Assembly: GCF_037975215.1 (NCBI RefSeq)
Contig: NZ_CP150239.1
Coordinates: 3,076,001-3,140,000 of the forward strand
Source: Solibacillus sp. FSL R5-0449
GTDB taxonomy: Bacteria > Bacillota > Bacilli > Bacillales_A > Planococcaceae
Reading direction: 5' to 3'
DNA: 64,000 nucleotides
The first letter of the stretch is position 1, and every line of letters starts with the position of its first letter. Positions 1-64,000 of this stretch are shown one piece after another. Below the pieces are notes generated by a model. That model was not told the DNA's origin, searched no databases, and saw only the letters and a list, made by a program, of their open reading frames with translations. Both the position numbers and the translations under genes were made by a program.

Positions 1-78
1 TACTTCATTTTCAAATTGAATAGCCGTTGCATTCGGTGTCTTCAGAGCTTGTTCAACTAATGCCTGTAAAACTGTCAT
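1..78 (-). CDS. N-terminus of a possible acyl-CoA synthetase (partial)
   Basis: Only the first 26 codons lie in the window; the gene runs off the left edge. The ATG at 78-76 follows a strong GAGGGGGA ribosome site. The peptide begins MTVLQALVEQALKTPNATAI and continues QFENEV, which resembles the start of AMP-forming acyl-CoA ligases, where an N-terminal helix is followed by a 'P..TAI.F....' strand. That a gene starts here is fairly safe. The family call rests on this short stretch and is tentative. Confidence 0.45.
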   Translation of the reverse strand, partial: MTVLQALVEQALKTPNATAIQFENEV

Positions 79-369
79 TTAAAATCCCCCTCATTATACA
101 AATATCTTAATATTCTAAATTTTAACAATTTCAAGCTGCTTAATGCAATATTTTCTGTTGTTTATTTTTTAGCACCTATTTGAAAATTTTAAAATCCGCG
201 AATGATAAAGGTTTATTTTGGATAAGCTAGTTGTCAAATAAAGCTAATTGATCCATTTTATTTGAACATAAAAACATTCAGAGTGGACAAATTAATGATG
301 AAGACACAAAAGGAAAGCAATCATGCGCCTTTTACTTCACAATTGCTAAATCAAAGAGGAGGAAAAACT

Positions 370-606
370 ATGCCAGCTTTAGAGGTGAAATGTACTGTAT
401 CAGATTGCTTTTTCCATGCTAAGGGGAATTTTTGTGGGGCCGAAAAAATTGAAATCGATATGGAAAGTATAACCAACAAAAAAGAGCGGTCGGAATTTGC
501 TTCTGACTTTGATTTGCAAGCCCCTAAACAAAAAGAAGCCAAGTCTTCTAGCGACACTTGCTGCAAAACCTTTATTTGTAAAAAAGATGCAGAAAAGCGT
601 CACTAA
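370..606 (+). CDS. DUF1540 domain protein
   Basis: A 78-residue Cys-containing protein of unknown function. The N-terminal half, from VKCTVSDCFFH through NFCGAEKIEID, fits the DUF1540 pattern of short Cys-rich proteins common in Firmicutes. Two further Cys (DTCCKTFIC) lie near the basic C-terminus, so metal binding or disulphides are plausible. I chose the ATG at 370 because AGAGGAGG sits just upstream. The reading frame is open from a TTG at 262, but that start has no ribosome site. A terminator follows directly, so the gene looks monocistronic. Confidence 0.75.
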   Translation: MPALEVKCTVSDCFFHAKGNFCGAEKIEIDMESITNKKERSEFASDFDLQAPKQKEAKSSSDTCCKTFICKKDAEKRH

Positions 607-617
607 GTAATTTTGAA

Positions 618-665
618 GAAGCTGTCTAGAAAGTGTATACCACTTATTTAGACAGCTTCCTTTTT
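618..665 (+). terminator. Rho-independent terminator after the DUF1540 gene
   Basis: An 11-bp perfect stem (GAAGCTGTCTA at 618-628 with TAGACAGCTTC at 649-659) is followed by CTTTTT. The convergent minus-strand gene ends at 675, so the hairpin may act in both directions, but the minus-strand U-tract is weak. Confidence 0.8.
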
Positions 666-674
666 ATTAATGAT

Positions 675-914
675 TTAATGCGGGCCGTTACCACCTAACT
701 GTCCATTGCCAGGCACTTCATTAACCTTGTAAGTACCACTGTCGACTTCCAGATTTTCCGTTAAAGGGCGAAGCGGCATTTCATCAGTCGTCTTTACTTC
801 CTGTTCTTTGGCAAGCATAGCAAGTGTTTCATTATACGAAGGACCTGAAGCGGCATTCAAACGCTTGACTTCATTAACATCTGTTCCTGCTTGTGTGAAA
901 TTTTTTTCGCTCAT
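675..914 (-). CDS. Gamma-type small acid-soluble spore protein-like
   Basis: A 79-residue hydrophilic protein. Near the N-terminus the segment AGTDVNEVKRLNAASGPSYN resembles the 'TDV.EVK..NA.S' unit of gamma-type SASPs, which are forespore amino-acid stores degraded at germination. The C-terminal half is not repetitive as in SspE, and it ends in a Gly/Asn-rich tail. A GAGGAGGTGG ribosome site precedes the ATG. Spore assignment is inference from the N-terminal motif; another conserved small protein family remains possible. Confidence 0.5.
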   Translation of the reverse strand: MSEKNFTQAGTDVNEVKRLNAASGPSYNETLAMLAKEQEVKTTDEMPLRPLTENLEVDSGTYKVNEVPGNGQLGGNGPH

Positions 915-982
915 TCATCCACCTCCTCAACTATTAGGATGTACGATGAATAATTGTTTATGTAACTATTAGTTAATCAGAT

Positions 983-2239
983 CTACAATGTTTCCGGAAC
1001 ACGTACTTCTTTGTATAGCATAATTCCAATTAAACCGACTATAGAAAACAGAACCGGAATGATGAAGCCGTAAAAATAACCAGACTGTATATTTAATGAG
1101 CTTGCCTGAACATAGTCCAAAATTGCGCCTAAAAAAATCGGCAATAATACAGCACTTAAAAAACCTCCTGTATTGGCAAATCCCGATACAATGCCGGATT
1201 CTGTCATCGGGAACGACTGACGCACAGCAGCAAATGTCAATGCACTCGCCCCATATCCGAAACCAATCAAGAAGAAAAGAACGATGAGCCCAACTAAAGA
1301 TGGATACCCTTGAAATAAAAGGAACATACACCAGCTGGAAAAAACAATCAATTGCACCGCAATATAAGGTTTTTTAATCGATTCATACATACTCGCAATC
1401 CAGCTTATAACTGGTGCTCCGATAATAGCTCCGACTAGACCAACCATAATTAACTGACTCGCCTGGGAACGGCTCATTTCGTAAAGATCCATTCCATATG
1501 GCACAGCCCATGAACTGATAAAACCGACATATCCACCAACTACTCCAAAGTGGCATAAAAATAATGCCCACGCTTGCCGGCTTGAAAAAACCCTTTTCAC
1601 GATACCAGCTGTTTTTTCACGTTGAACGGGCTCCGTTACTACTGGCATAGTTTGAGGAAAAATCCTTTTTGCCTGTTTTATGAGTATCATATATAGCAGT
1701 ATCCCGCACATGCTTACAAGAAGTCCTAACGAGAAAAATGCCCATCTCCATCCCAAAAGTCCAATCCAAGCCGAAAATGGAACAGTTGCCAATAAGAACC
1801 CTAAGCTGCCTGTCATCCCGGCGAAACCGACTAAACGGACAAATTCCTTCTTATAAAACCATTGGCCTAATATAAGCATCATATTGACCCAAATTGTCGC
1901 ATCCCCTATTCCGGTAAAAATCCTTGAAATAAATAATACCGACTCATGCGTTCCAACACTGTAAATTATTGTCCCGACTCCGGTAAGGACCGCACCACAA
2001 ATAAGAAAGAAATTAGGACCGAACCGATCCGCCAAAATTCCCATTGGTATTTGCAGACTGGTATAGACAAAAAACTGCACCCCTGTTATTAAACCGATTG
2101 TCGTAGCAGTAATATTAAAGTCGTGCATCAGCTGATCCGTAATCAAACCGGGTGCTGTCCGCTGACTGGCCATCAATAAATACGTAAGCAATACTGAAAC
2201 AAATACTATCCACCTGTACTTACTATTTTGTTTTTCCAA
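983..2239 (-). CDS. MFS transporter
   Basis: A 418-residue major facilitator protein with about 12 hydrophobic segments. The loop-2/3 signature is present as MGILADRFG around residues 82-90. A basic central loop (KQAKR, then MPVVTEPVQREKTAGIVKR) separates the two six-helix halves. The start is a TTG at 2239 behind GGGAGTAGTGATGA; no better in-frame start is visible. The gene stands alone. The substrate cannot be told from sequence; the general look is of a drug or anion MFS member. Confidence 0.8.
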   Translation of the reverse strand: MEKQNSKYRWIVFVSVLLTYLLMASQRTAPGLITDQLMHDFNITATTIGLITGVQFFVYTSLQIPMGILADRFGPNFFLICGAVLTGVGTIIYSVGTHESVLFISRIFTGIGDATIWVNMMLILGQWFYKKEFVRLVGFAGMTGSLGFLLATVPFSAWIGLLGWRWAFFSLGLLVSMCGILLYMILIKQAKRIFPQTMPVVTEPVQREKTAGIVKRVFSSRQAWALFLCHFGVVGGYVGFISSWAVPYGMDLYEMSRSQASQLIMVGLVGAIIGAPVISWIASMYESIKKPYIAVQLIVFSSWCMFLLFQGYPSLVGLIVLFFLIGFGYGASALTFAAVRQSFPMTESGIVSGFANTGGFLSAVLLPIFLGAILDYVQASSLNIQSGYFYGFIIPVLFSIVGLIGIMLYKEVRVPETL

Positions 2240-2382
2240 TCATCACTACTCCCATAAAAGTTTTTCTTTAACCATTTGGATTTCATATTCATTTTATGAA
2301 ATTACTCTACTCCTTATCTTTTGAGACCAACACTTTCATAAAGTTATATACCCTACATATAAATAACAGTATGCAGGGTTAG

Positions 2383-3048
2383 TTGCATGTTTTTATTCAA
2401 CAAAAAAACGGTGAAGGAAGTGAAACTATTCTTCAAATTGGTCCAATGCCGGTTAGTACTGTTCGATTAGATTATGGACCGAATCAGTTGGTATATTATC
2501 CCCATGTTACTTACAAGTGGGATCATTCATGGGAAAATGAGATGAATGAGGCGATTAAGGAGCTAGTAAAAAAACAGATTGCACAGCAAGTTGGCGATAT
2601 GCCGACAACTGTAGAAGAAATGCTCGGGCTATATGAAATAAAAAATAATCAGCGGCAAGTATTAAGCTTGAGCCTATCCAATTATACGTATCATGAAAAG
2701 GCCGCACACGGGATGACGACAATTGAATCACTGACATTTGATATAGAAAAAAAGAAGCTATGTACACTCAAGGATTTATTTAAACCTGGCGCCAATTATG
2801 TAAGAAGACTTTCTGCGCTTGTCGATATTCAAATACAAGAGCGGGATCTCCCTACATTAGGTGATTTTCCGGGTATAAGTCCGGATCAGGATTTCTATAT
2901 TGCAGATAAAACACTCGTAATTTATTTTCAGTTATACGAGATTACTCCATATGTTGTAGGTCTTCCAATGTTTCCGATTTCTGTTTTTGATTTGGCAGAT
3001 ATTATTGATGAATCCGGGCCGCTCGGCAGATTGGCGACTAACGGTTAA
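2383..3048 (+). CDS. DUF3298 (RsiV C-terminal-like) protein
   Basis: A 221-residue protein matching the DUF4163/DUF3298 architecture of the extracellular part of B. subtilis RsiV. The hallmark C-terminal strand pattern is present: LTFDIEKKKLCTLKDLF near residue 120, then DFYIADKTLVIYFQLYEITP around 180-199. Unlike RsiV it has no anti-sigma domain, no membrane segment and no signal peptide, so it may be cytoplasmic or its start may be misplaced. The annotated start is a TTG with a poor ribosome site. The partner or ligand is unknown. Confidence 0.8.
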   Translation: MHVFIQQKNGEGSETILQIGPMPVSTVRLDYGPNQLVYYPHVTYKWDHSWENEMNEAIKELVKKQIAQQVGDMPTTVEEMLGLYEIKNNQRQVLSLSLSNYTYHEKAAHGMTTIESLTFDIEKKKLCTLKDLFKPGANYVRRLSALVDIQIQERDLPTLGDFPGISPDQDFYIADKTLVIYFQLYEITPYVVGLPMFPISVFDLADIIDESGPLGRLATNG

Positions 3049-3057
3049 TGTTAATTG

Positions 3058-3103
3058 AAAATGTACTATATTTTTCAGTTCAAAATATAGTACATTCTTT
3101 TTC
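3058..3103 (+). terminator. Rho-independent terminator
   Basis: A long AT-rich stem (AAAATGTACTATATTTT with its complement ending AGTACATT) is followed by CTTTTTC. It closes the DUF3298 gene. A convergent gene ends at 3154. Confidence 0.75.
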
Positions 3104-3153
3104 ATACTTGTAATGGATTGCCAAGTGAATATTTTATACGTCCCTTTCCAATG

Positions 3154-4551
3154 TTAAATAATGAAAAGCGCTACAATCGTCGTCACGATTAAACCGATGA
3201 TTACCGGTACAAGATTTCTTCGTGCAAGCTCAAACGGGCTAACATTACAAATGGCTGCCGCAGGAATTAGCGCCCATGGAACAAGTGTCCCGCCACCTAC
3301 CCAAATGGCCGCAATTTGACCAAGAGCAGTCAATGTAGCCGTCCCTTCCCCAATTGCAGTACCAAATAAATTTCCTAGTGATCCGACTAGAGAAATCCCT
3401 GAAAATCCGGATCCGTCCAGTCCTGTAATTGCCCCAACACCTGTCAATGTCACGACTGCAATTTCCGTTGTTAACGGGACAAGCGCCGCAAGTCCCATAC
3501 CAAGGTCATTCACAATACCATGTGACGTTTCAGGCAGATGATTACCGAGAATTGTAAGGAAACCCGCGTCCCCTAAATAGAAAAATGCCGCAATCGGGAT
3601 AACCGGCCCAAATACTTTAAAAGCAAACTGGAACCCTTTAATAAAATAGCTTGTCGTTTCGTCGAGACCTTTCTTTTTATAAGCAATCACGCAAAGAATC
3701 AGCAGGATAAATACAGAAGTGCCTCCTACTAGCGCTGTTGCGTCTCCCCCTTGGAGGTCGAAAATAGCCATTGCAACTACATCCAGTACAAAGGCGACCG
3801 GAATTAAAATGGCGAAAATTTTTTTCTGAGTCATCGATAATAGATTTTCCGTTTGCTCCAGCTCTTGCTCTGTACTATTATCATACGTTCCGACTAAAGG
3901 AATAGTGCCGCGCTTCATATCGCGTTTCAAAAAGTAAAATGCTACAGCTGTCGTCACAACCCCCATCGTTATGACAAGAGGAATACTTGCCGATATGACA
4001 TCTCCTACAGGAAGTCCGGCGGCATCAGCCGTTAGCTTCGGTGCACCTTGAATAATAAAATCACTGGATAACGCAATCCCGTGACCGAATAAGTTCATTG
4101 CCATAGCCACACCTAATGCCGGCAGCCCTGCCCTTATTGCTACAGGTAATAAAACAGCTCCAAGCAGCGCTACTGCAGGTGATGGCCAGAAAAACCAGGA
4201 AATAATCATCATTAATATCCCGATTGTCCAAAATCCTAGTGTCGGGTTTTTAATAATCTTTGTAAAAGGGGCGATCATTACTTCATTTATTCCCGTTTTA
4301 GTTAGTACCCGGCTCATCGCAACGATAATTGAAATAATTAAAATAGTAGATAAAAGTTCGGTTATTGCATAAATAAAGCTATTAAAAACCCCGCCAATTG
4401 AAGAAACAAAATCCCCTGTCGCGACGAAAGCAATAACGAAAATCCCGACAATACTAATCAATGTTGTATCCAGACGCCTCACCATAAAGATAATGATCAG
4501 CATGATGAAAACAACATAGATCCAGTGGAGAGCTGTTATTTCAATCCCCAT
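3154..4551 (-). CDS. Multi-spanning permease, GntP/ion-transporter-like
   Basis: A 465-residue very hydrophobic protein with roughly 12 membrane segments. Gly/Pro/Ser-rich loops (FFWPSPAVALLGAVLLPVAI near 118-137, and GHGIALSSDFIIQGAPK) resemble re-entrant loops of gluconate/organic-acid permeases of the ion-transporter superfamily. A hydrophilic loop around 215-240 divides the two halves. A GAGGTAGAG ribosome site precedes the ATG. The gene has no linked catabolic genes, so the substrate (probably a carboxylate) is a guess. Confidence 0.55.
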   Translation of the reverse strand: MGIEITALHWIYVVFIMLIIIFMVRRLDTTLISIVGIFVIAFVATGDFVSSIGGVFNSFIYAITELLSTILIISIIVAMSRVLTKTGINEVMIAPFTKIIKNPTLGFWTIGILMMIISWFFWPSPAVALLGAVLLPVAIRAGLPALGVAMAMNLFGHGIALSSDFIIQGAPKLTADAAGLPVGDVISASIPLVITMGVVTTAVAFYFLKRDMKRGTIPLVGTYDNSTEQELEQTENLLSMTQKKIFAILIPVAFVLDVVAMAIFDLQGGDATALVGGTSVFILLILCVIAYKKKGLDETTSYFIKGFQFAFKVFGPVIPIAAFFYLGDAGFLTILGNHLPETSHGIVNDLGMGLAALVPLTTEIAVVTLTGVGAITGLDGSGFSGISLVGSLGNLFGTAIGEGTATLTALGQIAAIWVGGGTLVPWALIPAAAICNVSPFELARRNLVPVIIGLIVTTIVALFII

Positions 4552-4779
4552 ACTCTACCTCTTTTCCTTTTTACTTAGCATATGGGGAGAAAAGAGAGGT
4601 TGTGAGCGCCTAGTAACAATATATATTTTTTTAGTTTTTATGTTATTCGCCTAGATTCTATAAATCATGGCCCAATGTTAGTAAGCCCATTCTAAAAATA
4701 ACTTCATTGATCATTTACGTTTATTTATGGGCAGGAAAGAGACATATTACATATAAACAATAAAAATAGAGGTGTACTT

Positions 4780-5025
4780 ATGGCGATTTGCCCGTTATGC
4801 AATGCATTAGAAAAAGTCAGTATGGATTGTCCGACTTGTAACAGTCCGCTGCAGGATGGAGGAAAGGTAGCCGATTATTCAGATCCATACGGACATTATA
4901 ATGATGAAAATACTATTAAGCTTTTTGACGGCTATCCAAATACCGCTAAAGACGAGATATGCCCGCATATACTCGTTTGCAAAGAGTGCAGCTTTGAGCG
5001 GGTCCTGTTTATACAGGAACAGTAA
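4780..5025 (+). CDS. Small zinc-ribbon protein
   Basis: An 81-residue protein with CPLC and CPTC near the N-terminus (residues 4-7 and 17-20) and a second Cys pair near the C-terminus (CPHILVCKEC). This is the pattern of one or two treble-clef/zinc-ribbon sites. AGAGGTG precedes the ATG. It is a single gene followed by a strong hairpin. The function is unknown; a nucleic-acid or protein adaptor role is typical of such small ribbons. Confidence 0.6.
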   Translation: MAICPLCNALEKVSMDCPTCNSPLQDGGKVADYSDPYGHYNDENTIKLFDGYPNTAKDEICPHILVCKECSFERVLFIQEQ

Positions 5026-5028
5026 AAA

Positions 5029-5057
5029 GCATGTCCGAAATAAAGTTTCGGACATGC
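5029..5057. terminator. Strong hairpin after the zinc-ribbon gene
   Basis: A 12-bp perfect stem: GCATGTCCGAAA at 5029-5040 and TTTCGGACATGC at 5046-5057. On the plus strand no U-tract follows. On the minus strand it is followed by UUUUU, so as an intrinsic terminator it is better formed for minus-strand transcripts, although no minus-strand gene is seen nearby. Confidence 0.55.
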
Positions 5058-5340
5058 GCTAGTCAAAAATAACGAATATATATTGTCGCCATACTCTTCA
5101 CGCCCCCGAAACGCTGATGTCCATCATCTGTTAACAACAAACCATTTATCCCCAAATAAGAATTACACCAATAAATAAAGTATTCCTTCACTTTCTTCCT
5201 TAATTAATAAACCCATTTTATTTTTACCAACATATACTGTTATAACGACAAATTTAAGTATCGTTTCAGTGTACTAAACTTTCAAATTCTACCTGTTCAT
5301 TGTATTTGACGGAATTATTATAAAAGAAAGGAGAGAACGG
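5058..5340. other. Intergenic region upstream of the patatin gene
   Basis: About 280 AT-rich bases between the hairpin and the patatin-like gene. TTGACG near 5308 resembles a -35 box but has no -10 at proper spacing. I see no convincing ORF or RNA structure here. Confidence 0.4.
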
Positions 5341-6225
5341 ATGATTGTAGACGGGGTTTTTTCAGGCGGCGGTATTAAAGGTTTTGCATATGTAGGGGCC
5401 ATTCAGGTGCTTGAAGAAAGGGGCGTTAAATTCGAGCGTGTTGCCGGCACGAGTGCGGGTGCTATATTAGCCACCTTTATCGCGGCAGGATTTAACACGA
5501 AAGAACTGGAGGAAATTTTTGACGAACTGAATTTAAAAGTTTTACTCGATCCCCCGAAATTTATAATCGAACTTCCATTTTTAAAATGGCTTAATTTATA
5601 TAAAAGATTGGGATTGTATCGCGGTAAATCTCTGGAAAACTGGTTTCTCGAGAAACTGGCGACAAAAGGTATCTACACATTCGGAGATTTACCAAAAGGT
5701 ATTTTAAAACTAGTTGCTTCCGATTTAACGAACGGCAAGATTTTAGTACTCCCCGATGATTTGCATCACTATAATATCGATCCAAATACTTTTCCGGTTT
5801 CCCGCGCATTACGGATGAGCTGCGGTCTTCCATTTTTCTTTGAGCCTGTCTATCTAAAAAACGGGAAAAGCGAGTCTGTTATTGTAGATGGTGGGGTTTT
5901 GAGTAATTTTCCAATGTGGATTTACGATAATGGAAATAAAGAGCGGCCAGTTCTTGGTATGAAACTTAGTAGTTCAAGCGAGGATATGAAGCCTCATGAT
6001 ATTAATAATGGGATTCAACTTTTTGAAGCGCTATTTAGTACAATGCAAACTGCACATGATAACCGTTATATTTCCCGTAGACACGAGAAAGATATTATCT
6101 TTATACCGGTTGAAGAATATAGTGCAACCCAATTTGATTTAGATGAGGCGACTAAAAATAAATTGATGGGCATCGGAAAAGAGCGGACTACTCAATTTTT
6201 AAAAACATGGTCACCCATTTGGTAA
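5341..6225 (+). CDS. Patatin-like phospholipase
   Basis: A 294-residue patatin-fold acyl hydrolase. It carries the oxyanion loop GGGIKG (residues 9-14), the nucleophile elbow GTSAG with Ser38, and the catalytic Asp in DGG (Asp183), so the Ser-Asp dyad is intact. Members hydrolyse phospholipids or other acyl esters. No signal peptide is seen, which suggests cytoplasmic or membrane-peripheral action. AAGGAGAG precedes the ATG. It is a single gene closed by a shared hairpin. Confidence 0.85.
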   Translation: MIVDGVFSGGGIKGFAYVGAIQVLEERGVKFERVAGTSAGAILATFIAAGFNTKELEEIFDELNLKVLLDPPKFIIELPFLKWLNLYKRLGLYRGKSLENWFLEKLATKGIYTFGDLPKGILKLVASDLTNGKILVLPDDLHHYNIDPNTFPVSRALRMSCGLPFFFEPVYLKNGKSESVIVDGGVLSNFPMWIYDNGNKERPVLGMKLSSSSEDMKPHDINNGIQLFEALFSTMQTAHDNRYISRRHEKDIIFIPVEEYSATQFDLDEATKNKLMGIGKERTTQFLKTWSPIW

Positions 6226-6242
6226 AAACCTTCAATACTAGC

Positions 6243-6284
6243 AAAAAGGCATGATTCCATCTATCGGAATCATGCCTGCCTTTT
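6243..6284. terminator. Bidirectional terminator between convergent genes
   Basis: An 11-bp stem (GGCATGATTCC at 6248-6258 with GGAATCATGCC at 6266-6276). The minus strand has UUUUU after the stem, ending dus. The plus strand has GCCUUUU, ending the patatin gene. Confidence 0.75.
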
Positions 6285-7251
6285 ATTCTTCTTTATTTAA
6301 TTCAAAGCTATTAAGCAATGCACGCACTTCGTCGGTAGATTTTGTATTCATCAACTGGTTTCTCAGTTCGCCGGCACCTCGGAAGCCTTTTACATAAATT
6401 TTGAAAAAGCGGTGTAGTCCTGACATTGAACGCGGAAGTTCTTCGGCATACTTGTCCTGCAGATCAAGCTGCAGTTTCAGAAGGTCAAGATACTCCTCAG
6501 GACTGTGCTCCTTTGGCTCCTTTTCAAAAGCGAACGGATTTTTGAAAATACCGCGTCCAATCATTACTCCGTCAATTCCGTACTTTTCTGCAAGCTCTAA
6601 ACCAACTTGACGGTCCGGAATATCACCGTTAATTGTTAACAGTGTATTTGGAGCAATCTCATCACGCAACGCTTTAATTTCCGGGATAAGCTCCCAATGT
6701 GCATCAACGGCACTCATTTCTTTTCGTGTGCGTAAATGAATGGAAAGGTTTGCAATATCCTGTTTTAAAATATGAGTAAGCCACTCTTTCCACTCGTCGA
6801 TTTCTTTATAACCAAGTCGTGTTTTCACGCTGACTGGCAAACCACCTGCTTTAGCAGCTTCTATTAACTCTGCTGCCACATCCGGACGCAAAATCAGACC
6901 GCTGCCTTTGCCTCGGCCTGCAACATTCGGTACCGGGCAACCCATATTAATATCAATTCCCTTGAAGCCTAATTCTGCCATACCAATGCTCATCTTGCGG
7001 AAGTTTTCAGGGTTGTCTCCCCAAATATGTGCAACGATCGGCTGTTCATCTTCTGTAAATGTTAAACGACCGCGGACACTTTTGATTCCATCAGGATGAC
7101 AGTAACTTTCAGAGTTAGTAAACTCCGTAAAGAATACATCCGGTCTTCCTGCTTCAGCTACTACATGGCGAAATACTAAATCTGTTACATCTTCCATCGG
7201 CGCGAGTACAAAAAATGGTTTCGGTAGCTCCTGCCAAAAATTCTCTTTCAT
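6283..7251 (-). CDS. dus: tRNA-dihydrouridine synthase
   Basis: A 322-residue FMN enzyme that reduces specific uridines to dihydrouridine in tRNA D-loops. It has the N-terminal LAPMEDVTD strand of the Dus TIM barrel, the active-site NMGCP with Cys105, the VKTRLG phosphate/FMN loop and a C-terminal HFNG-type NGDI / GVMIGRG region. The helical C-terminal tRNA-binding domain is present, so the length is normal. This is a DusB/DusC-like branch; the modified position cannot be read from sequence. The ribosome site is distant and weak. Confidence 0.88.
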
Positions 7252-7398
7252 ATGTTAAGTTCAATTCCTCTCATTACAAACAATCATCGTTATTACTTTT
7301 AAATTTCCTCTAACAATATTAGCGTAAATAGTGCAGAAAAGTAAAAGCAGATGATTTAAAAAGCAGTCTTTTAATAAATAGAATAATTATTTGTTCCA

Positions 7399-8175
7399 TC
7401 AACCGATTAGCAGCTTGCAGTTTATCCTTTTTAGCGTTCCTAAAATACTCATCGCTGCTAAGTAACTCGTTTTCGGATTTGCTGGAAGCGGATTATTCGT
7501 AATAGTAAATGTTGCCTCTCCAAAGTCCCCTGTCACTTCAATTTGGTGAATATTTTTATCAATTTCCGGATCCGCCACTAATGTTACTTTCGTTTCGTCA
7601 AACCCAATACTCGCCATTGCAAGCACAATCGATACATTCATATTTTTCGGATAACGTCTAATCGCTTCTGCCGCATTCCCTTTAAAGATTACTTTCGCTT
7701 CCTCGAGTGTTTCATCAACTAAAGAACTCGCTGGTTTGCGTGTTGTTAGCTCAACGGATGTAACTGTACCAAGCGCATGTGCATTTTGCAGTAAATCCAA
7801 TCCGCCGACTGCACCTGATGGCAAGTAAAGTTTCCTGTTGTATTCATTCGCTAAGTTGTTTAGCGATGTCAACAGCTCTTCATCCGCTAATGCACCAATA
7901 CTAATCACGACAACATCTATTTTTCTGATTGCAGCCGGAAGCAATGTATGCACCGCTTCAATATTTGCGGCCTCCACAACTATATCAATTTCCGATTCTA
8001 AAAATGCATCTATTTCCGTGTACAGCTTTACACCATAATTGGATTCTAGCAATTGATGCTTTTCCTTATCTCTTACAAAGACGCTTGTGATCCGCAAGTT
8101 TTCTAGCTGCTTTTCATTAATTTCTTCCAAAAGAAAATGAGCTATTGCACCCGCGCCAATTAAACCGACTTTCAT
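7399..8175 (-). CDS. nadX: L-aspartate dehydrogenase
   Basis: A 258-residue NAD(P)-dependent oxidoreductase with an N-terminal Rossmann motif (GLIGAGAIA) and the DUF108 aspartate-dehydrogenase domain (YLPSGAVGGLDLLQNA at about 116-131, and NMNVSIVLAMA). It converts L-aspartate to iminoaspartate and can replace NadB in de novo NAD synthesis. GGAGGTACAT leads into the ATG. No nadA or nadC is adjacent. The assignment relies on the GAVGG / NMNV pattern and is good. Confidence 0.82.
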   Translation of the reverse strand: MKVGLIGAGAIAHFLLEEINEKQLENLRITSVFVRDKEKHQLLESNYGVKLYTEIDAFLESEIDIVVEAANIEAVHTLLPAAIRKIDVVVISIGALADEELLTSLNNLANEYNRKLYLPSGAVGGLDLLQNAHALGTVTSVELTTRKPASSLVDETLEEAKVIFKGNAAEAIRRYPKNMNVSIVLAMASIGFDETKVTLVADPEIDKNIHQIEVTGDFGEATFTITNNPLPANPKTSYLAAMSILGTLKRINCKLLIG

Positions 8176-8339
8176 ATGTACCTCCTATAAATCATTATTT
8201 ATTTTCTATTGCACTCTTCTACAACCATATCATAATTTCAGCAATGCATTCTCCCATCCTTTTATCAGAGGGTTTACTTCAATTATATAAGTGAATTCGT
8301 TAGTATGAATATAAGGCAAAAATAAGAGGAGGCATTCGT

Positions 8340-8780
8340 ATGGAACTAACAGTTTATTTAGCAGGACAAATTCATGATAATTGGCGGGAAGAAGTTGCAC
8401 AAAAGGCTAAGGAAAAAAATCTGCCTTTACACTTTGTAGCACCGCAGACAGACCATGACCGTTCAGACAATATCGGCGAGGAAATTTTAGGAATCCAGCC
8501 ATCAGCATATTATAAGGACAATGCTGCTTCTGATATTAATAATTTCCGGACTCAGGTATTAATGCAGAAAGCGGATATCGTCATTGCATTATTCGGAGAG
8601 AAATATAAACAATGGAATACCGCTATGGATGTAAGTACAGCAATTGCAATGGACAAACCGACAATCATCATCCGTCCCGAGTCTTTAATTCACCCTTTAA
8701 AAGAGCTATCCAATAAAGCAAATGTAACGGTGGAAACTGTTGATCAGGCAATGGAAGTTATCCGCTATATATTTGATTAA
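8340..8780 (+). CDS. ytoQ: YtoQ family protein
   Basis: A 146-residue protein matching the YtoQ family of Bacillales along its whole length: MELTVYLAGQIHDNWREE at the start, FVAPQTDHDRSDNIGE, and the KADIVIALFGEKYKQWNTA core. The fold resembles nucleoside 2-deoxyribosyltransferase-like enzymes (LAGQ.H, then a D-I-V-I-A strand), but no reaction is established to my knowledge. AGAGGAGGC precedes the ATG. It stands alone with its own bidirectional terminator. Confidence 0.85.
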   Translation: MELTVYLAGQIHDNWREEVAQKAKEKNLPLHFVAPQTDHDRSDNIGEEILGIQPSAYYKDNAASDINNFRTQVLMQKADIVIALFGEKYKQWNTAMDVSTAIAMDKPTIIIRPESLIHPLKELSNKANVTVETVDQAMEVIRYIFD

Positions 8781-8802
8781 AGCAATAGCAATGTACACGA
8801 CA

Positions 8803-8836
8803 AAAAAGAACGAATCCCTTGGAATTCGTTCTTTTT
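8803..8836. terminator. Bidirectional terminator
   Basis: AAAAAGAACGAAT pairs with ATTCGTTCTTTTT around a short loop, with A- and T-runs on both sides so that it works on either strand. It separates convergent ytoQ and the unknown gene at 8844. The same AAAAGAACGAATC stem recurs at 22247-22280. Confidence 0.8.
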
Positions 8837-8843
8837 ATATAAT

Positions 8844-9698
8844 TTATATACGCTTCAAGGCACCATTAGGCTGTGGCAATTCACTTGCTGTTATATCATT
8901 CATTTTACAGAAATGTGTGAAGAATTGCTGAGCAAGCTCTTTTTCCTGAGGATCTGTTTTCAAGGAGATGATATCACGTAAAATTTGAGCCATCCATAAA
9001 TTGTTGAAATAGCGATGTTTACCAGTATTCCATGTCATTTTATGAGTGAACTTTTCGTTTACGTAATAGTTCCAGAACAGCATCTTCTCTGCTTCCTCTT
9101 CAGTCAGTTCAATTCGGTACTTTGAATGTGCCGGAATATAGCCATCTTCACTCAATTTCCCGATAAAGTTCTCCTCTACCATATACATACCTAAAATACG
9201 TCGTTCTTTTTCAGAAGAATTTTCATCTACTGCCGTTAACAAAACAGCACTGTTTAAATGCAGGCGAATCGGTTTTACAGGCTTCCCTTTATTTACACCG
9301 CTTTTCGTTAATCCCGAAAAAACCTTCCAATCTGAAAAGGCAGTTCGTTTTTCTTCATCATCACACCAAAAAACTAATTGTGACTCTGGGTGAAGCTTGA
9401 AATTTTTCATATGTTTTTCATGTATTAAACGAATTTCCTGGTTTTTACGTTGGAGTTTTAAATTCTCTTCTTTTTGCCACTCTTCTTCTCTTCGTTCTAA
9501 TTCTTTTTTCTGAATAATTTTTTCGAGTGTTTGCACATCATCTTTATCGTGAAGTACTAAGTGCTTTCCAAATACATCAGGGAAAACGAATTTTTTACTT
9601 TCCGATGCAAAATGTATTTCAATACTAGATTCATTCTGTTTAACGATACTACCCATTCCGAAATGCTTATGTGTAACTTTTTTATTGATTAGATTCAT
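8844..9698 (-). CDS. Unrecognised 284-residue protein with FGMG N-terminal motif and coiled coil
   Basis: I do not recognise a named family. The N-terminal ~45 residues (VTHKHFGMGSIV, then IEIHFASESKKFVFPDVF) resemble the small Tudor/SH3-like module found at helicase C-termini ('V.H..FG.G.V'). Residues ~58-98 are very rich in K/E/R/Q and predicted coiled coil. The C-terminal ~190 residues are soluble and rich in aromatics (WNYYVNEKFTH, HRYFNNLWMAQILRDI). This could be a nucleic-acid-associated protein. The ATG follows AAGGAGG. Confidence 0.6.
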   Translation of the reverse strand: MNLINKKVTHKHFGMGSIVKQNESSIEIHFASESKKFVFPDVFGKHLVLHDKDDVQTLEKIIQKKELERREEEWQKEENLKLQRKNQEIRLIHEKHMKNFKLHPESQLVFWCDDEEKRTAFSDWKVFSGLTKSGVNKGKPVKPIRLHLNSAVLLTAVDENSSEKERRILGMYMVEENFIGKLSEDGYIPAHSKYRIELTEEEAEKMLFWNYYVNEKFTHKMTWNTGKHRYFNNLWMAQILRDIISLKTDPQEKELAQQFFTHFCKMNDITASELPQPNGALKRI

Positions 9699-10250
9699 TA
9701 TTTAAATCCTCCTTGTAAAATAAAAACACAGTTACGTTCAATTGCCGGTCAATAATTAACCCCGTTTAGAGCTTTGACAACTGTTAAAATTTTTGCTCTC
9801 TTGAATAAAAAAAGTACATATAAACGCATCCTTTATAGTGAATAAAAAAGTACAAAGAAATACATAATACGCACCGAAAACAATTGTAAGACCATTATAA
9901 CATTTTTTATCAAAAAATACAAAAAATTTATTGACATTTTATTTTCCGTTAGGTTAAAATGAAATTTTGCTCTAAGTCAACTAAAATATTTATCCATTAA
10001 AATTATAGTAGACATCCGTTTTGACTGTGTAAATACACGTCCGAAATGGGTGTTTTTTTGTTTCTTCACAAAAAGAATGACCCACCCCTCTTAGCCTCCT
10101 TTTTAAAATTTACTCGTCACAAAGCACTTTACTGTCAGACTTCACATATGTTGCGTATATATAAACATGCCTTGTTTTAGTTCAATCCTGTACTTGCATA
10201 TAAGTAAGTAAATGGCTGGACGATCATCATGAATCTTAAGGAGTGGATGA
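9699..10250. other. Long AT-rich intergenic region / leader upstream of the HpaB-like gene
   Basis: A gene-free stretch of 550 bases. It carries a good sigma-A promoter at 9931-9960, then about 285 bases of leader before the oxygenase ATG. Inside the leader GTGTAAATACAC at 10027-10038 can form one hairpin, while the same ACAC (10035-10038) can instead pair with GTGT at 10050-10053 just before a T-run. This could be an attenuator-like alternative, but the stems are only 4-6 bp. No ORF is convincing. Confidence 0.4.
9931..9960 (+). promoter_or_regulatory. Sigma-A promoter
   Basis: TTGACA at 9931-9936, an 18-bp spacer, and TAAAAT at 9955-9960. The upstream bases are A/T-rich (UP-like). It points toward the HpaB-family gene. 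Confidence 0.55.
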
Positions 10251-11693
10251 ATGGGTGCAATTAATGGTGAAAGTTATATTAACCGATTAAATTCGTTGAA
10301 TAATGAAATATGGCTGGACGGAGAAAAGGTGGAAGGGCCGTTATCTGAACATCCCGTATTTAAAGGTCTTATTCAGACGAAAGCTTCCCTCTACGATTTA
10401 CAGCATGACCCTACAATAATTGATGAAATGACTTTCGTATCCCCCCTTTCAGGAAAACGTGTCGGCCTTTCATATTTGATGCCTAAAACGAAAGAGGATT
10501 TAATAAAACGGCGAAAAATGATGGAGCATTGGGCGAAACATACACATGGAATTCTAGGTAGAAGTCCCGATTATTTGAATTCTGTCTTAATGGGGTTCAC
10601 CTCATCTGCAGCACTTCTTGAAGACGAGGAAAACTGTTTCCCAGATAATCTCCGGACATTTTTTGAAATGGTCAGGGAAAATGATCTATCTCTTACCCAT
10701 ACATTTATTACACCTCAAGTTAATCGTTCTCAAAGTTATATTGAAAATACGAATGAACCGATTTCTGCAAAGGTTGTCGCGGAGACTGAAGATGGCCTTA
10801 TTATAAAAGGTGCACGTCTGTTAGCGACACAAGGCGGTTTAACTGATGAAGTGTTTGTATTTAATGTCGGTAAGCTTGTATTCGGCGAAGATGAAACTTT
10901 TTCATTTGCGGTCCCATCGAATACGAAAGGATTAAAATTCATTTGCAGAGATTCCTTTATAGGCGGAGAGTCTGCATTTGACCATCCTTTAAGTTCAAAA
11001 TATGAAGAAATGGATTCCATCGTTGTGTTTGACAATGTTTTAGTGCCATGGGAACGGGTCTTTTTTTATAACAATGTGGAGGTTGCAGAAAAATTCCTTA
11101 TTCACAGTGCCTTTAATCATTTTGCCAAGTATCAAGTTTTAATCAGGCAAATTGTGAAAACGGAATTTATATTAGGAATTGCCGAACTTCTCATCGAAAC
11201 GATCAAAGTATATGAATATCAGCATATCCATGAAAAGATGACAGAAATTATTGCAGGATTGGAAACAATGAAGGCATTATTGGAGAAATCGGAGAATGAT
11301 GCAGCACTTGATGAATATGGCTATTTGCGACCAGCAATTTTCCCATTAAAAGTTGCCGGTTATACGTTTTCGAAGATTTATCCACGGCTCACTGAAATTA
11401 TCCAGCTTATCGGTGCAAGCGGAATAATAACACTACCAACAGAAAAGGCATTTCACTCCCCCATCAGAGCCGATTTGGATCAATATCTTCAAGCCGCAAC
11501 TAAACCTGCTGAAGAACGGGTGAAAATATTCCGGTTAGCTTGGGATTTGACGATGAGTTCATTTGGTACGAGGCAAACACAATACGAACGTTTCTTCTTC
11601 GGTGATACGGTTCGGTTAGCGACCGAATTATATTTTACGTATCCTAAAAAAGAATTTGTAGAGGCAATCTATACTTTCCTCAAGAAAAATTAA
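10251..11693 (+). CDS. HpaB-family FADH2-dependent monooxygenase, oxygenase component
   Basis: A 480-residue member of the 4-hydroxyphenylacetate 3-hydroxylase large-component family (HpaB; B. subtilis YoaI-like), with an acyl-CoA-dehydrogenase-like fold. Visible family features: THTFITPQVNRSQSY around 148-162, GARLLATQGGLTDEVFVF around 188-205, and FDNVLVPWERVFFYNN. Such enzymes hydroxylate phenolic substrates with FADH2 supplied by a separate HpaC-type reductase, and none is adjacent. AAGGAGTGGATGA precedes the ATG. The gene is isolated with a long leader. The substrate is not deducible. Confidence 0.85.
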   Translation: MGAINGESYINRLNSLNNEIWLDGEKVEGPLSEHPVFKGLIQTKASLYDLQHDPTIIDEMTFVSPLSGKRVGLSYLMPKTKEDLIKRRKMMEHWAKHTHGILGRSPDYLNSVLMGFTSSAALLEDEENCFPDNLRTFFEMVRENDLSLTHTFITPQVNRSQSYIENTNEPISAKVVAETEDGLIIKGARLLATQGGLTDEVFVFNVGKLVFGEDETFSFAVPSNTKGLKFICRDSFIGGESAFDHPLSSKYEEMDSIVVFDNVLVPWERVFFYNNVEVAEKFLIHSAFNHFAKYQVLIRQIVKTEFILGIAELLIETIKVYEYQHIHEKMTEIIAGLETMKALLEKSENDAALDEYGYLRPAIFPLKVAGYTFSKIYPRLTEIIQLIGASGIITLPTEKAFHSPIRADLDQYLQAATKPAEERVKIFRLAWDLTMSSFGTRQTQYERFFFGDTVRLATELYFTYPKKEFVEAIYTFLKKN

Positions 11694-11788
11694 GAACGTT
11701 GACGCTTTATGCCTCATTGGGAACCGCACTAATCTTTCACTGCCGCATATACTAGAGTAGAACGATAATCAAAAAGGATGATATTAAA

Positions 11789-11914
11789 ATGACATTGCTG
11801 AAAATGGTGAGCTCTATTGTGGCATGTACAAATTCCCATCCATTTGACGAAGATGCAATTGATGAAAGCAGCGATATGAACCGCTGGGAAAATGAAGGCG
11901 GCAGACCTCTTTAA
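11789..11914 (+). CDS. Small 41-residue protein of unknown function
   Basis: An ORF too short for standard calling: MTLLKMVSSIVACTNSHPFD, an acidic middle, and the end NEGGRPL. AAAAAGGATG lies at good spacing before the ATG and a strong terminator follows at 11971. The N-terminal 13 residues are mildly hydrophobic, the rest acidic and polar. I do not recognise it. The ribosome site and terminator are the support for coding. Confidence 0.45.
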   Translation: MTLLKMVSSIVACTNSHPFDEDAIDESSDMNRWENEGGRPL

Positions 11915-11970
11915 TTAATTTGACTTATTGCTATATAATGATACTTCCGAATGCAAAGACAATTTAATAT

Positions 11971-12014
11971 AAAAAATATCACTTTTCTCTAAGGAAAAAA
12001 GTGATATTTTTTGC
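11971..12014. terminator. Bidirectional terminator
   Basis: AAAAAATATCACTTTT pairs with AAAAGTGATATTTTTT around CTCTAAGGA. U-runs exist on both strands, so it can close the small ORF at 11789 (plus) and the minus-strand spore-type genes. Confidence 0.8.
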
Positions 12015-12089
12015 GTTTTTCAAAGCTATCCCTTTAGGGTGCTTGTCCCAATTCTGATTGTATTTTTCTTCATAGTCTACTTCGTCCAT
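11979..12089 (-). CDS. Possible 36-residue acidic/aromatic peptide
   Basis: A short reading frame just downstream of the DUF2642-like genes, starting MDEVDYEEKYNQNWDKHPKG. It can be extended to a TTG at 12116 that overlaps the preceding stop. The composition looks protein-like, but the ribosome site is poor and the stop codon lies inside the terminator stem, which is unusual. Coding is uncertain. Confidence 0.28.
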   Translation of the reverse strand: MDEVDYEEKYNQNWDKHPKGIALKNAKNITFFLREK

Positions 12090-12108
12090 TGCCTCATCAC
12101 TTACGCGC

Positions 12109-12321
12109 TTAACCAAACATCGGTACTTGAATATAACTGATTTGCTCTAAAACGATAATTCTTGTTGTAGTTTCTCTTTCATACGTGTCTGTAGATTCTA
12201 TTAAAGTCAGTAAATCTTGATTTACCGATTCCAGTGTTCCGGTAATAAGTTCCTCACCAACTGCAACAGTTATTTCTTGGTTTAATAACCTCAAAAGCTG
12301 AATATACAAAATGCTATTCAA
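12109..12321 (-). CDS. DUF2642-like small protein (possible spore-coat component)
   Basis: A 70-residue protein with a compact beta-rich pattern: ITVAVGEELITGTLESVNQD, then LLTLIES, then the C-terminal strand RIIVLEQISYIQVP. This matches the Sm/KOW-like DUF2642 pattern ('G.v.G.L..V..D...L......I.I..I..I') found in Bacillus small spore-associated proteins and in CotB-like repeats. The start is a TTG at 12321 behind GGAGGGG. It is second in a two-gene unit, 17 bases after its paralogue. Coat association is inference. Confidence 0.55.
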   Translation of the reverse strand: MNSILYIQLLRLLNQEITVAVGEELITGTLESVNQDLLTLIESTDTYERETTTRIIVLEQISYIQVPMFG

Positions 12322-12338
12322 TCTAATCCCCTCCTTTT

Positions 12339-12515
12339 TTAGTAAGCTATATTTTTAATACTCGTTACCGGAATATACAGAAAATTCGTGCCTGAAGAAA
12401 GTGTTATATAGTCAAAGTTTACTTCTAATAAAGTACCCGTGACTTTTCCATACTCCGTTGCAACTGTGAGACTCGATCCTTTTAAAGTTTCGAGAATATT
12501 ACGTAATTGCCACAT
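12339..12515 (-). CDS. DUF2642-like small protein, first of a tandem pair
   Basis: A 58-residue protein: MWQLRNILETLKGSSLTVAT, then EYGKVTGTLLEVNFDYITLS, then a strand FLYIPVTSIKNIAY. It is the clearest DUF2642-type (Sm-like) sequence of the pair. A very strong AAAGGGGGG ribosome site precedes the ATG. It is divergent from the glycosyltransferase operon starting at 12672, sharing a ~155-bp control region. The pairing with glycan genes suggests a spore-surface role. Confidence 0.6.
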   Translation of the reverse strand: MWQLRNILETLKGSSLTVATEYGKVTGTLLEVNFDYITLSSGTNFLYIPVTSIKNIAY

Positions 12516-12645
12516 ATTTACCCCCCTTTATGATGTTATGTTAAAAGGATATGTTTGCCGGAGAAACTTGTTTGGGTAATTATTCTATTTTTCAAGATTC
12601 CCAAAAAAATCTAATTATGTCGCACAATTATTGTGAAATAAGATT

Positions 12646-12654
12646 CATATCATA
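12646..12654 (+). promoter_or_regulatory. Possible sigma-K-type -10 element
   Basis: CATATCATA fits the mother-cell CATANNNTA -10 consensus exactly, 18 bases before the GT2 start codon. No good -35 is seen at normal spacing. Just upstream is the odd palindrome CACAATTATTGTG (12623-12635), a possible operator in the divergent control region. Confidence 0.28.
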
Positions 12655-12671
12655 CTACTGAGGTGAGAAGT

Positions 12672-13370
12672 ATGAAGGAAAGACATGAAGGTTTAGTAAG
12701 TGTAGTTATTCCATGCTATAATGCCGCGCCATTTATAGTAGATTGCCTAGACGGTCTTATGTCACAAAAATACAAAAAAATGGAGGTTATTCTTGTAAAT
12801 GATGCTTCAACTGACAATACATCAAAAATAGTTGAAGACTGGCTGGAAAATACACCCCCCCCTTTTCCGGTTATTGTATGTAATTTACCTGTAAATACAG
12901 GCTTTGCAGGGGCTCTGACAATCGGCTATTTTATGAGCTCCGGCGAGTATATTGCCGTTAATGATGCAGATGACATTTCGCACCCTCTGCGTTTAGAAAA
13001 GCAAGTGGATTTTTTGTTAAACAATCCCGATTACGATTTAGTCGGATCAAATTACCAAGTATTTTATGACGGGAACTTGGAATCACTCGGTAAAGTTGCC
13101 GACTGGTTGAAGTATGGCGAGTCAATACGGAAATGTTACGAAGCAGGCGGTCACTGTGTCTGTCACGGAACAATTTTATTTCGCGGAAAAGTTTTTGATT
13201 TGCTTGGCGGCCCCACTCGAAGAATTGTAGGTGCAGAAGACTATGAATTCATCGTTAAATTTTTAAATGCAAAATTAAAAATCGAGAATCTGAAGGAAAT
13301 TTTATATTTCTATCGGAAACATGAGCAACAACGTTCCAAAACTTTTTATGGAGGTGATAAGAGTGGCTGA
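12672..13370 (+). CDS. Family 2 glycosyltransferase
   Basis: A 232-residue GT-A fold enzyme. It shows the N-terminal SVVIPCYNAAPFI, the EVILVNDASTDNT nucleotide-binding region and a DADDISHPLRL metal-binding DxD-type motif near residue 98, then an H-G-T-I-L-F acceptor-side motif. I start at the ATG at 12672 behind GAGGTGAG; a GTG at 12663 overlaps that ribosome site. Its stop overlaps the next gene by 8 bases, so the operon is translationally coupled. Likely adds a sugar to a surface (spore) glycan. Confidence 0.85.
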   Translation: MKERHEGLVSVVIPCYNAAPFIVDCLDGLMSQKYKKMEVILVNDASTDNTSKIVEDWLENTPPPFPVIVCNLPVNTGFAGALTIGYFMSSGEYIAVNDADDISHPLRLEKQVDFLLNNPDYDLVGSNYQVFYDGNLESLGKVADWLKYGESIRKCYEAGGHCVCHGTILFRGKVFDLLGGPTRRIVGAEDYEFIVKFLNAKLKIENLKEILYFYRKHEQQRSKTFYGGDKSG

Positions 13371-14505
13371 TGAAAGGATCTTACTAGTGATAGATGCTTT
13401 ATATATCGGAGGAACCGAAACCCATGTATTAGCCTTGGCAAAAGAACTAGTTAAAAATAATGTCTTTGTGGCGATTGCTGCAAATAAAACCGGTAGTTTA
13501 GTTGAGGCATTTGAAGCATTAAATTGCCCTATTTACTCAATCGAGTTTCCAAAATCGATTCCTTTAGAAAAAAATCATGAATTGGCATTAGTGAAGGAAC
13601 TTGAAAAAATTATGGAGAACGAAAATATTACCCATGTTCATATTCATCAGACACCTTCCGGATATTTAGCAGGAAGAGCGGCTGAAAATAAAAATATCCC
13701 TACGATCATCACGATACACGGAACATATTATCCAAATCACGAAATACAGGAACTCCTTAAATTATCCGATGCAGTCATCTGTGTAAGCCCTCCTTTATGC
13801 AATTATGTAAAAACATTTGAAATAGAAAACCCTTATTTAATACCAAATGGAATCAATTTAAACGATTACCCAAGAAATTCCCAAGTAAAAGATATAAGAA
13901 GTGAATTACAAATACCTAAAGATGCGCCCGTTCTTCTCTATGCGAGCAGAATCACATGGGCAAAAGCACAAGTTTGTTCTATTTTTTTAAGAGCATGCAA
14001 AGATCTTAAATTAAATACGATCCCTAATCTTCATGTCATTGTAGTTGGTGATGGCAATAAATTGAACGAGATAAAAACATTGGCTCGAACGATTGAAGAA
14101 ATGTGTGATGGAGCTTTTATTCATATCGTTGGAGAACAAAAAAATCTGCATCCCTATTACTCTGCATCAGATTGCGTTATAGGCACAGGCCGTGTAGCTT
14201 TAGAGGCTATGGCTTCAGAAAAGCAAGTAGTTGCTGTCGGCAACCATGGATATTTCGGGATTGTAGATGTGAACAATTTTGAAGATGCATGGAACCATTA
14301 TTTTGGAGATCATGGTTCTAAAACAACTTGCAGCAGACATTTATTACGTGATGATTTGAAAAAAGTCTTGAAGGATCAACATCGCTTGAAACTAAACGGA
14401 ATTACAGCCAGAGAAATAGCTGAGGAAAAATTTAATATTAATAATGTAGTAAAAGAAACGTTGACGGTCTATTCCAAAACGAGAAAAGGTGGGATGAAAA
14501 AATGA
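13363..14505 (+). CDS. Family 4-like glycosyltransferase
   Basis: A 380-residue GT-B enzyme: N-terminal LLVIDALYIGGTETHVLALA (Gly-rich donor loop), HVHIHQTPSGYLAGRAA in the middle, the linker PNGINLNDYPR, and a C-terminal donor domain with YSASDCVIGTGRVALEAMAS (the E-x7-E-like region). I choose the GTG at 13363, which has GGAGGTGATAAG upstream; the frame is open from 13321 inside the previous gene. It overlaps GT2 by 8 bases and the next gene by 4 (ATGA). Confidence 0.82.
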   Translation: MADERILLVIDALYIGGTETHVLALAKELVKNNVFVAIAANKTGSLVEAFEALNCPIYSIEFPKSIPLEKNHELALVKELEKIMENENITHVHIHQTPSGYLAGRAAENKNIPTIITIHGTYYPNHEIQELLKLSDAVICVSPPLCNYVKTFEIENPYLIPNGINLNDYPRNSQVKDIRSELQIPKDAPVLLYASRITWAKAQVCSIFLRACKDLKLNTIPNLHVIVVGDGNKLNEIKTLARTIEEMCDGAFIHIVGEQKNLHPYYSASDCVIGTGRVALEAMASEKQVVAVGNHGYFGIVDVNNFEDAWNHYFGDHGSKTTCSRHLLRDDLKKVLKDQHRLKLNGITAREIAEEKFNINNVVKETLTVYSKTRKGGMKK

Positions 14506-15566
14506 AAAAGGTATTATATATAGGCTGGATCGGATTTAATAACCTGGGTGATGAACTGTTATGGCATATTTTCAGAGATACATGTACCAAATATTTAGAT
14601 ATGGAAAAAATTACCGTTAAGCCATCTATGCCCGGAACGGATTTAAAAAATCTCGATGAGTTTGATACGGTTATACTAGGCGGAGGCTCCTTATTATTGC
14701 CTGGCTACCTTCAAATTCTTCAAAACGCTATTCATAAAGGAAAGTCCGTACTCATCTGGGGATCAGGGTTAGACTGGATTGAAGAGTCAAACCTGAATTT
14801 ATTGATAAATGATCAGCTGACTTCTTTGGAACAAAACTTTAAACAAAAAGATATCGATGTACTGGATGAAGTTTTGGAGCATGCACTTTTTGTAGGCGTC
14901 CGAGGTCCCTTAACAAAAAAAGCGATCGAAATTATGGTTGGGAAAGAAAAATCGGAAAAAGTTAAAATTATCGGAGATCCTGCTTTACTATTACAAAATA
15001 AAGACACAATAAAACCTCATATCCAAGACAAACTAATCGGAATCAATTGGGGAACGACTTTTAACCGTCTGTACGGTGCCAATGAAAGTTTAGTAGAAGA
15101 ACAATTAGTCGCAGCAGTGAAAAGACTAATTGAAAAGGGTTATAAAATACTGATTTATACGATGTGGTCAGACGATCGATCCCATTGCGAAAGACTTTAT
15201 AATAAAATTGGCGACTCAGAAAATGTTCAGTTAGATAAAAACCTTTATACCGAACAACAAATGATTCATAAATTATCAACGTGTACTGCAACGATAAACT
15301 TTAAACTCCATGCTAACATGCTTTCAATGGCTGCAGGTGTCCCAGCGATTCCACTAGGATACCGCTTTAAAGTTTTCGATTTTGCAGCACTGCTCGGATT
15401 GCTGAATCTAGTCGTTTCTACAAGTTCAAAGCAGTTAACGGATGACATATTAGATCGTATCGCGATGATTGAGAAAAATGAATTGATGCCAGTTAAGCAA
15501 TACAATATGACAAAGCAAACATGTACCCCTTTTTTAGAATTACCATTCAATCATCATTATTTTTAA
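14502..15566 (+). CDS. Polysaccharide pyruvyl transferase family protein (CsaB-like)
   Basis: A 354-residue protein with the family's N-terminal YIGWIGFNNLGDELLW, the VILGGGSLLLPGY loop, GVRGPLTKK, and the C-terminal HANMLSMAAGVPAIPLGYR motif. Such enzymes transfer pyruvate from PEP to a hexose as a ketal (CsaB for cell-wall polymer, others for spore or capsule glycans). Its ATG overlaps the GT4 stop as ATGA, so the three genes are one operon. No S-layer genes lie nearby; the spore context makes a coat glycan more likely. Confidence 0.8.
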   Translation: MKKVLYIGWIGFNNLGDELLWHIFRDTCTKYLDMEKITVKPSMPGTDLKNLDEFDTVILGGGSLLLPGYLQILQNAIHKGKSVLIWGSGLDWIEESNLNLLINDQLTSLEQNFKQKDIDVLDEVLEHALFVGVRGPLTKKAIEIMVGKEKSEKVKIIGDPALLLQNKDTIKPHIQDKLIGINWGTTFNRLYGANESLVEEQLVAAVKRLIEKGYKILIYTMWSDDRSHCERLYNKIGDSENVQLDKNLYTEQQMIHKLSTCTATINFKLHANMLSMAAGVPAIPLGYRFKVFDFAALLGLLNLVVSTSSKQLTDDILDRIAMIEKNELMPVKQYNMTKQTCTPFLELPFNHHYF

Positions 15567-15583
15567 TTTTATATATTATCAAC

Positions 15584-15665
15584 AAGACTCCACTCGACAC
15601 TCGGACTTAGGATACTGGTTGGTTTAAGACTGATTAGCGAATTACAAGGAGTCTTTTTTTTTTTT
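15584..15665 (+). terminator. Large terminator-like structure with 12-U tail
   Basis: AAGACTCC (15584-15591) pairs with GGAGTCTT (15648-15655), followed by a run of 12 T. The stem encloses 56 bases. A second upstream arm, TAAGACT at 15625-15631, can pair with the same 3' arm, so two alternative folds compete. It ends the glycan operon and may influence read-through to splB. Confidence 0.6.
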
Positions 15666-15783
15666 GGAAATTACATATGGAAGTGAAAAATAACGTTACT
15701 ACTGCAATAATTACCACCTCATATTTGTTTCTTTCTTAAGGCAAACTAAAGCAAATATAAAAGGAAGGTGTTGTGCAAAAAAC

Positions 15784-16812
15784 ATGAATAAACCTTTCGT
15801 ACCGCAGCTTGTATATTTCGAACCGAAAGCATTGGACTATCCGCTCGGCAAAGAACTAAAAGAAAAATTTGAAGCTTTAGGTATTGAGATACGTTATACA
15901 ACCTCCCATAACCAAATACGTAACTTCCCCGGAGACAATGATTTGCAAAAATATCGAATCGCAAAATCTACACTTGTCGTTGGTATTCGCAAAACTCTGA
16001 AATTCGATACGTCCAAGCCATCTGCTGAATATGCTATTCCACTTGCTACAGGATGTATGGGTCACTGCCATTATTGCTACTTACAAACAACAATGGGAAG
16101 CAAACCGTACATTCGGACATATGTGAATGTCGAGGAAATATTTGAAGCAGCTAATCGGTATATTGAAGAACGTGCACCTGAAATCACACGGTTTGAAGCG
16201 GCCTGTACTTCCGATATTGTAGGGCTGGATCACTTAACACATTCTTTAAAGAAAGCGATAGAGCATTTCGGCGAAACCGAGTTGGGCAGATTAAGGTTCG
16301 TTACAAAATTCCATCATGTTGATCATTTACTCGATGCAAAACATAATGGCCATACAAGATTTCGTTTTAGTATTAATGCGGATTATGTCATAAAAAACTT
16401 TGAACCCGGTACCTCCTCGCTCGCTCAGCGGATCGAAGCAGCCGGCAAAGTAGCGAGAGCCGGTTATCCTCTTGGATTTATCGTAGCGCCAATTTACCTT
16501 CATGATGGATGGCAGGATGGCTATTATCATATGTTTGAACGACTTGATGCTGAACTCCCCCAAGACGTCCGCGAAGATATTACATTTGAATTTATTCAGC
16601 ACCGTTTTACAAAGGCCGCTAAAAACGTGATTAATAAAAACTATCCGAAGACAAAGCTGAAACTGGATGAATCTGTAAGACGTGTAAAATGGGGTAAATA
16701 CGGAATCAGTAAGTATATTTATCAAAAGAACGAAGAGGACGAAATGAAAGAAAAGCTTTACAGTTACATGGAAAAATTTTTTCCGAATGCCAAACTTGAG
16801 TATTTCACATAA
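15784..16812 (+). CDS. splB: Spore photoproduct lyase
   Basis: A 342-residue radical-SAM enzyme that repairs 5-thyminyl-5,6-dihydrothymine in germinating spores. The [4Fe-4S] motif CMGHCHYCYLQT has Cys91, Cys95 and Cys98. The conserved H-atom-donating cysteine lies in ACTSD as Cys141, matching B. subtilis numbering. Length and sequence are full. The AAGGAAGGTG ribosome site is rather far from the ATG. No splA is seen upstream. This is the best direct evidence of an endospore former. Confidence 0.95.
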   Translation: MNKPFVPQLVYFEPKALDYPLGKELKEKFEALGIEIRYTTSHNQIRNFPGDNDLQKYRIAKSTLVVGIRKTLKFDTSKPSAEYAIPLATGCMGHCHYCYLQTTMGSKPYIRTYVNVEEIFEAANRYIEERAPEITRFEAACTSDIVGLDHLTHSLKKAIEHFGETELGRLRFVTKFHHVDHLLDAKHNGHTRFRFSINADYVIKNFEPGTSSLAQRIEAAGKVARAGYPLGFIVAPIYLHDGWQDGYYHMFERLDAELPQDVREDITFEFIQHRFTKAAKNVINKNYPKTKLKLDESVRRVKWGKYGISKYIYQKNEEDEMKEKLYSYMEKFFPNAKLEYFT

Positions 16813-16816
16813 AAGT

Positions 16817-16852
16817 AAAAGCAGACACGTTCAAAATGAACGGTCTGCTTCT
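16817..16852. terminator. Bidirectional terminator of the AAAAGCAGAC hairpin family
   Basis: AAGCAGAC and GTCTGCTT arms with an inner CGTTCA/TGAACG stem, between convergent splB and queT. The left arm begins AAGTAAAAGCAGAC, shared with hairpins at 31523 and 34541. Confidence 0.7.
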
Positions 16853-16875
16853 TATATTTAACGGATTGTTAATTT

Positions 16876-17379
16876 TTATTTTGTAAAATCAATTTTCTTT
16901 TGCAATAAATAAATTGTGACGCCGCCTACTAGCATTGAAAAGGCCTCTCCCACTGCTACCATTCCGTACGTTGGCCAAAATGGCAGATCAAAAACGATCA
17001 TCAGCTGAGCTGCAACTGTAAACATGGATGCCGTAAAAATAATACCGGTTACAATAATTTTTAGCACTAAGTTTTTCATATTTTTTGTAACGATTCGGCA
17101 AATAATCAAGACAATCAGTGTAGCAATCCCGCCTACCGGTACATCAATCCACCACATTGGTGAAAAGAGATTCGCAATGACGACACCTAATGTTACTCCT
17201 ACTATGTATCGTTTATGGAATAGCACTAAATAGTTAAACATTTCCGACAGCCTTAATTGGACGGCTCCGAAACTAATGACAGCCAAAACAAGCGTCACTG
17301 CTACATAAAGAGAAGCAACGATCGCAACTTTAGCCGTTTCATGCACGTTGACACGTGAAGATGAAACAGAATTTTCCAT
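16876..17379 (-). CDS. queT: QueT family queuosine-precursor transporter
   Basis: A 167-residue membrane protein with five or six hydrophobic segments, the S-component of an ECF transporter for a queuosine precursor (preQ0/preQ1 or queuine). The conserved QLRLSEMFNYLVLFHKRYIVG region (residues ~41-61) and SPMWWIDVPVGGIATL are typical of QueT (COG4708). The ATG follows AAAGGAGG. The ~110-base leader can form a pseudoknot (see separate entry), as expected for a preQ1-controlled gene. Confidence 0.85.
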   Translation of the reverse strand: MENSVSSSRVNVHETAKVAIVASLYVAVTLVLAVISFGAVQLRLSEMFNYLVLFHKRYIVGVTLGVVIANLFSPMWWIDVPVGGIATLIVLIICRIVTKNMKNLVLKIIVTGIIFTASMFTVAAQLMIVFDLPFWPTYGMVAVGEAFSMLVGGVTIYLLQKKIDFTK

Positions 17380-17386
17380 TATTTAA

Positions 17387-17496
17387 TTTCCTCCTTTATA
17401 AAATAGCATGAAGTTGCTATTTTACTGATAACTATGACCAAAGGAGCATGGGTGCTAGTACCCTGTCAAAGTGTCATAGTGTGATTTTGCACCCAT
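17387..17496 (-). promoter_or_regulatory. Candidate preQ1-type pseudoknot riboswitch in the queT leader
   Basis: In RNA order, helix A is AUGGGUGC (17496-17489) with GCACCCAU (17455-17448), and helix B is ACUAUGAC (17480-17473) with GUCAUAGU (17438-17431). The arms interleave, giving an H-type pseudoknot of two 8-bp perfect helices. The loop between the last arms (GCUCCUUUG) is complementary over 7 bases to the queT ribosome site AAAGGAG. A further hairpin (17400-17408 with 17415-17423) precedes the ribosome site. It does not match my memory of the preQ1-I consensus. The class is unassigned. Confidence 0.55.
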
Positions 17497-17531
17497 TCAT
17501 TATGGAGTAAATATTAAATAATGGCAATACT

Positions 17532-18254
17532 TTATTTATTCATCCATCCACCATCAACCGGTATAATTGTTGCATGCATATAATCGCTTGCTTCACTCGC
17601 TAAAAATAATGTCACGTTTGCAACCTCTTCAGGCTTCGCCCATCTGCCAGCAGGTGTTTGCTCTGCCACTAACTTCGCCATTTCACCTGCCCCTTCAAAA
17701 TCGGCCGCATTCATCGGTGTTTCAATTGCACCCGGTGCAATCCCGTTGATACGTATCCCTTCCTTGCAATAATCATAGGAAAGCTGTTTTGTATAACCGA
17801 TTACGGCATGTTTGGACGCGGTATATGCTGCACCACCGCCACCTGCAATCATTCCAGCAATCGATGCCATATTTACAATAACACCGCGCTTTTGCTTAAG
17901 CATTTTCTTTAATACCGCATTCGTTACAAAGAACATCCCTTTTACATTCACGTTAAAGATTTTGTCCCATAATGATTCTTCTGTTTCAAGTGACGGGACA
18001 TAACCATCAAGGATACCGGCTGTATTACATAAAATATCGATTACTTCTAATTGTCCAATCGTTTCTTCAATAAACTGATGATCCGTTACACTTCCTGCAT
18101 AGTGATAGTACTTGTCATCCGTTATTACTGCTTTTTCAATATCGATCCCAATAACAGTAGCCCCTTCTTTTAAAAAAGCTGCTGCTTGTGCTCGTCCGAT
18201 TCCGGATGCGGCACCCGTAATGACGACGACTTTATTTTCAAATTGCTTTCCCAC
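17532..18254 (-). CDS. Short-chain dehydrogenase/reductase
   Basis: A 240-residue classical SDR: cofactor motif TGAASGIG, NTAG (NNAG-type), active-site Ser in NMASIAGM and YTASK catalytic Tyr-Lys. It is a FabG-like 3-oxoacyl reductase or sugar/alcohol dehydrogenase; the substrate is unknown. I start at the GTG at 18254, which has GGAGGG six bases upstream. The frame continues to 18302 without a ribosome site. The DUF2829 gene ends 55 bases upstream on the same strand. Confidence 0.85.
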   Translation of the reverse strand: MGKQFENKVVVITGAASGIGRAQAAAFLKEGATVIGIDIEKAVITDDKYYHYAGSVTDHQFIEETIGQLEVIDILCNTAGILDGYVPSLETEESLWDKIFNVNVKGMFFVTNAVLKKMLKQKRGVIVNMASIAGMIAGGGGAAYTASKHAVIGYTKQLSYDYCKEGIRINGIAPGAIETPMNAADFEGAGEMAKLVAEQTPAGRWAKPEEVANVTLFLASEASDYMHATIIPVDGGWMNK

Positions 18255-18309
18255 TGTTTTCCCTCCAAAAAAATAACTGACTTGCAATAAACAAGCCAGC
18301 ATTAATTAC

Positions 18310-18537
18310 TTATAGAACGATTTCCCAATCATCCGCTAAAATATCACAAACTGTCGGTGTAAACATCGTATACCCTTCACCAGTTACATTAATAACAAAA
18401 TACGGATTCATGTCCAAGTCATCCAATGTAGTTGCAGGCACATACTTTACATATAGTTCAGCACCGCCCCAGCCTTTACGGATTATCTTCTCTCCATTTT
18501 TTAAACGAGGCAAAATTTCTTCAAATGTCATTTTCAT
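18310..18537 (-). CDS. DUF2829 protein, Tad2-like
   Basis: A 75-residue protein with the DUF2829 pattern end to end: TFEEILPRLKNGEKIIRKGW at the start, the middle PYFVINVTGEGYTMFTPTVC, and the terminal DILADDWEIV. Phage members of DUF2829 (Tad2) bind the Thoeris signal molecule and block that defence. Chromosomal members also exist with no assigned role. There are no phage genes around it. AGGAAG lies before the ATG. The family call is firm; function here is open. Confidence 0.82.
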   Translation of the reverse strand: MKMTFEEILPRLKNGEKIIRKGWGGAELYVKYVPATTLDDLDMNPYFVINVTGEGYTMFTPTVCDILADDWEIVL

Positions 18538-18594
18538 CTTCCTTTATGTATTCATATTTCTTACACATATTATAACAATAAGTTGTGTAAATCA

Positions 18595-18630
18595 CATGCA
18601 CCGGGTGTCAAAAAGATATCCCGGTGCATG
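18595..18630. terminator. GC-rich hairpin, possible terminator
   Basis: An 11-bp stem CATGCACCGGG/CCCGGTGCATG with a 14-base loop, between the small 47-residue gene and the DUF2829 gene. There is no U-tract on either strand, so termination is uncertain. Confidence 0.4.
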
Positions 18631-18636
18631 GCAGCC

Positions 18637-18780
18637 TTATGTTCCTCTATGCTTTGTAACTTCTTGCGGTGGGTTATTATGAATTACCTGATTAAACTCT
18701 TTTGAATACTCTTCACGACGATTCGTATCCTTTTTTTCCTTTTTATTCTTAGTGAAGCTTGTTTTACTTTTTTTCGCCAT
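18637..18780 (-). CDS. 47-residue Lys/Asn-rich small protein
   Basis: A small basic, highly polar protein (MAKKSKTSFTKNKKEKKDTN at the start, ending EVTKHRGT). An optimal AGGAGGTGAAAA ribosome site precedes the ATG, which strongly suggests it is translated. I do not recognise the family. The composition resembles small forespore or nucleoid-binding proteins, but that is only a resemblance. Confidence 0.55.
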   Translation of the reverse strand: MAKKSKTSFTKNKKEKKDTNRREEYSKEFNQVIHNNPPQEVTKHRGT

Positions 18781-18904
18781 ACTTTTTCACCTCCTAAAAA
18801 CGAATTGGATTCTTATTTATTTTGCGTAAAATTGATGAATGTATGAAGACAATTTTTAGAGTTATGAAACCAAATCATTTTCCGTAGAAATTTTAAAACT
18901 TTTT

Positions 18905-18933
18905 GTATAAAAAATAAGATCTTACCTATACTA
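18905..18933 (+). promoter_or_regulatory. Sigma-F/G-like promoter of repeat copy 1
   Basis: GTATA at 18905-18909, a 17-base spacer and TATACTA at 18927-18933. This is close to the forespore consensus (GHATR, then CATWHTA) with one -10 mismatch. TATACT could also serve sigma-A. Copy 2 keeps TATACTA (19227-19233) with GTTTA at the -35. Confidence 0.35.
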
Positions 18934-18976
18934 TTAAAGATTTCACTTCAATCTAAATGACTGGAGGGTTAACCCG

Positions 18977-19054
18977 ATGAGTGCGAATGATCAATCTCAA
19001 AAGGACCAACAAAAACTGAATAAGCTTACACAGAATATTTTTGGAGCAATCTAA
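18977..19054 (+). pseudogene. Tiny ORF, copy 1 (25 codons, frameshifted C-terminus)
   Basis: It starts MSANDQSQKDQQKLNKLTQN like copy 2, but one extra T in the ATTTTT run shifts the frame, so it ends IFGAI instead of ILEQSKI. GGAGGG precedes the ATG. It is either a decayed duplicate or a variant micropeptide. Confidence 0.4.
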
Positions 19055-19110
19055 AATTAATCTGAAAGCGAGGCAGTGTGTCATGGAGGATCATAAGTGG
19101 TAATCAAAAT

Positions 19111-19147
19111 AAGAACCTGGAATTAAAAACTCCAGGTTCTTTCTTAT
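19111..19147 (+). terminator. Terminator of repeat copy 1
   Basis: AGAACCTGGA (19112-19121) pairs with TCCAGGTTCT (19131-19140), followed by TTCTTATT. Confidence 0.7.
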
Positions 19148-19224
19148 TGTTAAAATCATTAGACAATACAATTTAAAATAAATTAAAAATTTTTCATAAT
19201 CAACGTTTAAAAAACGAAATACAG

Positions 19225-19448
19225 CCTATACTATTAAAGATTTCACTTCAAATCTAAGTGACTGGAGGGTTAACCCGATGAGTGCGAAAGATCAATCTCA
19301 AAAGGACCAACAAAAACTGAATGAGCTTAAACAGAATATTTTGGAGCAATCTAAAATTTAATCTGAAAGCGAGGCAGTGTGTCATGGAGGAGCAAAAGTG
19401 ATAATCAAAAAAAGAACCTGGAATTAAAAATCCAGGTTCTTTCTTATT
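19225..19448 (+). repeat. Tandem duplication, copy 2
   Basis: The second copy of the 18925-19148 unit. It ends just before the DegV gene that converges from the right. Confidence 0.85.
19278..19361 (+). CDS. 27-residue polar micropeptide, copy 2
   Basis: The reading frame begins MSAKDQSQKDQQKLNELKQN and ends ILEQSKI. It is Gln/Lys-rich and likely one amphipathic helix. It has a GGAGGG ribosome site, its own promoter-like upstream element and a terminator 50 bases after the stop, so it forms a complete minimal gene. I know no family. The forespore-like promoter hints at sporulation; that is inference. Confidence 0.5.
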   Translation: MSAKDQSQKDQQKLNELKQNILEQSKI

Positions 19449-19450
19449 TT
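19411..19450 (+). terminator. Terminator of repeat copy 2
   Basis: AGAACCTGGA (19413-19422) pairs with TCCAGGTTCT (19431-19440), followed by TTCTTATTTTT. It probably also acts for the convergent DegV gene. Confidence 0.7.
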
Positions 19451-20301
19451 TATGATTCTATACCGGCAATCCCAAATCCTCCAGGACCCGCATGAGTCGA
19501 GATCATCGCACCAGCCTGCATCCATCTTACGTTTTTAAAACCGGCTTCCTTCGCGATTGCTTCCAGACGTTTTTTAATTTGTTCATCCAGTCCGACCGAG
19601 TAGATTAAATACAATTGTTCCCGATCGATATTGTATTCATCTAAATAATCCCTCATCATCTTTTCTGCAACAATTTCCATCTTGCCACGGTATTTTCTAG
19701 TTGAAACAAGCTTTCCTTCTTTCAACTCAATACATGGCTTGATTTTAAGCAATGCACCACCGATGTAGGCAATATTGCTCACCCGTCCACCTGCTTTTAA
19801 AAAGTCTAAACTTCCTGGCAGGAACGCTAGCCTTGTTTTAGGAACGATTGATTCAATTTTTGCAATTAAATGCTCAGGGCTAATCTTAGGCTCTTCTTCA
19901 AGCAAGCGAGCTGCATACATCACTACTGCCCCCAATCCACCAGTTACATTTAACGCATCAATCAGAAAAAGATCATCAAAATCTTCTGCTGCAATTACCG
20001 CACTTTGAAAGGAAGCAGATGCTTTTGACGTATAGCCAATGTGAATAATGATACTTTCAGGAAATTTCAATCGAACCTTTGTAAACAACTCTTCATATTC
20101 ATGGACATTCGTCGCTGCCGTAGACGGTATTGACTTTGTTCGATCATAAAAATCAAAAACTTCTTCTACTGACAGCTCACCATCCAAATAATCTTTCCCA
20201 TCCATAATAACGTGCATCGGTACTACTTGAATTTGATGTTTTTCAACCAGGTCCTTCGGTAAATCCGCACCACTCTCAGTCGATAAAATAATTCTTTTCA
20301 T
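19450..20301 (-). CDS. DegV family fatty-acid-binding protein (paralogue 1)
   Basis: A 283-residue DegV/FakB-type protein. These bind one fatty acid and, as FakB, present it to the FakA kinase. Features: N-terminal ILSTESGADLP, the YTSKASASFQSA Ser/Thr loop (about 113-124), the GGRVS segment and the C-terminal HAGPGGFGIAG loop that holds the carboxylate. GGAAGG precedes the ATG. A closely similar paralogue lies at 22376-23227. Confidence 0.88.
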   Translation of the reverse strand: MKRIILSTESGADLPKDLVEKHQIQVVPMHVIMDGKDYLDGELSVEEVFDFYDRTKSIPSTAATNVHEYEELFTKVRLKFPESIIIHIGYTSKASASFQSAVIAAEDFDDLFLIDALNVTGGLGAVVMYAARLLEEEPKISPEHLIAKIESIVPKTRLAFLPGSLDFLKAGGRVSNIAYIGGALLKIKPCIELKEGKLVSTRKYRGKMEIVAEKMMRDYLDEYNIDREQLYLIYSVGLDEQIKKRLEAIAKEAGFKNVRWMQAGAMISTHAGPGGFGIAGIES

Positions 20302-20478
20302 TGTACCTTCCTTTCAAAAACGCAGACATTGCTGCCATCTTTTTTGCATATCTCCCTTAAATATACACTATAAAGGAAATGCGGGATGCACAACATTTAG
20401 AATGAGTGTTGTATAAAATACATATAGTAAATTCAAATGCAGTTCAGAAATTTGCACCATTATTATTAGGTATCTAAT

Positions 20479-21333
20479 TTACTGCCTTACTATTGGCATC
20501 GAACAGCATCTGAATGAGCCGCCCGACTTAATGATTTCTGAAAAGTCGACTTCCAGCACTTCATAACCATGCTGTCTCATTTGATAATTCACATCACTGT
20601 TAACCGGCAAGCTCAGCACACGATTTTGTCCAATCGAAAGCACATTTGTCCCCATTGTAAACTGCTCGTTTTCGCTTACTTCGATTAAGTCATACATACT
20701 CGATAAATGTTTAACTACTTCCGGTTCGAATGCATCCGGAAAAACAAGTGCATCTTTTGATGAAAGAATATTGAATACACAGTCTAAATGTAAATATTTT
20801 GGGTTAAACGGGATTGGAAGGACTTCAAAATCAGGCAGTTGTTTTTGTAAATTTTGAATAGCCTTCTCGCATGTGCGATCACTGATTCCGACAAAAACCC
20901 GAGGACCGTCAATAATCACATCGCCACCTTCAATTGAATATTTAGAAAGGTTATGATACGAAATTTTATTCTCCTTTAGCCATTGTGCCAGTACTTCATC
21001 TTCACCTTGACGGATAGGATTTGCCATCTGCGAAACAAACAACTGATCTCCAATAGTAAAACCAATATCTCTTGTAAATACTTGTTCCGGGTGCTCTTTA
21101 CTAGGAGGGAGTTTAATTACTTCCACACCAGCATTAAGTAGCGTTTGTTCAAACTTTTGATGCTGGGCTAGTGCAAGATTCTGATCGATATTATCATGCT
21201 TATATTTTTTTTGAACATCATTGATTACTTCTTTAATTTCCATATATTTAGGTTCACATAATACAACTTTTTTTAAAGTTCCATATTCGCTTTGACATGC
21301 TATTTGGGATTGCTTTGAAAATGTATTTACCAT
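20479..21333 (-). CDS. Amidinotransferase-fold hydrolase (DDAH/arginine-deiminase-like)
   Basis: A 284-residue pentein-fold enzyme similar to dimethylarginine dimethylaminohydrolase and B. subtilis YkgA. Catalytic elements: FTRDIGF near residue 86, EGGDVIIDG near 154, HLDCVF with the catalytic His near 197, and the nucleophilic Cys in SFRCCSMPI near the C-terminus. It hydrolyses a guanidino substrate such as arginine or methylarginine; which one is unclear. TGGAGGATG precedes the start. Divergent from the YqcI gene. Confidence 0.8.
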   Translation of the reverse strand: MVNTFSKQSQIACQSEYGTLKKVVLCEPKYMEIKEVINDVQKKYKHDNIDQNLALAQHQKFEQTLLNAGVEVIKLPPSKEHPEQVFTRDIGFTIGDQLFVSQMANPIRQGEDEVLAQWLKENKISYHNLSKYSIEGGDVIIDGPRVFVGISDRTCEKAIQNLQKQLPDFEVLPIPFNPKYLHLDCVFNILSSKDALVFPDAFEPEVVKHLSSMYDLIEVSENEQFTMGTNVLSIGQNRVLSLPVNSDVNYQMRQHGYEVLEVDFSEIIKSGGSFRCCSMPIVRQ

Positions 21334-21500
21334 AAGTCATCCTCCAGATTCTTAATTCACCTTTTTACCATTCCCTATTTTTACGTTTCCATAAACAATT
21401 TTTAATCAATATAAGGTGAATACTGTTGTTTCAAGTAATTTTCATTAGGGTATGGAAATGCAATAAGAATAAACTGAAGAACATTAACGGAGGAGATTTT

Positions 21501-22238
21501 ATGATTACGAAGGGTCAGGCTCTATTAACGAAAGAAGATTTCCACAATCGAACGGATTTACCAAGTTGGCTCTATAAAGAATACGAAACGTTTCATAAAA
21601 CAGTAACGGATAAAACATTTCCTTGTTTTTTTGGGATGAGTGGCGAGCTTAAAGGCGAACTTCGGTATGCATATATTACACAGGACGACTGGAGTAATTT
21701 ACCTCAAGCAGTAGAAGGATTTTTAGAATTATTTAAACAGCCCAATTATAAAAGACACGGTCTATTTGTATTTGTTGAACCTTTCGAACAAGAAGGGGCA
21801 CTCGATGATTACCGTCAACAGTTTTGGGATATTCTCCAGTATCTACATACAGCCGATAAAGTAGAATGGCCAGAAAACAGCCCTCGTGATCCAGATCATT
21901 ATTTATGGGATTTCCACTTCGCCGGAGAACCAATATTTGTATTTGGAAATGCTCCTGCATATAAGAAGCGCAAAACCCGCCATTTAGGAAATGCGATGGT
22001 GCTCGGATTCCAGCCACGTAAAATCTTCCAAGGTTTAGAAGGTACCGAAAAAGGCGGTATTATGTCCAGGGATAAAGTACGGAAGCGTGTAGAGGTTTGG
22101 GATCAACTTCCGAAGCACCCGGATATCGGCCACTTTGGAGATCCGACACATAACGAATGGAAACAATCCTTTATCGGCGACGATATTGTACCGATCCAAG
22201 GGAAATGCCCTTTCCAACATAAATCATTGCTATTATAG
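21501..22238 (+). CDS. YqcI/YcgG family protein
   Basis: A 245-residue protein of the YqcI/YcgG family: FPCFFGMSGELKGELRYAYI around 34-53, then WDFHFAGEPIFVFGNAPAYK and NAMVLGFQPRKIF. The His/Cys-rich C-terminus ends GKCPFQHKSLLL. Some family members are now linked to heme-dependent chemistry on arginine-like substrates; I cannot show that for this one. The ATG at 21501 has GGAGGAGATTTT upstream; the frame extends to 21426 without a ribosome site. Confidence 0.8.
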   Translation: MITKGQALLTKEDFHNRTDLPSWLYKEYETFHKTVTDKTFPCFFGMSGELKGELRYAYITQDDWSNLPQAVEGFLELFKQPNYKRHGLFVFVEPFEQEGALDDYRQQFWDILQYLHTADKVEWPENSPRDPDHYLWDFHFAGEPIFVFGNAPAYKKRKTRHLGNAMVLGFQPRKIFQGLEGTEKGGIMSRDKVRKRVEVWDQLPKHPDIGHFGDPTHNEWKQSFIGDDIVPIQGKCPFQHKSLLL

Positions 22239-22246
22239 TGCTATAA

Positions 22247-22280
22247 AAAAGAACGAATCCATCGTGAGATTCGTTCTTTT
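22247..22280. terminator. Bidirectional terminator
   Basis: AAAAGAACGAATC (22247-22259) with GATTCGTTCTTTT (22268-22280). Nearly the same stem as at 8803-8836. Confidence 0.8.
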
Positions 22281-22286
22281 ATTTAT

Positions 22287-22382
22287 TTAATTAAGCTTCT
22301 TCGAACGAAATAACATAGTCAGTGCAAATAAAAATAAAAAAATTGTTACAAGCCGACGCTTCAACGGTTTGCCAGCTAACAT
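22287..22382 (-). CDS. Possible 31-residue single-span membrane peptide
   Basis: An ATG overlapping the DegV stop codon (ATGTTAG) opens a frame with a basic start (MLAGKPLKRRL), a hydrophobic stretch VTIFLFLFALTMLF and a basic tail RSKKLN. This is a classic small membrane peptide layout. No strong ribosome site is seen, so expression would depend on coupling to DegV translation. Confidence 0.35.
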   Translation of the reverse strand: MLAGKPLKRRLVTIFLFLFALTMLFRSKKLN

Positions 22383-23227
22383 TCTAATCCGGCAATCCCG
22401 ACGCCCCCTGGACCAGCATGCGCAGATATCCCAGCTCCAGCCTGCATCCATTTCACATTTTCGAATCCCTTCCCCTTTGCAATTTCAACCATCCGATTTT
22501 TAATACCTTCATCAAGTCCGATTGAGTAAATCAAAAATAGCAGTTTTTTATCAATATTATATTCATTTAAAAAATCACGCATAAACTTCTCTGCTACCAT
22601 ACTCATCTTCCCGCGATAGTTTCTTGTTGAAACTAGTTTACCTTCTTTCAATTCAATGCAAGGTTTTATTTTCAACAGTGCACCACCAATATATACAAGA
22701 TTGCTTACTCTTCCTCCAGCTTTCAAAAATTCGAGACTGCCTGGTAGAATTGAAAGCCTAGTTTTGGGAACAAAGGATTCTATTTCCTTTATTAAACGAA
22801 CATGGTCAATGGAAGGTTCGTTTTCAATTAATAATGCTGCATGCATAACGATTGCTGCAAGTCCTCCAGTTATATTTAATGAGTCGATTAAATACAGATC
22901 ATCAAAGTCTTCTGCTGCTATGACCGCGCTTTGAAAAGTGACAGATGCTTTCGATGTACATCCAATATGAATAATAATACTATCCGGAAAATCTGCTCTG
23001 ATTTTTGAAAATAAATCATGATATTCCTGAACGTTAGTAGCTGAAGTAGACGGGATCTTCTTCGTGCGATTGTAATAATCAAAGACTTCCTCTACAGAAA
23101 GTTCCCCGTCCAAATAATCTTTTCCATCCATAATGATATGCATTGGAGCCACTTGAATTTGATATTTCTCAACCAATTCTTGCGGTAAATCTGCCCCACT
23201 GTCAGTCGATAATATAATCTTACTCAT
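22376..23227 (-). CDS. DegV family fatty-acid-binding protein (paralogue 2)
   Basis: A 283-residue protein collinear with, and very similar to, the DegV protein at 19450: ILSTDSGADLP, GCTSKASVTFQSA, GGRVSNLVYIGGALLKIKPC, HAGPGGVGIAG. I place the start at the ATG at 23227 (ribosome site GGAAGG), not the upstream GTG at 23236 that lies inside it. The fatty-acid ligand may differ from that of paralogue 1 (residue changes in the second half). Confidence 0.88.
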   Translation of the reverse strand: MSKIILSTDSGADLPQELVEKYQIQVAPMHIIMDGKDYLDGELSVEEVFDYYNRTKKIPSTSATNVQEYHDLFSKIRADFPDSIIIHIGCTSKASVTFQSAVIAAEDFDDLYLIDSLNITGGLAAIVMHAALLIENEPSIDHVRLIKEIESFVPKTRLSILPGSLEFLKAGGRVSNLVYIGGALLKIKPCIELKEGKLVSTRNYRGKMSMVAEKFMRDFLNEYNIDKKLLFLIYSIGLDEGIKNRMVEIAKGKGFENVKWMQAGAGISAHAGPGGVGIAGLEC

Positions 23228-23444
23228 CCTATACACCTTCCAATTAACGCAGCTATTTCTGCGTACTTATATTTTTATCAATAGTGAACCTATAGATGCC
23301 ACTATATTATTTTGTTAAACCTCTACTATATTTATATGTAAGAGTTGAGATTGCATAACCTGTTTAGACATCCCCAATAGAAAAAAACGAATTTTTTTCA
23401 AATCCGTTTTGTAATCTATTGAGCTTAATCTTTTTCTCCCTATT

Positions 23445-24350
23445 TCAAAATCGTTCCTCAGTAAGATCTACATTTACCGAAACTGCTGCTTTATTTCCTC
23501 TTGCAGCCGAAATCATTAACGATGAAGGTCGTGCTGTTTCGGTTTCTCCTGCAATGTAGACATTTTTCTCAGATGTTCTGCCAACACCGTCAGTTATGAC
23601 TTTCCCGTTTTCATGTACTTCACAACCTAACATTTCCACAAGCTTATTCGGACGGTAATACGTTGGTGCTACAAAACCAAAAGATCGTTCTAGCGTATCT
23701 CCCGATTCAAACTCGATTTTTTCTAAAAACCCGTCATTACCAATTAATGCTTTTATCTGATCCTCTATTATTTTGATATTCCGTTTTTCTAACAGCGAAG
23801 TCGCCTCTTCCGAAAGTTCAAGGCCATTTGTCAGAACAACTAAATCCTGCGACCAGTTATAAATCAACTTAGTCAAATGCAGCACATGCTCTTCTTTTTC
23901 AGCGATGACCACTAAAGGCTTATCCCGCTGTTCCCAGCCATCACAATAGGGACAACTGAATAAACTCTTCCCGTAATAATTCCTTATACTCGGTATGAAA
24001 AAAACTTCTTGAATGCCTGTAGCCAATATAACTTTTTCCGTTATATACTCCTTCTCATTAGAAGCTTTAACAATATACCTGTCACTATCTTTATCCTTAG
24101 TAATTTCCGTAACAGTTGCGTTTACGTACGATACTGTTGGATAGTTCTCGAGTTCCTTCAAACCTATTTCTCTAAACTCCTGAGGGTTTGTCCGATCACG
24201 AGTAATAAATCCGCGCGCCTCTGCAGTCACACGATTACGATTCGTATTATCGTCGAATAAAACAATCTCTCTTCTAGCTCTGCCTAAAACTAAACTGGCA
24301 CTTAATCCAGACGGTCCTCCGCCGATAATAATACAATCCAATATATCCAT
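23445..24350 (-). CDS. Thioredoxin-reductase-like FAD/NAD(P) oxidoreductase
   Basis: A 301-residue two-dinucleotide-domain flavoprotein: FAD motif GGGPSG near residue 10, the redox pair CPYC (in FSCPYCDGW) near residue 135, and the terminal GETETARPSSLMISAARG FAD-contact motif. Second Gly-rich NAD(P) motif is not clear (VVIAEKEEH), so the preferred reductant is uncertain. The ATG at 24350 follows GGGTGAT. Single gene with no thioredoxin next to it. Confidence 0.8.
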   Translation of the reverse strand: MDILDCIIIGGGPSGLSASLVLGRARREIVLFDDNTNRNRVTAEARGFITRDRTNPQEFREIGLKELENYPTVSYVNATVTEITKDKDSDRYIVKASNEKEYITEKVILATGIQEVFFIPSIRNYYGKSLFSCPYCDGWEQRDKPLVVIAEKEEHVLHLTKLIYNWSQDLVVLTNGLELSEEATSLLEKRNIKIIEDQIKALIGNDGFLEKIEFESGDTLERSFGFVAPTYYRPNKLVEMLGCEVHENGKVITDGVGRTSEKNVYIAGETETARPSSLMISAARGNKAAVSVNVDLTEERF

Positions 24351-24653
24351 TTTTATCACCCACTCATAGTTGTTTCTAATTTCTTTAAATTCCCAGTATC
24401 TTTATAGAAAAAACCTCAATAATTCCTTATGCCCCATCTTGGATATTTTGAACCAAAAATCCACAAGTATCCTTTAGTCAATAATTTTTGTATAAAAGAC
24501 GTCTCAAAAATCAAAAAATTATAACTTTTTAATATATATATATAGTAAAATCGATAAATTTAGATAGACAAAAGTCCTGCAATCATATATTCTATTACTC
24601 GTCTTTGCAACCCTCATTTTGGGAATGAAAGTCAATATATAGGTAAAAGGTAG
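24351..24653. other. AT-rich divergent intergenic region
   Basis: About 300 bases between the oxidoreductase (leftward) and a chemoreceptor (rightward), with a TA run near 24530-24545. I could not identify a clean sigma-D promoter for the chemoreceptor, nor any structured RNA. Confidence 0.35.
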
Positions 24654-26705
24654 ATGAAAATGAATATACTCAAAAATTTAAAGATAAAAACTAAGTGGAT
24701 GGTACTGATATCACTGGCAGTTATTGCAGCGGTCGTCATTACTGTGTTATTTAGTCAGTGGACAGTACGAAATATTTTAACAGAAGAAAATGAACAGACT
24801 TCTTCTAACAATGCTGAAAATGCTGTTGATCAGGTGTCATTAGGTTTGGAAACTTACGAAACAAACCTTCTACAATTCGAGCAGGTTATCGAAACGATCG
24901 TACAAAAAGATGAAGTCGACTATTTACATATTGATGAAATTACAAGCACTTTAAAAGAAAATAACGAAAATTATTTGTCCGTCTACTTCATGGACTTTAA
25001 ATCGGGCAAACTTCATTCAACACCTGCAATTGATTATGAGTGGGATGTACGTGAATCTCAAACTTTTGCAAAATTGAATGCAAACCCAAACTTACAATGG
25101 ATGGATGTCTATTTGGATACTGGTATTAACAAGTTAATGACTTCTGTTATTGCCCCGGTATTTAAAGAGGACGAGCTAGTCGGTGCAGTCGGCTATGATA
25201 TCGATTTCTCTACAATTGGTAAGATTCGCGAAGGCATTGAAGCAAAATCATCTTCAAAATTAATGATTGTCGATCCAAATGGATTGATTGTATCTTCATT
25301 TATCGAAGATGGGGACGGAACAAATATCAATGCCGATAATTCAGGCAAGATTGCTGGTGTTACCGATTTATTAAATACTTCCGAATTAGAGAAAAAGTTT
25401 AACTGGCTGTCAGATGCTAAAAATGGCACTAACCAAATTGAACAGTTTAAATGGGATGACGTGAATTATACAGGTGAAATTCAAGTTATCGAGAAGAATA
25501 ACTGGCAGATTGTTTCTTTAGTAGATGAAGATAGTTATGCACAACAGTTAAATAAGTTATCGATTGTCGGTTGGATTTCAATATTGATCGGTTTAATAAT
25601 CGGATGTTTATTCGCCTATTTCATGGCACGAAAATTAGTCGATATTTTAAATAGCTTTAATGATGTATTTGAAAAAACAGCAAGCGGTGACTTTATTTCA
25701 CGTTTTGAAACAAAGTCAAATGATGAAATTGCAGACTTAGCCAATCAATACAACCATATGCTAGACGAGGTTCGCAATTTAATTAACCAAGTAAATGAAA
25801 ATTCAATGGAAATCCAACATTCTTCAAACAGTTTATCTATTATTGCCAAGGAAAATGAGCAGGCATTAAATAATGTCTCGAACAGCATCGAAGAAATTGC
25901 TATGAATACAAGTACACAGGCTGAAAAAATGCATGATGGTTCTACAGCTATCCACGTATTGGCCGATGAGATAGAATCTATTGAGCTCAAAACTCAGCAA
26001 ATGGTTAATGATGCTGACGAAGCATTGGTAGAAGTGCATACAAGTATTGATAAAGTACAACAATTGGAAACATCCTATGCGAATTTAGAACGCGCATTTA
26101 ATGAAGTGACGGTCGTAACCGAACAGTTAGATGGAAAAACGAAATCCATTTCGAAAGTAACCGATGTGATCGCCCAAATTACTGAACAAACTAATTTACT
26201 AGCACTCAATGCTTCTATTGAAGCTGCTCGAGCAGGTGAGCACGGAAAAGGATTTGCAGTTGTAGCAGATGAAGTAAGAAGCTTGGCAGAAAGCTCAAAA
26301 GCGGCAACAACGAATATTCAGCAAATCATTCTAAGTATTTTAGAGGACACGAAGCAACTCGTTCAAGTGATGAATCAGACAAACGAGATTAGCGAAGATC
26401 AGAAATTAGCCGTTAATACTGTAGATAATGCAATTAAACAACTTTCTGATACATTGAAAAATATGAAAGTGTCGATTTCAAACACGATGGATAATGTATC
26501 AACAATGCAACAGCAAAAAAATGTCGTTGTCTCTTCAATAGCAGTTGTTAATGAAATGACAACAGAAGTTACAGCAGAGACGCAAGAAATTGCGAGTTCA
26601 ATCGAAGAACAAACATCCGCTACTTCTGAAGTGACGATGCATGCTACGCACTTAAATAAACAAGTTGAAAAATTAACTGACTCTGTTTCGAAATTTAAGC
26701 TATAG
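24654..26705 (+). CDS. Methyl-accepting chemotaxis protein with dCache-like sensor
   Basis: A 683-residue chemoreceptor. TM1 covers ~15-35, an extracellular sensor of ~265 residues follows (Cache signature [18 protein letters not shown] and [10 protein letters not shown] around 185-194), TM2 is ~302-323, then HAMP, then the signalling domain with the [20 protein letters not shown] hairpin tip. Cache domains bind small molecules such as amino or organic acids. Two in-frame ATGs (24654, 24660) share the AAAAGGTAG ribosome site. Confidence 0.92.
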
Positions 26706-26718
26706 GAAATTAAATTGA

Positions 26719-27050
26719 GGCAGGGACATAACCCAAAAACGCTATTTTTCTCTTAGAAAAATAGCGTTTTTTTGCTGAGTGTTAAAAATTGATTTCCATT
26801 CCGGGACGCTTTCCGCGGGCGTGAGGCCAACACGATGTTGGTCACAAAAGCGTTGCCATAGGACGTGGCGCTCTTAGCTTTTGTTCCTAGTCTCAGGCGT
26901 CACGCTATTCCCGCAGGAAGCTTTGCTTGTAGCGAAAGGCGTAGCCGTCAGCTACACTCGCCCTACATTCCAATCAATTTTGCAAAATATCCGTTTCTTA
27001 ATAAAGGATTTCCTGTTATTTATCGGTTATTCTACTTATGTCCCAGTTTC
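26719..27050. repeat. Long dispersed intergenic repeat (copy R1) with terminal inverted repeat
   Basis: The element starts with GGGACATAA (26723-26731) and ends with the inverted TTATGTCCC (27036-27044). It includes a strong hairpin (26735-26773; terminator of the chemoreceptor gene), the core GATTTCCATTCCGGGACGCT at 26791 and CCGCGGG. A related shorter copy is at 53941-54180. R1 has roughly 75 extra bases in its middle. It is non-coding; long frames across it reflect composition. Confidence 0.75.
26735..26773 (+). terminator. Terminator within repeat R1
   Basis: AAAAACGCTATTTTTCT pairs with AAAAATAGCGTTTTTTT. It lies 30 bases after the chemoreceptor stop. Confidence 0.8.
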
Positions 27051-27064
27051 TTCTTATGAAAAAC

Positions 27065-27256
27065 TTAACAATCCTTCTTATTCTGTTTTTGGTTTTTATT
27101 GCGATTTTGGTTCTGGTTCTGGTTCTGGTTTTGATCAAAGTTTACTTCCTGAGCAAATTCTTCTCTGTTTGCTCGTGGTCTGTTAGCATTTTGGTTTTGA
27201 TTTTGCTGTTTTTTGTTATCCTGAGTTTTATTGTTTTTATGTTTATTGTTCCCCAT
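27065..27256 (-). CDS. Asn/Gln-rich small protein, probable gamma-type SASP
   Basis: A 63-residue protein of mostly N, Q and K. It includes REEFAQEVNF, reminiscent of the EFA.ET motif of SspE-type SASPs, followed by a perfect NQ repeat encoded by six-base units (AACCAG) at about 27105-27134. An excellent GGAGGTGAG ribosome site precedes the ATG. Gamma SASPs store amino acids in the forespore. The low complexity makes homology weak; the composition and the ribosome site are the evidence. Confidence 0.5.
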   Translation of the reverse strand: MGNNKHKNNKTQDNKKQQNQNQNANRPRANREEFAQEVNFDQNQNQNQNQNRNKNQKQNKKDC

Positions 27257-27496
27257 TCCAACTCACCTCCACTAACAGTGTGTGTGGAAAGTACTTTTCT
27301 ATCCCAATGTTTCACCAATAGCTATGCTGTAAATTTTTGTGCAATTCGACTTCGACTAGTATTTATAAATTTATTGTAGTAAATGCCATGAAATCCCCGT
27401 GAACACTTTCACACACCTCAATACGTTTGAGTATGTTATTAAAAGAGCCCAATTTTCATCTTACTATAGACTAAAAAGTAGAGAGGAATGGTATGA
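27257..27496. other. Intergenic region between divergent small genes
   Basis: About 240 bases. I see no certain promoter; GAATT and CATAGCTA on the minus strand vaguely resemble a forespore promoter for the Asn/Gln-rich gene. Confidence 0.25.
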
Positions 27497-27952
27497 GTGT
27501 ATCCTTATTATACAAATGGTTTCACCTATCCGCTTAGCGCTTCCTATGCGCAACCCTTTTCCCAATACACTGCACCGCTTCGGCATTTTTTAATTCGGCA
27601 ACTGAGCACTCTTGATCAGCGTTGTATAAGTAAAACAGAGGCCGATTATATGGCGATGAATCGATTACTTTGGATGGAGCATGTCAATTGGACGCGGATG
27701 ACGATTATTAGCATTGTGTTCCAATTGCCTGATTTACCATTTGTACAAAAGCGCCTCCTGCAAAACGCAACTGACTTGGGCAATTGTCTGCGCCCGTTTT
27801 ATGGAGACCAGATTGCGGATTACTACGCTAAGCTTATTCAAGATCACCTAGTCATTGCTGCGGAACTTGTAACAGCCGCTGTCAAAGGAGATACAAACAC
27901 AGTGAAGCGCAGGGTTCCCCCTTCTACTAGGGTTAATTTATTATTGATATAA
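27497..27952 (+). pseudogene. C-terminally truncated member of an 'acetylglutamate kinase'-misnamed family
   Basis: A 151-residue reading frame from a GTG behind AGAGGAATGG. Residues ~40-130 (NRLLWMEHVNWTRMTIISIV, LPDLPFVQKRLLQNATDLGN, LRPFYGDQIADYYAKLIQDH, IAAELVTAAVKGD) match a Bacillus family often mislabelled acetylglutamate kinase. From memory, full members continue for roughly another 80-90 residues after 'AAKAGD'. Here the frame runs into unrelated residues (RRVPPSTRVNLLLI) and stops. This suggests a deletion of the 3' end. It could still be expressed. Confidence 0.6.
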
Positions 27953-28100
27953 TTTTATAATCGGTCTTCTTGTGCTGCGAGCTAATTTTTTTATACCTTT
28001 CCCTAGTGAAATTTATGTATAAGACATATGACTTGTCAATCATTGACTCATCAACTAAAATAAAAACCTATTCCAATTTCGATAAAGAAGGGTGAAAAAA

Positions 28101-28730
28101 ATGTTACAACAAAAATCAGCTTTAGAAAAATTAATGGAAGAACGTAAATCAGTTCGTAAATATGAACCAGGTGTTGCGATTCCTCGCGAGACAATTCAAC
28201 ATATACTTCAACAGGCAACAACAGCTCCATCATCTAGTAACCTGCAGCCTTGGCGCTTCCTTATTATTGACGATGCTGAACAGAAGAAAGAGTTGCGCAT
28301 TGCCGGATTTAATCAGGAACAAATCGAAACATCATCAGCGATTATTGCGGTAATCGGCGATATTGAAATGTATAAAAATGCCAAGCAAATTAACGATTTA
28401 AATGTAGAGCTGGGCTATATGCCACGCGAGATTGCTGATATGATGATTTCTAATTCCGAAGCGGCGTACAGCAGTTTTTCCGATGCTGAACGCAGTAATA
28501 TTGCCCATTTAGATTCAGGTTTAATTTCTATGCAAATAGTACTTTTAGCGAAGGATATGGGCTATGATACCGTAATCATGGGCGGCTTCGATAAAGCTGC
28601 ATTCGCTAAAAAATATGAACTGCCTGCAAATGAGGTGCCGATGATCTTAATCGCTATCGGAAAGGCTGCTATGCCGGCACGTAATTCATCTCGCCTGCCA
28701 TTCGAACAAATTATTCGTTTCTCCAGCTAA
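28101..28730 (+). CDS. Nitroreductase family protein (YdgI-like)
   Basis: A 209-residue FMN-dependent NAD(P)H oxidoreductase. The FMN-binding start ERKSVRKYEP and APSSSNLQPWRFLII (around 38-52) are typical, as is VIMGGFDKAAFAKKYELP in the second half. It reduces nitro compounds or quinones. The ATG at 28101 has GAAGGGTG upstream. The MarR-type gene just downstream matches the ydgI-ydgJ arrangement in B. subtilis, so the regulator probably controls it. Confidence 0.85.
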   Translation: MLQQKSALEKLMEERKSVRKYEPGVAIPRETIQHILQQATTAPSSSNLQPWRFLIIDDAEQKKELRIAGFNQEQIETSSAIIAVIGDIEMYKNAKQINDLNVELGYMPREIADMMISNSEAAYSSFSDAERSNIAHLDSGLISMQIVLLAKDMGYDTVIMGGFDKAAFAKKYELPANEVPMILIAIGKAAMPARNSSRLPFEQIIRFSS

Positions 28731-28874
28731 TGGGATTACAGGTTCCTTTACCTGACAGGTGTAATTCAAATCATATAGTTTGAATTTTTTTATGCTTTAT
28801 CCGAATAAACGGAAATGCTACCATATAGGGATAGATACCTAGAACGAAAAACAATCAATGTAGGGAGGGTTAGT

Positions 28875-29303
28875 ATGGAAGTTTGTTTGGATGATAAAAA
28901 ACAGATGATTATGATGTTAAAAAGATTAGATCGTCATGTAACGCAAATTTTTGAAAAAAGAACAGAAGTCAGTTTGACGCGATACGAAATTTTAGTTTCT
29001 TTAATTAAAAAAGGAAGCGTTACTCAAAAGGTCCTGCAACAATCCTTAGCTATCGACCAAGCGGCAATCACACGTCATTTGAAGCTGCTTGAAGAACAGC
29101 AATATGTCGAACGTAAACGCAACGAGAAAAACAACCGGGAAGTACTTGTAACGATTTCCGATAAAGGACGAGCATTACTTGAAGGTTGTACAATGTTTAA
29201 AGATCAGTTTCTGAATGATCTTTATGAAGATTTTTCGGATAGCGAATTACAGCAACTCAAGCATTTTCTTACACGCTTAAATGATAATGTAGATAATCTT
29301 TAA
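28875..29303 (+). CDS. MarR family transcriptional regulator (YdgJ-like)
   Basis: A 142-residue winged-helix regulator: dimerisation helix at the N-terminus, recognition region TQKVLQQSLAIDQAAITRHL, and the wing RKRNEKNNREVLVTISDKGR. I start at the ATG at 28875, preceded by AGGGAGGGTTAGT. It follows the nitroreductase by 144 bases and ends at a strong terminator. It likely represses its neighbour until a phenolic or oxidising ligand binds, by analogy with the family. Confidence 0.85.
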   Translation: MEVCLDDKKQMIMMLKRLDRHVTQIFEKRTEVSLTRYEILVSLIKKGSVTQKVLQQSLAIDQAAITRHLKLLEEQQYVERKRNEKNNREVLVTISDKGRALLEGCTMFKDQFLNDLYEDFSDSELQQLKHFLTRLNDNVDNL

Positions 29304-29323
29304 CCGGTGTATAATAATAAACT

Positions 29324-29369
29324 AAGAAGAACGATTTCCCCTTATTGAGGATATCGTTCTTCTTTTTTG
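29324..29369 (+). terminator. Rho-independent terminator after the MarR gene
   Basis: AAGAAGAACGAT pairs with ATCGTTCTTCTT, followed by TTTTG. Confidence 0.85.
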
Positions 29370-29398
29370 TTGCTTTAATATACTGGAAATAAATTAAA

Positions 29399-29413
29399 TG
29401 AGAATGTTTATCA
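29399..29413. promoter_or_regulatory. Fur box
   Basis: TGAGAATGTTTATCA matches the 7-1-7 Fur box TGATAATNATTATCA at 12 of its 14 defined positions. It lies 55 bases before the start codon of the flavin-type reductase and just upstream of TATACT (29421), a likely -10. Repression by Fur-Fe(II) is expected. Confidence 0.6.
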
Positions 29414-29467
29414 TCTATGTTATACTATAACTATAAGAAAATAAGCATTACTTAAGGAGAATGTATT

Positions 29468-30184
29468 ATGCAAATATACTGGACGAAAATAAATAAAATC
29501 ATTGAAGAAACGCCAGCAGTGAAAACGTTTTTGCTGGATCTCCCTGAAGGCTTCACGTGGGAAGAAGGTGCACATACACACCTTGCTTTAGAAGGGTTCA
29601 ATGCCGGGGATCAGCCAAATAAAAGCTTAGTTCGTCATATGTCCATCTCAACACTACCAAATGAGCAGACTGTCGGGATTACAACTCGCATAAGAGAACT
29701 GTGCTCTGAGTTTAAATCGATTTTAAGAAATCTGGAAGTCGGCGATAAAGTGGCACTATTTAAAATCCATTCCAACGTACCGCTAAAAAGAGAAGATAAA
29801 AATATTTACCTTTTATCTTCCGGGGTAGGTCTCGCAACGTTCAGACCGCTTGTACTTACTTATATGGAACGACCTGATCACATCAACCGCATTCATTCTC
29901 TTACAATCGATTCAACACAAGACTATTTATTTACAGATGTTTTTGAATCTGCTCCAGGTAAAAATTTCACAGCACAGTATGTCAATAATCGAAATGATTA
30001 CTATGAAGAAGTGAAAAAACTTGCTGCAGATCAGGACGGTCTATTCTACGTTGTCGGCAGTGATGAGTTTATTTTGCAAAACATCGACGTGTTGCGCGAA
30101 CAAGGCATTAAACCGGAACAAATTGTCCTTGATAAACGTGAACGACAATTAGCTAAATTTTTTTCGCCTGAAACTGTAGTTTGA
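29468..30184 (+). CDS. Ferredoxin-NADP+ reductase-like FAD/NAD(P)H oxidoreductase, probably iron-regulated
   Basis: A 238-residue protein with the FNR fold: FAD motif RHMSIST (RxYS-type, about residues 58-64), TTRIRELC, and NAD(P) motif LLSSGVGLATFRPLV around residues 118-132, ending in a C-terminal VGSDEFILQNIDVLREQGIK typical of FNR domain 2. No [2Fe-2S] domain is fused. The Fur box upstream suggests a role in iron release from siderophore or heme. TTAAGGAG precedes the ATG. Confidence 0.75.
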   Translation: MQIYWTKINKIIEETPAVKTFLLDLPEGFTWEEGAHTHLALEGFNAGDQPNKSLVRHMSISTLPNEQTVGITTRIRELCSEFKSILRNLEVGDKVALFKIHSNVPLKREDKNIYLLSSGVGLATFRPLVLTYMERPDHINRIHSLTIDSTQDYLFTDVFESAPGKNFTAQYVNNRNDYYEEVKKLAADQDGLFYVVGSDEFILQNIDVLREQGIKPEQIVLDKRERQLAKFFSPETVV

Positions 30185-30516
30185 ACAACTGTATTCCCAA
30201 AAAATCACAATGGGCAAAAGAAAGAAAAAGAACGAATTGACCATAATCCCGTCCTTTTTCAATACTAACCTAAATCAGGCGACCGCTTGTTCCTTTATTG
30301 CCAATTTCCTGCCCCGCAATCAGAAAGACCTAGAGACTACACCTCTAGGTCTTTTTAAATTACACCAACTATGGCCGGGCGATAGCTTCATGAAGAACGA
30401 TGTGGTAATTCTTGATATTTAGGAATAAACTGAATCCGCTTCCGGTACTAAATATAATTTAAATTGTACGGAATTTCATCCTGCTAATGTTCACCTGGAT
30501 TGATTAATAATCGCAC
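30185..30516. other. Convergent intergenic region
   Basis: It holds one terminator (30324-30356) and otherwise unstructured sequence. An open frame across 30210-30422 spans that hairpin and lacks a good start, so I do not call it. Confidence 0.5.
30324..30356. terminator. Rho-independent terminator
   Basis: AAAGACCTAGAG pairs with CTCTAGGTCTTTTT around a 7-base loop. It ends the reductase transcript and may act on the minus strand too. Confidence 0.75.
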
Positions 30517-31419
30517 TTATTTTTCTAGCCACTTATCTACTGTTTCTTGATTTTCTTCCACCCATACTTCCGCTAACTCTCTCAGCGGCTTCCCTTCATC
30601 CAATTGCATAATCCATTCTTCTACCATATCCAACGTCAGCTCCATGTTGGAAAATAACTTATAGGCTGTCGGTGATTCTTCCTTAAGATTCGGCGTGACT
30701 GCAATTTGAACATCATCGCTCTTCCATGTATTAAGTGGATCCTCTAAAAATTTAATGTCAAAACGAACAAACATAGGATGCGGGCGCCAAGCATTAAATA
30801 CAATGGCCTCTTCCTTTTCAAACATGGTATCTACTTGGGCAAGCATTGCAGCAACACTACTATTTTGTACTTTAAAGTCGTCCATGCCATATGTTTTTAT
30901 CATTTCTTCAGTCGTCATAGCCATACCGCTTCCTGGCTCAATGGCATAAACTTTATTATTAAAAAGCTCTGGATGATCTGCAACATCTTGAATTGTATTA
31001 ATATCCTCTAAATACTGTGGCACTGCCATTCCAAATGGCATATCTGAATATAAAGTACCCGCTATTTCAAATGATTCACTATATTTCTCCAAATAATCTT
31101 TATGTAAATTCGGACTCCAAACATCGACAAACGCATCTATCGTCTGATTAGAAAGCGCTTCATATAAGATTCCGATTTCCGCTTCCTCAATCTCTACTTC
31201 AAAACCTTCTTGCTCCAAAATAACTTGTGATAAATAAGCTGGTACCGTCGAATAATCATATGGGTCTAACCCAATTGACAACTTAGTTTTTTCTCCTGTT
31301 CCACTTGTATCATTTGCTGTCCCCTCGTTTTTATCATCGGTATCTCCACAAGCTACAAGTAAAAGCGCCAACATTGCTACAATAAGACCATTAATAATTT
31401 GTTTTTTAGAATGCTTCAT
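30517..31419 (-). CDS. Glycine-betaine/choline ABC transporter substrate-binding lipoprotein (OpuAC-type)
   Basis: A 300-residue exported lipoprotein. The signal peptide ends in lipobox LVAC with Cys24, then a Gly/Thr/Asn linker, then the OpuAC domain (PAYLSQVILEQEGFEVEIEE, FVDVWSPNLHKDYLEKY, WRPHPMFVRFDIKFLEDP). Trp residues in WSP and WRPHP are typical of the quaternary-ammonium cage. No permease or ATPase gene is adjacent, so it must work with components encoded elsewhere or act as an extra receptor. Confidence 0.85.
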   Translation of the reverse strand: MKHSKKQIINGLIVAMLALLLVACGDTDDKNEGTANDTSGTGEKTKLSIGLDPYDYSTVPAYLSQVILEQEGFEVEIEEAEIGILYEALSNQTIDAFVDVWSPNLHKDYLEKYSESFEIAGTLYSDMPFGMAVPQYLEDINTIQDVADHPELFNNKVYAIEPGSGMAMTTEEMIKTYGMDDFKVQNSSVAAMLAQVDTMFEKEEAIVFNAWRPHPMFVRFDIKFLEDPLNTWKSDDVQIAVTPNLKEESPTAYKLFSNMELTLDMVEEWIMQLDEGKPLRELAEVWVEENQETVDKWLEK

Positions 31420-31522
31420 AATAATAAAAATTCCCTCTCTCCTATTAAATTTTCCTTTTTCTAACTTAATCTATAACTATATCATAATATCTTGGTATAC
31501 CGCTACCTTCATACAAATTAAT

Positions 31523-31580
31523 AAGTAAAAGCAGACGGTTTAGAAGTTTGATACCAATACTTCTAAACCGTCTGCTTTTT
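31523..31580. repeat. AAGTAAAAGCAGACGG hairpin repeat, 20-bp perfect stem
   Basis: AAAAGCAGACGGTTTAGAAG (31527-31546) pairs with CTTCTAAACCGTCTGCTTTT (31560-31579). Nearly identical arms occur at 34541-34594, and a related version at 16817-16852. It can act as a terminator in either direction. Confidence 0.8.
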
Positions 31581-32043
31581 CACCTTATTCTAACCCCAAC
31601 CAAGCCACCGCTTCACTTTCAGCCGCTTCTGATAGACCATTCAATTATCAGAAATAAATAAACTTCTAATAATAAAAATTGTCTATCATACCCATTTCTA
31701 TCATCATCAATATTTAATGCAAACGATTTTTTTAGATGGTATATTAATTCGATTATAGAACTGTTTGGTAATTATTTTGAATCCATACCAAATAATTTAA
31801 AAGATATACTTTTATTAAGTATAGAATATACAAGAAAATTTCCAAATGAATTACCAACCATGAGCCCAACCCTGCTAATAAGGTCATTGTTTCTGTTTCA
31901 GCGTCATAATTTTTGAAACTTCTTGTAGCAAAAACGTATATATTCATTTACTCACATGAAATCCGTAAGCATGTATTAAAGTGTTTCTCCAATACCTTGT
32001 GCACTATGTATAGTCACCACGCTAATCAACTGCATTTCCTACT

Positions 32044-32076
32044 AAAAAAGATGGAATTGAATAAACTCAATTCCAT
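32044..32076 (-). terminator. Terminator of the SDR pair
   Basis: On the minus strand ATGGAATTG and CAATTCCAT form the stem, followed by CUUUUUU. It lies 36 bases after the SDR stop. Confidence 0.75.
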
Positions 32077-32111
32077 CCTTTATTGAATATTTGATACCTG
32101 AAAATTTACAA

Positions 32112-32894
32112 TTAATATTTATATGATTGACCGCCATCAATCGGTACTACAACACCATTGATGAAGTCTGCATGGTTTGAAAGCAGGAATGCCACTAAGT
32201 AGCCAACTTCTTCTGGTTTACCGAAGCGGCGCATTGGGTTTGGTTTAACAAATTCTTTCCCTACTTCTTCCCAATTTTCGCCACCCATTTGACGAAGTGA
32301 GCCCTCAACCATTGGTGTCATGATTGCACCTGGAGCAATTGCTTTAATAGAAACGCCATATTGACCATATTCGATTGCTGAGTTGCGTGTTAAACCGACA
32401 ACGCCGTGCTTCGATGCAGCATAACCGGATTGATTGCCAACACCACGAATTCCTCCAACGGAAGCCGTATTTACAATTGACCCATAGCCTTGCTCTTTCA
32501 TCACTTTTAATACGTATTTCATGCCATAAAATACGCCATTTAAGTTAATTGAAACAACCTTTTGGAATTCATCTATCTCGAAGTCTTCTGTTAAGTTTTG
32601 CTTTCCTTCGATTCCTGCATTGTTGAAGAATCCATCGATTTTTCCAAACTTCTCAACCGTTGCATCGACAAAACTTTTTACAGTATTTTCATCTGCTACG
32701 TTAGCTGTAATTAATAATGTTTCCGCTTGAGGAGCAATTGCCAAAACTTTTTCTTCAGTTTCTTTTAAGCCTGCTTCATTAAGGTCTACCAATACAAGCT
32801 TAGCTCCTTCTTCTGCCAATTGAAGTGTTGCCGATTGTCCAAGACCTGAACCTGCACCTGTAACGATTACTACTTTATCTTCAAAACGTTTCAT
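32112..32894 (-). CDS. Short-chain dehydrogenase/reductase
   Basis: A 260-residue classical SDR: TGAGSGLG cofactor motif, NNAG in FFNNAGIEG, catalytic Ser in NTASVGGI and YAASK Tyr-Lys. It ends GVVVPIDGGQSY, as in FabG/glucose-dehydrogenase-like enzymes. I start at the ATG at 32894, behind GGAGGAG. It follows another SDR by 60 bases, and both are divergent from a TetR gene that probably controls them. Confidence 0.88.
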   Translation of the reverse strand: MKRFEDKVVIVTGAGSGLGQSATLQLAEEGAKLVLVDLNEAGLKETEEKVLAIAPQAETLLITANVADENTVKSFVDATVEKFGKIDGFFNNAGIEGKQNLTEDFEIDEFQKVVSINLNGVFYGMKYVLKVMKEQGYGSIVNTASVGGIRGVGNQSGYAASKHGVVGLTRNSAIEYGQYGVSIKAIAPGAIMTPMVEGSLRQMGGENWEEVGKEFVKPNPMRRFGKPEEVGYLVAFLLSNHADFINGVVVPIDGGQSYKY

Positions 32895-32954
32895 ACTTTT
32901 CTCCTCCAAGAGTGCTTGTTATTTTACATATTCATTCCTCAATAATGCTTCTGA

Positions 32955-33725
32955 TTATACGTTATATAATGCACCATCAATTGTGTATGATGAAGAGTTG
33001 ATATAAGACGCTTCATCAGATAATAGGAATGCCGTTAAATTTGCTACCTCATGAGCTTCACCATAGCGCTTCATTGGAACTGCTTCTGCGTATGCTGATT
33101 GAGCAGCATCTGCAGCACCTGGAGCAACCTTCGACTCAATCTGACGCATCATCTGCGTATTAATTACGCCTGGATTTACTGTGTTTACACGTACATTAAA
33201 AGGTGCAGCTTCTAAAGCAGCTACTTTATTAATCCCCATTAATGCATGTTTTGATGAATTATAAAGCATCATTTGTGGAGAACCGATTAGACCGGCTACT
33301 GAAGCCATATTTACAATTGAACCTGTTTCTTGCTTTTTCATAACTGGTAGTACATATTTTAAGCCATAGAATGCACCTTTTACGTTAATGCCATATACGA
33401 AATCGAAATCTGCTTCTGTGATGTCTTCGAGAGCTTTTGCCGGACCTTCAACACCCGCATTATTCACAAAACCATCAATGCGACCGAATTTCTCTACTGT
33501 TTGATCCACATAGTTTTTTACGTCTGCTTCTTTAGAGACATCCGCTTTTAACGTTAGTACGCGATCTTCACCTAACCCTAACTCCTCTGCAACCGCTTTC
33601 ACAGCTGCTTCATTTAGATCGACTAAAGTTAACTTTGCGCCCTCGCCTGCAAGTTTGCGTGCGATTTCTCTTCCGATACCGCCTGCTGCACCAGTAATAA
33701 TAATTGCTTTATTTTCAAATTTCAT
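32955..33725 (-). CDS. Short-chain dehydrogenase/reductase
   Basis: A 256-residue SDR: TGAAGGIG, NNAG in FVNNAGVEG, NMASVAGL, and active-site YNSSK (Tyr-Lys intact). It is related to the downstream SDR and probably arose with it by duplication. GAGGAGGTAATCAT leads into the ATG. First gene of the unit opposite tetR. Confidence 0.88.
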   Translation of the reverse strand: MKFENKAIIITGAAGGIGREIARKLAGEGAKLTLVDLNEAAVKAVAEELGLGEDRVLTLKADVSKEADVKNYVDQTVEKFGRIDGFVNNAGVEGPAKALEDITEADFDFVYGINVKGAFYGLKYVLPVMKKQETGSIVNMASVAGLIGSPQMMLYNSSKHALMGINKVAALEAAPFNVRVNTVNPGVINTQMMRQIESKVAPGAADAAQSAYAEAVPMKRYGEAHEVANLTAFLLSDEASYINSSSYTIDGALYNV

Positions 33726-33780
33726 ATGATTACCTCCTCAATTAACTTTACTAACATCTATAGTGTACTAAGCTACATTT

Positions 33781-33810
33781 TTGTATACCATCCGTAATAT
33801 TTGCTATAAT
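33781..33810 (+). promoter_or_regulatory. Sigma-A promoter of the TetR gene
   Basis: TTGTAT (33781-33786), an 18-base spacer, and TATAAT (33805-33810). The 140-bp divergent region must also hold the SDR promoter and an operator, but no clean palindrome stands out. Confidence 0.5.
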
Positions 33811-33864
33811 GTCGAGGAAAGCAACACTTATATTCAATCTGTTGATAAGTAGGAGAAGAGTATT

Positions 33865-34467
33865 ATGAAATCCAATTCCGCCCAAGCGTTAAGAACAAAA
33901 AGCTTCTTAAAAAATGCTTTTATCGAAATGGTACATAAAAAAGGTTTTAGCTCAGTTACGGTGACAGACATCGTTGGATATGCCCAATATAATCGAACTA
34001 CTTTTTATTTATATTATAAAAACATATACGACCTAGTTGAAGAATTGATGGCAGAAAAATTTGAAGACATACAGCATTACAGTATGTCTAAGTATGGAAG
34101 TAAAAGTCGTGTAGATGTAAAATCCATGACGACAAATTCCTTTGATCTGCTTTATTATATTTATGATCACCGGAATTACTTTACTTTACTACTTTTAGAA
34201 GACACGCTTCCATATATGCATCAGCAACTCCCGGAAGCAATATTTAGTTTGCTGACATCGAAATTTGATATACTGTACGGCATACCTTCAGTAGATGATT
34301 ATTCGCAAAAGCGCTATATGGCCTACGGAACGGCAGGTTTAATAACAGACTGGATCGCAAAAGACTTCGATGCAACACCTGGTGAAATAACACAACGTCT
34401 TATCAGTATTTTAAGAACGATGGCAAAGGGGTTTATCGTAAATGATGTAGAAAGTGATAAGCTCTAG
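33865..34467 (+). CDS. TetR family transcriptional regulator
   Basis: A 200-residue regulator. The N-terminal HTH is typical: KGFSSVTVTDIVGYAQYNRT, then TFYLYYKNIYDLVEEL. The C-terminal ligand domain resembles the TetR_C group seen in DhaS-type regulators (FTLLLLEDTLPYMHQQLPEA). TAGGAGAAGAG precedes the ATG. Divergent orientation from two SDR genes suggests it represses them and itself. Confidence 0.85.
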   Translation: MKSNSAQALRTKSFLKNAFIEMVHKKGFSSVTVTDIVGYAQYNRTTFYLYYKNIYDLVEELMAEKFEDIQHYSMSKYGSKSRVDVKSMTTNSFDLLYYIYDHRNYFTLLLLEDTLPYMHQQLPEAIFSLLTSKFDILYGIPSVDDYSQKRYMAYGTAGLITDWIAKDFDATPGEITQRLISILRTMAKGFIVNDVESDKL

Positions 34468-34540
34468 GTACTTCTTTCTATAAACATTTTCCCATTAACA
34501 GCCTTGCATAAGTATCGCTACTTTATTAATGAGTTAAAAG

Positions 34541-34594
34541 TAAAAGCAGACGGTTTAAAAGCGCTTTCCCGCATTTTAAACCGTCTGCTTTTCA
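34541..34594. terminator. Bidirectional terminator of the AAAAGCAGAC hairpin family
   Basis: AAAAGCAGACGGTTTAAAA (34542-34560) pairs with TTTTAAACCGTCTGCTTTT (34574-34592), a 19-bp perfect stem between convergent tetR and rlmCD. Confidence 0.85.
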
Positions 34595-34612
34595 GATTTT
34601 AAATAACACCCA

Positions 34613-35983
34613 TTAGGACAATTCTAGCCACGCCACCGCTTCACAGTGTGTCGTGTGCGGGAACATATCAACTGGCTGCACTTCTTTTGTTTTATATCCG
34701 CCATCTTCTAAAATGCGGAGATCGCGTGCAAGGGTTGCAGGGTTGCATGATACATACACGACACGCTTCGGTTTTTGCTCGATAATTGTATTCAGTAACG
34801 CTTCATCACAGCCTTTACGCGGTGGATCGACTACTAATACATCTGCTTCTTTACCTTCTTTGTACCAGCGTGGAATGACTTCTTCTGCCGGGCCTGCTTC
34901 GAAATAGGTGTTTGTAAAACCGTTTAGCGCTGCATTGCGTTTCGCGTCTTCGATTGCCTGCTCGACAATTTCAACACCCATTACATGACCAGCCTTCTGG
35001 GCTAAAAACAGTGAAATGGATCCGATACCGCAGTATGCGTCGATTACGCGTTCATTGCCTGTAAGTTGTGCATAATCAAGTGCCTGTTTATAGAGAACTT
35101 CTGTTTGAACAGGGTTGACTTGATAAAACGAGCGTGCCGAAATTTCAAAGCGGACATTGCCGATTGTATCTTCAATTGTATCCTTGCCCCAAAGCGTGAA
35201 TGTATCATTGCCGAATATAACATTTGTTTTCTCACCATTTATATTTTGCACAATCGATGTGACATTAGGGATAAGCGCACGGATTTTTTCGATTGCCGCG
35301 CTCGCCTGCGGGAACTTCTTGGACTTTGTAACAAGTACGACCATTACTTCGCCTGTCGCACGCCCTTTACGAACGACAACGTGACGCAGCATGCCTTGAT
35401 GGGATTTTTCATCATATGGACGCACACCTAAAATTTCTAATTCACGTTTCAAGTCTGCCATGACAACATCGGCTTCCCCTGTTTGAATTAAACAACGTTC
35501 CATATCAACGATTGAGTGTGACTTCGTTTTATAGAAGCCTGCCACCATCTGCCCTGCTTCGTTTTGTGCGAAAGGTATTTGTGATTTGTTGCGGTAATGC
35601 CAAGGTTCTTCCATCCCTTTTACCGGATGGACAGGTGCATCGATTTTACCAAGACGCTTCATCACGTTTGAAACCATATTTTGCTTCCATTTCAATTGCC
35701 CCTCATATGAAAGATGCTGTAACTGGCATCCTCCACATTGCGAGAAATAGACACATGGCGCTTCTACACGATCAGGCGACTTTTCCAGTATATTCACTAC
35801 TTTAGCAAAGCCATAATTCTTTAATGTTTTCATGACATGAATTTCGGCAGTTTCTCCAGGAAGTGCCCCTTGTATAAATAATGGATAGCCATCAATTTTT
35901 GCGACGCCATTGCCATCATGTGTTAAATCTTCTATATAAACTGTTTGACGATCATTTTTTTTAATTGGTGCAGACATGTTCAT
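34613..35983 (-). CDS. rlmCD: 23S rRNA (uracil-C5)-methyltransferase RlmCD
   Basis: A 456-residue SAM-dependent RumA-type methyltransferase. N-terminal TRAM domain (~10-68), [4Fe-4S] ligands Cys77, Cys83, Cys86 and Cys164, SAM site [13 protein letters not shown] around 315, and catalytic Cys413 in VSCNP. In B. subtilis the single enzyme RlmCD (YefA) methylates both U747 and U1939. Next to dgkB, as there, apart from the inserted chemoreceptor. GAGAGGAAG precedes the ATG; a second ATG lies two codons later. Confidence 0.9.
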
Positions 35984-36162
35984 TTCTTCCTCTCATTTCA
36001 ATCACTTTATTGTACCATGCTCCATATATTTTGCACTTATTATACTTTCCTTCACATATCTTTACTAATTCCAATTACTCCTTTTTTTCTAGTATTCAGT
36101 AAGTTTTACCTATATAATTCAATTTATAGCTCTAATAATTCTATTTTAAGGAGAAGAAAACC

Positions 36163-37848
36163 ATGTCAGTTCGCAAAAAACTTAATATAGGCTTCATTTT
36201 AATCGGAATAATTCTTCTACTTTCAATCGGATTTGCAACCGTTCAGTTTTTCCGTATTGGTGATGAAGTTTCTAAAGCCGTTGATGTACAAATGGCGCAG
36301 GTTACGCGTATTAATGATATCCAGCAGCACATATTGTCGCAGGGGATTTATGCACGTGCCTATGCAGTAGACCCTTCTCAAAATAACCTGGATTTACTAA
36401 ACAACCATACAACAAGCCTCGTTCAATTAATTGAGGAAGTACAAGAAGAAAATATTTTAGCAGAAGCTAAACCGATTATTACAAACTTAAAAGATCAGTC
36501 GGAAATAATTGCCGGGCAAATGGATAAGGTGATCTCCTCTGTACAGGCACGTGATATTTCGTCCGCTTTGTCTATGGTAAATGGCGATTATACATATACG
36601 AGTGTATTCACTAGTGAACTTGCGGAGAAAGTAGAACAGGTCGAAAACAAAGAGCTTGATAAAGTCGTAAACAATACGAAAGACATGATCTCACTTTCTA
36701 CGATTTTGTCTATTGTTTTCATTATTATTACGCTTATCGTCATCGGATTTTATATGGTCTATACGAAATACGGTATTACACAGCGTCTTCAATCCATTAC
36801 AAATGATCTGGAACAAATCGCAGACGGAAATATTAAAGTTGAACATAAACCGGTTCACACAAAAGATGAATTCGGGTTGCTGTCGAATGCTTTTATTTCA
36901 TTGCAGCGTAACTTTGAGGAGTTGTTGTTAAGTATTCAGCAAAATGCGAATCAGCTTAGCAATTCGGCGGATGCACTTATGAGAAACAGTGGGTCGATTT
37001 CTTCGGAAACGGCTCATATTAAAGAACTGATCGAGCATACTGCACAAACAGCCTCAACGATGACCATTGGAGCAAATGAAAGTGCACTTGCTGTAGATGA
37101 AACAGCTCAGGGAATTAACTCGATCGCACGTGCAACACAGGACCTGCATAGCGGTGCTGTCACATTAACGCAGTTTGCCAATGATGGTGTGAAAATTATT
37201 GATGAAGCGATGCAGCAAATGGAAACAGTGCATACATCGACTCAATCAATATCCAACCTATCAAATGTGTTAATCGAACAGTCGGGGCAGATCAGTACAA
37301 TAACGAAAGCTATTACCGATATCGCAGATCAGACAAATCTGCTCGCCTTGAATGCTGCCATTGAAGCGGCTAGAGCTGGTGAACACGGGAAAGGCTTTGC
37401 TGTAGTCGCAGATGAAGTTCGCAAACTTGCAGAGCAGTCGAAAAAATCGGCAAACGAAATTGTGCATTTAACCGAAACGATTCAGCACAATTCCCAAAAT
37501 GTTGGCGAAGCGGTGGAAAACAGTCTCAAGTGTGCAACGGATGGCGTTGTTGTCATCGATCGTGCCGGTCAATCATTCCATACGATTACCGACAATATTT
37601 ACAGTATAACGGAGCGTGTAGAACATATTTCTGCTACATCACAGCAAATTTCAGCAAGCTCTGAAGAAGTTGCCGCTTCTGTCATCGAAATTTCGCAAGG
37701 TACTGAAAAAACGATGACCGATGTTGAGCAAGTAGCCAATGCGACTCAACTTCAAACTGAAATTGTTGTTGAAATGGAAGAGCTGTCTAAACGTTTAGCC
37801 GATCAGGCAAAACAGCTCCAACAAAGTATGGAGAAATTTACATTATAA
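36163..37848 (+). CDS. Methyl-accepting chemotaxis protein with four-helix-bundle sensor
   Basis: A 561-residue chemoreceptor. TM1 is ~8-30, a ~150-residue helical extracellular domain follows (4HB_MCP type: [20 protein letters not shown]), TM2 ~178-198, then HAMP, then the signalling tip [29 protein letters not shown] precedes the ATG. Ligand unknown. It sits between rlmCD and dgkB, a pair that is adjacent in B. subtilis, so it looks inserted. Confidence 0.92.
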
Positions 37849-37867
37849 AATGAATTGCTTTTAATCA

Positions 37868-37910
37868 CCTTCACTTTAACGGTTTCTAATTGTTGAAGTG
37901 AGGGTTTTTT
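37868..37910 (+). terminator. Terminator of the chemoreceptor gene
   Basis: CCTTCACTTTAAC pairs with TTGTTGAAGTGAGG (small imperfection), followed by TTTTTT. Confidence 0.75.
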
Positions 37911-38190
37911 AGAAGTTTCTCGTTGGATATTAGAAGAAATTTTCGTTTATTAGAAAAGTTGAGCGGGAAATTAGAAAATAGGCTTTCTGCAGAGTGTTTA
38001 GTTTGCTCTTTTTATAGGGGTGGGCGGATATTAGAACAATGGGGAGCTTTATTAGAAGATGGTGAAAGGATATTAGAACATTTGGCCGGTTTATTTGAAC
38101 ATCTCGGCCCGATATTAGAAGATCCAGCAGATATATTAGAACTTAATTTATTTTATTAGAACATTTAAGCGATATATTAGAACAAACTCC
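37908..38190 (+). repeat. 21-bp phased ATTAGAA repeat array
   Basis: ATTAGAA or a one-base variant starts at 37908, 37929, 37949, 37970, 38030, 38051, 38072, 38093, 38114, 38135, 38155 and 38176. Spacings are 21,20,21,60,21,21,21,21,21,20,21, so the 60 gap equals three degenerate units (about 14 units in all). Between the heptamers lie ~14 variable bases, often CATTTGGCCG-like and ending GAT or TAT. The array is AT-heptamer phased at two DNA turns. It lies between two terminators and is probably non-coding. Confidence 0.85.
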
Positions 38191-38226
38191 GCCGCAAGCT
38201 CACCCGCTCCCGCTCCCCCATAAAAC

Positions 38227-38259
38227 AAAAAACTCACAAGGGCATTCCACTACCCTTGC
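38227..38259 (-). terminator. Terminator of dgkB
   Basis: On the minus strand CAAGGG and CCCUUG form the stem, then GUGAGUUUUUUG. It lies just after the dgkB stop. Confidence 0.65.
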
Positions 38260-38268
38260 AAGCCTTAG

Positions 38269-39195
38269 TTAAATTACTTCTTCATCCGTTTCAATTTCAC
38301 GAATTCGATTGATTGGCACGAATACTTCAATATGTCGTTTTAAATTTTGGAAAATAGCTGGTGCATCGCCGCCGTACTCCCCGTCCAGGTTTAAATGAAC
38401 TTCCTGATCGGATGATACGACAACACGGCTTGCTTTTCGGTAAATAACACGCTCGTCGGATAAATGCTCACCACGTAATGCAAGTGAAGCAATACGAATG
38501 AAATCCGCAATATTGCATTCCTTTAAAATCATAACGGTAAACAGTCCGTCATTGATCGATGCATCCGGTGCAATTTTTTCAAAGCCGCCTACTGAGTTAG
38601 TTAAACCACATAAGAACATCATCGCTTTCCCGTCAAACTCTTCATCATCCATTTGAATTTTCATATGTGTCGCTTTAATGGAAGGAATCATTTCAATCGC
38701 CTTCAAGTAATACGCCATCTGTCCAAGTACCGTTTTCATTCTGCTTGGAACTTCATATGTCAGCTCAGTGATTCGCCCGCCTGCAGCAATGTTGATAAAG
38801 TAGCGGTTTTCATTTAAAATGCCGACATCTACAGGTATCGTATCCCCTGCAACAATAATGTTCAGTGCTTCCTCGACATTTCGGGGAATCCGAACAGCCC
38901 GTGCAAAGTCATTTGTCGTGCCCATTGGAATCAAACCAAGCTTCGGACGTTTTTCACATTGACTAATACCTGCTACTACCTCATTTAACGTACCATCTCC
39001 ACCTACTGCAATTACGACATCAAATTCACGACGAACAGCCTCGATTGCCGCTTTTGTCGCATCACCTTCACAAGTCGTTGCATGGCACGAAGTTTCGTAT
39101 CCGGCTATTTCCAGCTTCTCCAGTACTTCTGGAAGATGCCTCTTAAATGCCTCACGACCCGAAGTCGGGTTATATATAATTCTCGCTCTTTTCAT
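38269..39195 (-). CDS. dgkB: Diacylglycerol kinase
   Basis: A 308-residue soluble lipid kinase that phosphorylates diacylglycerol released during lipoteichoic acid synthesis, returning it to phospholipid synthesis. The start MKRARIIYNPTSGREAFKRH is nearly that of B. subtilis DgkB. The nucleotide loop GGDGTLNEVVAG and PMGTTNDFARA are intact, as is the C-terminal LDGE. I use the ATG at 39195; the frame extends 11 codons further without a ribosome site. Confidence 0.93.
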   Translation of the reverse strand: MKRARIIYNPTSGREAFKRHLPEVLEKLEIAGYETSCHATTCEGDATKAAIEAVRREFDVVIAVGGDGTLNEVVAGISQCEKRPKLGLIPMGTTNDFARAVRIPRNVEEALNIIVAGDTIPVDVGILNENRYFINIAAGGRITELTYEVPSRMKTVLGQMAYYLKAIEMIPSIKATHMKIQMDDEEFDGKAMMFLCGLTNSVGGFEKIAPDASINDGLFTVMILKECNIADFIRIASLALRGEHLSDERVIYRKASRVVVSSDQEVHLNLDGEYGGDAPAIFQNLKRHIEVFVPINRIREIETDEEVI

Positions 39196-39311
39196 TTTGA
39201 TCTCATCCTGATTAATTATATTTTTCATTCTGTCAAAAGTATACTGCTGTCTGATTTAGAAAAGCAACAATTGCACCTGGGATATTCTCTTCAATAATAC
39301 GTTTAAAATAG

Positions 39312-39345
39312 AAAAAAGTTCCTACTATATTATATAGTAAGAACT
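39312..39345 (-). terminator. Terminator of the thioredoxin-like gene
   Basis: On the minus strand AGUUCUUACUAUA pairs with UAUAGUAGGAACU (one mismatch), followed by UUUUUU. Confidence 0.7.
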
Positions 39346-39370
39346 CGTAAAAGTAACAGAATAAGTAAAA

Positions 39371-39928
39371 TTATATCGCTGCGTTTACTTTATTTTTAAA
39401 GTCTTCATATACGTAGCTCCACAGCTTTGAATCGTTTACATATTGTCCGCGCATATTTTCATATACCGCTTTTTGAGCTTCTTCAAATGAAGGATCCTCT
39501 TTGTCCGGTAAAGTCGCACGTAAATCTGTAACTAGCTGCTGTAGTTGTGGTGCACGTGGTCCCCATGTAGTAATTACTTCCCCGGCTTCATTTAAAATTA
39601 AATACATTGGAATAGCTCGTCCGCCGTTTGTTAAATAACGATCGATTAAATCTGTATCCGCATCGCGTAATGCTGTACGAATTTCCACATCTGCCGCTTC
39701 CGCTACTTTACGGATGATCGGGTTGTTAATCATCGCATCCCCGCACCAGTCTTCCGTAATCGCTAAAATATGGACATTTGCATTTTTCAATTTTTCAATG
39801 AAAGCTGCATTTTCCGGAAGTTCAAAGCGCTCATAAATTGCAAAGCTTTGTTCTTTCAGTTGGGACATTGCATCCATATATTCCTTCATTGATGTGCTCT
39901 CTTCGAAGTATTGTTGTTCTGTTTTCAT
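39371..39928 (-). CDS. Thioredoxin-like protein with WCGDA active-site region
   Basis: A 185-residue thioredoxin-fold protein. The redox loop is EDWCGDAMINNPII near residue 60: one Cys in WCGD instead of CxxC. This family keeps a cis-Pro in RAIPMYLIL. A single Cys suggests a monothiol or non-redox role. I start at the ATG at 39928, behind GAAAGGTGG; the frame extends to 39967. No partner genes are adjacent. Confidence 0.75.
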   Translation of the reverse strand: MKTEQQYFEESTSMKEYMDAMSQLKEQSFAIYERFELPENAAFIEKLKNANVHILAITEDWCGDAMINNPIIRKVAEAADVEIRTALRDADTDLIDRYLTNGGRAIPMYLILNEAGEVITTWGPRAPQLQQLVTDLRATLPDKEDPSFEEAQKAVYENMRGQYVNDSKLWSYVYEDFKNKVNAAI

Positions 39929-40283
39929 ATATATACCACCTTTCAAATTCTCTATTCTATTTTGCACGTTTTAAAGAAAAAAAGAAAGTTTTATGTGTCA
40001 AAATTGTTACACAATAATACAATTCTAAATTTTCAAAACCAGTTGTACGAAACAGCAAATATTTAATATTTTCGAGAATATAAAAATCAATTAAAGTTTT
40101 TTTCAAATAATAATACCTTATAGTAAAATAATTAAAAATTTTCTTAATTATTTTATTTATTAGTATCTATAAAATATTTTTAATGTAGTATATATTTCTT
40201 ATAAATATTCTGATATATTAAAATAACGCATCAAAAAATTATCAGAAAATTTAATTTACATGATTTTCTAGGAGGGTTTATTT
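39929..40283. other. AT-rich control region upstream of oppA
   Basis: About 350 very AT-rich bases. It contains a strong CodY-like box at 40237-40251 and a weaker one at 40204-40218. An imperfect palindrome around TTTTCGAGAATA lies near 40069-40080. No ORF. Confidence 0.5.
40237..40251. promoter_or_regulatory. CodY box upstream of oppA
   Basis: AATTATCAGAAAATT differs from the CodY consensus AATTTTCWGAAAATT at one position. A second weaker match, AATATTCTGATATAT, starts at 40204. Opp permeases are classic CodY targets in low-GC Gram-positives, so repression in rich nutrient conditions is expected. Confidence 0.6.
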
Positions 40284-41903
40284 ATGAAACGCAATAAAAA
40301 GGTCGCATTGACTGCTACAGCACTTTCATTATCTGCATTACTTGCAGCTTGTGGTGGTGGAGAAGAATCAAAATCTACATCATCTGGAGATGGTGAAAAA
40401 GAATTAGATTTACTAATCACTTCGGAGCCGCCTTCATTACATCCACAATTGGCTTCAGATACAACTTCTGGTGCGATTTTAGAAAACACTTTTGAAGGTT
40501 TAACAACAATGGTGGATGGCGAGCCAGTTTTAGCTGCTGCCGAAGACTATAAAGTATCTGATGATCTTTTAACTTATACTTTCACTTTACGTGACGCACA
40601 ATGGTCAAACGGTGAAAAAGTAACAGCTGAAGATTTCGCTTACGCTTGGAAATGGGCATTAAACCCGGAAAATGCGTCTGAATATTCTTCAATCCTTTAC
40701 CCTATTAAAGGAGCAGAGGCTTACAATACTGGTAAAGGCACTGCTGAAGATGTGGCGATTAACGTAATCGATGAAAAAACATTAGAAGTAACATTAAACG
40801 CTCCAACTCCATATTTCTTGGAATTGACAGCATTCAAAACGTTCTACCCAATTCATAAAGCAACAGCTGAAGCGGATCCAAAATGGTATACAGAAGCAGA
40901 TACATATGTATCGAACGGTGCATTCAATTTAACTACTTGGAACCATTCAGGCGATATCGTATTAGAGAAAAGCGATACTTACTGGGATACAAAAAATGTA
41001 GATATCGATACGGTAAACATTGCAATGGTTGAGTCTGAAACAACTCAAATGACAATGTTCGATGCTGGAGAAGTCGATTTCCTAGGAGCTCCTTATGGGA
41101 CAATTTCTCTTGATGCAATCGACCGCTTAAAATCAGAAGACAAATTAAACGTTTCTGATATGTCATCTATTTACTGGTACAAGTTCAATACAGAAGATCC
41201 AGTAATGCAAAACGAAAACATTCGTAAAGCATTAGCATTGGCGATCGACCGTGAAAGCTTAATTAGTAATGTAGTAAAAGGTGAACAAGAACCTGCATTA
41301 GGTATCGTGCCAAACTCTGTTGAGGGCTTCGGCGATGACGAAGGTTACTTCAAAGATGCTAATTTCGATGAAGCGAAAAAATATTTAGAAGCTGGTTTGA
41401 AAGAATTAGGCTTAGCTAGCGCTGCGGACTTAGAAGTAAAAGTTTCATACAACACTTCTGAAGCACACTCTGCTATCGCACAATTCATTCAACAAGGCTG
41501 GTCATCGAATTTAGGTATTACTGTTAAACTTGATAACTCGGAATGGCAAGTTTACTTAGATAAAATTGGAAATGGCGATTACCAAATTGGTCGTCTTGGT
41601 TGGGGCGCTGACTACAATGATGCGTATACATTCCTTGAAATGTATAACTCTGCCGATAACGGCAATAACCAAACTGGCTGGTCAAACGAAGAGTACACTG
41701 CATTATTAAATGAGTCAATCACTGAAACAGATCCGGCAAAACGTACGGAAAAATTACTCGCTGCTGAAGCAGTAATTATGGAAGAAATGCCAGTAGCGCC
41801 AATTTACTACAACACGAACTTAAACGTTGTATCTGACGAAGTAGAAAACATGGTTCCAGATGCTTTAGGTAACGTTAACCTTAAATATGTTAAAGTGAAG
41901 TAA
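40284..41903 (+). CDS. oppA: Oligopeptide ABC transporter substrate-binding lipoprotein
   Basis: A 539-residue family-5 solute-binding lipoprotein. The signal peptide ends in LAAC with Cys23. The conserved ALNPENASEYSSILYPIKGA and NEEYTALLNES regions mark OppA/DppE. It captures peptides outside the membrane for OppBC. TAGGAGGG precedes the ATG. A hairpin 65 bases after the stop probably reduces transcription of oppBCDF so that the binding protein is made in excess. Confidence 0.93.
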   Translation: MKRNKKVALTATALSLSALLAACGGGEESKSTSSGDGEKELDLLITSEPPSLHPQLASDTTSGAILENTFEGLTTMVDGEPVLAAAEDYKVSDDLLTYTFTLRDAQWSNGEKVTAEDFAYAWKWALNPENASEYSSILYPIKGAEAYNTGKGTAEDVAINVIDEKTLEVTLNAPTPYFLELTAFKTFYPIHKATAEADPKWYTEADTYVSNGAFNLTTWNHSGDIVLEKSDTYWDTKNVDIDTVNIAMVESETTQMTMFDAGEVDFLGAPYGTISLDAIDRLKSEDKLNVSDMSSIYWYKFNTEDPVMQNENIRKALALAIDRESLISNVVKGEQEPALGIVPNSVEGFGDDEGYFKDANFDEAKKYLEAGLKELGLASAADLEVKVSYNTSEAHSAIAQFIQQGWSSNLGITVKLDNSEWQVYLDKIGNGDYQIGRLGWGADYNDAYTFLEMYNSADNGNNQTGWSNEEYTALLNESITETDPAKRTEKLLAAEAVIMEEMPVAPIYYNTNLNVVSDEVENMVPDALGNVNLKYVKVK

Positions 41904-41967
41904 TTTTTACTATTTAGTATTTACTCCTGCGATGGTCGAAATCATTTTCAAAAAATCATCGTAAATA

Positions 41968-42004
41968 GGGAGTGCCTCGAAATGATATTTCGGGCACTCC
42001 CTTT
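41968..42004 (+). terminator. Attenuating hairpin between oppA and oppB
   Basis: GGGAGTGCC(TCGAAAT) pairs with (ATTTCG)GGCACTCCC, a very stable stem, with only CTTTC after it. A weak U-tract fits partial read-through into oppB. Confidence 0.7.
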
Positions 42005-42052
42005 CATAGTTTTATCAAATTTTCAAAATAGTATAAAAAGGAGGTACGGACA

Positions 42053-42982
42053 TTGCTTAACTTCATTATTAAACGATTACTTTATATCGTACTTGCAATG
42101 TACTTAATTATTACAGCGACGTTTTTCTTAATGCAGCTTGCTCCCGGTAGCCCGTTTACGAGCGAACGTGAATTGCCACCTGCAATCGAAGAACAGTTAA
42201 ACGCGAAATACGGATTGGATAATCCTTGGTATATCCAATATAAAGACTATTTAGTAGACACGATGACATTTGATTTTGGGGAGTCGATGAAATATAAAGG
42301 CCGTTCCACAAATGACATTATCGCAGAGAGCTTCCCTGTATCCCTTGCTTTAGGTCTTCAGGCGATGGTATTGGCAATTGGCCTTGGTGTTTTACTAGGC
42401 GTTGTTTCTGCACTGTATCATAATCGCTTTGGAGATTATGCCGCAACAATTTTCGCAATTTTGGGGATTTCGGTTCCTTCATTCATTTTGGCCGGACTGT
42501 TACAGTATTACCTGGCATTTGAAGCCGGCTGGTTCCCGGTTAGTGGCTGGAAAGGATTCGCCTATACAATTTTACCTTCATTGGCGATTGCTGTTACCCA
42601 TGCCGGATTTATTGCTAAACTTACACGTTCTAGTATGTTGGAGCAAAACAATAGTGAGTATGTAAAGCTTGCTCGTGCAAAAGGTTTAGGAAAATGGACA
42701 ATTGTTTTCAAGCACTCTTTACGTAATGCATTATTACCGGTTGTAACGTATTTAGGTCCACTATTTGCCGGTGTTATTACTGGTTCGTTCGTTATTGAAC
42801 AGATTTTTGCGGTACCGGGACTTGGCCGCCATTTCGTAACAAGTATTACAAACCGTGACTATACGGTAATTATGGGTACGACTGTGTTCTATTCATTAAT
42901 TTTATTGCTGGCTGTATTAATCGTAGACATTTTATACAGTGTCATCGATCCACGTATTAAATTGAAAGGAGCGAAAAAATAA
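42053..42982 (+). CDS. oppB: Oligopeptide ABC transporter permease
   Basis: A 309-residue membrane subunit with about six spans and the N-terminal MLNFIIKRLLYIV typical of OppB. The EAA cytoplasmic loop is present (YVKLARAKGLGKWTIVFKHS, residues ~204-223). The start is a TTG at 42053 behind AAGGAGGTACGGACA. Its stop and the next ATG overlap by one base (TAATG). Confidence 0.93.
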   Translation: MLNFIIKRLLYIVLAMYLIITATFFLMQLAPGSPFTSERELPPAIEEQLNAKYGLDNPWYIQYKDYLVDTMTFDFGESMKYKGRSTNDIIAESFPVSLALGLQAMVLAIGLGVLLGVVSALYHNRFGDYAATIFAILGISVPSFILAGLLQYYLAFEAGWFPVSGWKGFAYTILPSLAIAVTHAGFIAKLTRSSMLEQNNSEYVKLARAKGLGKWTIVFKHSLRNALLPVVTYLGPLFAGVITGSFVIEQIFAVPGLGRHFVTSITNRDYTVIMGTTVFYSLILLLAVLIVDILYSVIDPRIKLKGAKK

Positions 42983-43914
42983 TGGCTCAAAACGAACAGC
43001 AAATACCAAAAGTATCAGCTGACATGTTCGATGTTGTCGGTCGTTCAGAAAATACAGATGCCCTTTCTAAAAAGCAAGTATCTTATTGGAAGGAAGTATT
43101 TTATCGTTTCTCTCATAACAAGTTAGCTGTAGTTGGATTAGCCCTTCTTATTATCATTGCAGGTTTTGCAATTTTTGCGCCGATATTCTCTTCTTATACA
43201 TATGAACAGAATGTCGGATTATACAATACCGCTCCTTCTGCAACACATTGGTTCGGAACGGATGACCTTGCGCGTGATATTTTCGTCCGTGCATGGGAAG
43301 GTGCCCGAATTTCATTATTCATCGGTATTACTGCCGCTGTCATTGATTTGATTATCGGGGTTTTATGGGGAAGTATTGCAGGTTTGGCAGGCGGCCGTGT
43401 CGATAACATTATGATGCGTATCGCAGACGTATTAACGGCAATCCCTTATTTATTAGTAGTAATTATTTTATTGGTAATTATGGAGCCTGGTTTAGTTCCT
43501 ATGATTATCGCCCTTTCCATTACCGGTTGGGTAAACATGGCGCGAATTGTACGAAGTGAAGTACTGAAAATTAAAAATCAGGAGTACGTACTTGCTGCTC
43601 GTACATTAGGCGCAAATCAATGGCACATCATTAAACGTCACTTAATCCCAAATGCAATGGGTGCTATTTTAGTAACAATGACAATGACTATTCCAAGTGC
43701 AATTTTCACAGAGAGTTTCTTAAGCTACTTAGGTTTAGGGGTTCAGGCTCCTTTAGCCAGCTGGGGTACGATGGCCTCTGAAGGTTTCAAAGCACTTCAA
43801 TCTGCACCATGGCGATTATTGTTCCCTGCAGCTTTAATCTCGATTACAATTTTCGCATTTAACGCAGTTGGAGACGGCTTACGTGACGCACTTGATCCGA
43901 AATTACGTAAATAA
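42982..43914 (+). CDS. oppC: Oligopeptide ABC transporter permease
   Basis: A 310-residue second permease subunit. It has an extra N-terminal cytoplasmic segment, the HWFGTDDLARDIFVRAWEGA motif characteristic of OppC/DppC, and the EAA loop YVLAARTLGANQWHIIKRHL. Start ATG overlaps the oppB stop. AAAGGAG lies within the end of oppB. Confidence 0.93.
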   Translation: MAQNEQQIPKVSADMFDVVGRSENTDALSKKQVSYWKEVFYRFSHNKLAVVGLALLIIIAGFAIFAPIFSSYTYEQNVGLYNTAPSATHWFGTDDLARDIFVRAWEGARISLFIGITAAVIDLIIGVLWGSIAGLAGGRVDNIMMRIADVLTAIPYLLVVIILLVIMEPGLVPMIIALSITGWVNMARIVRSEVLKIKNQEYVLAARTLGANQWHIIKRHLIPNAMGAILVTMTMTIPSAIFTESFLSYLGLGVQAPLASWGTMASEGFKALQSAPWRLLFPAALISITIFAFNAVGDGLRDALDPKLRK

Positions 43915-43928
43915 GGAGAGTGTACGCA

Positions 43929-44975
43929 ATGAAGAAAAAAGTATTAGAAGTAAACGACTTACGTATTAATTTCAAAACGTACGCTGGTGTCGTACAAGCC
44001 GTACGCGGAGTAAGCTTTGAATTATACGAAGGCGAAACATTAGCGATCGTTGGTGAATCCGGTTCCGGAAAATCCGTAACGAGTAATGCACTGATGAAGT
44101 TAATTCCACAGCCACCTGGTATTTATGCCGGTGGTGAAATCAACTTCAATGGCCGCAATATTATTCCTTTATCTGAAAAAGAAATGATGCAAGTTCGAGG
44201 AAATGATATTTCAATGATTTTCCAGGATCCAATGACTGCATTAAATCCAACAATGCGTATCGGTACGCAAATTACCGAAGTGCTTCTGAAGCATAAAAAA
44301 GTTACGAGTAAGGACGAAGCAAAAAAACGTGCGGTTGAGCTGCTTGATCAAGTAGGTATCCCTTTCCCTGAAAAACGTTATAAGTCTTATCCTCACGAAC
44401 TGTCTGGCGGGATGCGTCAACGTGTTGTTATCGCTATCGCACTTGCAGCAGATCCGAAGCTGTTAATTGCCGATGAGCCAACAACAGCACTTGATGTAAC
44501 GATTCAGGCTCAAATTTTAGAGCTGATGAAAGAACTTCAAAAGAAATCAAATACGTCGATTATTTTCATTACACATGACTTAGGTGTTGTAGCAAATGTT
44601 GCAGACCGAGTTGCGGTAATGTACGCCGGTCAAATCGTTGAGTACGGTACTGTCGAAGATATTTTCTACAACCCTCAGCACCCGTATACTTGGGGGCTGC
44701 TTGGCTCTATGCCGGACTTGAACAACTCTACGGATGAGCTGTTGATGGCGATTCCGGGTTCACCGCCAAACTTGATCGATCCGCCTAAAGGTGATGCATT
44801 TGCACCTCGTAATGAGTTTGCAATGAAAATCGATTTTGAAGTGGAACCTCCAATGTTTAAAGTATCGGATTCACATTACGCGAAAACTTGGCTACTGCAT
44901 CCTGATGCACCAAAAATGCCTGTACCTGATGCGGTAGCACGCCGTATTAAAGGCTATCAACAGGAGGGCATGTAA
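43929..44975 (+). CDS. oppD: Oligopeptide ABC transporter ATP-binding protein
   Basis: A 348-residue ATPase: Walker A GESGSGKS, signature LSGGMRQR, Walker B LLIADEP, and the C-terminal oligopeptide/dipeptide ABC extension ([10 protein letters not shown]). I start at the ATG at 43929 with TAAGGAGAG upstream; a GTG at 43920 sits in that ribosome site. The C-terminal extension lacks the Cys-rich Fe-S cluster sequence I would expect in many OppD proteins. Confidence 0.92.
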
Positions 44976-44977
44976 TT

Positions 44978-45886
44978 ATGGCAAATAAAATATTAGAAGT
45001 AAAAGGCTTAAAACAATATTTTGGCACTGCCAAACAGCCGATCAAAGCGATCGATGGCATCTCCTTTGATGTGTATGAAGGCGAAACATTAGGCTTAGTT
45101 GGAGAGTCAGGCTGTGGTAAATCAACGACTGGACGCTCGATTATCCGCCTTTACGATATTACAGAAGGCCAAATCACCTTCAAAGGCAAAAACATCTCAG
45201 AAATGAAATCACGTAAAGAATTGATGCAATTCAACCGTGAAATGCAAATGATTTTCCAAGACCCTTATGCGAGTTTAAACCCTCGTATGACGGCCGGTGA
45301 ATTAATTGCAGAAGGCTTTGAAATCCATGGTCTTTATAAGAATAAAAAAGAACGCCAAGCCCGTATCGGTGAATTGCTGGAAGCAGTCGGACTGACACGC
45401 GAGCATGCCAACCGTTATGCCCACGAGTTTTCTGGTGGTCAGCGTCAACGTATCGGCATTGCCCGTGCACTTAGTTTAGACCCAAGCTTCATCATTGCAG
45501 ACGAACCGATTTCTGCGCTTGATGTTTCTATCCAAGCACAGGTAGTAAACTTATTGAAGCAGCTTCAAAAAGAACGCGGATTAACTTATTTATTCATCGC
45601 CCATGATTTATCGATGGTAAAATATATATCAGACCGAATTGCGGTTATGTATCGCGGAAAAATATTAGAACTTGGAAGCGCGGATGAGATTTACAACAAT
45701 CCAATCCACCCTTATACGAAGTCTCTATTATCAGCAGTTCCTCAGCCAGATCCGGCTTACGAACGCAATCGTACACGTATCCCGTACAAACATGTTGAAC
45801 ATGATCCAGCAGCTAAAGTTATCGAAGCCCGCCCTGGCCATTTCGTATTTGGTACAGAATCACAAGTAAAAGACTGGGCTAAATAA
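44978..45886 (+). CDS. oppF: Oligopeptide ABC transporter ATP-binding protein
   Basis: A 302-residue ATPase: Walker A GESGCGKS, signature FSGGQRQR, Walker B FIIADEP, shortened C-terminal extension ([15 protein letters not shown]). CAGGAGG precedes the ATG two bases after the oppD stop. Last gene of the opp operon, closed by a terminator. Confidence 0.92.
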
Positions 45887-45898
45887 AAGAACAATAAA

Positions 45899-45935
45899 AA
45901 ACTCCTTCACGAGGCAATGTGAAGGAGTTCTTTCT
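45899..45935. terminator. Terminator of the opp operon
   Basis: AAACTCCTTCAC pairs with GTGAAGGAGTT, followed by CTTTCT. A-run on the 5' side gives some bidirectional character for the convergent P5C dehydrogenase gene. Confidence 0.8.
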
Positions 45936-45973
45936 ATATAATAAGGAAATTTCCAATGACTATAACTTAATAA

Positions 45974-47518
45974 TTAAAATGCTTCTGATGTTGTTTTTGC
46001 TTGCATATGCAATGTTAAATAATCCGGTCCGCCTGCTTTAGAGTCAGTACCTGACATGTTGAAGCCACCAAATGGTTGGTAACCAACGATTGCACCTGTA
46101 CAGCCACGGTTGAAATAAAGGTTTCCAACATGGAACTCTTCACGAGCATACTCTAAGTTCATACGGTCGTTTGTAATTACTGCACCTGTTAAACCGTATT
46201 CCGTATTGTTTGCAATATCAATCGCTTCTTCGAATGAATCTGCTTTTGTAATCGCTACTACTGGACCGAAGATTTCTTCTTTCATAATACGTGCTTCCGG
46301 ATCCACATCGGCAAATACTGTCGGATGTACGAAGTAACCAACTGAATCATCTGCAGTACCGCCAGCAACTAAACGGCCTTCTGTTTTACCGATTTCAATA
46401 TATTCGCTGATTTTTTTGAATGCAGCCGAATCGATTACTGTAGCCATAAAGTTGTTGTTGTCTGAAGGGTCACCGATTGTTAATGAGTTCGTTAACTCTT
46501 CCACACGTTTTACAACTTGATCATATACATCTTTTACGATTACGACACGTGAACATGCTGAACATTTTTGTCCAGAAAAACCGAAAGCTGATTTAACAAT
46601 GGACTGTGCAGCTAACTCTAAATCTGCATCTTTATCAACAACGATAGTATCTTTACCGCCCATTTCAGCGATAACACGTTTAATCCAGATTTGACCTGGG
46701 CTTAATTTTGATGCGCGTTCGTTAATACGTAAGCCGACATCACGAGAACCTGTAAAGCTGATGAAACGTGTTTTCGGGTGGTCTACTAGGTAGTCCCCTA
46801 CTTCCGCTCCGCTACCAGGTACGAAGTTTACTACACCTTTCGGTAAACCTGCTTCTTCAAGCACTTCAATAAATTTATACGCGACAACCGGTGTTGTTGA
46901 TGCTGGTTTTAATAGTACTGTGTTACCAGTAACTACAGCCGCTACTGTTGTACCTGCCATAATAGCAAACGGGAAGTTCCAAGGTGAAATAACAATCCCG
47001 ATTCCTAGAGGGATATAATCATAACGGTTGTATTCATTCGGACGGCTTTCTACTTTACGACCATCTTTCATTTCAAGCATTTGACGGCCATAATATTCTA
47101 AAAAGTCGATTGCTTCTGCAGTATCTGCATCCGCTTCATTCCATGGCTTACCTGCTTCTTTCGTTAACCAGGCAGAAAATTCATGCTTGCGGCGGCGGAT
47201 AATTGTCGCTGCCTTGAACAAAACGTCTGCACGGATTTCAGGTTTAACTTTTTTCCATGACTTGAATGCTTTATCCGCTTCTTGCATCGCTTTTTCAGCC
47301 AAGTCTTTTGAAGCTTTTGAAACAGAGCCGATCACTTCTGTTTTCTTTGCCGGGTTATATGATACAATTTTTTCTTCTGTCGTAATACGTTCGCCACCGA
47401 TAATTAGAGGATAGTCGGCACCAAGCTGTGATTCTACTTTTTTAAGCGCTTCCAAATAAGCTTGCTTGTTTTCTTCTACCGAGAAATCTGTAAATGGTTC
47501 ATGTTTATAGTTAATCAT
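45974..47518 (-). CDS. rocA: L-glutamate gamma-semialdehyde (P5C) dehydrogenase
   Basis: A 514-residue NAD-dependent aldehyde dehydrogenase oxidising glutamate-gamma-semialdehyde to glutamate, the second step of proline and arginine breakdown. It has the RocA/PutC N-terminus, NFPFAIMAG, catalytic Glu285 in AEMGG and catalytic Cys319 in [23 protein letters not shown] leads into the ATG. It is divergent from the regulator gene and pairs functionally with putB downstream of that regulator. Confidence 0.92.
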
Positions 47519-47553
47519 TTATCATTACCTCCGATATTAAGTGCAATATATTT

Positions 47554-47590
47554 TTGCATCATATTATGTTACTTAATTTGAATTATGCAA
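47554..47590. promoter_or_regulatory. Inverted repeat between rocA and the RocR-like gene
   Basis: TTGCATCAT (47554-47562) and ATTATGCAA (47582-47590) form an imperfect inverted repeat with centre spacing of 19. TGCAATATA also occurs directly at 47542 and 47586. It is a plausible activator site in the 168-bp divergent region. I see no -24/-12 (GG-N10-GC) promoter there. Confidence 0.4.
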
Positions 47591-47686
47591 TATAATAATG
47601 CTTAAAGCAATTATTTTTTCTAAATTACGCAAATTATCTCAATACGACATTCCCATGCTAAAATGAAATGGAGGGGGTTACACCGC

Positions 47687-48982
47687 ATGAATCAACTAGA
47701 TCGCTCTAGTGTTTTTGAGTTTTTGATTGAAAAAATAGAAACCGGAATTTGCGCTATTGATGAAAATGGACGAGTCATCGTTTACAACAAAAAAATGCGC
47801 GAACTTACCGGTGAATCACTTGAACAAATTACACAGCGCTTTTTATCACAGTCGCTAGACTTCAACTTGGAGCAAAATATGCTGCAAAAAGTTTTAGCTT
47901 CGGGTCAAAGTTTCAAACATATTAAGCAAACGTTCTGGAATGCCCGTGGTGAAGAAGTGGCACTGATGAATGACTATTATCCATATACCCTAAATGATGG
48001 GACAAAAATCGCTATCCAATTTTCCCGCGATATTACACAGCAGGAATTTTTAATGGACCGTCCTTTAAGCCGTTACGGCGCTCCATTAACTTTTGATATC
48101 ATTACTGCTGTCTCAAAATCGATGAAGCAAGTAATCCAGCAAGCCAAAATTGCTGCGCTGGGACGTATTCCGGTCATGCTTGTCGGTGAATCAGGAACAG
48201 GGAAAGATATGATAGCAGAAGGGATTCATCATGAGCTGGCAGAAAAAAACGAACGCTTTATTACACTTATTTGCCGCCGCAATGAAGAAACATTGCTCAC
48301 TCAAATTGAAAAATATATTGCCGAAGAAAAAAACTATACGTTTTTTGCTGAGCGGATTGAGTTTTTATCAGATGAAGCACAGAACCGTATCGTGGAGCTT
48401 CTGGAGCAACATTCCGAACGAAACCATGTATTTATAGCAAGTATTGGTGAAGACCCGATTGACTTAATACAAAAAGGTCACCTTTCCAAAAATCTGTACT
48501 ACTTATTCTCCAACCTGACTATTCAAGTGCCGGCTTTACGTGAGCGTCGTGAAGACATCAAACCTTTCGTGGATGATTATTTCGCTCGCCGACGTATTGC
48601 GTATGGCAGCCCTGTGAAAGGTTTGGCACCTGATATCGAGGAAATATTTATGAACTATGACTGGCCAGGAAATTTAAAAGAACTTGAAGTATTACTGGAT
48701 GATATCAGCTCACTACTCACAACGGAAGAGTATGTCGAACTTATACATATACCAGCATATTTCAAGTGGAAGCTCCAGCAAGCCGTGCCGCATACTACCG
48801 AGGAGCAAAAATTGTTCGACTTCTCCGGACAAACATTGCAGCCTCTTGATGAATATATGCGTAAAGTTGAAGATTATTATATTTCGCATGCCTTACAGCT
48901 AAACGATGGAAATATTTCACAAACAGCTAAAGCACTCGGCATCCACCGGCAAGGTTTACAATACCGTTTAAAACGCAAATGA
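47687..48982 (+). CDS. RocR-like regulator with degenerate AAA+ domain
   Basis: A 431-residue protein: PAS sensor (~8-118), AAA+ domain (~135-355), Fis-type HTH (~405-430, NISQTAKALGIHRQGLQYRL). Walker A GESGTGKD is intact at 167-174. But the GAFTGA loop is missing, the Walker B DE is replaced (FFAER, 219-223), and the arginine-finger region reads NLYYLFSNL in place of DLYYRL. It therefore probably cannot remodel sigma-54 holoenzyme. Context says proline/arginine catabolism. I start at the ATG at 47687 (GGAGGGGG upstream). Confidence 0.8.
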   Translation: MNQLDRSSVFEFLIEKIETGICAIDENGRVIVYNKKMRELTGESLEQITQRFLSQSLDFNLEQNMLQKVLASGQSFKHIKQTFWNARGEEVALMNDYYPYTLNDGTKIAIQFSRDITQQEFLMDRPLSRYGAPLTFDIITAVSKSMKQVIQQAKIAALGRIPVMLVGESGTGKDMIAEGIHHELAEKNERFITLICRRNEETLLTQIEKYIAEEKNYTFFAERIEFLSDEAQNRIVELLEQHSERNHVFIASIGEDPIDLIQKGHLSKNLYYLFSNLTIQVPALRERREDIKPFVDDYFARRRIAYGSPVKGLAPDIEEIFMNYDWPGNLKELEVLLDDISSLLTTEEYVELIHIPAYFKWKLQQAVPHTTEEQKLFDFSGQTLQPLDEYMRKVEDYYISHALQLNDGNISQTAKALGIHRQGLQYRLKRK

Positions 48983-49011
48983 AATGGTAATATATTCTAT
49001 AATTTGCCATT

Positions 49012-49042
49012 AAAGAGGCGCCTGACACAGGGGTCTCTTTTT
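49012..49042 (+). terminator. Terminator after the RocR-like gene
   Basis: AAAGAGGCGCCT and AGGGGTCTCTTT form an imperfect stem, followed by TTC. So putB probably has its own promoter in the following ~240 bases. Confidence 0.6.
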
Positions 49043-49098
49043 CATTTCCATTTGTGCAACATTTCATTGCATGTTATATAAATTGCGTATTTAAGAGA

Positions 49099-49114
49099 AT
49101 GTAAACGTTTTAAT
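49099..49114. promoter_or_regulatory. Candidate cre site upstream of putB
   Basis: ATGTAAACGTTTTAAT matches the CcpA consensus WTGNAANCGNWWNCAW with one mismatch. It lies 170 bases before putB. Catabolite repression of proline oxidation is plausible; the exact promoter was not identified. Confidence 0.4.
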
Positions 49115-49282
49115 AAAGTATTTCAGCAAAATTTTTTTGCGTTAAAAATCGTTGGTATTCCTCGATTTCCCTTCTAGCAAACCCTGAACCTCTCAAAATT
49201 TGTTTCCTTTTTTAAATTTTTTGTTTTATACTCACCTCAATAACAATAAAATACTTTTTTCAACGCAGGGGGATTGATTAAA

Positions 49283-50257
49283 ATGTCATTAAAAGATTTT
49301 TTTATCGCACTTTCAGAGAATCAAACATTAAATTCTGCAGCTCAAAAGTACGGATTTAAGCTGGGGGCGCAAAGTGTCGTTGCAGGTACAAATATCGATG
49401 AAGTGATAGAAAGCATCAAACATTTAAATGCACAAGGTATTTCTTGCACGGTTGATAATCTAGGGGAATTTGTGTTTGAAAAGTCTGCTGCACTTGCTGC
49501 AAAAGAGCAAATTTTGGCCGTAATCGAACGCATTCACAGTGAAAACCTTGATGCACATATTTCACTAAAACCTTCACAATTAGGGTTGGATATTGACTTT
49601 GAATTCTGCTTTGAAAATTTAAAAGAGATCGTTGCATTAGCAAATGAATATCAAATTTTTGTTAACTTCGATATGGAAAACTATGCTCGTCTACATCCTT
49701 CATTTGAGCTATTGGAAAAGATCCACGCTGAATACAATAATGTCGGAACAGTAATTCAAGCATACTTTTTCGAATCGGATGAAAATGTCGAACGCTTTAA
49801 AGATTACCGCTTACGTATCGTAAAAGGTGCTTACAAAGAAGATGAATCTGTCGCTTATCAAAATAAAGCCGATATTGACCGCAAGTTTATCGAGCAAATT
49901 GAATACCATTTACTACATGGCAAATTCACTTCAATTGCGACACATGATCACAATGTCATTAATCATGTTAAACAATTTGTCCAAAAGCATAATATTCCTA
50001 ATGATAAATTTGAGTTCCAAATGCTTTACGGCTTCCGAAAAGAGATGCAGTTGAGTCTTGCTAAAGAAGGATACAACTTCTGTACGTATGTACCGTTTGG
50101 TAATGATTGGTATGGTTACTTTATGCGTCGCTTAGCTGAACGCCCGCAAAACCTGACACTTGTCACAAAACAAGTATTTACGAAAAAAACAAATACAATT
50201 TTAGCGGTTGCAGCAGGTGCGTTTTTAGCTGGACGTATGTCTAAAAAGTACAGATAA
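49283..50257 (+). CDS. putB: Proline dehydrogenase
   Basis: A 324-residue monofunctional FAD proline dehydrogenase that oxidises proline to P5C and passes electrons to the quinone pool. The beta/alpha-barrel motifs HISLKPSQLGLD (about 92-103), RIVKGAYKE and the terminal FGNDWYGYFMRRLAERPQN are diagnostic. I use the ATG at 49283, eight bases after AGGGGGA; a TTG at 49274 is also in frame. Product feeds RocA. PutP follows by 89 bases. Confidence 0.92.
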   Translation: MSLKDFFIALSENQTLNSAAQKYGFKLGAQSVVAGTNIDEVIESIKHLNAQGISCTVDNLGEFVFEKSAALAAKEQILAVIERIHSENLDAHISLKPSQLGLDIDFEFCFENLKEIVALANEYQIFVNFDMENYARLHPSFELLEKIHAEYNNVGTVIQAYFFESDENVERFKDYRLRIVKGAYKEDESVAYQNKADIDRKFIEQIEYHLLHGKFTSIATHDHNVINHVKQFVQKHNIPNDKFEFQMLYGFRKEMQLSLAKEGYNFCTYVPFGNDWYGYFMRRLAERPQNLTLVTKQVFTKKTNTILAVAAGAFLAGRMSKKYR

Positions 50258-50346
50258 GTTCAGATGCGCCATATTTTATTGCGTTGACGACCATCTATCG
50301 AAGCATGTTAAACTAGTCAAAAATTATCAATAAAGGAGTTGTCTTT

Positions 50347-51831
50347 ATGTCGGATTATAGCTATCAGTTGTTAGCCATTATTCTTTACATGATTGCAATG
50401 CTTGGTATCGGTTGGTATGCCTTCCGAAAAACTAGTAACCTGACAGACTATATGCTAGGCGGGCGCGGTCTAGGTGCAGCGGTAACAGCATTAAGTGCCG
50501 GAGCATCGGATATGTCGGGCTGGCTATTAATGGGGCTTCCTGGTGCAATCTATTTATCAGGACTAGTGGAAGCTTGGATTGCAATCGGATTGACAGTCGG
50601 TGCCTATTTAAACTGGTTACTTGTAGCACCTCGATTACGTATTTATACACATGTAACAAAGGATTCCATCACAATTCCAAGTTATTTGGATAATCGTTTG
50701 CGTGACAACACAAAACTATTACGTATCGCATCAGGGATTATCATTTTAGTATTCTTTACATTCTATGTATCTTCCGGAATGGTATCAGGCGGCAAGTTTT
50801 TCGAAAGCTCATTCGGAATGGATTATCATACAGGTCTTTTATTCGTATCTGCGGTAGTTGTTGCCTACACATTATTTGGCGGATTCCTGGCTGTTAGTTA
50901 TACGGATGTAATTCAAGGTATTATTATGCTTGTTACTTTAATTGCGGTTCCAGTTTTCGGAATTTTCTTAACTGGTGGTATTGGAGAAACGGTCGATTCT
51001 ATTAAAGCGGTAGATCCGGAAATGTTCAGCCTTCTGCCATCTACTGTTACTGCAGCGGCTATTATCTCTTCTCTTGCATGGGGACTTGGCTATTTTGGTC
51101 AGCCGCATATCATCGTACGCTTTATGGCGATTTCATCTGTTAAAGAAACGAAAAGCGCACGACGTATTGGTATTGGCTGGATGATTTTCAGTTTAATAGG
51201 TGCCCTTGCAACAGCATTGGTTGGTGTAGCTTACTTCCAGCAGCAAGGTACGGAATTAAAGGATGCTGAAACGGTATTTATCGTACTAGGGCAAATTTTA
51301 TTCCACCCGTTCATTGCAGGAATTATACTTGCAGCAATTTTAGCAGCAGTAATGAGTACAATTTCTTCCCAATTAATCGTTACTTCTTCAGCACTTATTG
51401 AAGATATTTATAAAGCTTTATTCAACAAGACTGCGACAGATAAACATTATGTATTTTTAGGTCGTGTCGCAGTACTATTCGTATCTATTATTGCGGCAAT
51501 TGTTGCATGGAATCCTGAAAGTACAATTTTAGGTCTTGTAGCATTCGCATGGGCCGGTTTCGGTGCTGCATTCGGTCCAATCATTTTACTTTCTCTGTTC
51601 TGGCGTAAGCTTACAAACTACGGAGCACTTGCCGGAATGGTTGCCGGTGCGGCAGTTGCATTCGTTTGGGGACGTACGGAAAGTTTAACAAGTATGCTTT
51701 ATGAGATTGTACCTGGCTTCATCGCGTGTTTAGTCGTTGCAGTTGTAGTAAGTATTGTGACGTATAAACCAAATGCGGAAATCGAAGAAGAATTCAATGA
51801 AACACAGCGTATTTTAAAAGAAGAGCAATAG
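50347..51831 (+). CDS. putP: Sodium/proline symporter
   Basis: A 494-residue SSS-family transporter with about 13 membrane segments. Signature elements: GGRGLGAAVTALSAGASDMS near residues 38-57 (Na+ site), WLLMGLPGAIYLSG, and GYFGQPHIIVRFMAI. It imports proline with sodium. AAAGGAG precedes the ATG. It likely shares a transcript with putB and is closed by a terminator before the PucR-type gene. Confidence 0.93.
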   Translation: MSDYSYQLLAIILYMIAMLGIGWYAFRKTSNLTDYMLGGRGLGAAVTALSAGASDMSGWLLMGLPGAIYLSGLVEAWIAIGLTVGAYLNWLLVAPRLRIYTHVTKDSITIPSYLDNRLRDNTKLLRIASGIIILVFFTFYVSSGMVSGGKFFESSFGMDYHTGLLFVSAVVVAYTLFGGFLAVSYTDVIQGIIMLVTLIAVPVFGIFLTGGIGETVDSIKAVDPEMFSLLPSTVTAAAIISSLAWGLGYFGQPHIIVRFMAISSVKETKSARRIGIGWMIFSLIGALATALVGVAYFQQQGTELKDAETVFIVLGQILFHPFIAGIILAAILAAVMSTISSQLIVTSSALIEDIYKALFNKTATDKHYVFLGRVAVLFVSIIAAIVAWNPESTILGLVAFAWAGFGAAFGPIILLSLFWRKLTNYGALAGMVAGAAVAFVWGRTESLTSMLYEIVPGFIACLVVAVVVSIVTYKPNAEIEEEFNETQRILKEEQ

Positions 51832-51840
51832 TATCAATAA

Positions 51841-51876
51841 AACGGTATGATCTTTTATAAGATATACCGTTTTTTC
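51841..51876 (+). terminator. Terminator after putP
   Basis: AACGGTAT(GATCTT) pairs with (AAGAT)ATACCGTT, followed by TTTTC. Confidence 0.75.
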
Positions 51877-51909
51877 AATATCCGGAAAAACTTTTAATGG
51901 AGGTACTTT

Positions 51910-52761
51910 ATGCAACTTGCACAACTATTCCCTTCCCTTAAGAAACATCATACATACCCGGCAATCCAAAATTCTGCAACTGTCGTTTTTTATGATTCAC
52001 CTAATGCGTGCTGGTATGAGATTGCCAAAAGCGAAATTACGGAACGAGATGCTCTTTTGTTAAAACATTTTTACTATGAATGCAGTGAGCAAACCGATCC
52101 GTGGTTATTATTATTAACGCAAGGTGTTGTACGAAAGCCGCTTACTTATACTTCTATTCGGATTTTACAATATCATATCAATAAAGATGCCGAGCAATTA
52201 AAGTATGCGATCGAACTTTTCTTTATAGATGATGCTTACCTTCTTGAAATTTCTCCAAATACTTTCTGGATTATATTGTTTAAAGATTATTCACGGGAGG
52301 AACTGGAGGGTTTCATCGCCATACTGGAAAATGACTTTTATTTGCATGGACAACTTTTTATAGGTCAAATGCTGCCGGTTTGTGAAATGCTCCACCACTC
52401 TTTCACATCGGAGCAAAAAATATTTCAGGCCATCTTAGAACGGCAACATGAAAGAATCTATACTTTTTCTGAAAGCTTCTTAACTTTATTGCCATTACAA
52501 TTAAATGTTCCATTACAGCAATACTTGCAGCATACATTGTTTAATAATTTAAATGATGAAATGATTACCACCATTACAACCCTATTTTCTCACAATGGAA
52601 ATATGTCCTCTGCCGCAAAGGAATTACATATACATCGCAATACATTGTTGTATCGTACACAACGGTATTTTGAAGAAACTTCTTTGGATTTAAAGCGTAG
52701 TGATGACCTGTTATTAGCCTATTTAGCAGCACAATTAAATAAATTAACAAAAGAAATCTGA
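51910..52761 (+). CDS. PucR/CdaR-type transcriptional regulator
   Basis: A 283-residue protein. The C-terminal ~60 residues are the PucR HTH_30 domain (LFSHNGNMSSAAKELHIHRN then TLLYRTQRY). The N-terminal part has no recognised sensor. In B. subtilis the PucR-family protein PutR activates putBCP in response to proline; position next to putP makes the same role likely here. This gives the module two candidate regulators. TGGAGGTACTTT precedes the ATG. Confidence 0.8.
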   Translation: MQLAQLFPSLKKHHTYPAIQNSATVVFYDSPNACWYEIAKSEITERDALLLKHFYYECSEQTDPWLLLLTQGVVRKPLTYTSIRILQYHINKDAEQLKYAIELFFIDDAYLLEISPNTFWIILFKDYSREELEGFIAILENDFYLHGQLFIGQMLPVCEMLHHSFTSEQKIFQAILERQHERIYTFSESFLTLLPLQLNVPLQQYLQHTLFNNLNDEMITTITTLFSHNGNMSSAAKELHIHRNTLLYRTQRYFEETSLDLKRSDDLLLAYLAAQLNKLTKEI

Positions 52762-52836
52762 AAATTTTAAGCACATTGCACAAAGGATTTTCCCTCTTAA
52801 TCTTTTATAATATGAAAAAAGGAGGACTGGTTTTTT

Positions 52837-53919
52837 ATGTTAGATTTTGATCATATTGTAAAGCGTTATCCTGACGGCTATGTAGCTGTTGAAAATTTCC
52901 ATTTAAAGGTTGAGCCGGGTGAATTTCTTGTACTTGTTGGTCCTTCTGGTTGCGGGAAGTCCACTACTTTACGTATGGTAGCAGGACTGGAATCCATTTC
53001 GGAAGGGGAACTTCGTATCGAAGGTAAACGAGTGAATGAAGTGGAACCGAAAGACCGTGACATTGCAATGGTATTCCAAAACTACGCTCTTTATCCGCAT
53101 ATGAATGTATATGATAATATGGCTTTTGGGTTGAAACTGCGTAAATTCTCAAAAGACCAGATTGATAAAAAAGTACGTGAAGCTGCTGCAATTTTAGGTT
53201 TATCGGATTTATTGGACAAGAAGCCGAAATCCCTTTCAGGTGGTCAACGCCAGCGTGTTGCATTAGGACGTGCCATTGTTCGTGATGCGAAACTGTTTTT
53301 AATGGACGAGCCATTATCGAACTTGGATGCAAAACTTCGTGTACAAATGCGCTCTGAAATTACGAAGCTCCATTATCGTTTAAATACTACAACTATTTAT
53401 GTTACGCACGATCAGACGGAAGCGATGACGATGGCTTCACGTATTGTTGTAATGAAAGACGGTGTCATTCAGCAAATCGGAACACCGCGTGAAGTATACG
53501 ATACACCTGAAAATGTATTTGTTGGCGGGTTTATTGGTTCACCGGCGATGAACTTCCTTCGTGGGAATGTTGTTGGGGAATATTTTGAAATCGGCGGCGA
53601 AAAAGTTCGCATTCCAGATGAAAAACTAAAAGTATTAAAAGAACAAAACTATACAAATCGAGAAATCATTTTAGGTATCCGTCCTGAAGATATTAACGAC
53701 GGCAATAAACAGGACACAAGCAGTGTCGTTAAAACTATAGTGCAAGTAAGTGAATTAACCGGTGCAGAAATGATTGTTTATGCGTCAATTGATGACCAGC
53801 AATTTGTAGGTAAAATACATCCGGATGCAGATGTTGCTATGGGCGAAGAGCTTTCACTGAACTTCAACTTAGCGAAAGCACACTTCTTTGATCCGGCAAC
53901 TGAAATGCGTATTCGCTGA
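52837..53919 (+). CDS. msmX: MsmX/UgpC-type sugar ABC transporter ATP-binding protein
   Basis: A 360-residue MalK-like ATPase: Walker A GPSGCGKS, signature LSGGQRQR, Walker B LFLMDEP, and the C-terminal OB/TOBE regulatory domains (IRPEDI, then GAEMIVYASIDDQQFVG). MsmX-type ATPases are shared by several CUT1 sugar importers, and here no permease is adjacent. It may energise uptake for the convergent carbohydrate cluster. AAGGAGG precedes the ATG. Confidence 0.88.
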   Translation: MLDFDHIVKRYPDGYVAVENFHLKVEPGEFLVLVGPSGCGKSTTLRMVAGLESISEGELRIEGKRVNEVEPKDRDIAMVFQNYALYPHMNVYDNMAFGLKLRKFSKDQIDKKVREAAAILGLSDLLDKKPKSLSGGQRQRVALGRAIVRDAKLFLMDEPLSNLDAKLRVQMRSEITKLHYRLNTTTIYVTHDQTEAMTMASRIVVMKDGVIQQIGTPREVYDTPENVFVGGFIGSPAMNFLRGNVVGEYFEIGGEKVRIPDEKLKVLKEQNYTNREIILGIRPEDINDGNKQDTSSVVKTIVQVSELTGAEMIVYASIDDQQFVGKIHPDADVAMGEELSLNFNLAKAHFFDPATEMRIR

Positions 53920-53940
53920 TTAATGAATAATTAGATGAAA

Positions 53941-54180
53941 AGGCTCGGACATAATCCAAAAAAGCTATTTTTCTCTGAGAGAAAAATAGCTTTTTTTGCT
54001 GTGCGTTAAAATTGATTTCCATTCCGGGACGCTTTCCGCGGGCGTGGCCTGAGCCTGTAGTCTCAGGCGTCACGCTTTTCCCGCAGGAGTCGCCCTGCAT
54101 TCCAATCAATTTTTCAAAGTATCCGTTTCTTAATAATAGCTTTCTTCTTATTCAACGGTAATTCTATGAAGGTCCCAATT
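53941..54180. repeat. Long dispersed intergenic repeat (copy R2)
   Basis: It resembles R1 (26719-27050): CGGACATAAT start, hairpin AAAAAAGCTATTTTTCTC with its complement (53958-53997; terminator of msmX), GATTTCCATTCCGGGACGCT core, CCGCGGG, CTCAGGCGTCACGC, and the end TATCCGTTTCTTAATAA then GGTCCCA. The terminal inverted repeat is degraded here. It lacks R1's ~75-bp internal segment. Confidence 0.75.
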
Positions 54181-54193
54181 TCTTTTCTTAATT

Positions 54194-55054
54194 TTATAGC
54201 ATCGCTGCGCCTATCAGTCCTGCATTGCCTTTATTTATGCTTGCTTGTACTCTGCCTTTTTTATGTTCAAAGAATGGCAGGCTGAAATACTGATCAACTA
54301 AACGGGAAATTTCATCCACAATTTGCGGATGATGATTCATAACGCCTCCGCCCAGTACCACAACGTGCGGATCTATTAGCAGCATGAAACTATGAATCTT
54401 CTGAGCAATTTCCTGCTGCCATTCATGTATAAGTGGCACAATACGCTCATCCTTTTCATAATAGCGGTCAAAGAATTGCTGTAAGGTTCCTTCTGCATTT
54501 GTATCCTGCTGCAACTTCTTCAATAATCCAGGTCCAGCACATACTTCTTCAAAATAGGCACCTGCGCTTGTTAACGAAAAACCGATTTCTCCGGGAACTC
54601 CGGCACCTCTTAAAAACCTTCCTTCATGAATAATACAGCATGCAATTCCTGTACTGATCGTGACATAAATGAATGTCTCTTTTTCAAAATGACGGATTTT
54701 ATATTCTCCATTTGCCGCAGTCATCATATCTGTTTCCATAAAAACTTGAGCTTTCGGAAATGCCTTTTTAAGTCTTTGGACGAGCGGAAAATTACGCCAT
54801 GGCAAGTTTTGCTGAAAAACTACAAGCCCTTGTTGTAAATCCAATATTCCCGGTAAACCGACCGCAACTTTTATAACGTCCCCCTCTTCATCTTCCAGAA
54901 GCTTATGAAAACCCGCAATAATTGCCTCAAATAATGCCTCCGATTGCTGGGGACTCTTTACTTCAATTTGCTTTATTAATTTTTCCGGCTGTTCTTGCTT
55001 CGATAAAGCAAGTGCTAATTTTGTCCCTCCGATATCAGCACTTAAAATCCACAT
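54194..55054 (-). CDS. ROK family protein without the zinc motif
   Basis: A 286-residue ROK (glucokinase/NagC-like) protein without HTH, so a kinase rather than a repressor. ATP motif DIGGTKLALAL, and STGIACCIIHEGRFLRG. The active-site block reads METDMMTAANGE, keeping Asp but not the usual Asn. The structural zinc site (GEIGH, then CxCGxxGC) is absent: it reads GEIGFSLTSAGAYFEE. Activity and substrate are uncertain. TAAATG junction with the gene upstream; last in the operon. Confidence 0.8.
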   Translation of the reverse strand: MWILSADIGGTKLALALSKQEQPEKLIKQIEVKSPQQSEALFEAIIAGFHKLLEDEEGDVIKVAVGLPGILDLQQGLVVFQQNLPWRNFPLVQRLKKAFPKAQVFMETDMMTAANGEYKIRHFEKETFIYVTISTGIACCIIHEGRFLRGAGVPGEIGFSLTSAGAYFEEVCAGPGLLKKLQQDTNAEGTLQQFFDRYYEKDERIVPLIHEWQQEIAQKIHSFMLLIDPHVVVLGGGVMNHHPQIVDEISRLVDQYFSLPFFEHKKGRVQASINKGNAGLIGAAML

Positions 55055-55993
55055 TTAGTCCACCTGCTTTACAAAAATTCCGTAGTCTTTCCAAATCGTA
55101 TAGCCAAGCTTTTCATAAAAGGCGATTAAATCTGTCCAATCGATAAAGAGCGTTTCTTTACCACGTTGCTGCAAATAATATTCTGCAGCTTCAATAACCG
55201 CACGCCCTAAGCCATACTTTCTATAGTCTTCATTTACCCCTAGTGGACCAATGCCACCTAATCGGTCAAACTGCTCCGCCCAATTATAGTTCGGCCCTTT
55301 CCAGGCACTATGCTCATCATTTATACGACAGAAGCCAACTATCTTACCTTCCCATTTCACAACGACATAATCTCTTCCTGTACCTCCGTGAGCGAAATAG
55401 TCCTGAGCTTCAAAAGTCCAACGCCCGGGAAAAGACTGGGTCATAAAATCAATGAGTTGTTGTTGTTCCTCTTTTACTAATAAAACAAATTGAACATTAT
55501 TTTTTTCAGGCAGTGACAATGGTTCTGTTATCGTTTTTGTAAAATCTACACTTTCGACAACTCTTTTAAAGCCAAACTTTTCGGCGAATGCAACACCTTC
55601 CCGCTCACCAAGAGGGACTCCGCATATTAAGTGGCCTAAATCCCCGCCAAGCTGAATTTTCTTTATGCCATTATTAAGAAGAGCCTTTTCTGCATATTGA
55701 TAAAGCTCTGTCGCAATTTTTTGCTGACGGTAATCCGGGTGCACAAGCAGCATTTGAATCCAGCCATGTTCTTTATTTAAAGAAACGCCGTGAGTATCAT
55801 GCCAAACTTTTGCAACGACAACTCCGACAATTTTCCCGTCTAGTTCCTTTATCGCACTTCCCTCATCTAAAACATAAGGTGATTGCCAAGTATTTTGTTC
55901 AAGCAAGCGATCCGACAACTTAAAGTCAGGCAAACAAATATTCCATAAGTCTACTATGTCCTTGTGAGATTCTTTTGTTACTGGCTTTAGCAT
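55055..55993 (-). CDS. Tandem-GNAT acetyltransferase
   Basis: A 312-residue protein with two GNAT folds. The first has the acetyl-CoA loop region VHPDYRQQKIATELYQYAEK (~82-101). The second has GVNEDYRKYGLGRAVIEAAE (~256-275). It probably acetylates an amine, perhaps an amino sugar, given the neighbours; the substrate is unknown. Stop and following ATG abut (TAAATG), and its own ATG abuts the upstream stop (TAGATG), so it is coupled inside the operon. Confidence 0.8.
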   Translation of the reverse strand: MLKPVTKESHKDIVDLWNICLPDFKLSDRLLEQNTWQSPYVLDEGSAIKELDGKIVGVVVAKVWHDTHGVSLNKEHGWIQMLLVHPDYRQQKIATELYQYAEKALLNNGIKKIQLGGDLGHLICGVPLGEREGVAFAEKFGFKRVVESVDFTKTITEPLSLPEKNNVQFVLLVKEEQQQLIDFMTQSFPGRWTFEAQDYFAHGGTGRDYVVVKWEGKIVGFCRINDEHSAWKGPNYNWAEQFDRLGGIGPLGVNEDYRKYGLGRAVIEAAEYYLQQRGKETLFIDWTDLIAFYEKLGYTIWKDYGIFVKQVD

Positions 55994-57568
55994 CTATTTC
56001 CCCCCAAACGTTTCTTCCATGCGACGTAACGGATCATCGATAAAGTTTTCATCCCATTCAACAACTTGCCCTTGTTCTATTAATTGTTGTTTTACTTGTT
56101 CATATGAAATATCCTGAACTGGTTTCCCTTTCTGCAGTGCAACTGACGCTACAGTACCGGCCCCTTGCCCGAGCATCATAAATACTGGTTCCATCCGAAT
56201 TGAACCATATGCAATATGAGAAGCACTTAGGCATACAGGAACAATTAAGTTTGTACAATGCTCCTTCTTCGGTAACAGCGAACGCAAATCGATCATAAAT
56301 GGTTTTACCGGTACTTGGATATCGCCTTCATTCATTACTCGCCCATTAACGACGACGCGACGGCAATTATGTGAATCCATATGAAAAGATGCGATTGCAA
56401 TAGGTTGTTCGCAAATCACCCGCTGTAATGCATTGTGTTCTGTCATGACATACTCGCCTAACATTCTCCTTGCTTCCCTTATATACAGCTGGCGCGGCCA
56501 ATTGCCTGTATCGGTAAACTCATCTGCCGCCAATCCCCATTGGCTCACTTCCTCACGGATAACAAGCGGCACTTCTTCATCGTTGGCTAAAAAGTACAGT
56601 AACCCTGCAACATACGTTACATGCTGCTGATATATTTTTTCTCTTATTTCATAGTCCGCATCAGGAAATGCATAATTCATTCCGATAAAATCCGTCGAAA
56701 ATGCCCCATGATTATTTAAATCGGTTTTTCCATTCATCAAAGAGGTATGTAACTTCATCGCGTCCCAATGCCCTGCCTTTATATAGCGTAACAGCAGTGC
56801 ATAATGATTACGCTCATATCCATTTGGTTTTGGGAACGGCACTTTTTGTTCCTTTGTTAAACACATCCGGAAATTATAAGCTTGGATTCGATGATCACCC
56901 TCACCATTGTGCTCTTTCACAACCTCATCTGAAATTCCATACAATAGTCCGCTTGCCGGATTGCCTTCTTCTATATACGGATCGATAAAACTTTCAAATT
57001 TGTGATGCTGTGTACCAAATTGAACTCCATTATAAATTTCCTTATAAACTGTGCTTGCTTCTCTTCCTACAATATATTCAACCCCTGCATGTGCCAGCAA
57101 GTCACCTTCATAGCTGGCATCAATAAATTGCCTCGCTTCATAGGTGGTACCGTCTGTCATAACGATTTGCTGAATTTGACGGTTTTCAATAAGAGCTGAT
57201 TCAATAAATTGCTCCGTCTGGACATCAATTCTATGATCATCCAACCATGTTTTGAATATACATTCTGCTACATGTGGTTCGAAACGTACACATTTTTCGA
57301 TACGATAGTGGTGTGCGATTTCGTCATAAAATTGCTGTGCTAAACCGCCAATCGCCTGCTCAGCACCTAAGTCCGTTGCCCCAAGTCCACTTGTCGTCAT
57401 CCCGCCGACAAAACGGCTGCATTCAGCAATACGCACATCATATCCTTTCTTTTTCAGGGTAATCGCTGCTGTAATGCCTGCCGGCGTCGCTCCGTATATT
57501 AAAACATCCTGCTTGTAATGTTGCTGTCTTTTATCTCTTTTACGGTAATAATAAACCGTTTCCCACAT
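55994..57568 (-). CDS. FAD-dependent oxidoreductase (FAD_oxidored family)
   Basis: A 524-residue flavoprotein. The N-terminal FAD motif is GATPAGITAAITLKKKGYDV (~25-44) with GGMTTSGLGATDLG following. The C-terminal half has LLPKKEHCTNLIVPVCLSAS and GQGAGTVASVALQKGK, typical of the family often labelled 'xanthan lyase-associated' oxidoreductases found in carbohydrate clusters. It may oxidise a sugar hydroxyl. ATG directly follows the upstream stop (TAAATG). Confidence 0.82.
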   Translation of the reverse strand: MWETVYYYRKRDKRQQHYKQDVLIYGATPAGITAAITLKKKGYDVRIAECSRFVGGMTTSGLGATDLGAEQAIGGLAQQFYDEIAHHYRIEKCVRFEPHVAECIFKTWLDDHRIDVQTEQFIESALIENRQIQQIVMTDGTTYEARQFIDASYEGDLLAHAGVEYIVGREASTVYKEIYNGVQFGTQHHKFESFIDPYIEEGNPASGLLYGISDEVVKEHNGEGDHRIQAYNFRMCLTKEQKVPFPKPNGYERNHYALLLRYIKAGHWDAMKLHTSLMNGKTDLNNHGAFSTDFIGMNYAFPDADYEIREKIYQQHVTYVAGLLYFLANDEEVPLVIREEVSQWGLAADEFTDTGNWPRQLYIREARRMLGEYVMTEHNALQRVICEQPIAIASFHMDSHNCRRVVVNGRVMNEGDIQVPVKPFMIDLRSLLPKKEHCTNLIVPVCLSASHIAYGSIRMEPVFMMLGQGAGTVASVALQKGKPVQDISYEQVKQQLIEQGQVVEWDENFIDDPLRRMEETFGGK

Positions 57569-59098
57569 TTATAAAGCCTCCCAACGTAATTTCGTTGTCT
57601 GAACGACTCGCTGTAATGACTCCACATATTGTTGAAGCGGTTCCTCTATTTGCCCCTGTTGCAGCAACTGCCCCATCTTATTTAATAATTCCAGTACTAC
57701 ATTTTTTGCTTCCGGATTCTTGGCCTCTACAACACGGCTAGGGAAAAATATGGAGTTATATTGGCTGTTTTGAGCAAAAGTATGTTCCAATTCCTCGGCT
57801 AGTTGCTGCATTGGCGGTGACAGTAAATACGGGACAGTTTCTACACCTTCCCATAGCGATCGTGCAAATACGACATTATTTAATTGCTGGTACTTCTGAT
57901 AATCGTATTGCTCCATATGTGGCTGGGCCTTTGCGATTTTATGAAGTGGAACAACTAAATTGACCATTCCATCACACCCGGCTTCTTTATACTTTTCAAT
58001 ATCTGTCGCGATTCGTTTAAATAATAGCGGGAAAAGTTCACTTAGCATAAAGTGGTCACTGTAATACTCAAAAACAGTAATCTGTTTATCAGTTGACCTG
58101 CGCCAATCCATTAGACTTTCCCAAGCTCGCTCATCACGTTGTGATTCATAACTATGTGCATAATTTCGACCCCAATAAGCATATAAAACATCGGCCGAGC
58201 TCACCGGCTGTTCTTTGCGCTCAAGCATTTCCCAACTTAGTCCGGCGTTATAGACGATATGCTCCACTTCCACTTGTAGACCTGCAGCGGCTAATGCTTG
58301 CTGAAGCTTTTCGGTAAAAGCCATATATTGAGTTAAAAAGAGCTTTGCTTCTTCACCTTTTGCTCCTACATCTTCCGGCCAAAGAGAGATTCGAGAAATA
58401 ACAGGCTCTGCTTCACAACAGGATACGATTACTTCGATGACGGATTGTTGTGCTTTTTCATCCTGTAAAAAATCCTGATTTTTTAGCGCATTGGCCGCTG
58501 TAAATTCTGTTTCCTCGCCAACTAAATCATTTACCGCCCCATCAGCAGCAGCCTTTCCGGAAACACTAACTCCATTTGCCTTTGCCAATAAATAACGTAA
58601 ACTATGTCCGCCTAACGTAACATCAATCCCGCGTTTTTTTATTTCCGGCAAAAGCGCCTCTTTTACTTCATCCCATAGGAAAAATGTAAAGAACACTTCA
58701 TTTAGCCCGTTCTTTGTTCCGACATCGAGCATCCTCTTTAAAAAAGGGATGTCATCGATTGTTTCAAACACATTCCCACGACGACTGAATTTCGGTATTC
58801 CTTCATACGTATTTGCCAGCCCTTGAATACCGATTTTTTTCTCCTTCTCCAAGTCCAGAAAAACAAGCCCTTCTACCTTTTCAATCAGTTTATATACTCC
58901 GTACAACAAGGCACGACTTGTATTCCCGCGAATCACATAGCTTTTTTCCGTGTGATCAATTACAAATTCATCACCAGTGCCAGAAGTATTCAACCGTTCA
59001 AAAACGACTGGTTTATCTCCCGTATAAAAGCGTTCTAGTTCCTCAAATGCAAACTGTTCAATTTCATTTTTATAATTTTTTAGTTTGTTCATCTGCAT
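57569..59098 (-). CDS. DUF4838-like / GH67-N-like carbohydrate-active protein
   Basis: A 509-residue protein. The N-terminal domain (about 45-95) has SYVIRGNTSRALLYGVYKLI, the pattern of GH67/GH84-type N-terminal domains. The middle resembles a TIM barrel (RRGNVFETIDDIPFLKRMLD, ITVFEYYSDHFMLSELFPL) as in DUF4838 proteins. A glycoside hydrolase role is inferred; catalytic acids are not identified. No signal peptide, so it would act on imported sugar. Ribosome site AAAGGA; two close ATGs. Confidence 0.6.
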   Translation of the reverse strand: MQMNKLKNYKNEIEQFAFEELERFYTGDKPVVFERLNTSGTGDEFVIDHTEKSYVIRGNTSRALLYGVYKLIEKVEGLVFLDLEKEKKIGIQGLANTYEGIPKFSRRGNVFETIDDIPFLKRMLDVGTKNGLNEVFFTFFLWDEVKEALLPEIKKRGIDVTLGGHSLRYLLAKANGVSVSGKAAADGAVNDLVGEETEFTAANALKNQDFLQDEKAQQSVIEVIVSCCEAEPVISRISLWPEDVGAKGEEAKLFLTQYMAFTEKLQQALAAAGLQVEVEHIVYNAGLSWEMLERKEQPVSSADVLYAYWGRNYAHSYESQRDERAWESLMDWRRSTDKQITVFEYYSDHFMLSELFPLLFKRIATDIEKYKEAGCDGMVNLVVPLHKIAKAQPHMEQYDYQKYQQLNNVVFARSLWEGVETVPYLLSPPMQQLAEELEHTFAQNSQYNSIFFPSRVVEAKNPEAKNVVLELLNKMGQLLQQGQIEEPLQQYVESLQRVVQTTKLRWEAL

Positions 59099-59131
59099 CG
59101 ATTCCTTTCCTTAGCAGCTTCTGTTGAAAGA

Positions 59132-59158
59132 AAAGGATACCCGCTGCGAGTATCCTTT
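59132..59158 (-). terminator. Intra-operon hairpin
   Basis: On the minus strand AAAGGAUAC and GUAUCCUUU form a 9-bp stem with a 9-base loop, followed by UCUUUC. It lies in the only sizeable gap (68 bases) of the carbohydrate operon. It may lower expression of the distal genes or be a processing site. Confidence 0.5.
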
Positions 59159-59166
59159 GAATTGTC

Positions 59167-60141
59167 CTATAGTTTTACTGCTTGCTTTCTGTTGTTTGAT
59201 TCATATGCTGCCAATGCGATTTCTAATGATTTCAGTCCGTCATAACCTGAAATAAGCGGTTGCTTTTGTTGTTGAATTGAATTTAGAAAGTCGACAATTA
59301 AATCGAAGTCGGTATCATTTCCGCTATATAAATGTGTGAGTGATTTACTGCCTTTCCCGTACAGGTTAAGCTTCTCGTTGAACACATCGACTTTGCGTGA
59401 TGCTTTCGTTCCGATTACTTCAATCATCGCATCACCCCATGTCGGAAATTCCGGAAATCTTGACCAGCTTGCATCATGTGAGGCAACCACTCCATTATCA
59501 AATACAATTGTCATGATTCCTGCATCATCCGTATCAAGATCAGTGAAATAGTTATTCGCAAATGCGGTAATTTCTTTTGCTTCGCTGTTCATGTACCAGC
59601 GCATAATATCTACCATATGGACGGTATGATCCAATACCGCACCGCCGCCTGCCAACTCCTCATCGACAAACCATCCGCCCGGGTTCTGCCCACGGTTAGT
59701 GGAACGGATTGCCACGATTTCGCCAAGTTCGCCTGCATCAATAGCCGCTTTCAAGTCCCGGATGGGCGCACTGTATCGTACTGGATAAGCGATTGACAGA
59801 TGCACACCGTTTTCTTTACATACATCGATCATCTCTTTTGCATCCTCGATATTCGTAGCAATCGGTTTTTCACATAAAATATGTTTCTTTGCCTTCGCTG
59901 CCGCAATTACCATCTCTTTATGCAATACATTTTCACTGCAAATGAGCACAACATCGAGATCCTCAGCTAAAAACCCATTCATATCCGCAAAAAATGGCAC
60001 ATCATATTGCTTACTCGCATCCATACCTCTATTTGTATCCGTATCATAAATAGCGGTTAGTTTCGTACCGGGTATACGCTGAATTGCCGTTGCATAGCTC
60101 GTTGCATGAATATGTGCAAAACTCATAATGCCAATGTTCAT
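59167..60141 (-). CDS. Gfo/Idh/MocA family oxidoreductase
   Basis: A 324-residue NAD(P)-dependent sugar/inositol-type dehydrogenase. Rossmann N-terminus MNIGIMSFAHIHATSYATAI, the conserved EKP (HILCEKPIATN, catalytic Lys ~92) and GGGAVLDHTVHMVDIMRWYM with the catalytic His. Its ATG overlaps the upstream stop (ATGA). These enzymes often oxidise C3-OH of sugars or reduce keto sugars. Confidence 0.88.
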   Translation of the reverse strand: MNIGIMSFAHIHATSYATAIQRIPGTKLTAIYDTDTNRGMDASKQYDVPFFADMNGFLAEDLDVVLICSENVLHKEMVIAAAKAKKHILCEKPIATNIEDAKEMIDVCKENGVHLSIAYPVRYSAPIRDLKAAIDAGELGEIVAIRSTNRGQNPGGWFVDEELAGGGAVLDHTVHMVDIMRWYMNSEAKEITAFANNYFTDLDTDDAGIMTIVFDNGVVASHDASWSRFPEFPTWGDAMIEVIGTKASRKVDVFNEKLNLYGKGSKSLTHLYSGNDTDFDLIVDFLNSIQQQKQPLISGYDGLKSLEIALAAYESNNRKQAVKL

Positions 60142-60767
60142 CGCAGTTCACCTCTTTGCAGGAGCAGTCGTACAGCATTCAGATTTTCATCATAGGCTTC
60201 ATCCCATTGCACCGCATACTGCTGGACTGCATCTATATTTTTGAACAAGTTTCGATTGTTGTCACTGTCGCCCGTCATTTGTAAACTATCAAACTCTGCA
60301 ATATGCAGATGGCTGCTCCATTCAAATTCAATCCGGTCCTGACCTGTCCGGTATTCTAAATGGGCCATCATCGATTCACCGAATTCACACAAAACAATCG
60401 TATAATGATTTTCTCCGATTTCATTCGAGCGTACCGATACGTTCCGGACTTTTCCAAACCATTCCGATAAAGCAAGGATATCTTCTTCTATATACGAGAA
60501 ATTATTTGTCGTTCTTCTTAGTCGAAGGACACCTTTAACCGTATCATGTGCTTTCAACACTTCATGTAATGGAATCGCAAATGAATACGACCATAAATCG
60601 AAGTATATCCAACCCTGTTTTTCTACCGTTGAAAATGGCTTATAGGCGTCTGCTTCAGGCTGTTGCAAAATTGTTACGGTATTAGGCTCACCACTGTTCT
60701 CATTTGTAAATTGGTACAATGGGGAGTGCATAAGTAGCTGCTGTTCTTTTTCCAATACGATTTTCAT
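60138..60767 (-). CDS. Unrecognised 209-residue protein in the carbohydrate operon
   Basis: I do not recognise the family. It is soluble, beta-rich and acidic (WIYFDLWSYSFAIPLHEVL, VLRLRRTTNNFSYIEEDILA, HYTIVLCEFGESMMAHLEYR). It might be an accessory or C-terminal-domain-like partner of the Gfo/Idh proteins, since it sits between two of them with coupled ends. I start at the ATG at 60767, after AGGTGAT; five bases separate it from the upstream stop. Confidence 0.65.
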   Translation of the reverse strand: MKIVLEKEQQLLMHSPLYQFTNENSGEPNTVTILQQPEADAYKPFSTVEKQGWIYFDLWSYSFAIPLHEVLKAHDTVKGVLRLRRTTNNFSYIEEDILALSEWFGKVRNVSVRSNEIGENHYTIVLCEFGESMMAHLEYRTGQDRIEFEWSSHLHIAEFDSLQMTGDSDNNRNLFKNIDAVQQYAVQWDEAYDENLNAVRLLLQRGELR

Positions 60768-60772
60768 TAGAA

Positions 60773-61828
60773 TCACCTACAATTTTTTTCTTGATTTGTT
60801 GCAGCCGATTCATAAATCGCCGCCAACATTTTTGTCACTTCAACCCCGTCTTCTACTGTAGAAATAGGCTGCACATTATTAATACAGCAGTCCACGAAAT
60901 GATTGATTTCATTGATGAATGAACCTGCAAAATCGAAGCTTAACAAATCGATCTGGGGTGTAATATTTAAAATCGTTTCATGCTGCTCTTTTACAATAGC
61001 AAGTTCAGGTTCTACTTCGGCACCGCCATTTTCACCATATAGTTTTACAGATACTTCGTCTTGTTTAGCATGTAGTGTAAAACTTACATCCACATATAAA
61101 GAAGCACCGTTTTCAAAACGGATGAGCGCATTCGCAAGATCTTCCACATCATTATGCTCGGCATCATAATCAGCCGCCTTATAGAAAGATAAGTTTTCAA
61201 TATGGGCGCGATTCCCTAATTTTTTGTACGTATTACCTGAAACAGAAATCGGCTTTGGTTTCCCCATTAAATACCAGCAAAGATCGATCATATGCGTCCC
61301 TAAATCAATTAAAGGCCCGCCTCCAGATTTCTTAATATCGCTGAACCAGCCGCCTGGATTTCCTAATCGGCGTATGCATGAAGCTTTCGCATAATAAATT
61401 TCTCCCAGTTCACCTGCATCAATAAATTTTTTAAGAACACCTACATTTGTTGCAAATCGGCGTACATAGCCAACTTGTAATATCTTACCCGACTCTTTTA
61501 CCGCCGCTTCGACTGCATAGGCTTCATCAAGCGATAAACTTAATGGCTTCTCAAGCAGAACATGCTTGTTCATTTGGAGTGCCTGAATTGCAATTTCAGC
61601 ATGGGAGTTATTCCACGTACAAATACTGATTGCATCAATTTCCTCGTTTGCAAGAAACTCACTCACTTTTAAATATAAGTTCTCTACACAGTATTTTTTG
61701 CCTAATGCATGCAGTCTTCGTTCATCACTATCACAAATCGCAACAATCTCTACATTGGGATTTTCAAAATAAGGTTTTAAATGGTACTCGGAAATAGATC
61801 CTCCTCCAATTACGCCAACCTTTAACAT
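60773..61828 (-). CDS. Gfo/Idh/MocA family oxidoreductase
   Basis: A 351-residue second dehydrogenase of this family: GVIGGGSISEYHLKPYF, HVLLEKPLSLSLDEA with the catalytic Lys, and GGGPLIDLGTHMIDLCWYLM. The ATG at 61828 has GGGAGGG upstream, one base after the MDR stop; the frame continues to 61852 with no ribosome site. Two or three such enzymes in one operon suggest sequential redox steps on a sugar. Confidence 0.88.
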   Translation of the reverse strand: MLKVGVIGGGSISEYHLKPYFENPNVEIVAICDSDERRLHALGKKYCVENLYLKVSEFLANEEIDAISICTWNNSHAEIAIQALQMNKHVLLEKPLSLSLDEAYAVEAAVKESGKILQVGYVRRFATNVGVLKKFIDAGELGEIYYAKASCIRRLGNPGGWFSDIKKSGGGPLIDLGTHMIDLCWYLMGKPKPISVSGNTYKKLGNRAHIENLSFYKAADYDAEHNDVEDLANALIRFENGASLYVDVSFTLHAKQDEVSVKLYGENGGAEVEPELAIVKEQHETILNITPQIDLLSFDFAGSFINEINHFVDCCINNVQPISTVEDGVEVTKMLAAIYESAATNQEKNCR

Positions 61829-61829
61829 G

Positions 61830-62843
61830 TTAATTCCCTCCCGAATATTCAATGATGGCGGTCAATGCCTCACTGCTCTCTAATCTGTCATACACACCGG
61901 CTGAATGTTCAAAAGGAATTTCCAGTTGCACAAAATCAGAAACATCGATCGCCTTTCGTTCCAGTAAACGAATATAGGCCGCCAAATTTCGCCCTTCTGT
62001 CCAGCGAACATAATGATACGGATAGTCAATCGCTTCTCTTTCATAGCGAGCATCATAACGGCCTGGTCCGCCTGCTCTTGAAATCGTAATGACCGCTTCC
62101 TTTATAAATAATTGTTCTCGATTAAACTGTGGTTCTACATCTCCGACAATAACGATTCTTCCCTGCTTCCGAACCCATTCAAGACTGCGCGGGGTAGTTT
62201 CAGAATGTTTTCCTCCAGCACATAGCAGTACAGCATCTACACCATGCCCTTTCGTATAATCCAAAATATGCTGTTCCATTTCATTTAAATCCGAAAAAAT
62301 TTCAATGCCTGGTGTACCTTTCAGCATTTCAGCTCTTTTTTCATTAGGTTCATAGCAGATGACGTCATAACTTGCTGCTGCACAAATCTTTGCAATCATT
62401 TGGCCAAGTACACCTAATCCGATAACTACAACCGTTTCACCAAACTGCAGCTGTCCTTGGCGTATCGCGTGAATGGCAATCGTACCGTGTGCTGCAAATG
62501 CCGCATGCTTTGGCAATACGTCGGCAGAGCATTTCGCTACTAATGTTTCCGGTACAACAAGCTGCTCCATATGCCCGACATAAGGGGCACCATAGCAGGC
62601 AACAATATCGTCTACTTGAACAGTTGTGACATTAACCCCAACGTCCTTCACTTTCCCGACAGCGCTATATCCAAGCTGACGTACACCTTGTTTGCTTCCC
62701 TCAATTAATAACCTTTCAGTCCCTGGCGATACAGCAGTATAATAGGTTTCTATTAATACTCCCGTTTCAAAAAGCTCCGGTTGATCAATCTCAGCTATTT
62801 TCACGACACCATCATGTGCTTGTAAAGCTTTCACTCTTTTCAC
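61830..62843 (-). CDS. MDR (zinc-type alcohol dehydrogenase-like) oxidoreductase
   Basis: A 337-residue medium-chain dehydrogenase. Rossmann motif VVVIGLGVLGQMIAKIC (~137-153), nucleotide-binding acidic residue in CYEPNEKR. The GHE catalytic-zinc motif is replaced (YYTAVSPGTERLLIEG), as in the 'threonine/bacteriochlorophyllide-type' MDR group, so zinc catalysis is doubtful. Overlaps the DHDPS-like gene end by 32 bases. Confidence 0.8.
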   Translation of the reverse strand: MKRVKALQAHDGVVKIAEIDQPELFETGVLIETYYTAVSPGTERLLIEGSKQGVRQLGYSAVGKVKDVGVNVTTVQVDDIVACYGAPYVGHMEQLVVPETLVAKCSADVLPKHAAFAAHGTIAIHAIRQGQLQFGETVVVIGLGVLGQMIAKICAAASYDVICYEPNEKRAEMLKGTPGIEIFSDLNEMEQHILDYTKGHGVDAVLLCAGGKHSETTPRSLEWVRKQGRIVIVGDVEPQFNREQLFIKEAVITISRAGGPGRYDARYEREAIDYPYHYVRWTEGRNLAAYIRLLERKAIDVSDFVQLEIPFEHSAGVYDRLESSEALTAIIEYSGGN

Positions 62844-63891
62844 CTGATTTCCACTTTGCTAAATTTTGTTTAACAAATGCATCATCATTCAAATGCGGAT
62901 ACATGTTATAGACACGCGTAATTTCATCAGCTTGGCCTTCACTTAATACTTCATGATCTGCCAGACACCAGTTTCCTTTCAGCAATCCTTGTCTTGTCAA
63001 TACTTCATTAATTCCTGCAATGCTTCCTTTAAAGGAATGGGCCGGATCAAAGAAAGCCGCATTCGCATCTGTCACTTCAATGGCTCTTGTTAACCAGCTT
63101 GCATCAATTTGCTCTTTATCTCTAATAATCTTAATCTCTTCAAAATATTGAACGGCAGTTTTCGCCCATACCGACCAATGCCCTAACAGCCCGCCTACTA
63201 CTTTCTTTTTAACGGTTTCACCATTAATCGCAAATGCATATTCAGTTAATAGATCAATGACAATATTATCGTCATTTCCTGTATAAAGAGCGATTTCATC
63301 CCGGCGGTCGCTATTGCATACTGCACGAACTACATCTAATGTTTCATAACGGTTAAATGGCGCCATTTTAATCGCATATACATTTTCTATATTGGCAAAC
63401 TCCCGCCAAAATTGATAAGTGAATACACGCCCGCCAACTGATGGCTGTAAATAGAAGCCAACTACCGGAATGATTTTGGCGATTTCTTTCGTACGCTCCA
63501 ATAGCTGCGCCTCCGACAAATGCTGCAGTCCTCCCATACTTAGTAAAGCTAGATCATAACCAAGCGTTTTTAAAATTGTCGCTTCATGTTTTGCCTGCTC
63601 TACCGGACCGCAAACACCACCTATTTTAATGAAGGATTCCGGTACATGCGCCTTCTTCATTTCATCGATTGCAATTGAAAGAACACGTTCATACAAGTTG
63701 AATTGGGGATCGCGGATCTCAAATTGTGTCGTATGAACACCAACTGCCAAGCCTCCGACACCCGCATCAATATAATATCTCGTCAAAGCACGCTGACTTA
63801 CTTCATCCAATGATTTGTCTTCGTTTAACGCTAATGGATGTGCCGGAATAAATGCACCGTCAAACAATGCTTTTTTTACCGCTTCATTCAT
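62812..63891 (-). CDS. DapA/DHDPS-family aldolase or dehydratase
   Basis: A 359-residue class-I aldolase of the dihydrodipicolinate synthase superfamily. N-terminal FIPAHPLALNEDKSLDEVSQ, GVGGLAVGVHTTQF, and Schiff-base Lys in VYAIKMAPF (~185-193). It is longer than DapA (~290) and has an unusual C-terminal extension. Related enzymes split or dehydrate keto-sugar acids. Stop-start junction with upstream gene is TAAATG. Confidence 0.8.
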   Translation of the reverse strand: MNEAVKKALFDGAFIPAHPLALNEDKSLDEVSQRALTRYYIDAGVGGLAVGVHTTQFEIRDPQFNLYERVLSIAIDEMKKAHVPESFIKIGGVCGPVEQAKHEATILKTLGYDLALLSMGGLQHLSEAQLLERTKEIAKIIPVVGFYLQPSVGGRVFTYQFWREFANIENVYAIKMAPFNRYETLDVVRAVCNSDRRDEIALYTGNDDNIVIDLLTEYAFAINGETVKKKVVGGLLGHWSVWAKTAVQYFEEIKIIRDKEQIDASWLTRAIEVTDANAAFFDPAHSFKGSIAGINEVLTRQGLLKGNWCLADHEVLSEGQADEITRVYNMYPHLNDDAFVKQNLAKWKSGEKSESFTST

Positions 63892-64000
63892 TTAAAACGC
63901 CCCTTTCCGTTCCTGGAAATGCGTTGGTTTATTTAATGTGGCACCATCTAATTCCACCCAATTTGCAACCATATCAAGCATTTGCTCAATGGATACACGA
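63892..64000 (-). CDS. C-terminal end of a gene, possibly Gfo/Idh/MocA type (partial)
   Basis: The last 35 codons of a gene entering from the right edge; its TAA directly abuts the ATG of the DHDPS-like gene. The end reads VELDGATLNKPTHFQERKGA, which resembles the C-terminus of Gfo/Idh/MocA oxidoreductases ('DG.TLN.PTHF..R.G.F'). Coding is certain from coupling; the family call is tentative. Confidence 0.5.
   Translation of the reverse strand, partial: RVSIEQMLDMVANWVELDGATLNKPTHFQERKGAF

Follow-up and report, generated by a model that had tools for sequence, protein, structure and literature searches.

What does a series of short AT-rich heptamers, placed about two turns of the double helix apart between the 3' ends of two genes, do in a bacterial genome? 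The question is raised by positions 37908–38182 of the window, i.e. the whole stretch of 64,000 nucleotides from Solibacillus sp. FSL R5-0449 that was analysed, where twelve heptamers of the ATTAGAA type are found, ten of them exact and two with one mismatch (TTTAGAA at 37908 and ATTTGAA at 38093). They follow each other at steps of 21, 20, 21, 60, 21, 21, 21, 21, 21, 20 and 21 bp. The pattern ATTAGAA-N13/14-ATTAGAA occurs seven times in the window, always inside the array, whereas 100 dinucleotide-shuffled versions contain 0.01 on average; outside the array, single ATTAGAA heptamers number eight on the plus and ten on the minus strand of the 64 kb. The position list, the steps and the shuffles confirm the first-pass annotation of this DNA, which had described twelve such heptamers at 20–21 bp together with a gap of 60 bp.

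Layout of the window array

Upstream of the array is an ORF (36163–37848) which, from its sequence, we take to be a methyl-accepting chemotaxis gene, and beyond the array follows a convergent ORF (38269–39228), presumably a diacylglycerol-kinase-like gene. As had been claimed from the outset, the array lies between two terminators, or at least terminator-like sites, and its parts are arranged as follows:

37867–37905, plus strand: terminator-like site of the upstream gene, with a T tract that continues into the first array unit
37908–37976, plus strand: block 1, four units starting at 37908 (degenerate), 37929, 37949 and 37970, with steps of 21, 20 and 21 bp
37977–38029, plus strand: inter-block linker with a unit-to-unit distance of 60 bp, corresponding to about six turns of the helix
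38030–38182, plus strand: block 2, eight units starting at 38030, 38051, 38072, 38093 (ATTTGAA), 38114, 38135, 38155 and 38176, with five steps of 21 bp followed by 20 and 21 bp
38183–38222, plus strand: C-rich 3' flank, as is also seen when 47 arrays of the genome are averaged
38266–38229, minus strand: terminator-like site of the convergent gene

The orthologous place carries the array in six of 16 Solibacillus genomes, the source genome (G000) included. Four of the five relatives sharing it have one more unit near the 3' end, so that a unit has apparently disappeared from the window copy; in the fifth relative, G006, the copy is truncated. In the relatives G014 and G010 the inter-block linker is 61 bp long, in the truncated copy 67 bp.

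An ORF of 78 amino acids rich in ILE and LLE overlies the array (37923–38159), which would fit a coding leucine-rich heptad repeat with LLE or ILE every seven codons. This reading is hardly tenable, since steps of 19, 20, 71 and 82 bp break the frame, even the most favourable frame meets a stop in 9% of 200 exact 21-bp units, and the ORF has no Pfam match. The earlier statement that the array is not heptad coding therefore holds, and no sign was found of the array belonging to a conserved protein. The ORF is probably spurious, and ORFs like it may be annotated elsewhere as hypothetical proteins.

A dispersed family of phased octamers

The search for further arrays suggested by the first-pass annotation was productive. 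In the 3.58 Mb of the source genome the two-unit pattern occurs 176 times in the forward and 106 times in the reverse orientation, with no occurrence of the reversed pattern, and the three-unit pattern with 19/20 spacing and up to three mismatches is found in 53 places, compared with none in the control. At least 52 dispersed arrays were recognised in 45 loci, mostly without long ORFs, a lower bound that counts arrays with three or more exact units, delimited in stretches fetched from pattern matches.

A frequent plan begins with four units at 21 bp, which a linker (most commonly of 81–82 bp) joins to six units at 21 bp followed by steps of 19, 20 and 20 bp, while shorter forms contain the second block alone. 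The number of exact units per array ranges from 3 to 25, the period from 19 to 21 bp, and the common forms span 170–320 bp. The claim that the heptamer alone is conserved was right as to the strong conservation of the core; the core itself proved to be the octamer TATTAGAA, with weaker preferences alongside. From 492 exact units the wider preference reads K-W-TATTAGAA-V-A-W, i.e. a strict core of 8 bp with weaker preferences extending to about 13 bp, the strict cores being separated by 11–13 bp. Of the 3' blocks that could be anchored (49), 24 have TATTTGAA as their fourth unit. Tandem copies of arrays are present at two loci (L012 and L020), and the densest cluster holds seven arrays in about 42 kb (G000:C1:2688915–2731017), next to ordinary neighbours such as a histidyl-tRNA-synthetase-like gene, chemotaxis receptors, a BCCT transporter, luxS and thiW. 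Eighteen neighbour proteins of the cluster, all from loci L047 and L048, were scanned with Pfam, and 17 of them match metabolic, transport, regulatory, chemotaxis and other families, one matching none.

Conservation was measured on 36 orthologous arrays shared with G005, a related species in which the array flanks have diverged by 13%; three of the 39 pairs found were dropped, two with a partner locus shared with another element and one low-scoring. Each species in turn supplied the exact heptamers, and the aligned positions of its counterpart were scored against them. The heptamer positions differ by 0–3.5% each (mean 1.5% and 1.3% by direction) and the preceding T by about 2%. The spacer positions differ by 9–31%, with a mean of 19–20% at +8 to +12 and 25–31% farther from the core. 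The heptamer is thus about 13- to 20-fold better conserved than the spacers, which supports protein binding, as suggested in the first-pass annotation, as the probable meaning. These rates do not cover the roughly 9% of unit positions in G000 for which G005 offers no aligned base. For the 22 pairs shared with G007 the divergence is 3.9% in the octamer and 33% in the spacer at +10 to +14, and 13% of the octamer positions are unaligned. The unaligned positions in both species indicate that units or blocks also get lost. Judged from these sequence comparisons, core, position and phase appear to be under selection, while the letters in between drift.

Three phased octamers are present in 13 of 261 genomes of the family, namely in 11 of 16 Solibacillus genomes and in two of 25 genomes of the genus of Ureibacillus manganicus; the order-level search covered the same 261 genomes. 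Since the arrays are missing from five Solibacillus genomes, their function appears to be dispensable. Phased arrays of any core at 20–21 bp were not found in 400 kb of the array-less Solibacillus genomes G008, G009, G012 and G015, in which about five would be expected from the density of the source genome and the yield of the detector, which recovers 45 of the 52 arrays already known. Plasmid and phage records yielded no similar DNA. Thirteen stretches of viral contigs hold an exact three-unit match, and the matches listed in the scan of named genomes comprise, besides true arrays, repeats that are coding, unrelated or due to chance.

The patchy occurrence in 13 of 261 genomes, together with the dispersed copies, the tandem duplications and an array-free orthologous site described below, agrees with a selfish or neutral MITE-like repeat, the regularity of which would merely be inherited from a tandem-repeat ancestor. 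Neutral copies would, however, diverge evenly, in contrast to the values of 1.3–1.5% for the heptamer and at least 19% for the spacer, and the plasmid and phage records likewise speak against such a repeat, which we regard as rather unlikely.

Phased arrays with other cores were also seen. In Ureibacillus manganicus (L133:1209–1354) a second type with a TTTGCG core shows several steps of about 21 bp, some of 18–19 bp by eye, and adjoins a terminator-looking hairpin. In Mesobacillus selenatarsenatis (L148:3187–3313) a TTGGCG core occurs seven times, spaced by about 21 bp, with an adjoining hairpin, possibly an array of the same kind with another core. In G019, a member of the same family, phased arrays of AGTGAC, TTGCAA and CTTTAG lie within 3 kb (L064:1–151, 1416–1601 and 2599–2688). 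Arrays at about 20–21 bp were furthermore seen in an Odoribacteraceae MAG (L093:4497–4921), in Geomonas oryzae (L123:2511–2705) and in a Desulfobacterales MAG (L168:4991–5199).

Spacing in whole helix turns

Between G000 and G005, 344 of 354 steps are identical, and the ten changes comprise eight of ±1 bp and two that add one unit, so that the spacing has not been lost in relatives. Eight of 20 linkers are altered, by changes from 81 to 60, 81 to 70 and 71 to 61 bp and, in five cases, by 1 bp. Compared with G007, 204 of 214 steps are identical; six differ by ±1 bp, one adds a unit and three are irregular (21 to 19, 20 to 16 and 21 to 16 bp). Of the 13 linkers in this comparison six are unchanged, four differ by 1 bp, one is longer by 10 bp (81 to 91) and two are irregular (50 to 45 and 50 to 21 bp); the irregular steps and linkers are possibly misaligned.

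A total of 84 linkers was collected from four sets of Solibacillus loci, thirteen of 38–43 bp being set aside. All except two (67 and 69 bp) measure 50, 60–61, 70–72, 81–83, 91 or 121–122 bp. Their best period is 10.25 bp with a phase near zero and a Rayleigh R of 0.914, a value calculated on linkers that are not independent, as orthologues are counted repeatedly and paralogues inherit their geometry; the 14 distinct lengths alone give an R of 0.735. In a looser scan that also counted single one-mismatch units, 131 gaps gave a best R of 0.57 at 10.75 bp. It is clear from the clustering at the period of about 10.25 bp that the linkers differ by helix turns. The 60-base gap of the window, which had been explained as three decayed units, is accordingly better described as a linker, since 73 of the 84 linkers measure 60–61, 71–72 or 81–82 bp. 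The claim that the motif is phased on one face of the helix is borne out, with spacing changes mostly of ±1 bp or one unit and 82 of 84 linkers in whole turns; at 10.5 bp per turn the phase is imperfect, as the units at the 3' end drift (steps of 19, 20 and 20 bp).

The arrays in the genus of U. manganicus have the same octamer, steps of 19–21 bp and blocks of four units, and follow another plan, again in whole helix turns: 17 of 18 linkers measure 40 bp and the remaining one 82 bp, as counted in 33 loci of which several come from the same arrays.

An AT-rich core lying in phase could also mean intrinsically curved DNA, the alternative meaning offered by the first-pass annotation. A wedge-model prediction, with assumed parameters, lends this no support, giving an end-to-end to contour ratio of 0.948 for the arrays, 0.931 for random genome sequence and 0.934 for phase-scrambled copies, i.e. 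the arrays are predicted to be straighter. They are more curved than their own scrambled copies in 10 of 45 cases, and curvature from phased AT-rich octamers would not require an exact octamer; this explanation is very improbable.

Genomic setting, proposed role and known systems

According to a simple and rather crude ORF caller, both neighbouring genes run in the direction of the array in 23 of the 52 arrays of the source genome and both in the opposite direction in nine, while 18 arrays lie between convergent and two between divergent genes. A gene 3' end is thus present on at least one side in 50 of the 52 arrays. Terminator-like hairpins adjoin 44 of 52 arrays and 11 of an equal number of random positions, which lie mostly inside genes and so provide a weak control; the same scan overlooked the upstream terminator-like site of the window itself, which is detected by another scan. 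In G004 the site orthologous to one that carries an array in G000 and five relatives is array-free; a terminator there gives way to the leader of the following gene, and this comparison places the array between the terminator and that gene. With origin and terminus placed by GC skew, 28 arrays are oriented with the leading strand and 24 against it, and a strand-guiding, KOPS-like role is therefore unsupported.

The average flanks of 47 arrays of the source genome are G-rich on the 5' side (skew +0.65) and C-rich on the 3' side (−0.47), directly adjoining the array. They hold this composition between species despite a divergence of 30–33%. Pairing between the 5' and 3' flanks is only marginal, with −17.9 for own pairs and −16.9 for cross pairs (permutation p 0.047).

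The upstream gene is on the strand of the array in 41 of the 52 cases, which would suit an RNA element, i.e. a read-through transcript in which an RNA-binding protein or a nuclease would recognise the repeated UAUUAGAA. Such an element is improbable in view of the nine arrays opposite to both neighbour genes, of the whole-turn linkers, which have no evident meaning in single-stranded RNA, and of the fold z-scores of 16 arrays, with means of +0.24 for one strand and −0.45 for the other. Nor is there a credible Rfam match; the one obtained at an E-value of up to 1 is RsaJ (E 0.76, 14.3 bits compared with a cut-off of 100), and it sits upstream of the window array.

Genomes G001, G002 and G013 contain few arrays, and the eight that were fetched are simple, with 3–7 units at 21 bp. 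Three of these eight lie between divergent ORFs, two of them at one orthologous place. The simple arrays at L354:2519–2630 (G001) and L358:2479–2548 (G013) occupy an orthologous divergent region, unlike the usual site behind genes. The gene downstream of the divergent-region arrays in G001 and G013 is presumably ArsR-like (arsR).

The divergent setting of three of the eight simple arrays and the four LytTR matches in the source genome would be in line with a LytTR-type regulator as the binding protein, and the pitch is similar, LytTR sites being described as repeats of 9–11 nt separated by 11–13 nt (PMC4847170). Four to six LytTR matches are, however, found in all 16 Solibacillus genomes, whether arrays are present or absent, and just two of the 52 arrays of the source genome lie between divergent genes, which makes a regulator of this type as improbable as the RNA element. 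RemA was likewise considered as the binder and is unsupported, with no PF04025 match in the source genome and with matches of the controls in B. subtilis and two others.

The helix quantisation of the spacing points to double-stranded DNA as the target, and the conservation of the octamer to sequence-specific recognition. The array is probably a double-stranded DNA platform for a putative oligomerising, sequence-specific protein on one helix face, and the simplest agent would be an oligomeric protein touching every second turn on that face. Each TATTAGAA would be contacted by a single subunit or DNA-binding domain, the two-turn pitch and the whole-turn linkers would bring the sites to one side of the helix, and the putative protein may assemble along the 170–320 bp as a cooperative filament or ring. 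Copies of the array would have spread in the ancestor of part of Solibacillus, mostly landing behind gene terminators, and may have been maintained by selection since then.

The arrays' usual location, after terminators and in both orientations, is suggestive of barriers that separate transcription units. Nucleoprotein complexes formed at the ends of genes could shield each unit from read-through out of its neighbour, whichever side this comes from, and/or structure the nucleoid. That 50 of 52 arrays of the source genome adjoin a gene 3' end favours an insulating or nucleoid-structuring role; the insulating role taken alone is possible and yet doubtful, being rated slightly lower because three of the eight simple arrays lie between divergent ORFs, and nucleoid organisation is equally possible. 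More speculatively still, the arrays may be considered as bacterial chromatin insulators, i.e. more than 50 helix-quantised platforms, mostly behind genes, with a candidate TATTAGAA-specific architectural protein; lineages with other cores, such as TTTGCG in Ureibacillus manganicus, TTGGCG in Mesobacillus and others farther away, would then have the same system with other specificities. The arrays present a protein–DNA geometry written in sequence and offer a handle for finding a new DNA-organising protein, along with more than 50 natural loci at which it can be asked whether bacteria separate genes or organise the nucleoid by nucleoprotein blocks.

Plasmid iterons are direct repeats of about 20 bp, i.e. 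two helix turns, and resemble the arrays in pitch, whereas the arrays are chromosomal and dispersed. No Rep protein was detected among the 18 Pfam-scanned proteins of loci L047 and L048, and no replicon context was seen at the array loci looked at. The titles and abstract openings searched, which come from the open-access literature, yielded no description of such arrays. REP/BIME elements are, like the arrays, dispersed, intergenic and multicopy; their unit is palindromic and forms hairpins, whereas TATTAGAA is not a palindrome, the fold z-scores of 16 arrays are near 0, and it is a direct repeat of 8 bp that is conserved, at a pitch of two turns. LytTR operators have two repeats (PMC4847170), in contrast to the 3–25 exact units of the arrays, which lie mostly behind genes in the source genome. 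RemA is described as a ring protein that binds periodic AT-rich sites and is thought to wrap DNA; it protects stretches of 7 bp with 3 bp in between, a repeat of about one turn, and these poorly conserved sites lie upstream of promoters (PMC8481266), whereas the array period is 19–21 bp. For H-NS, it is reported that the spatial arrangement of identical sites directs the assembly of higher-order nucleoprotein structures (PMC5418058); those structures were made on circular DNA test molecules, whereas the arrays constitute a dispersed natural family.
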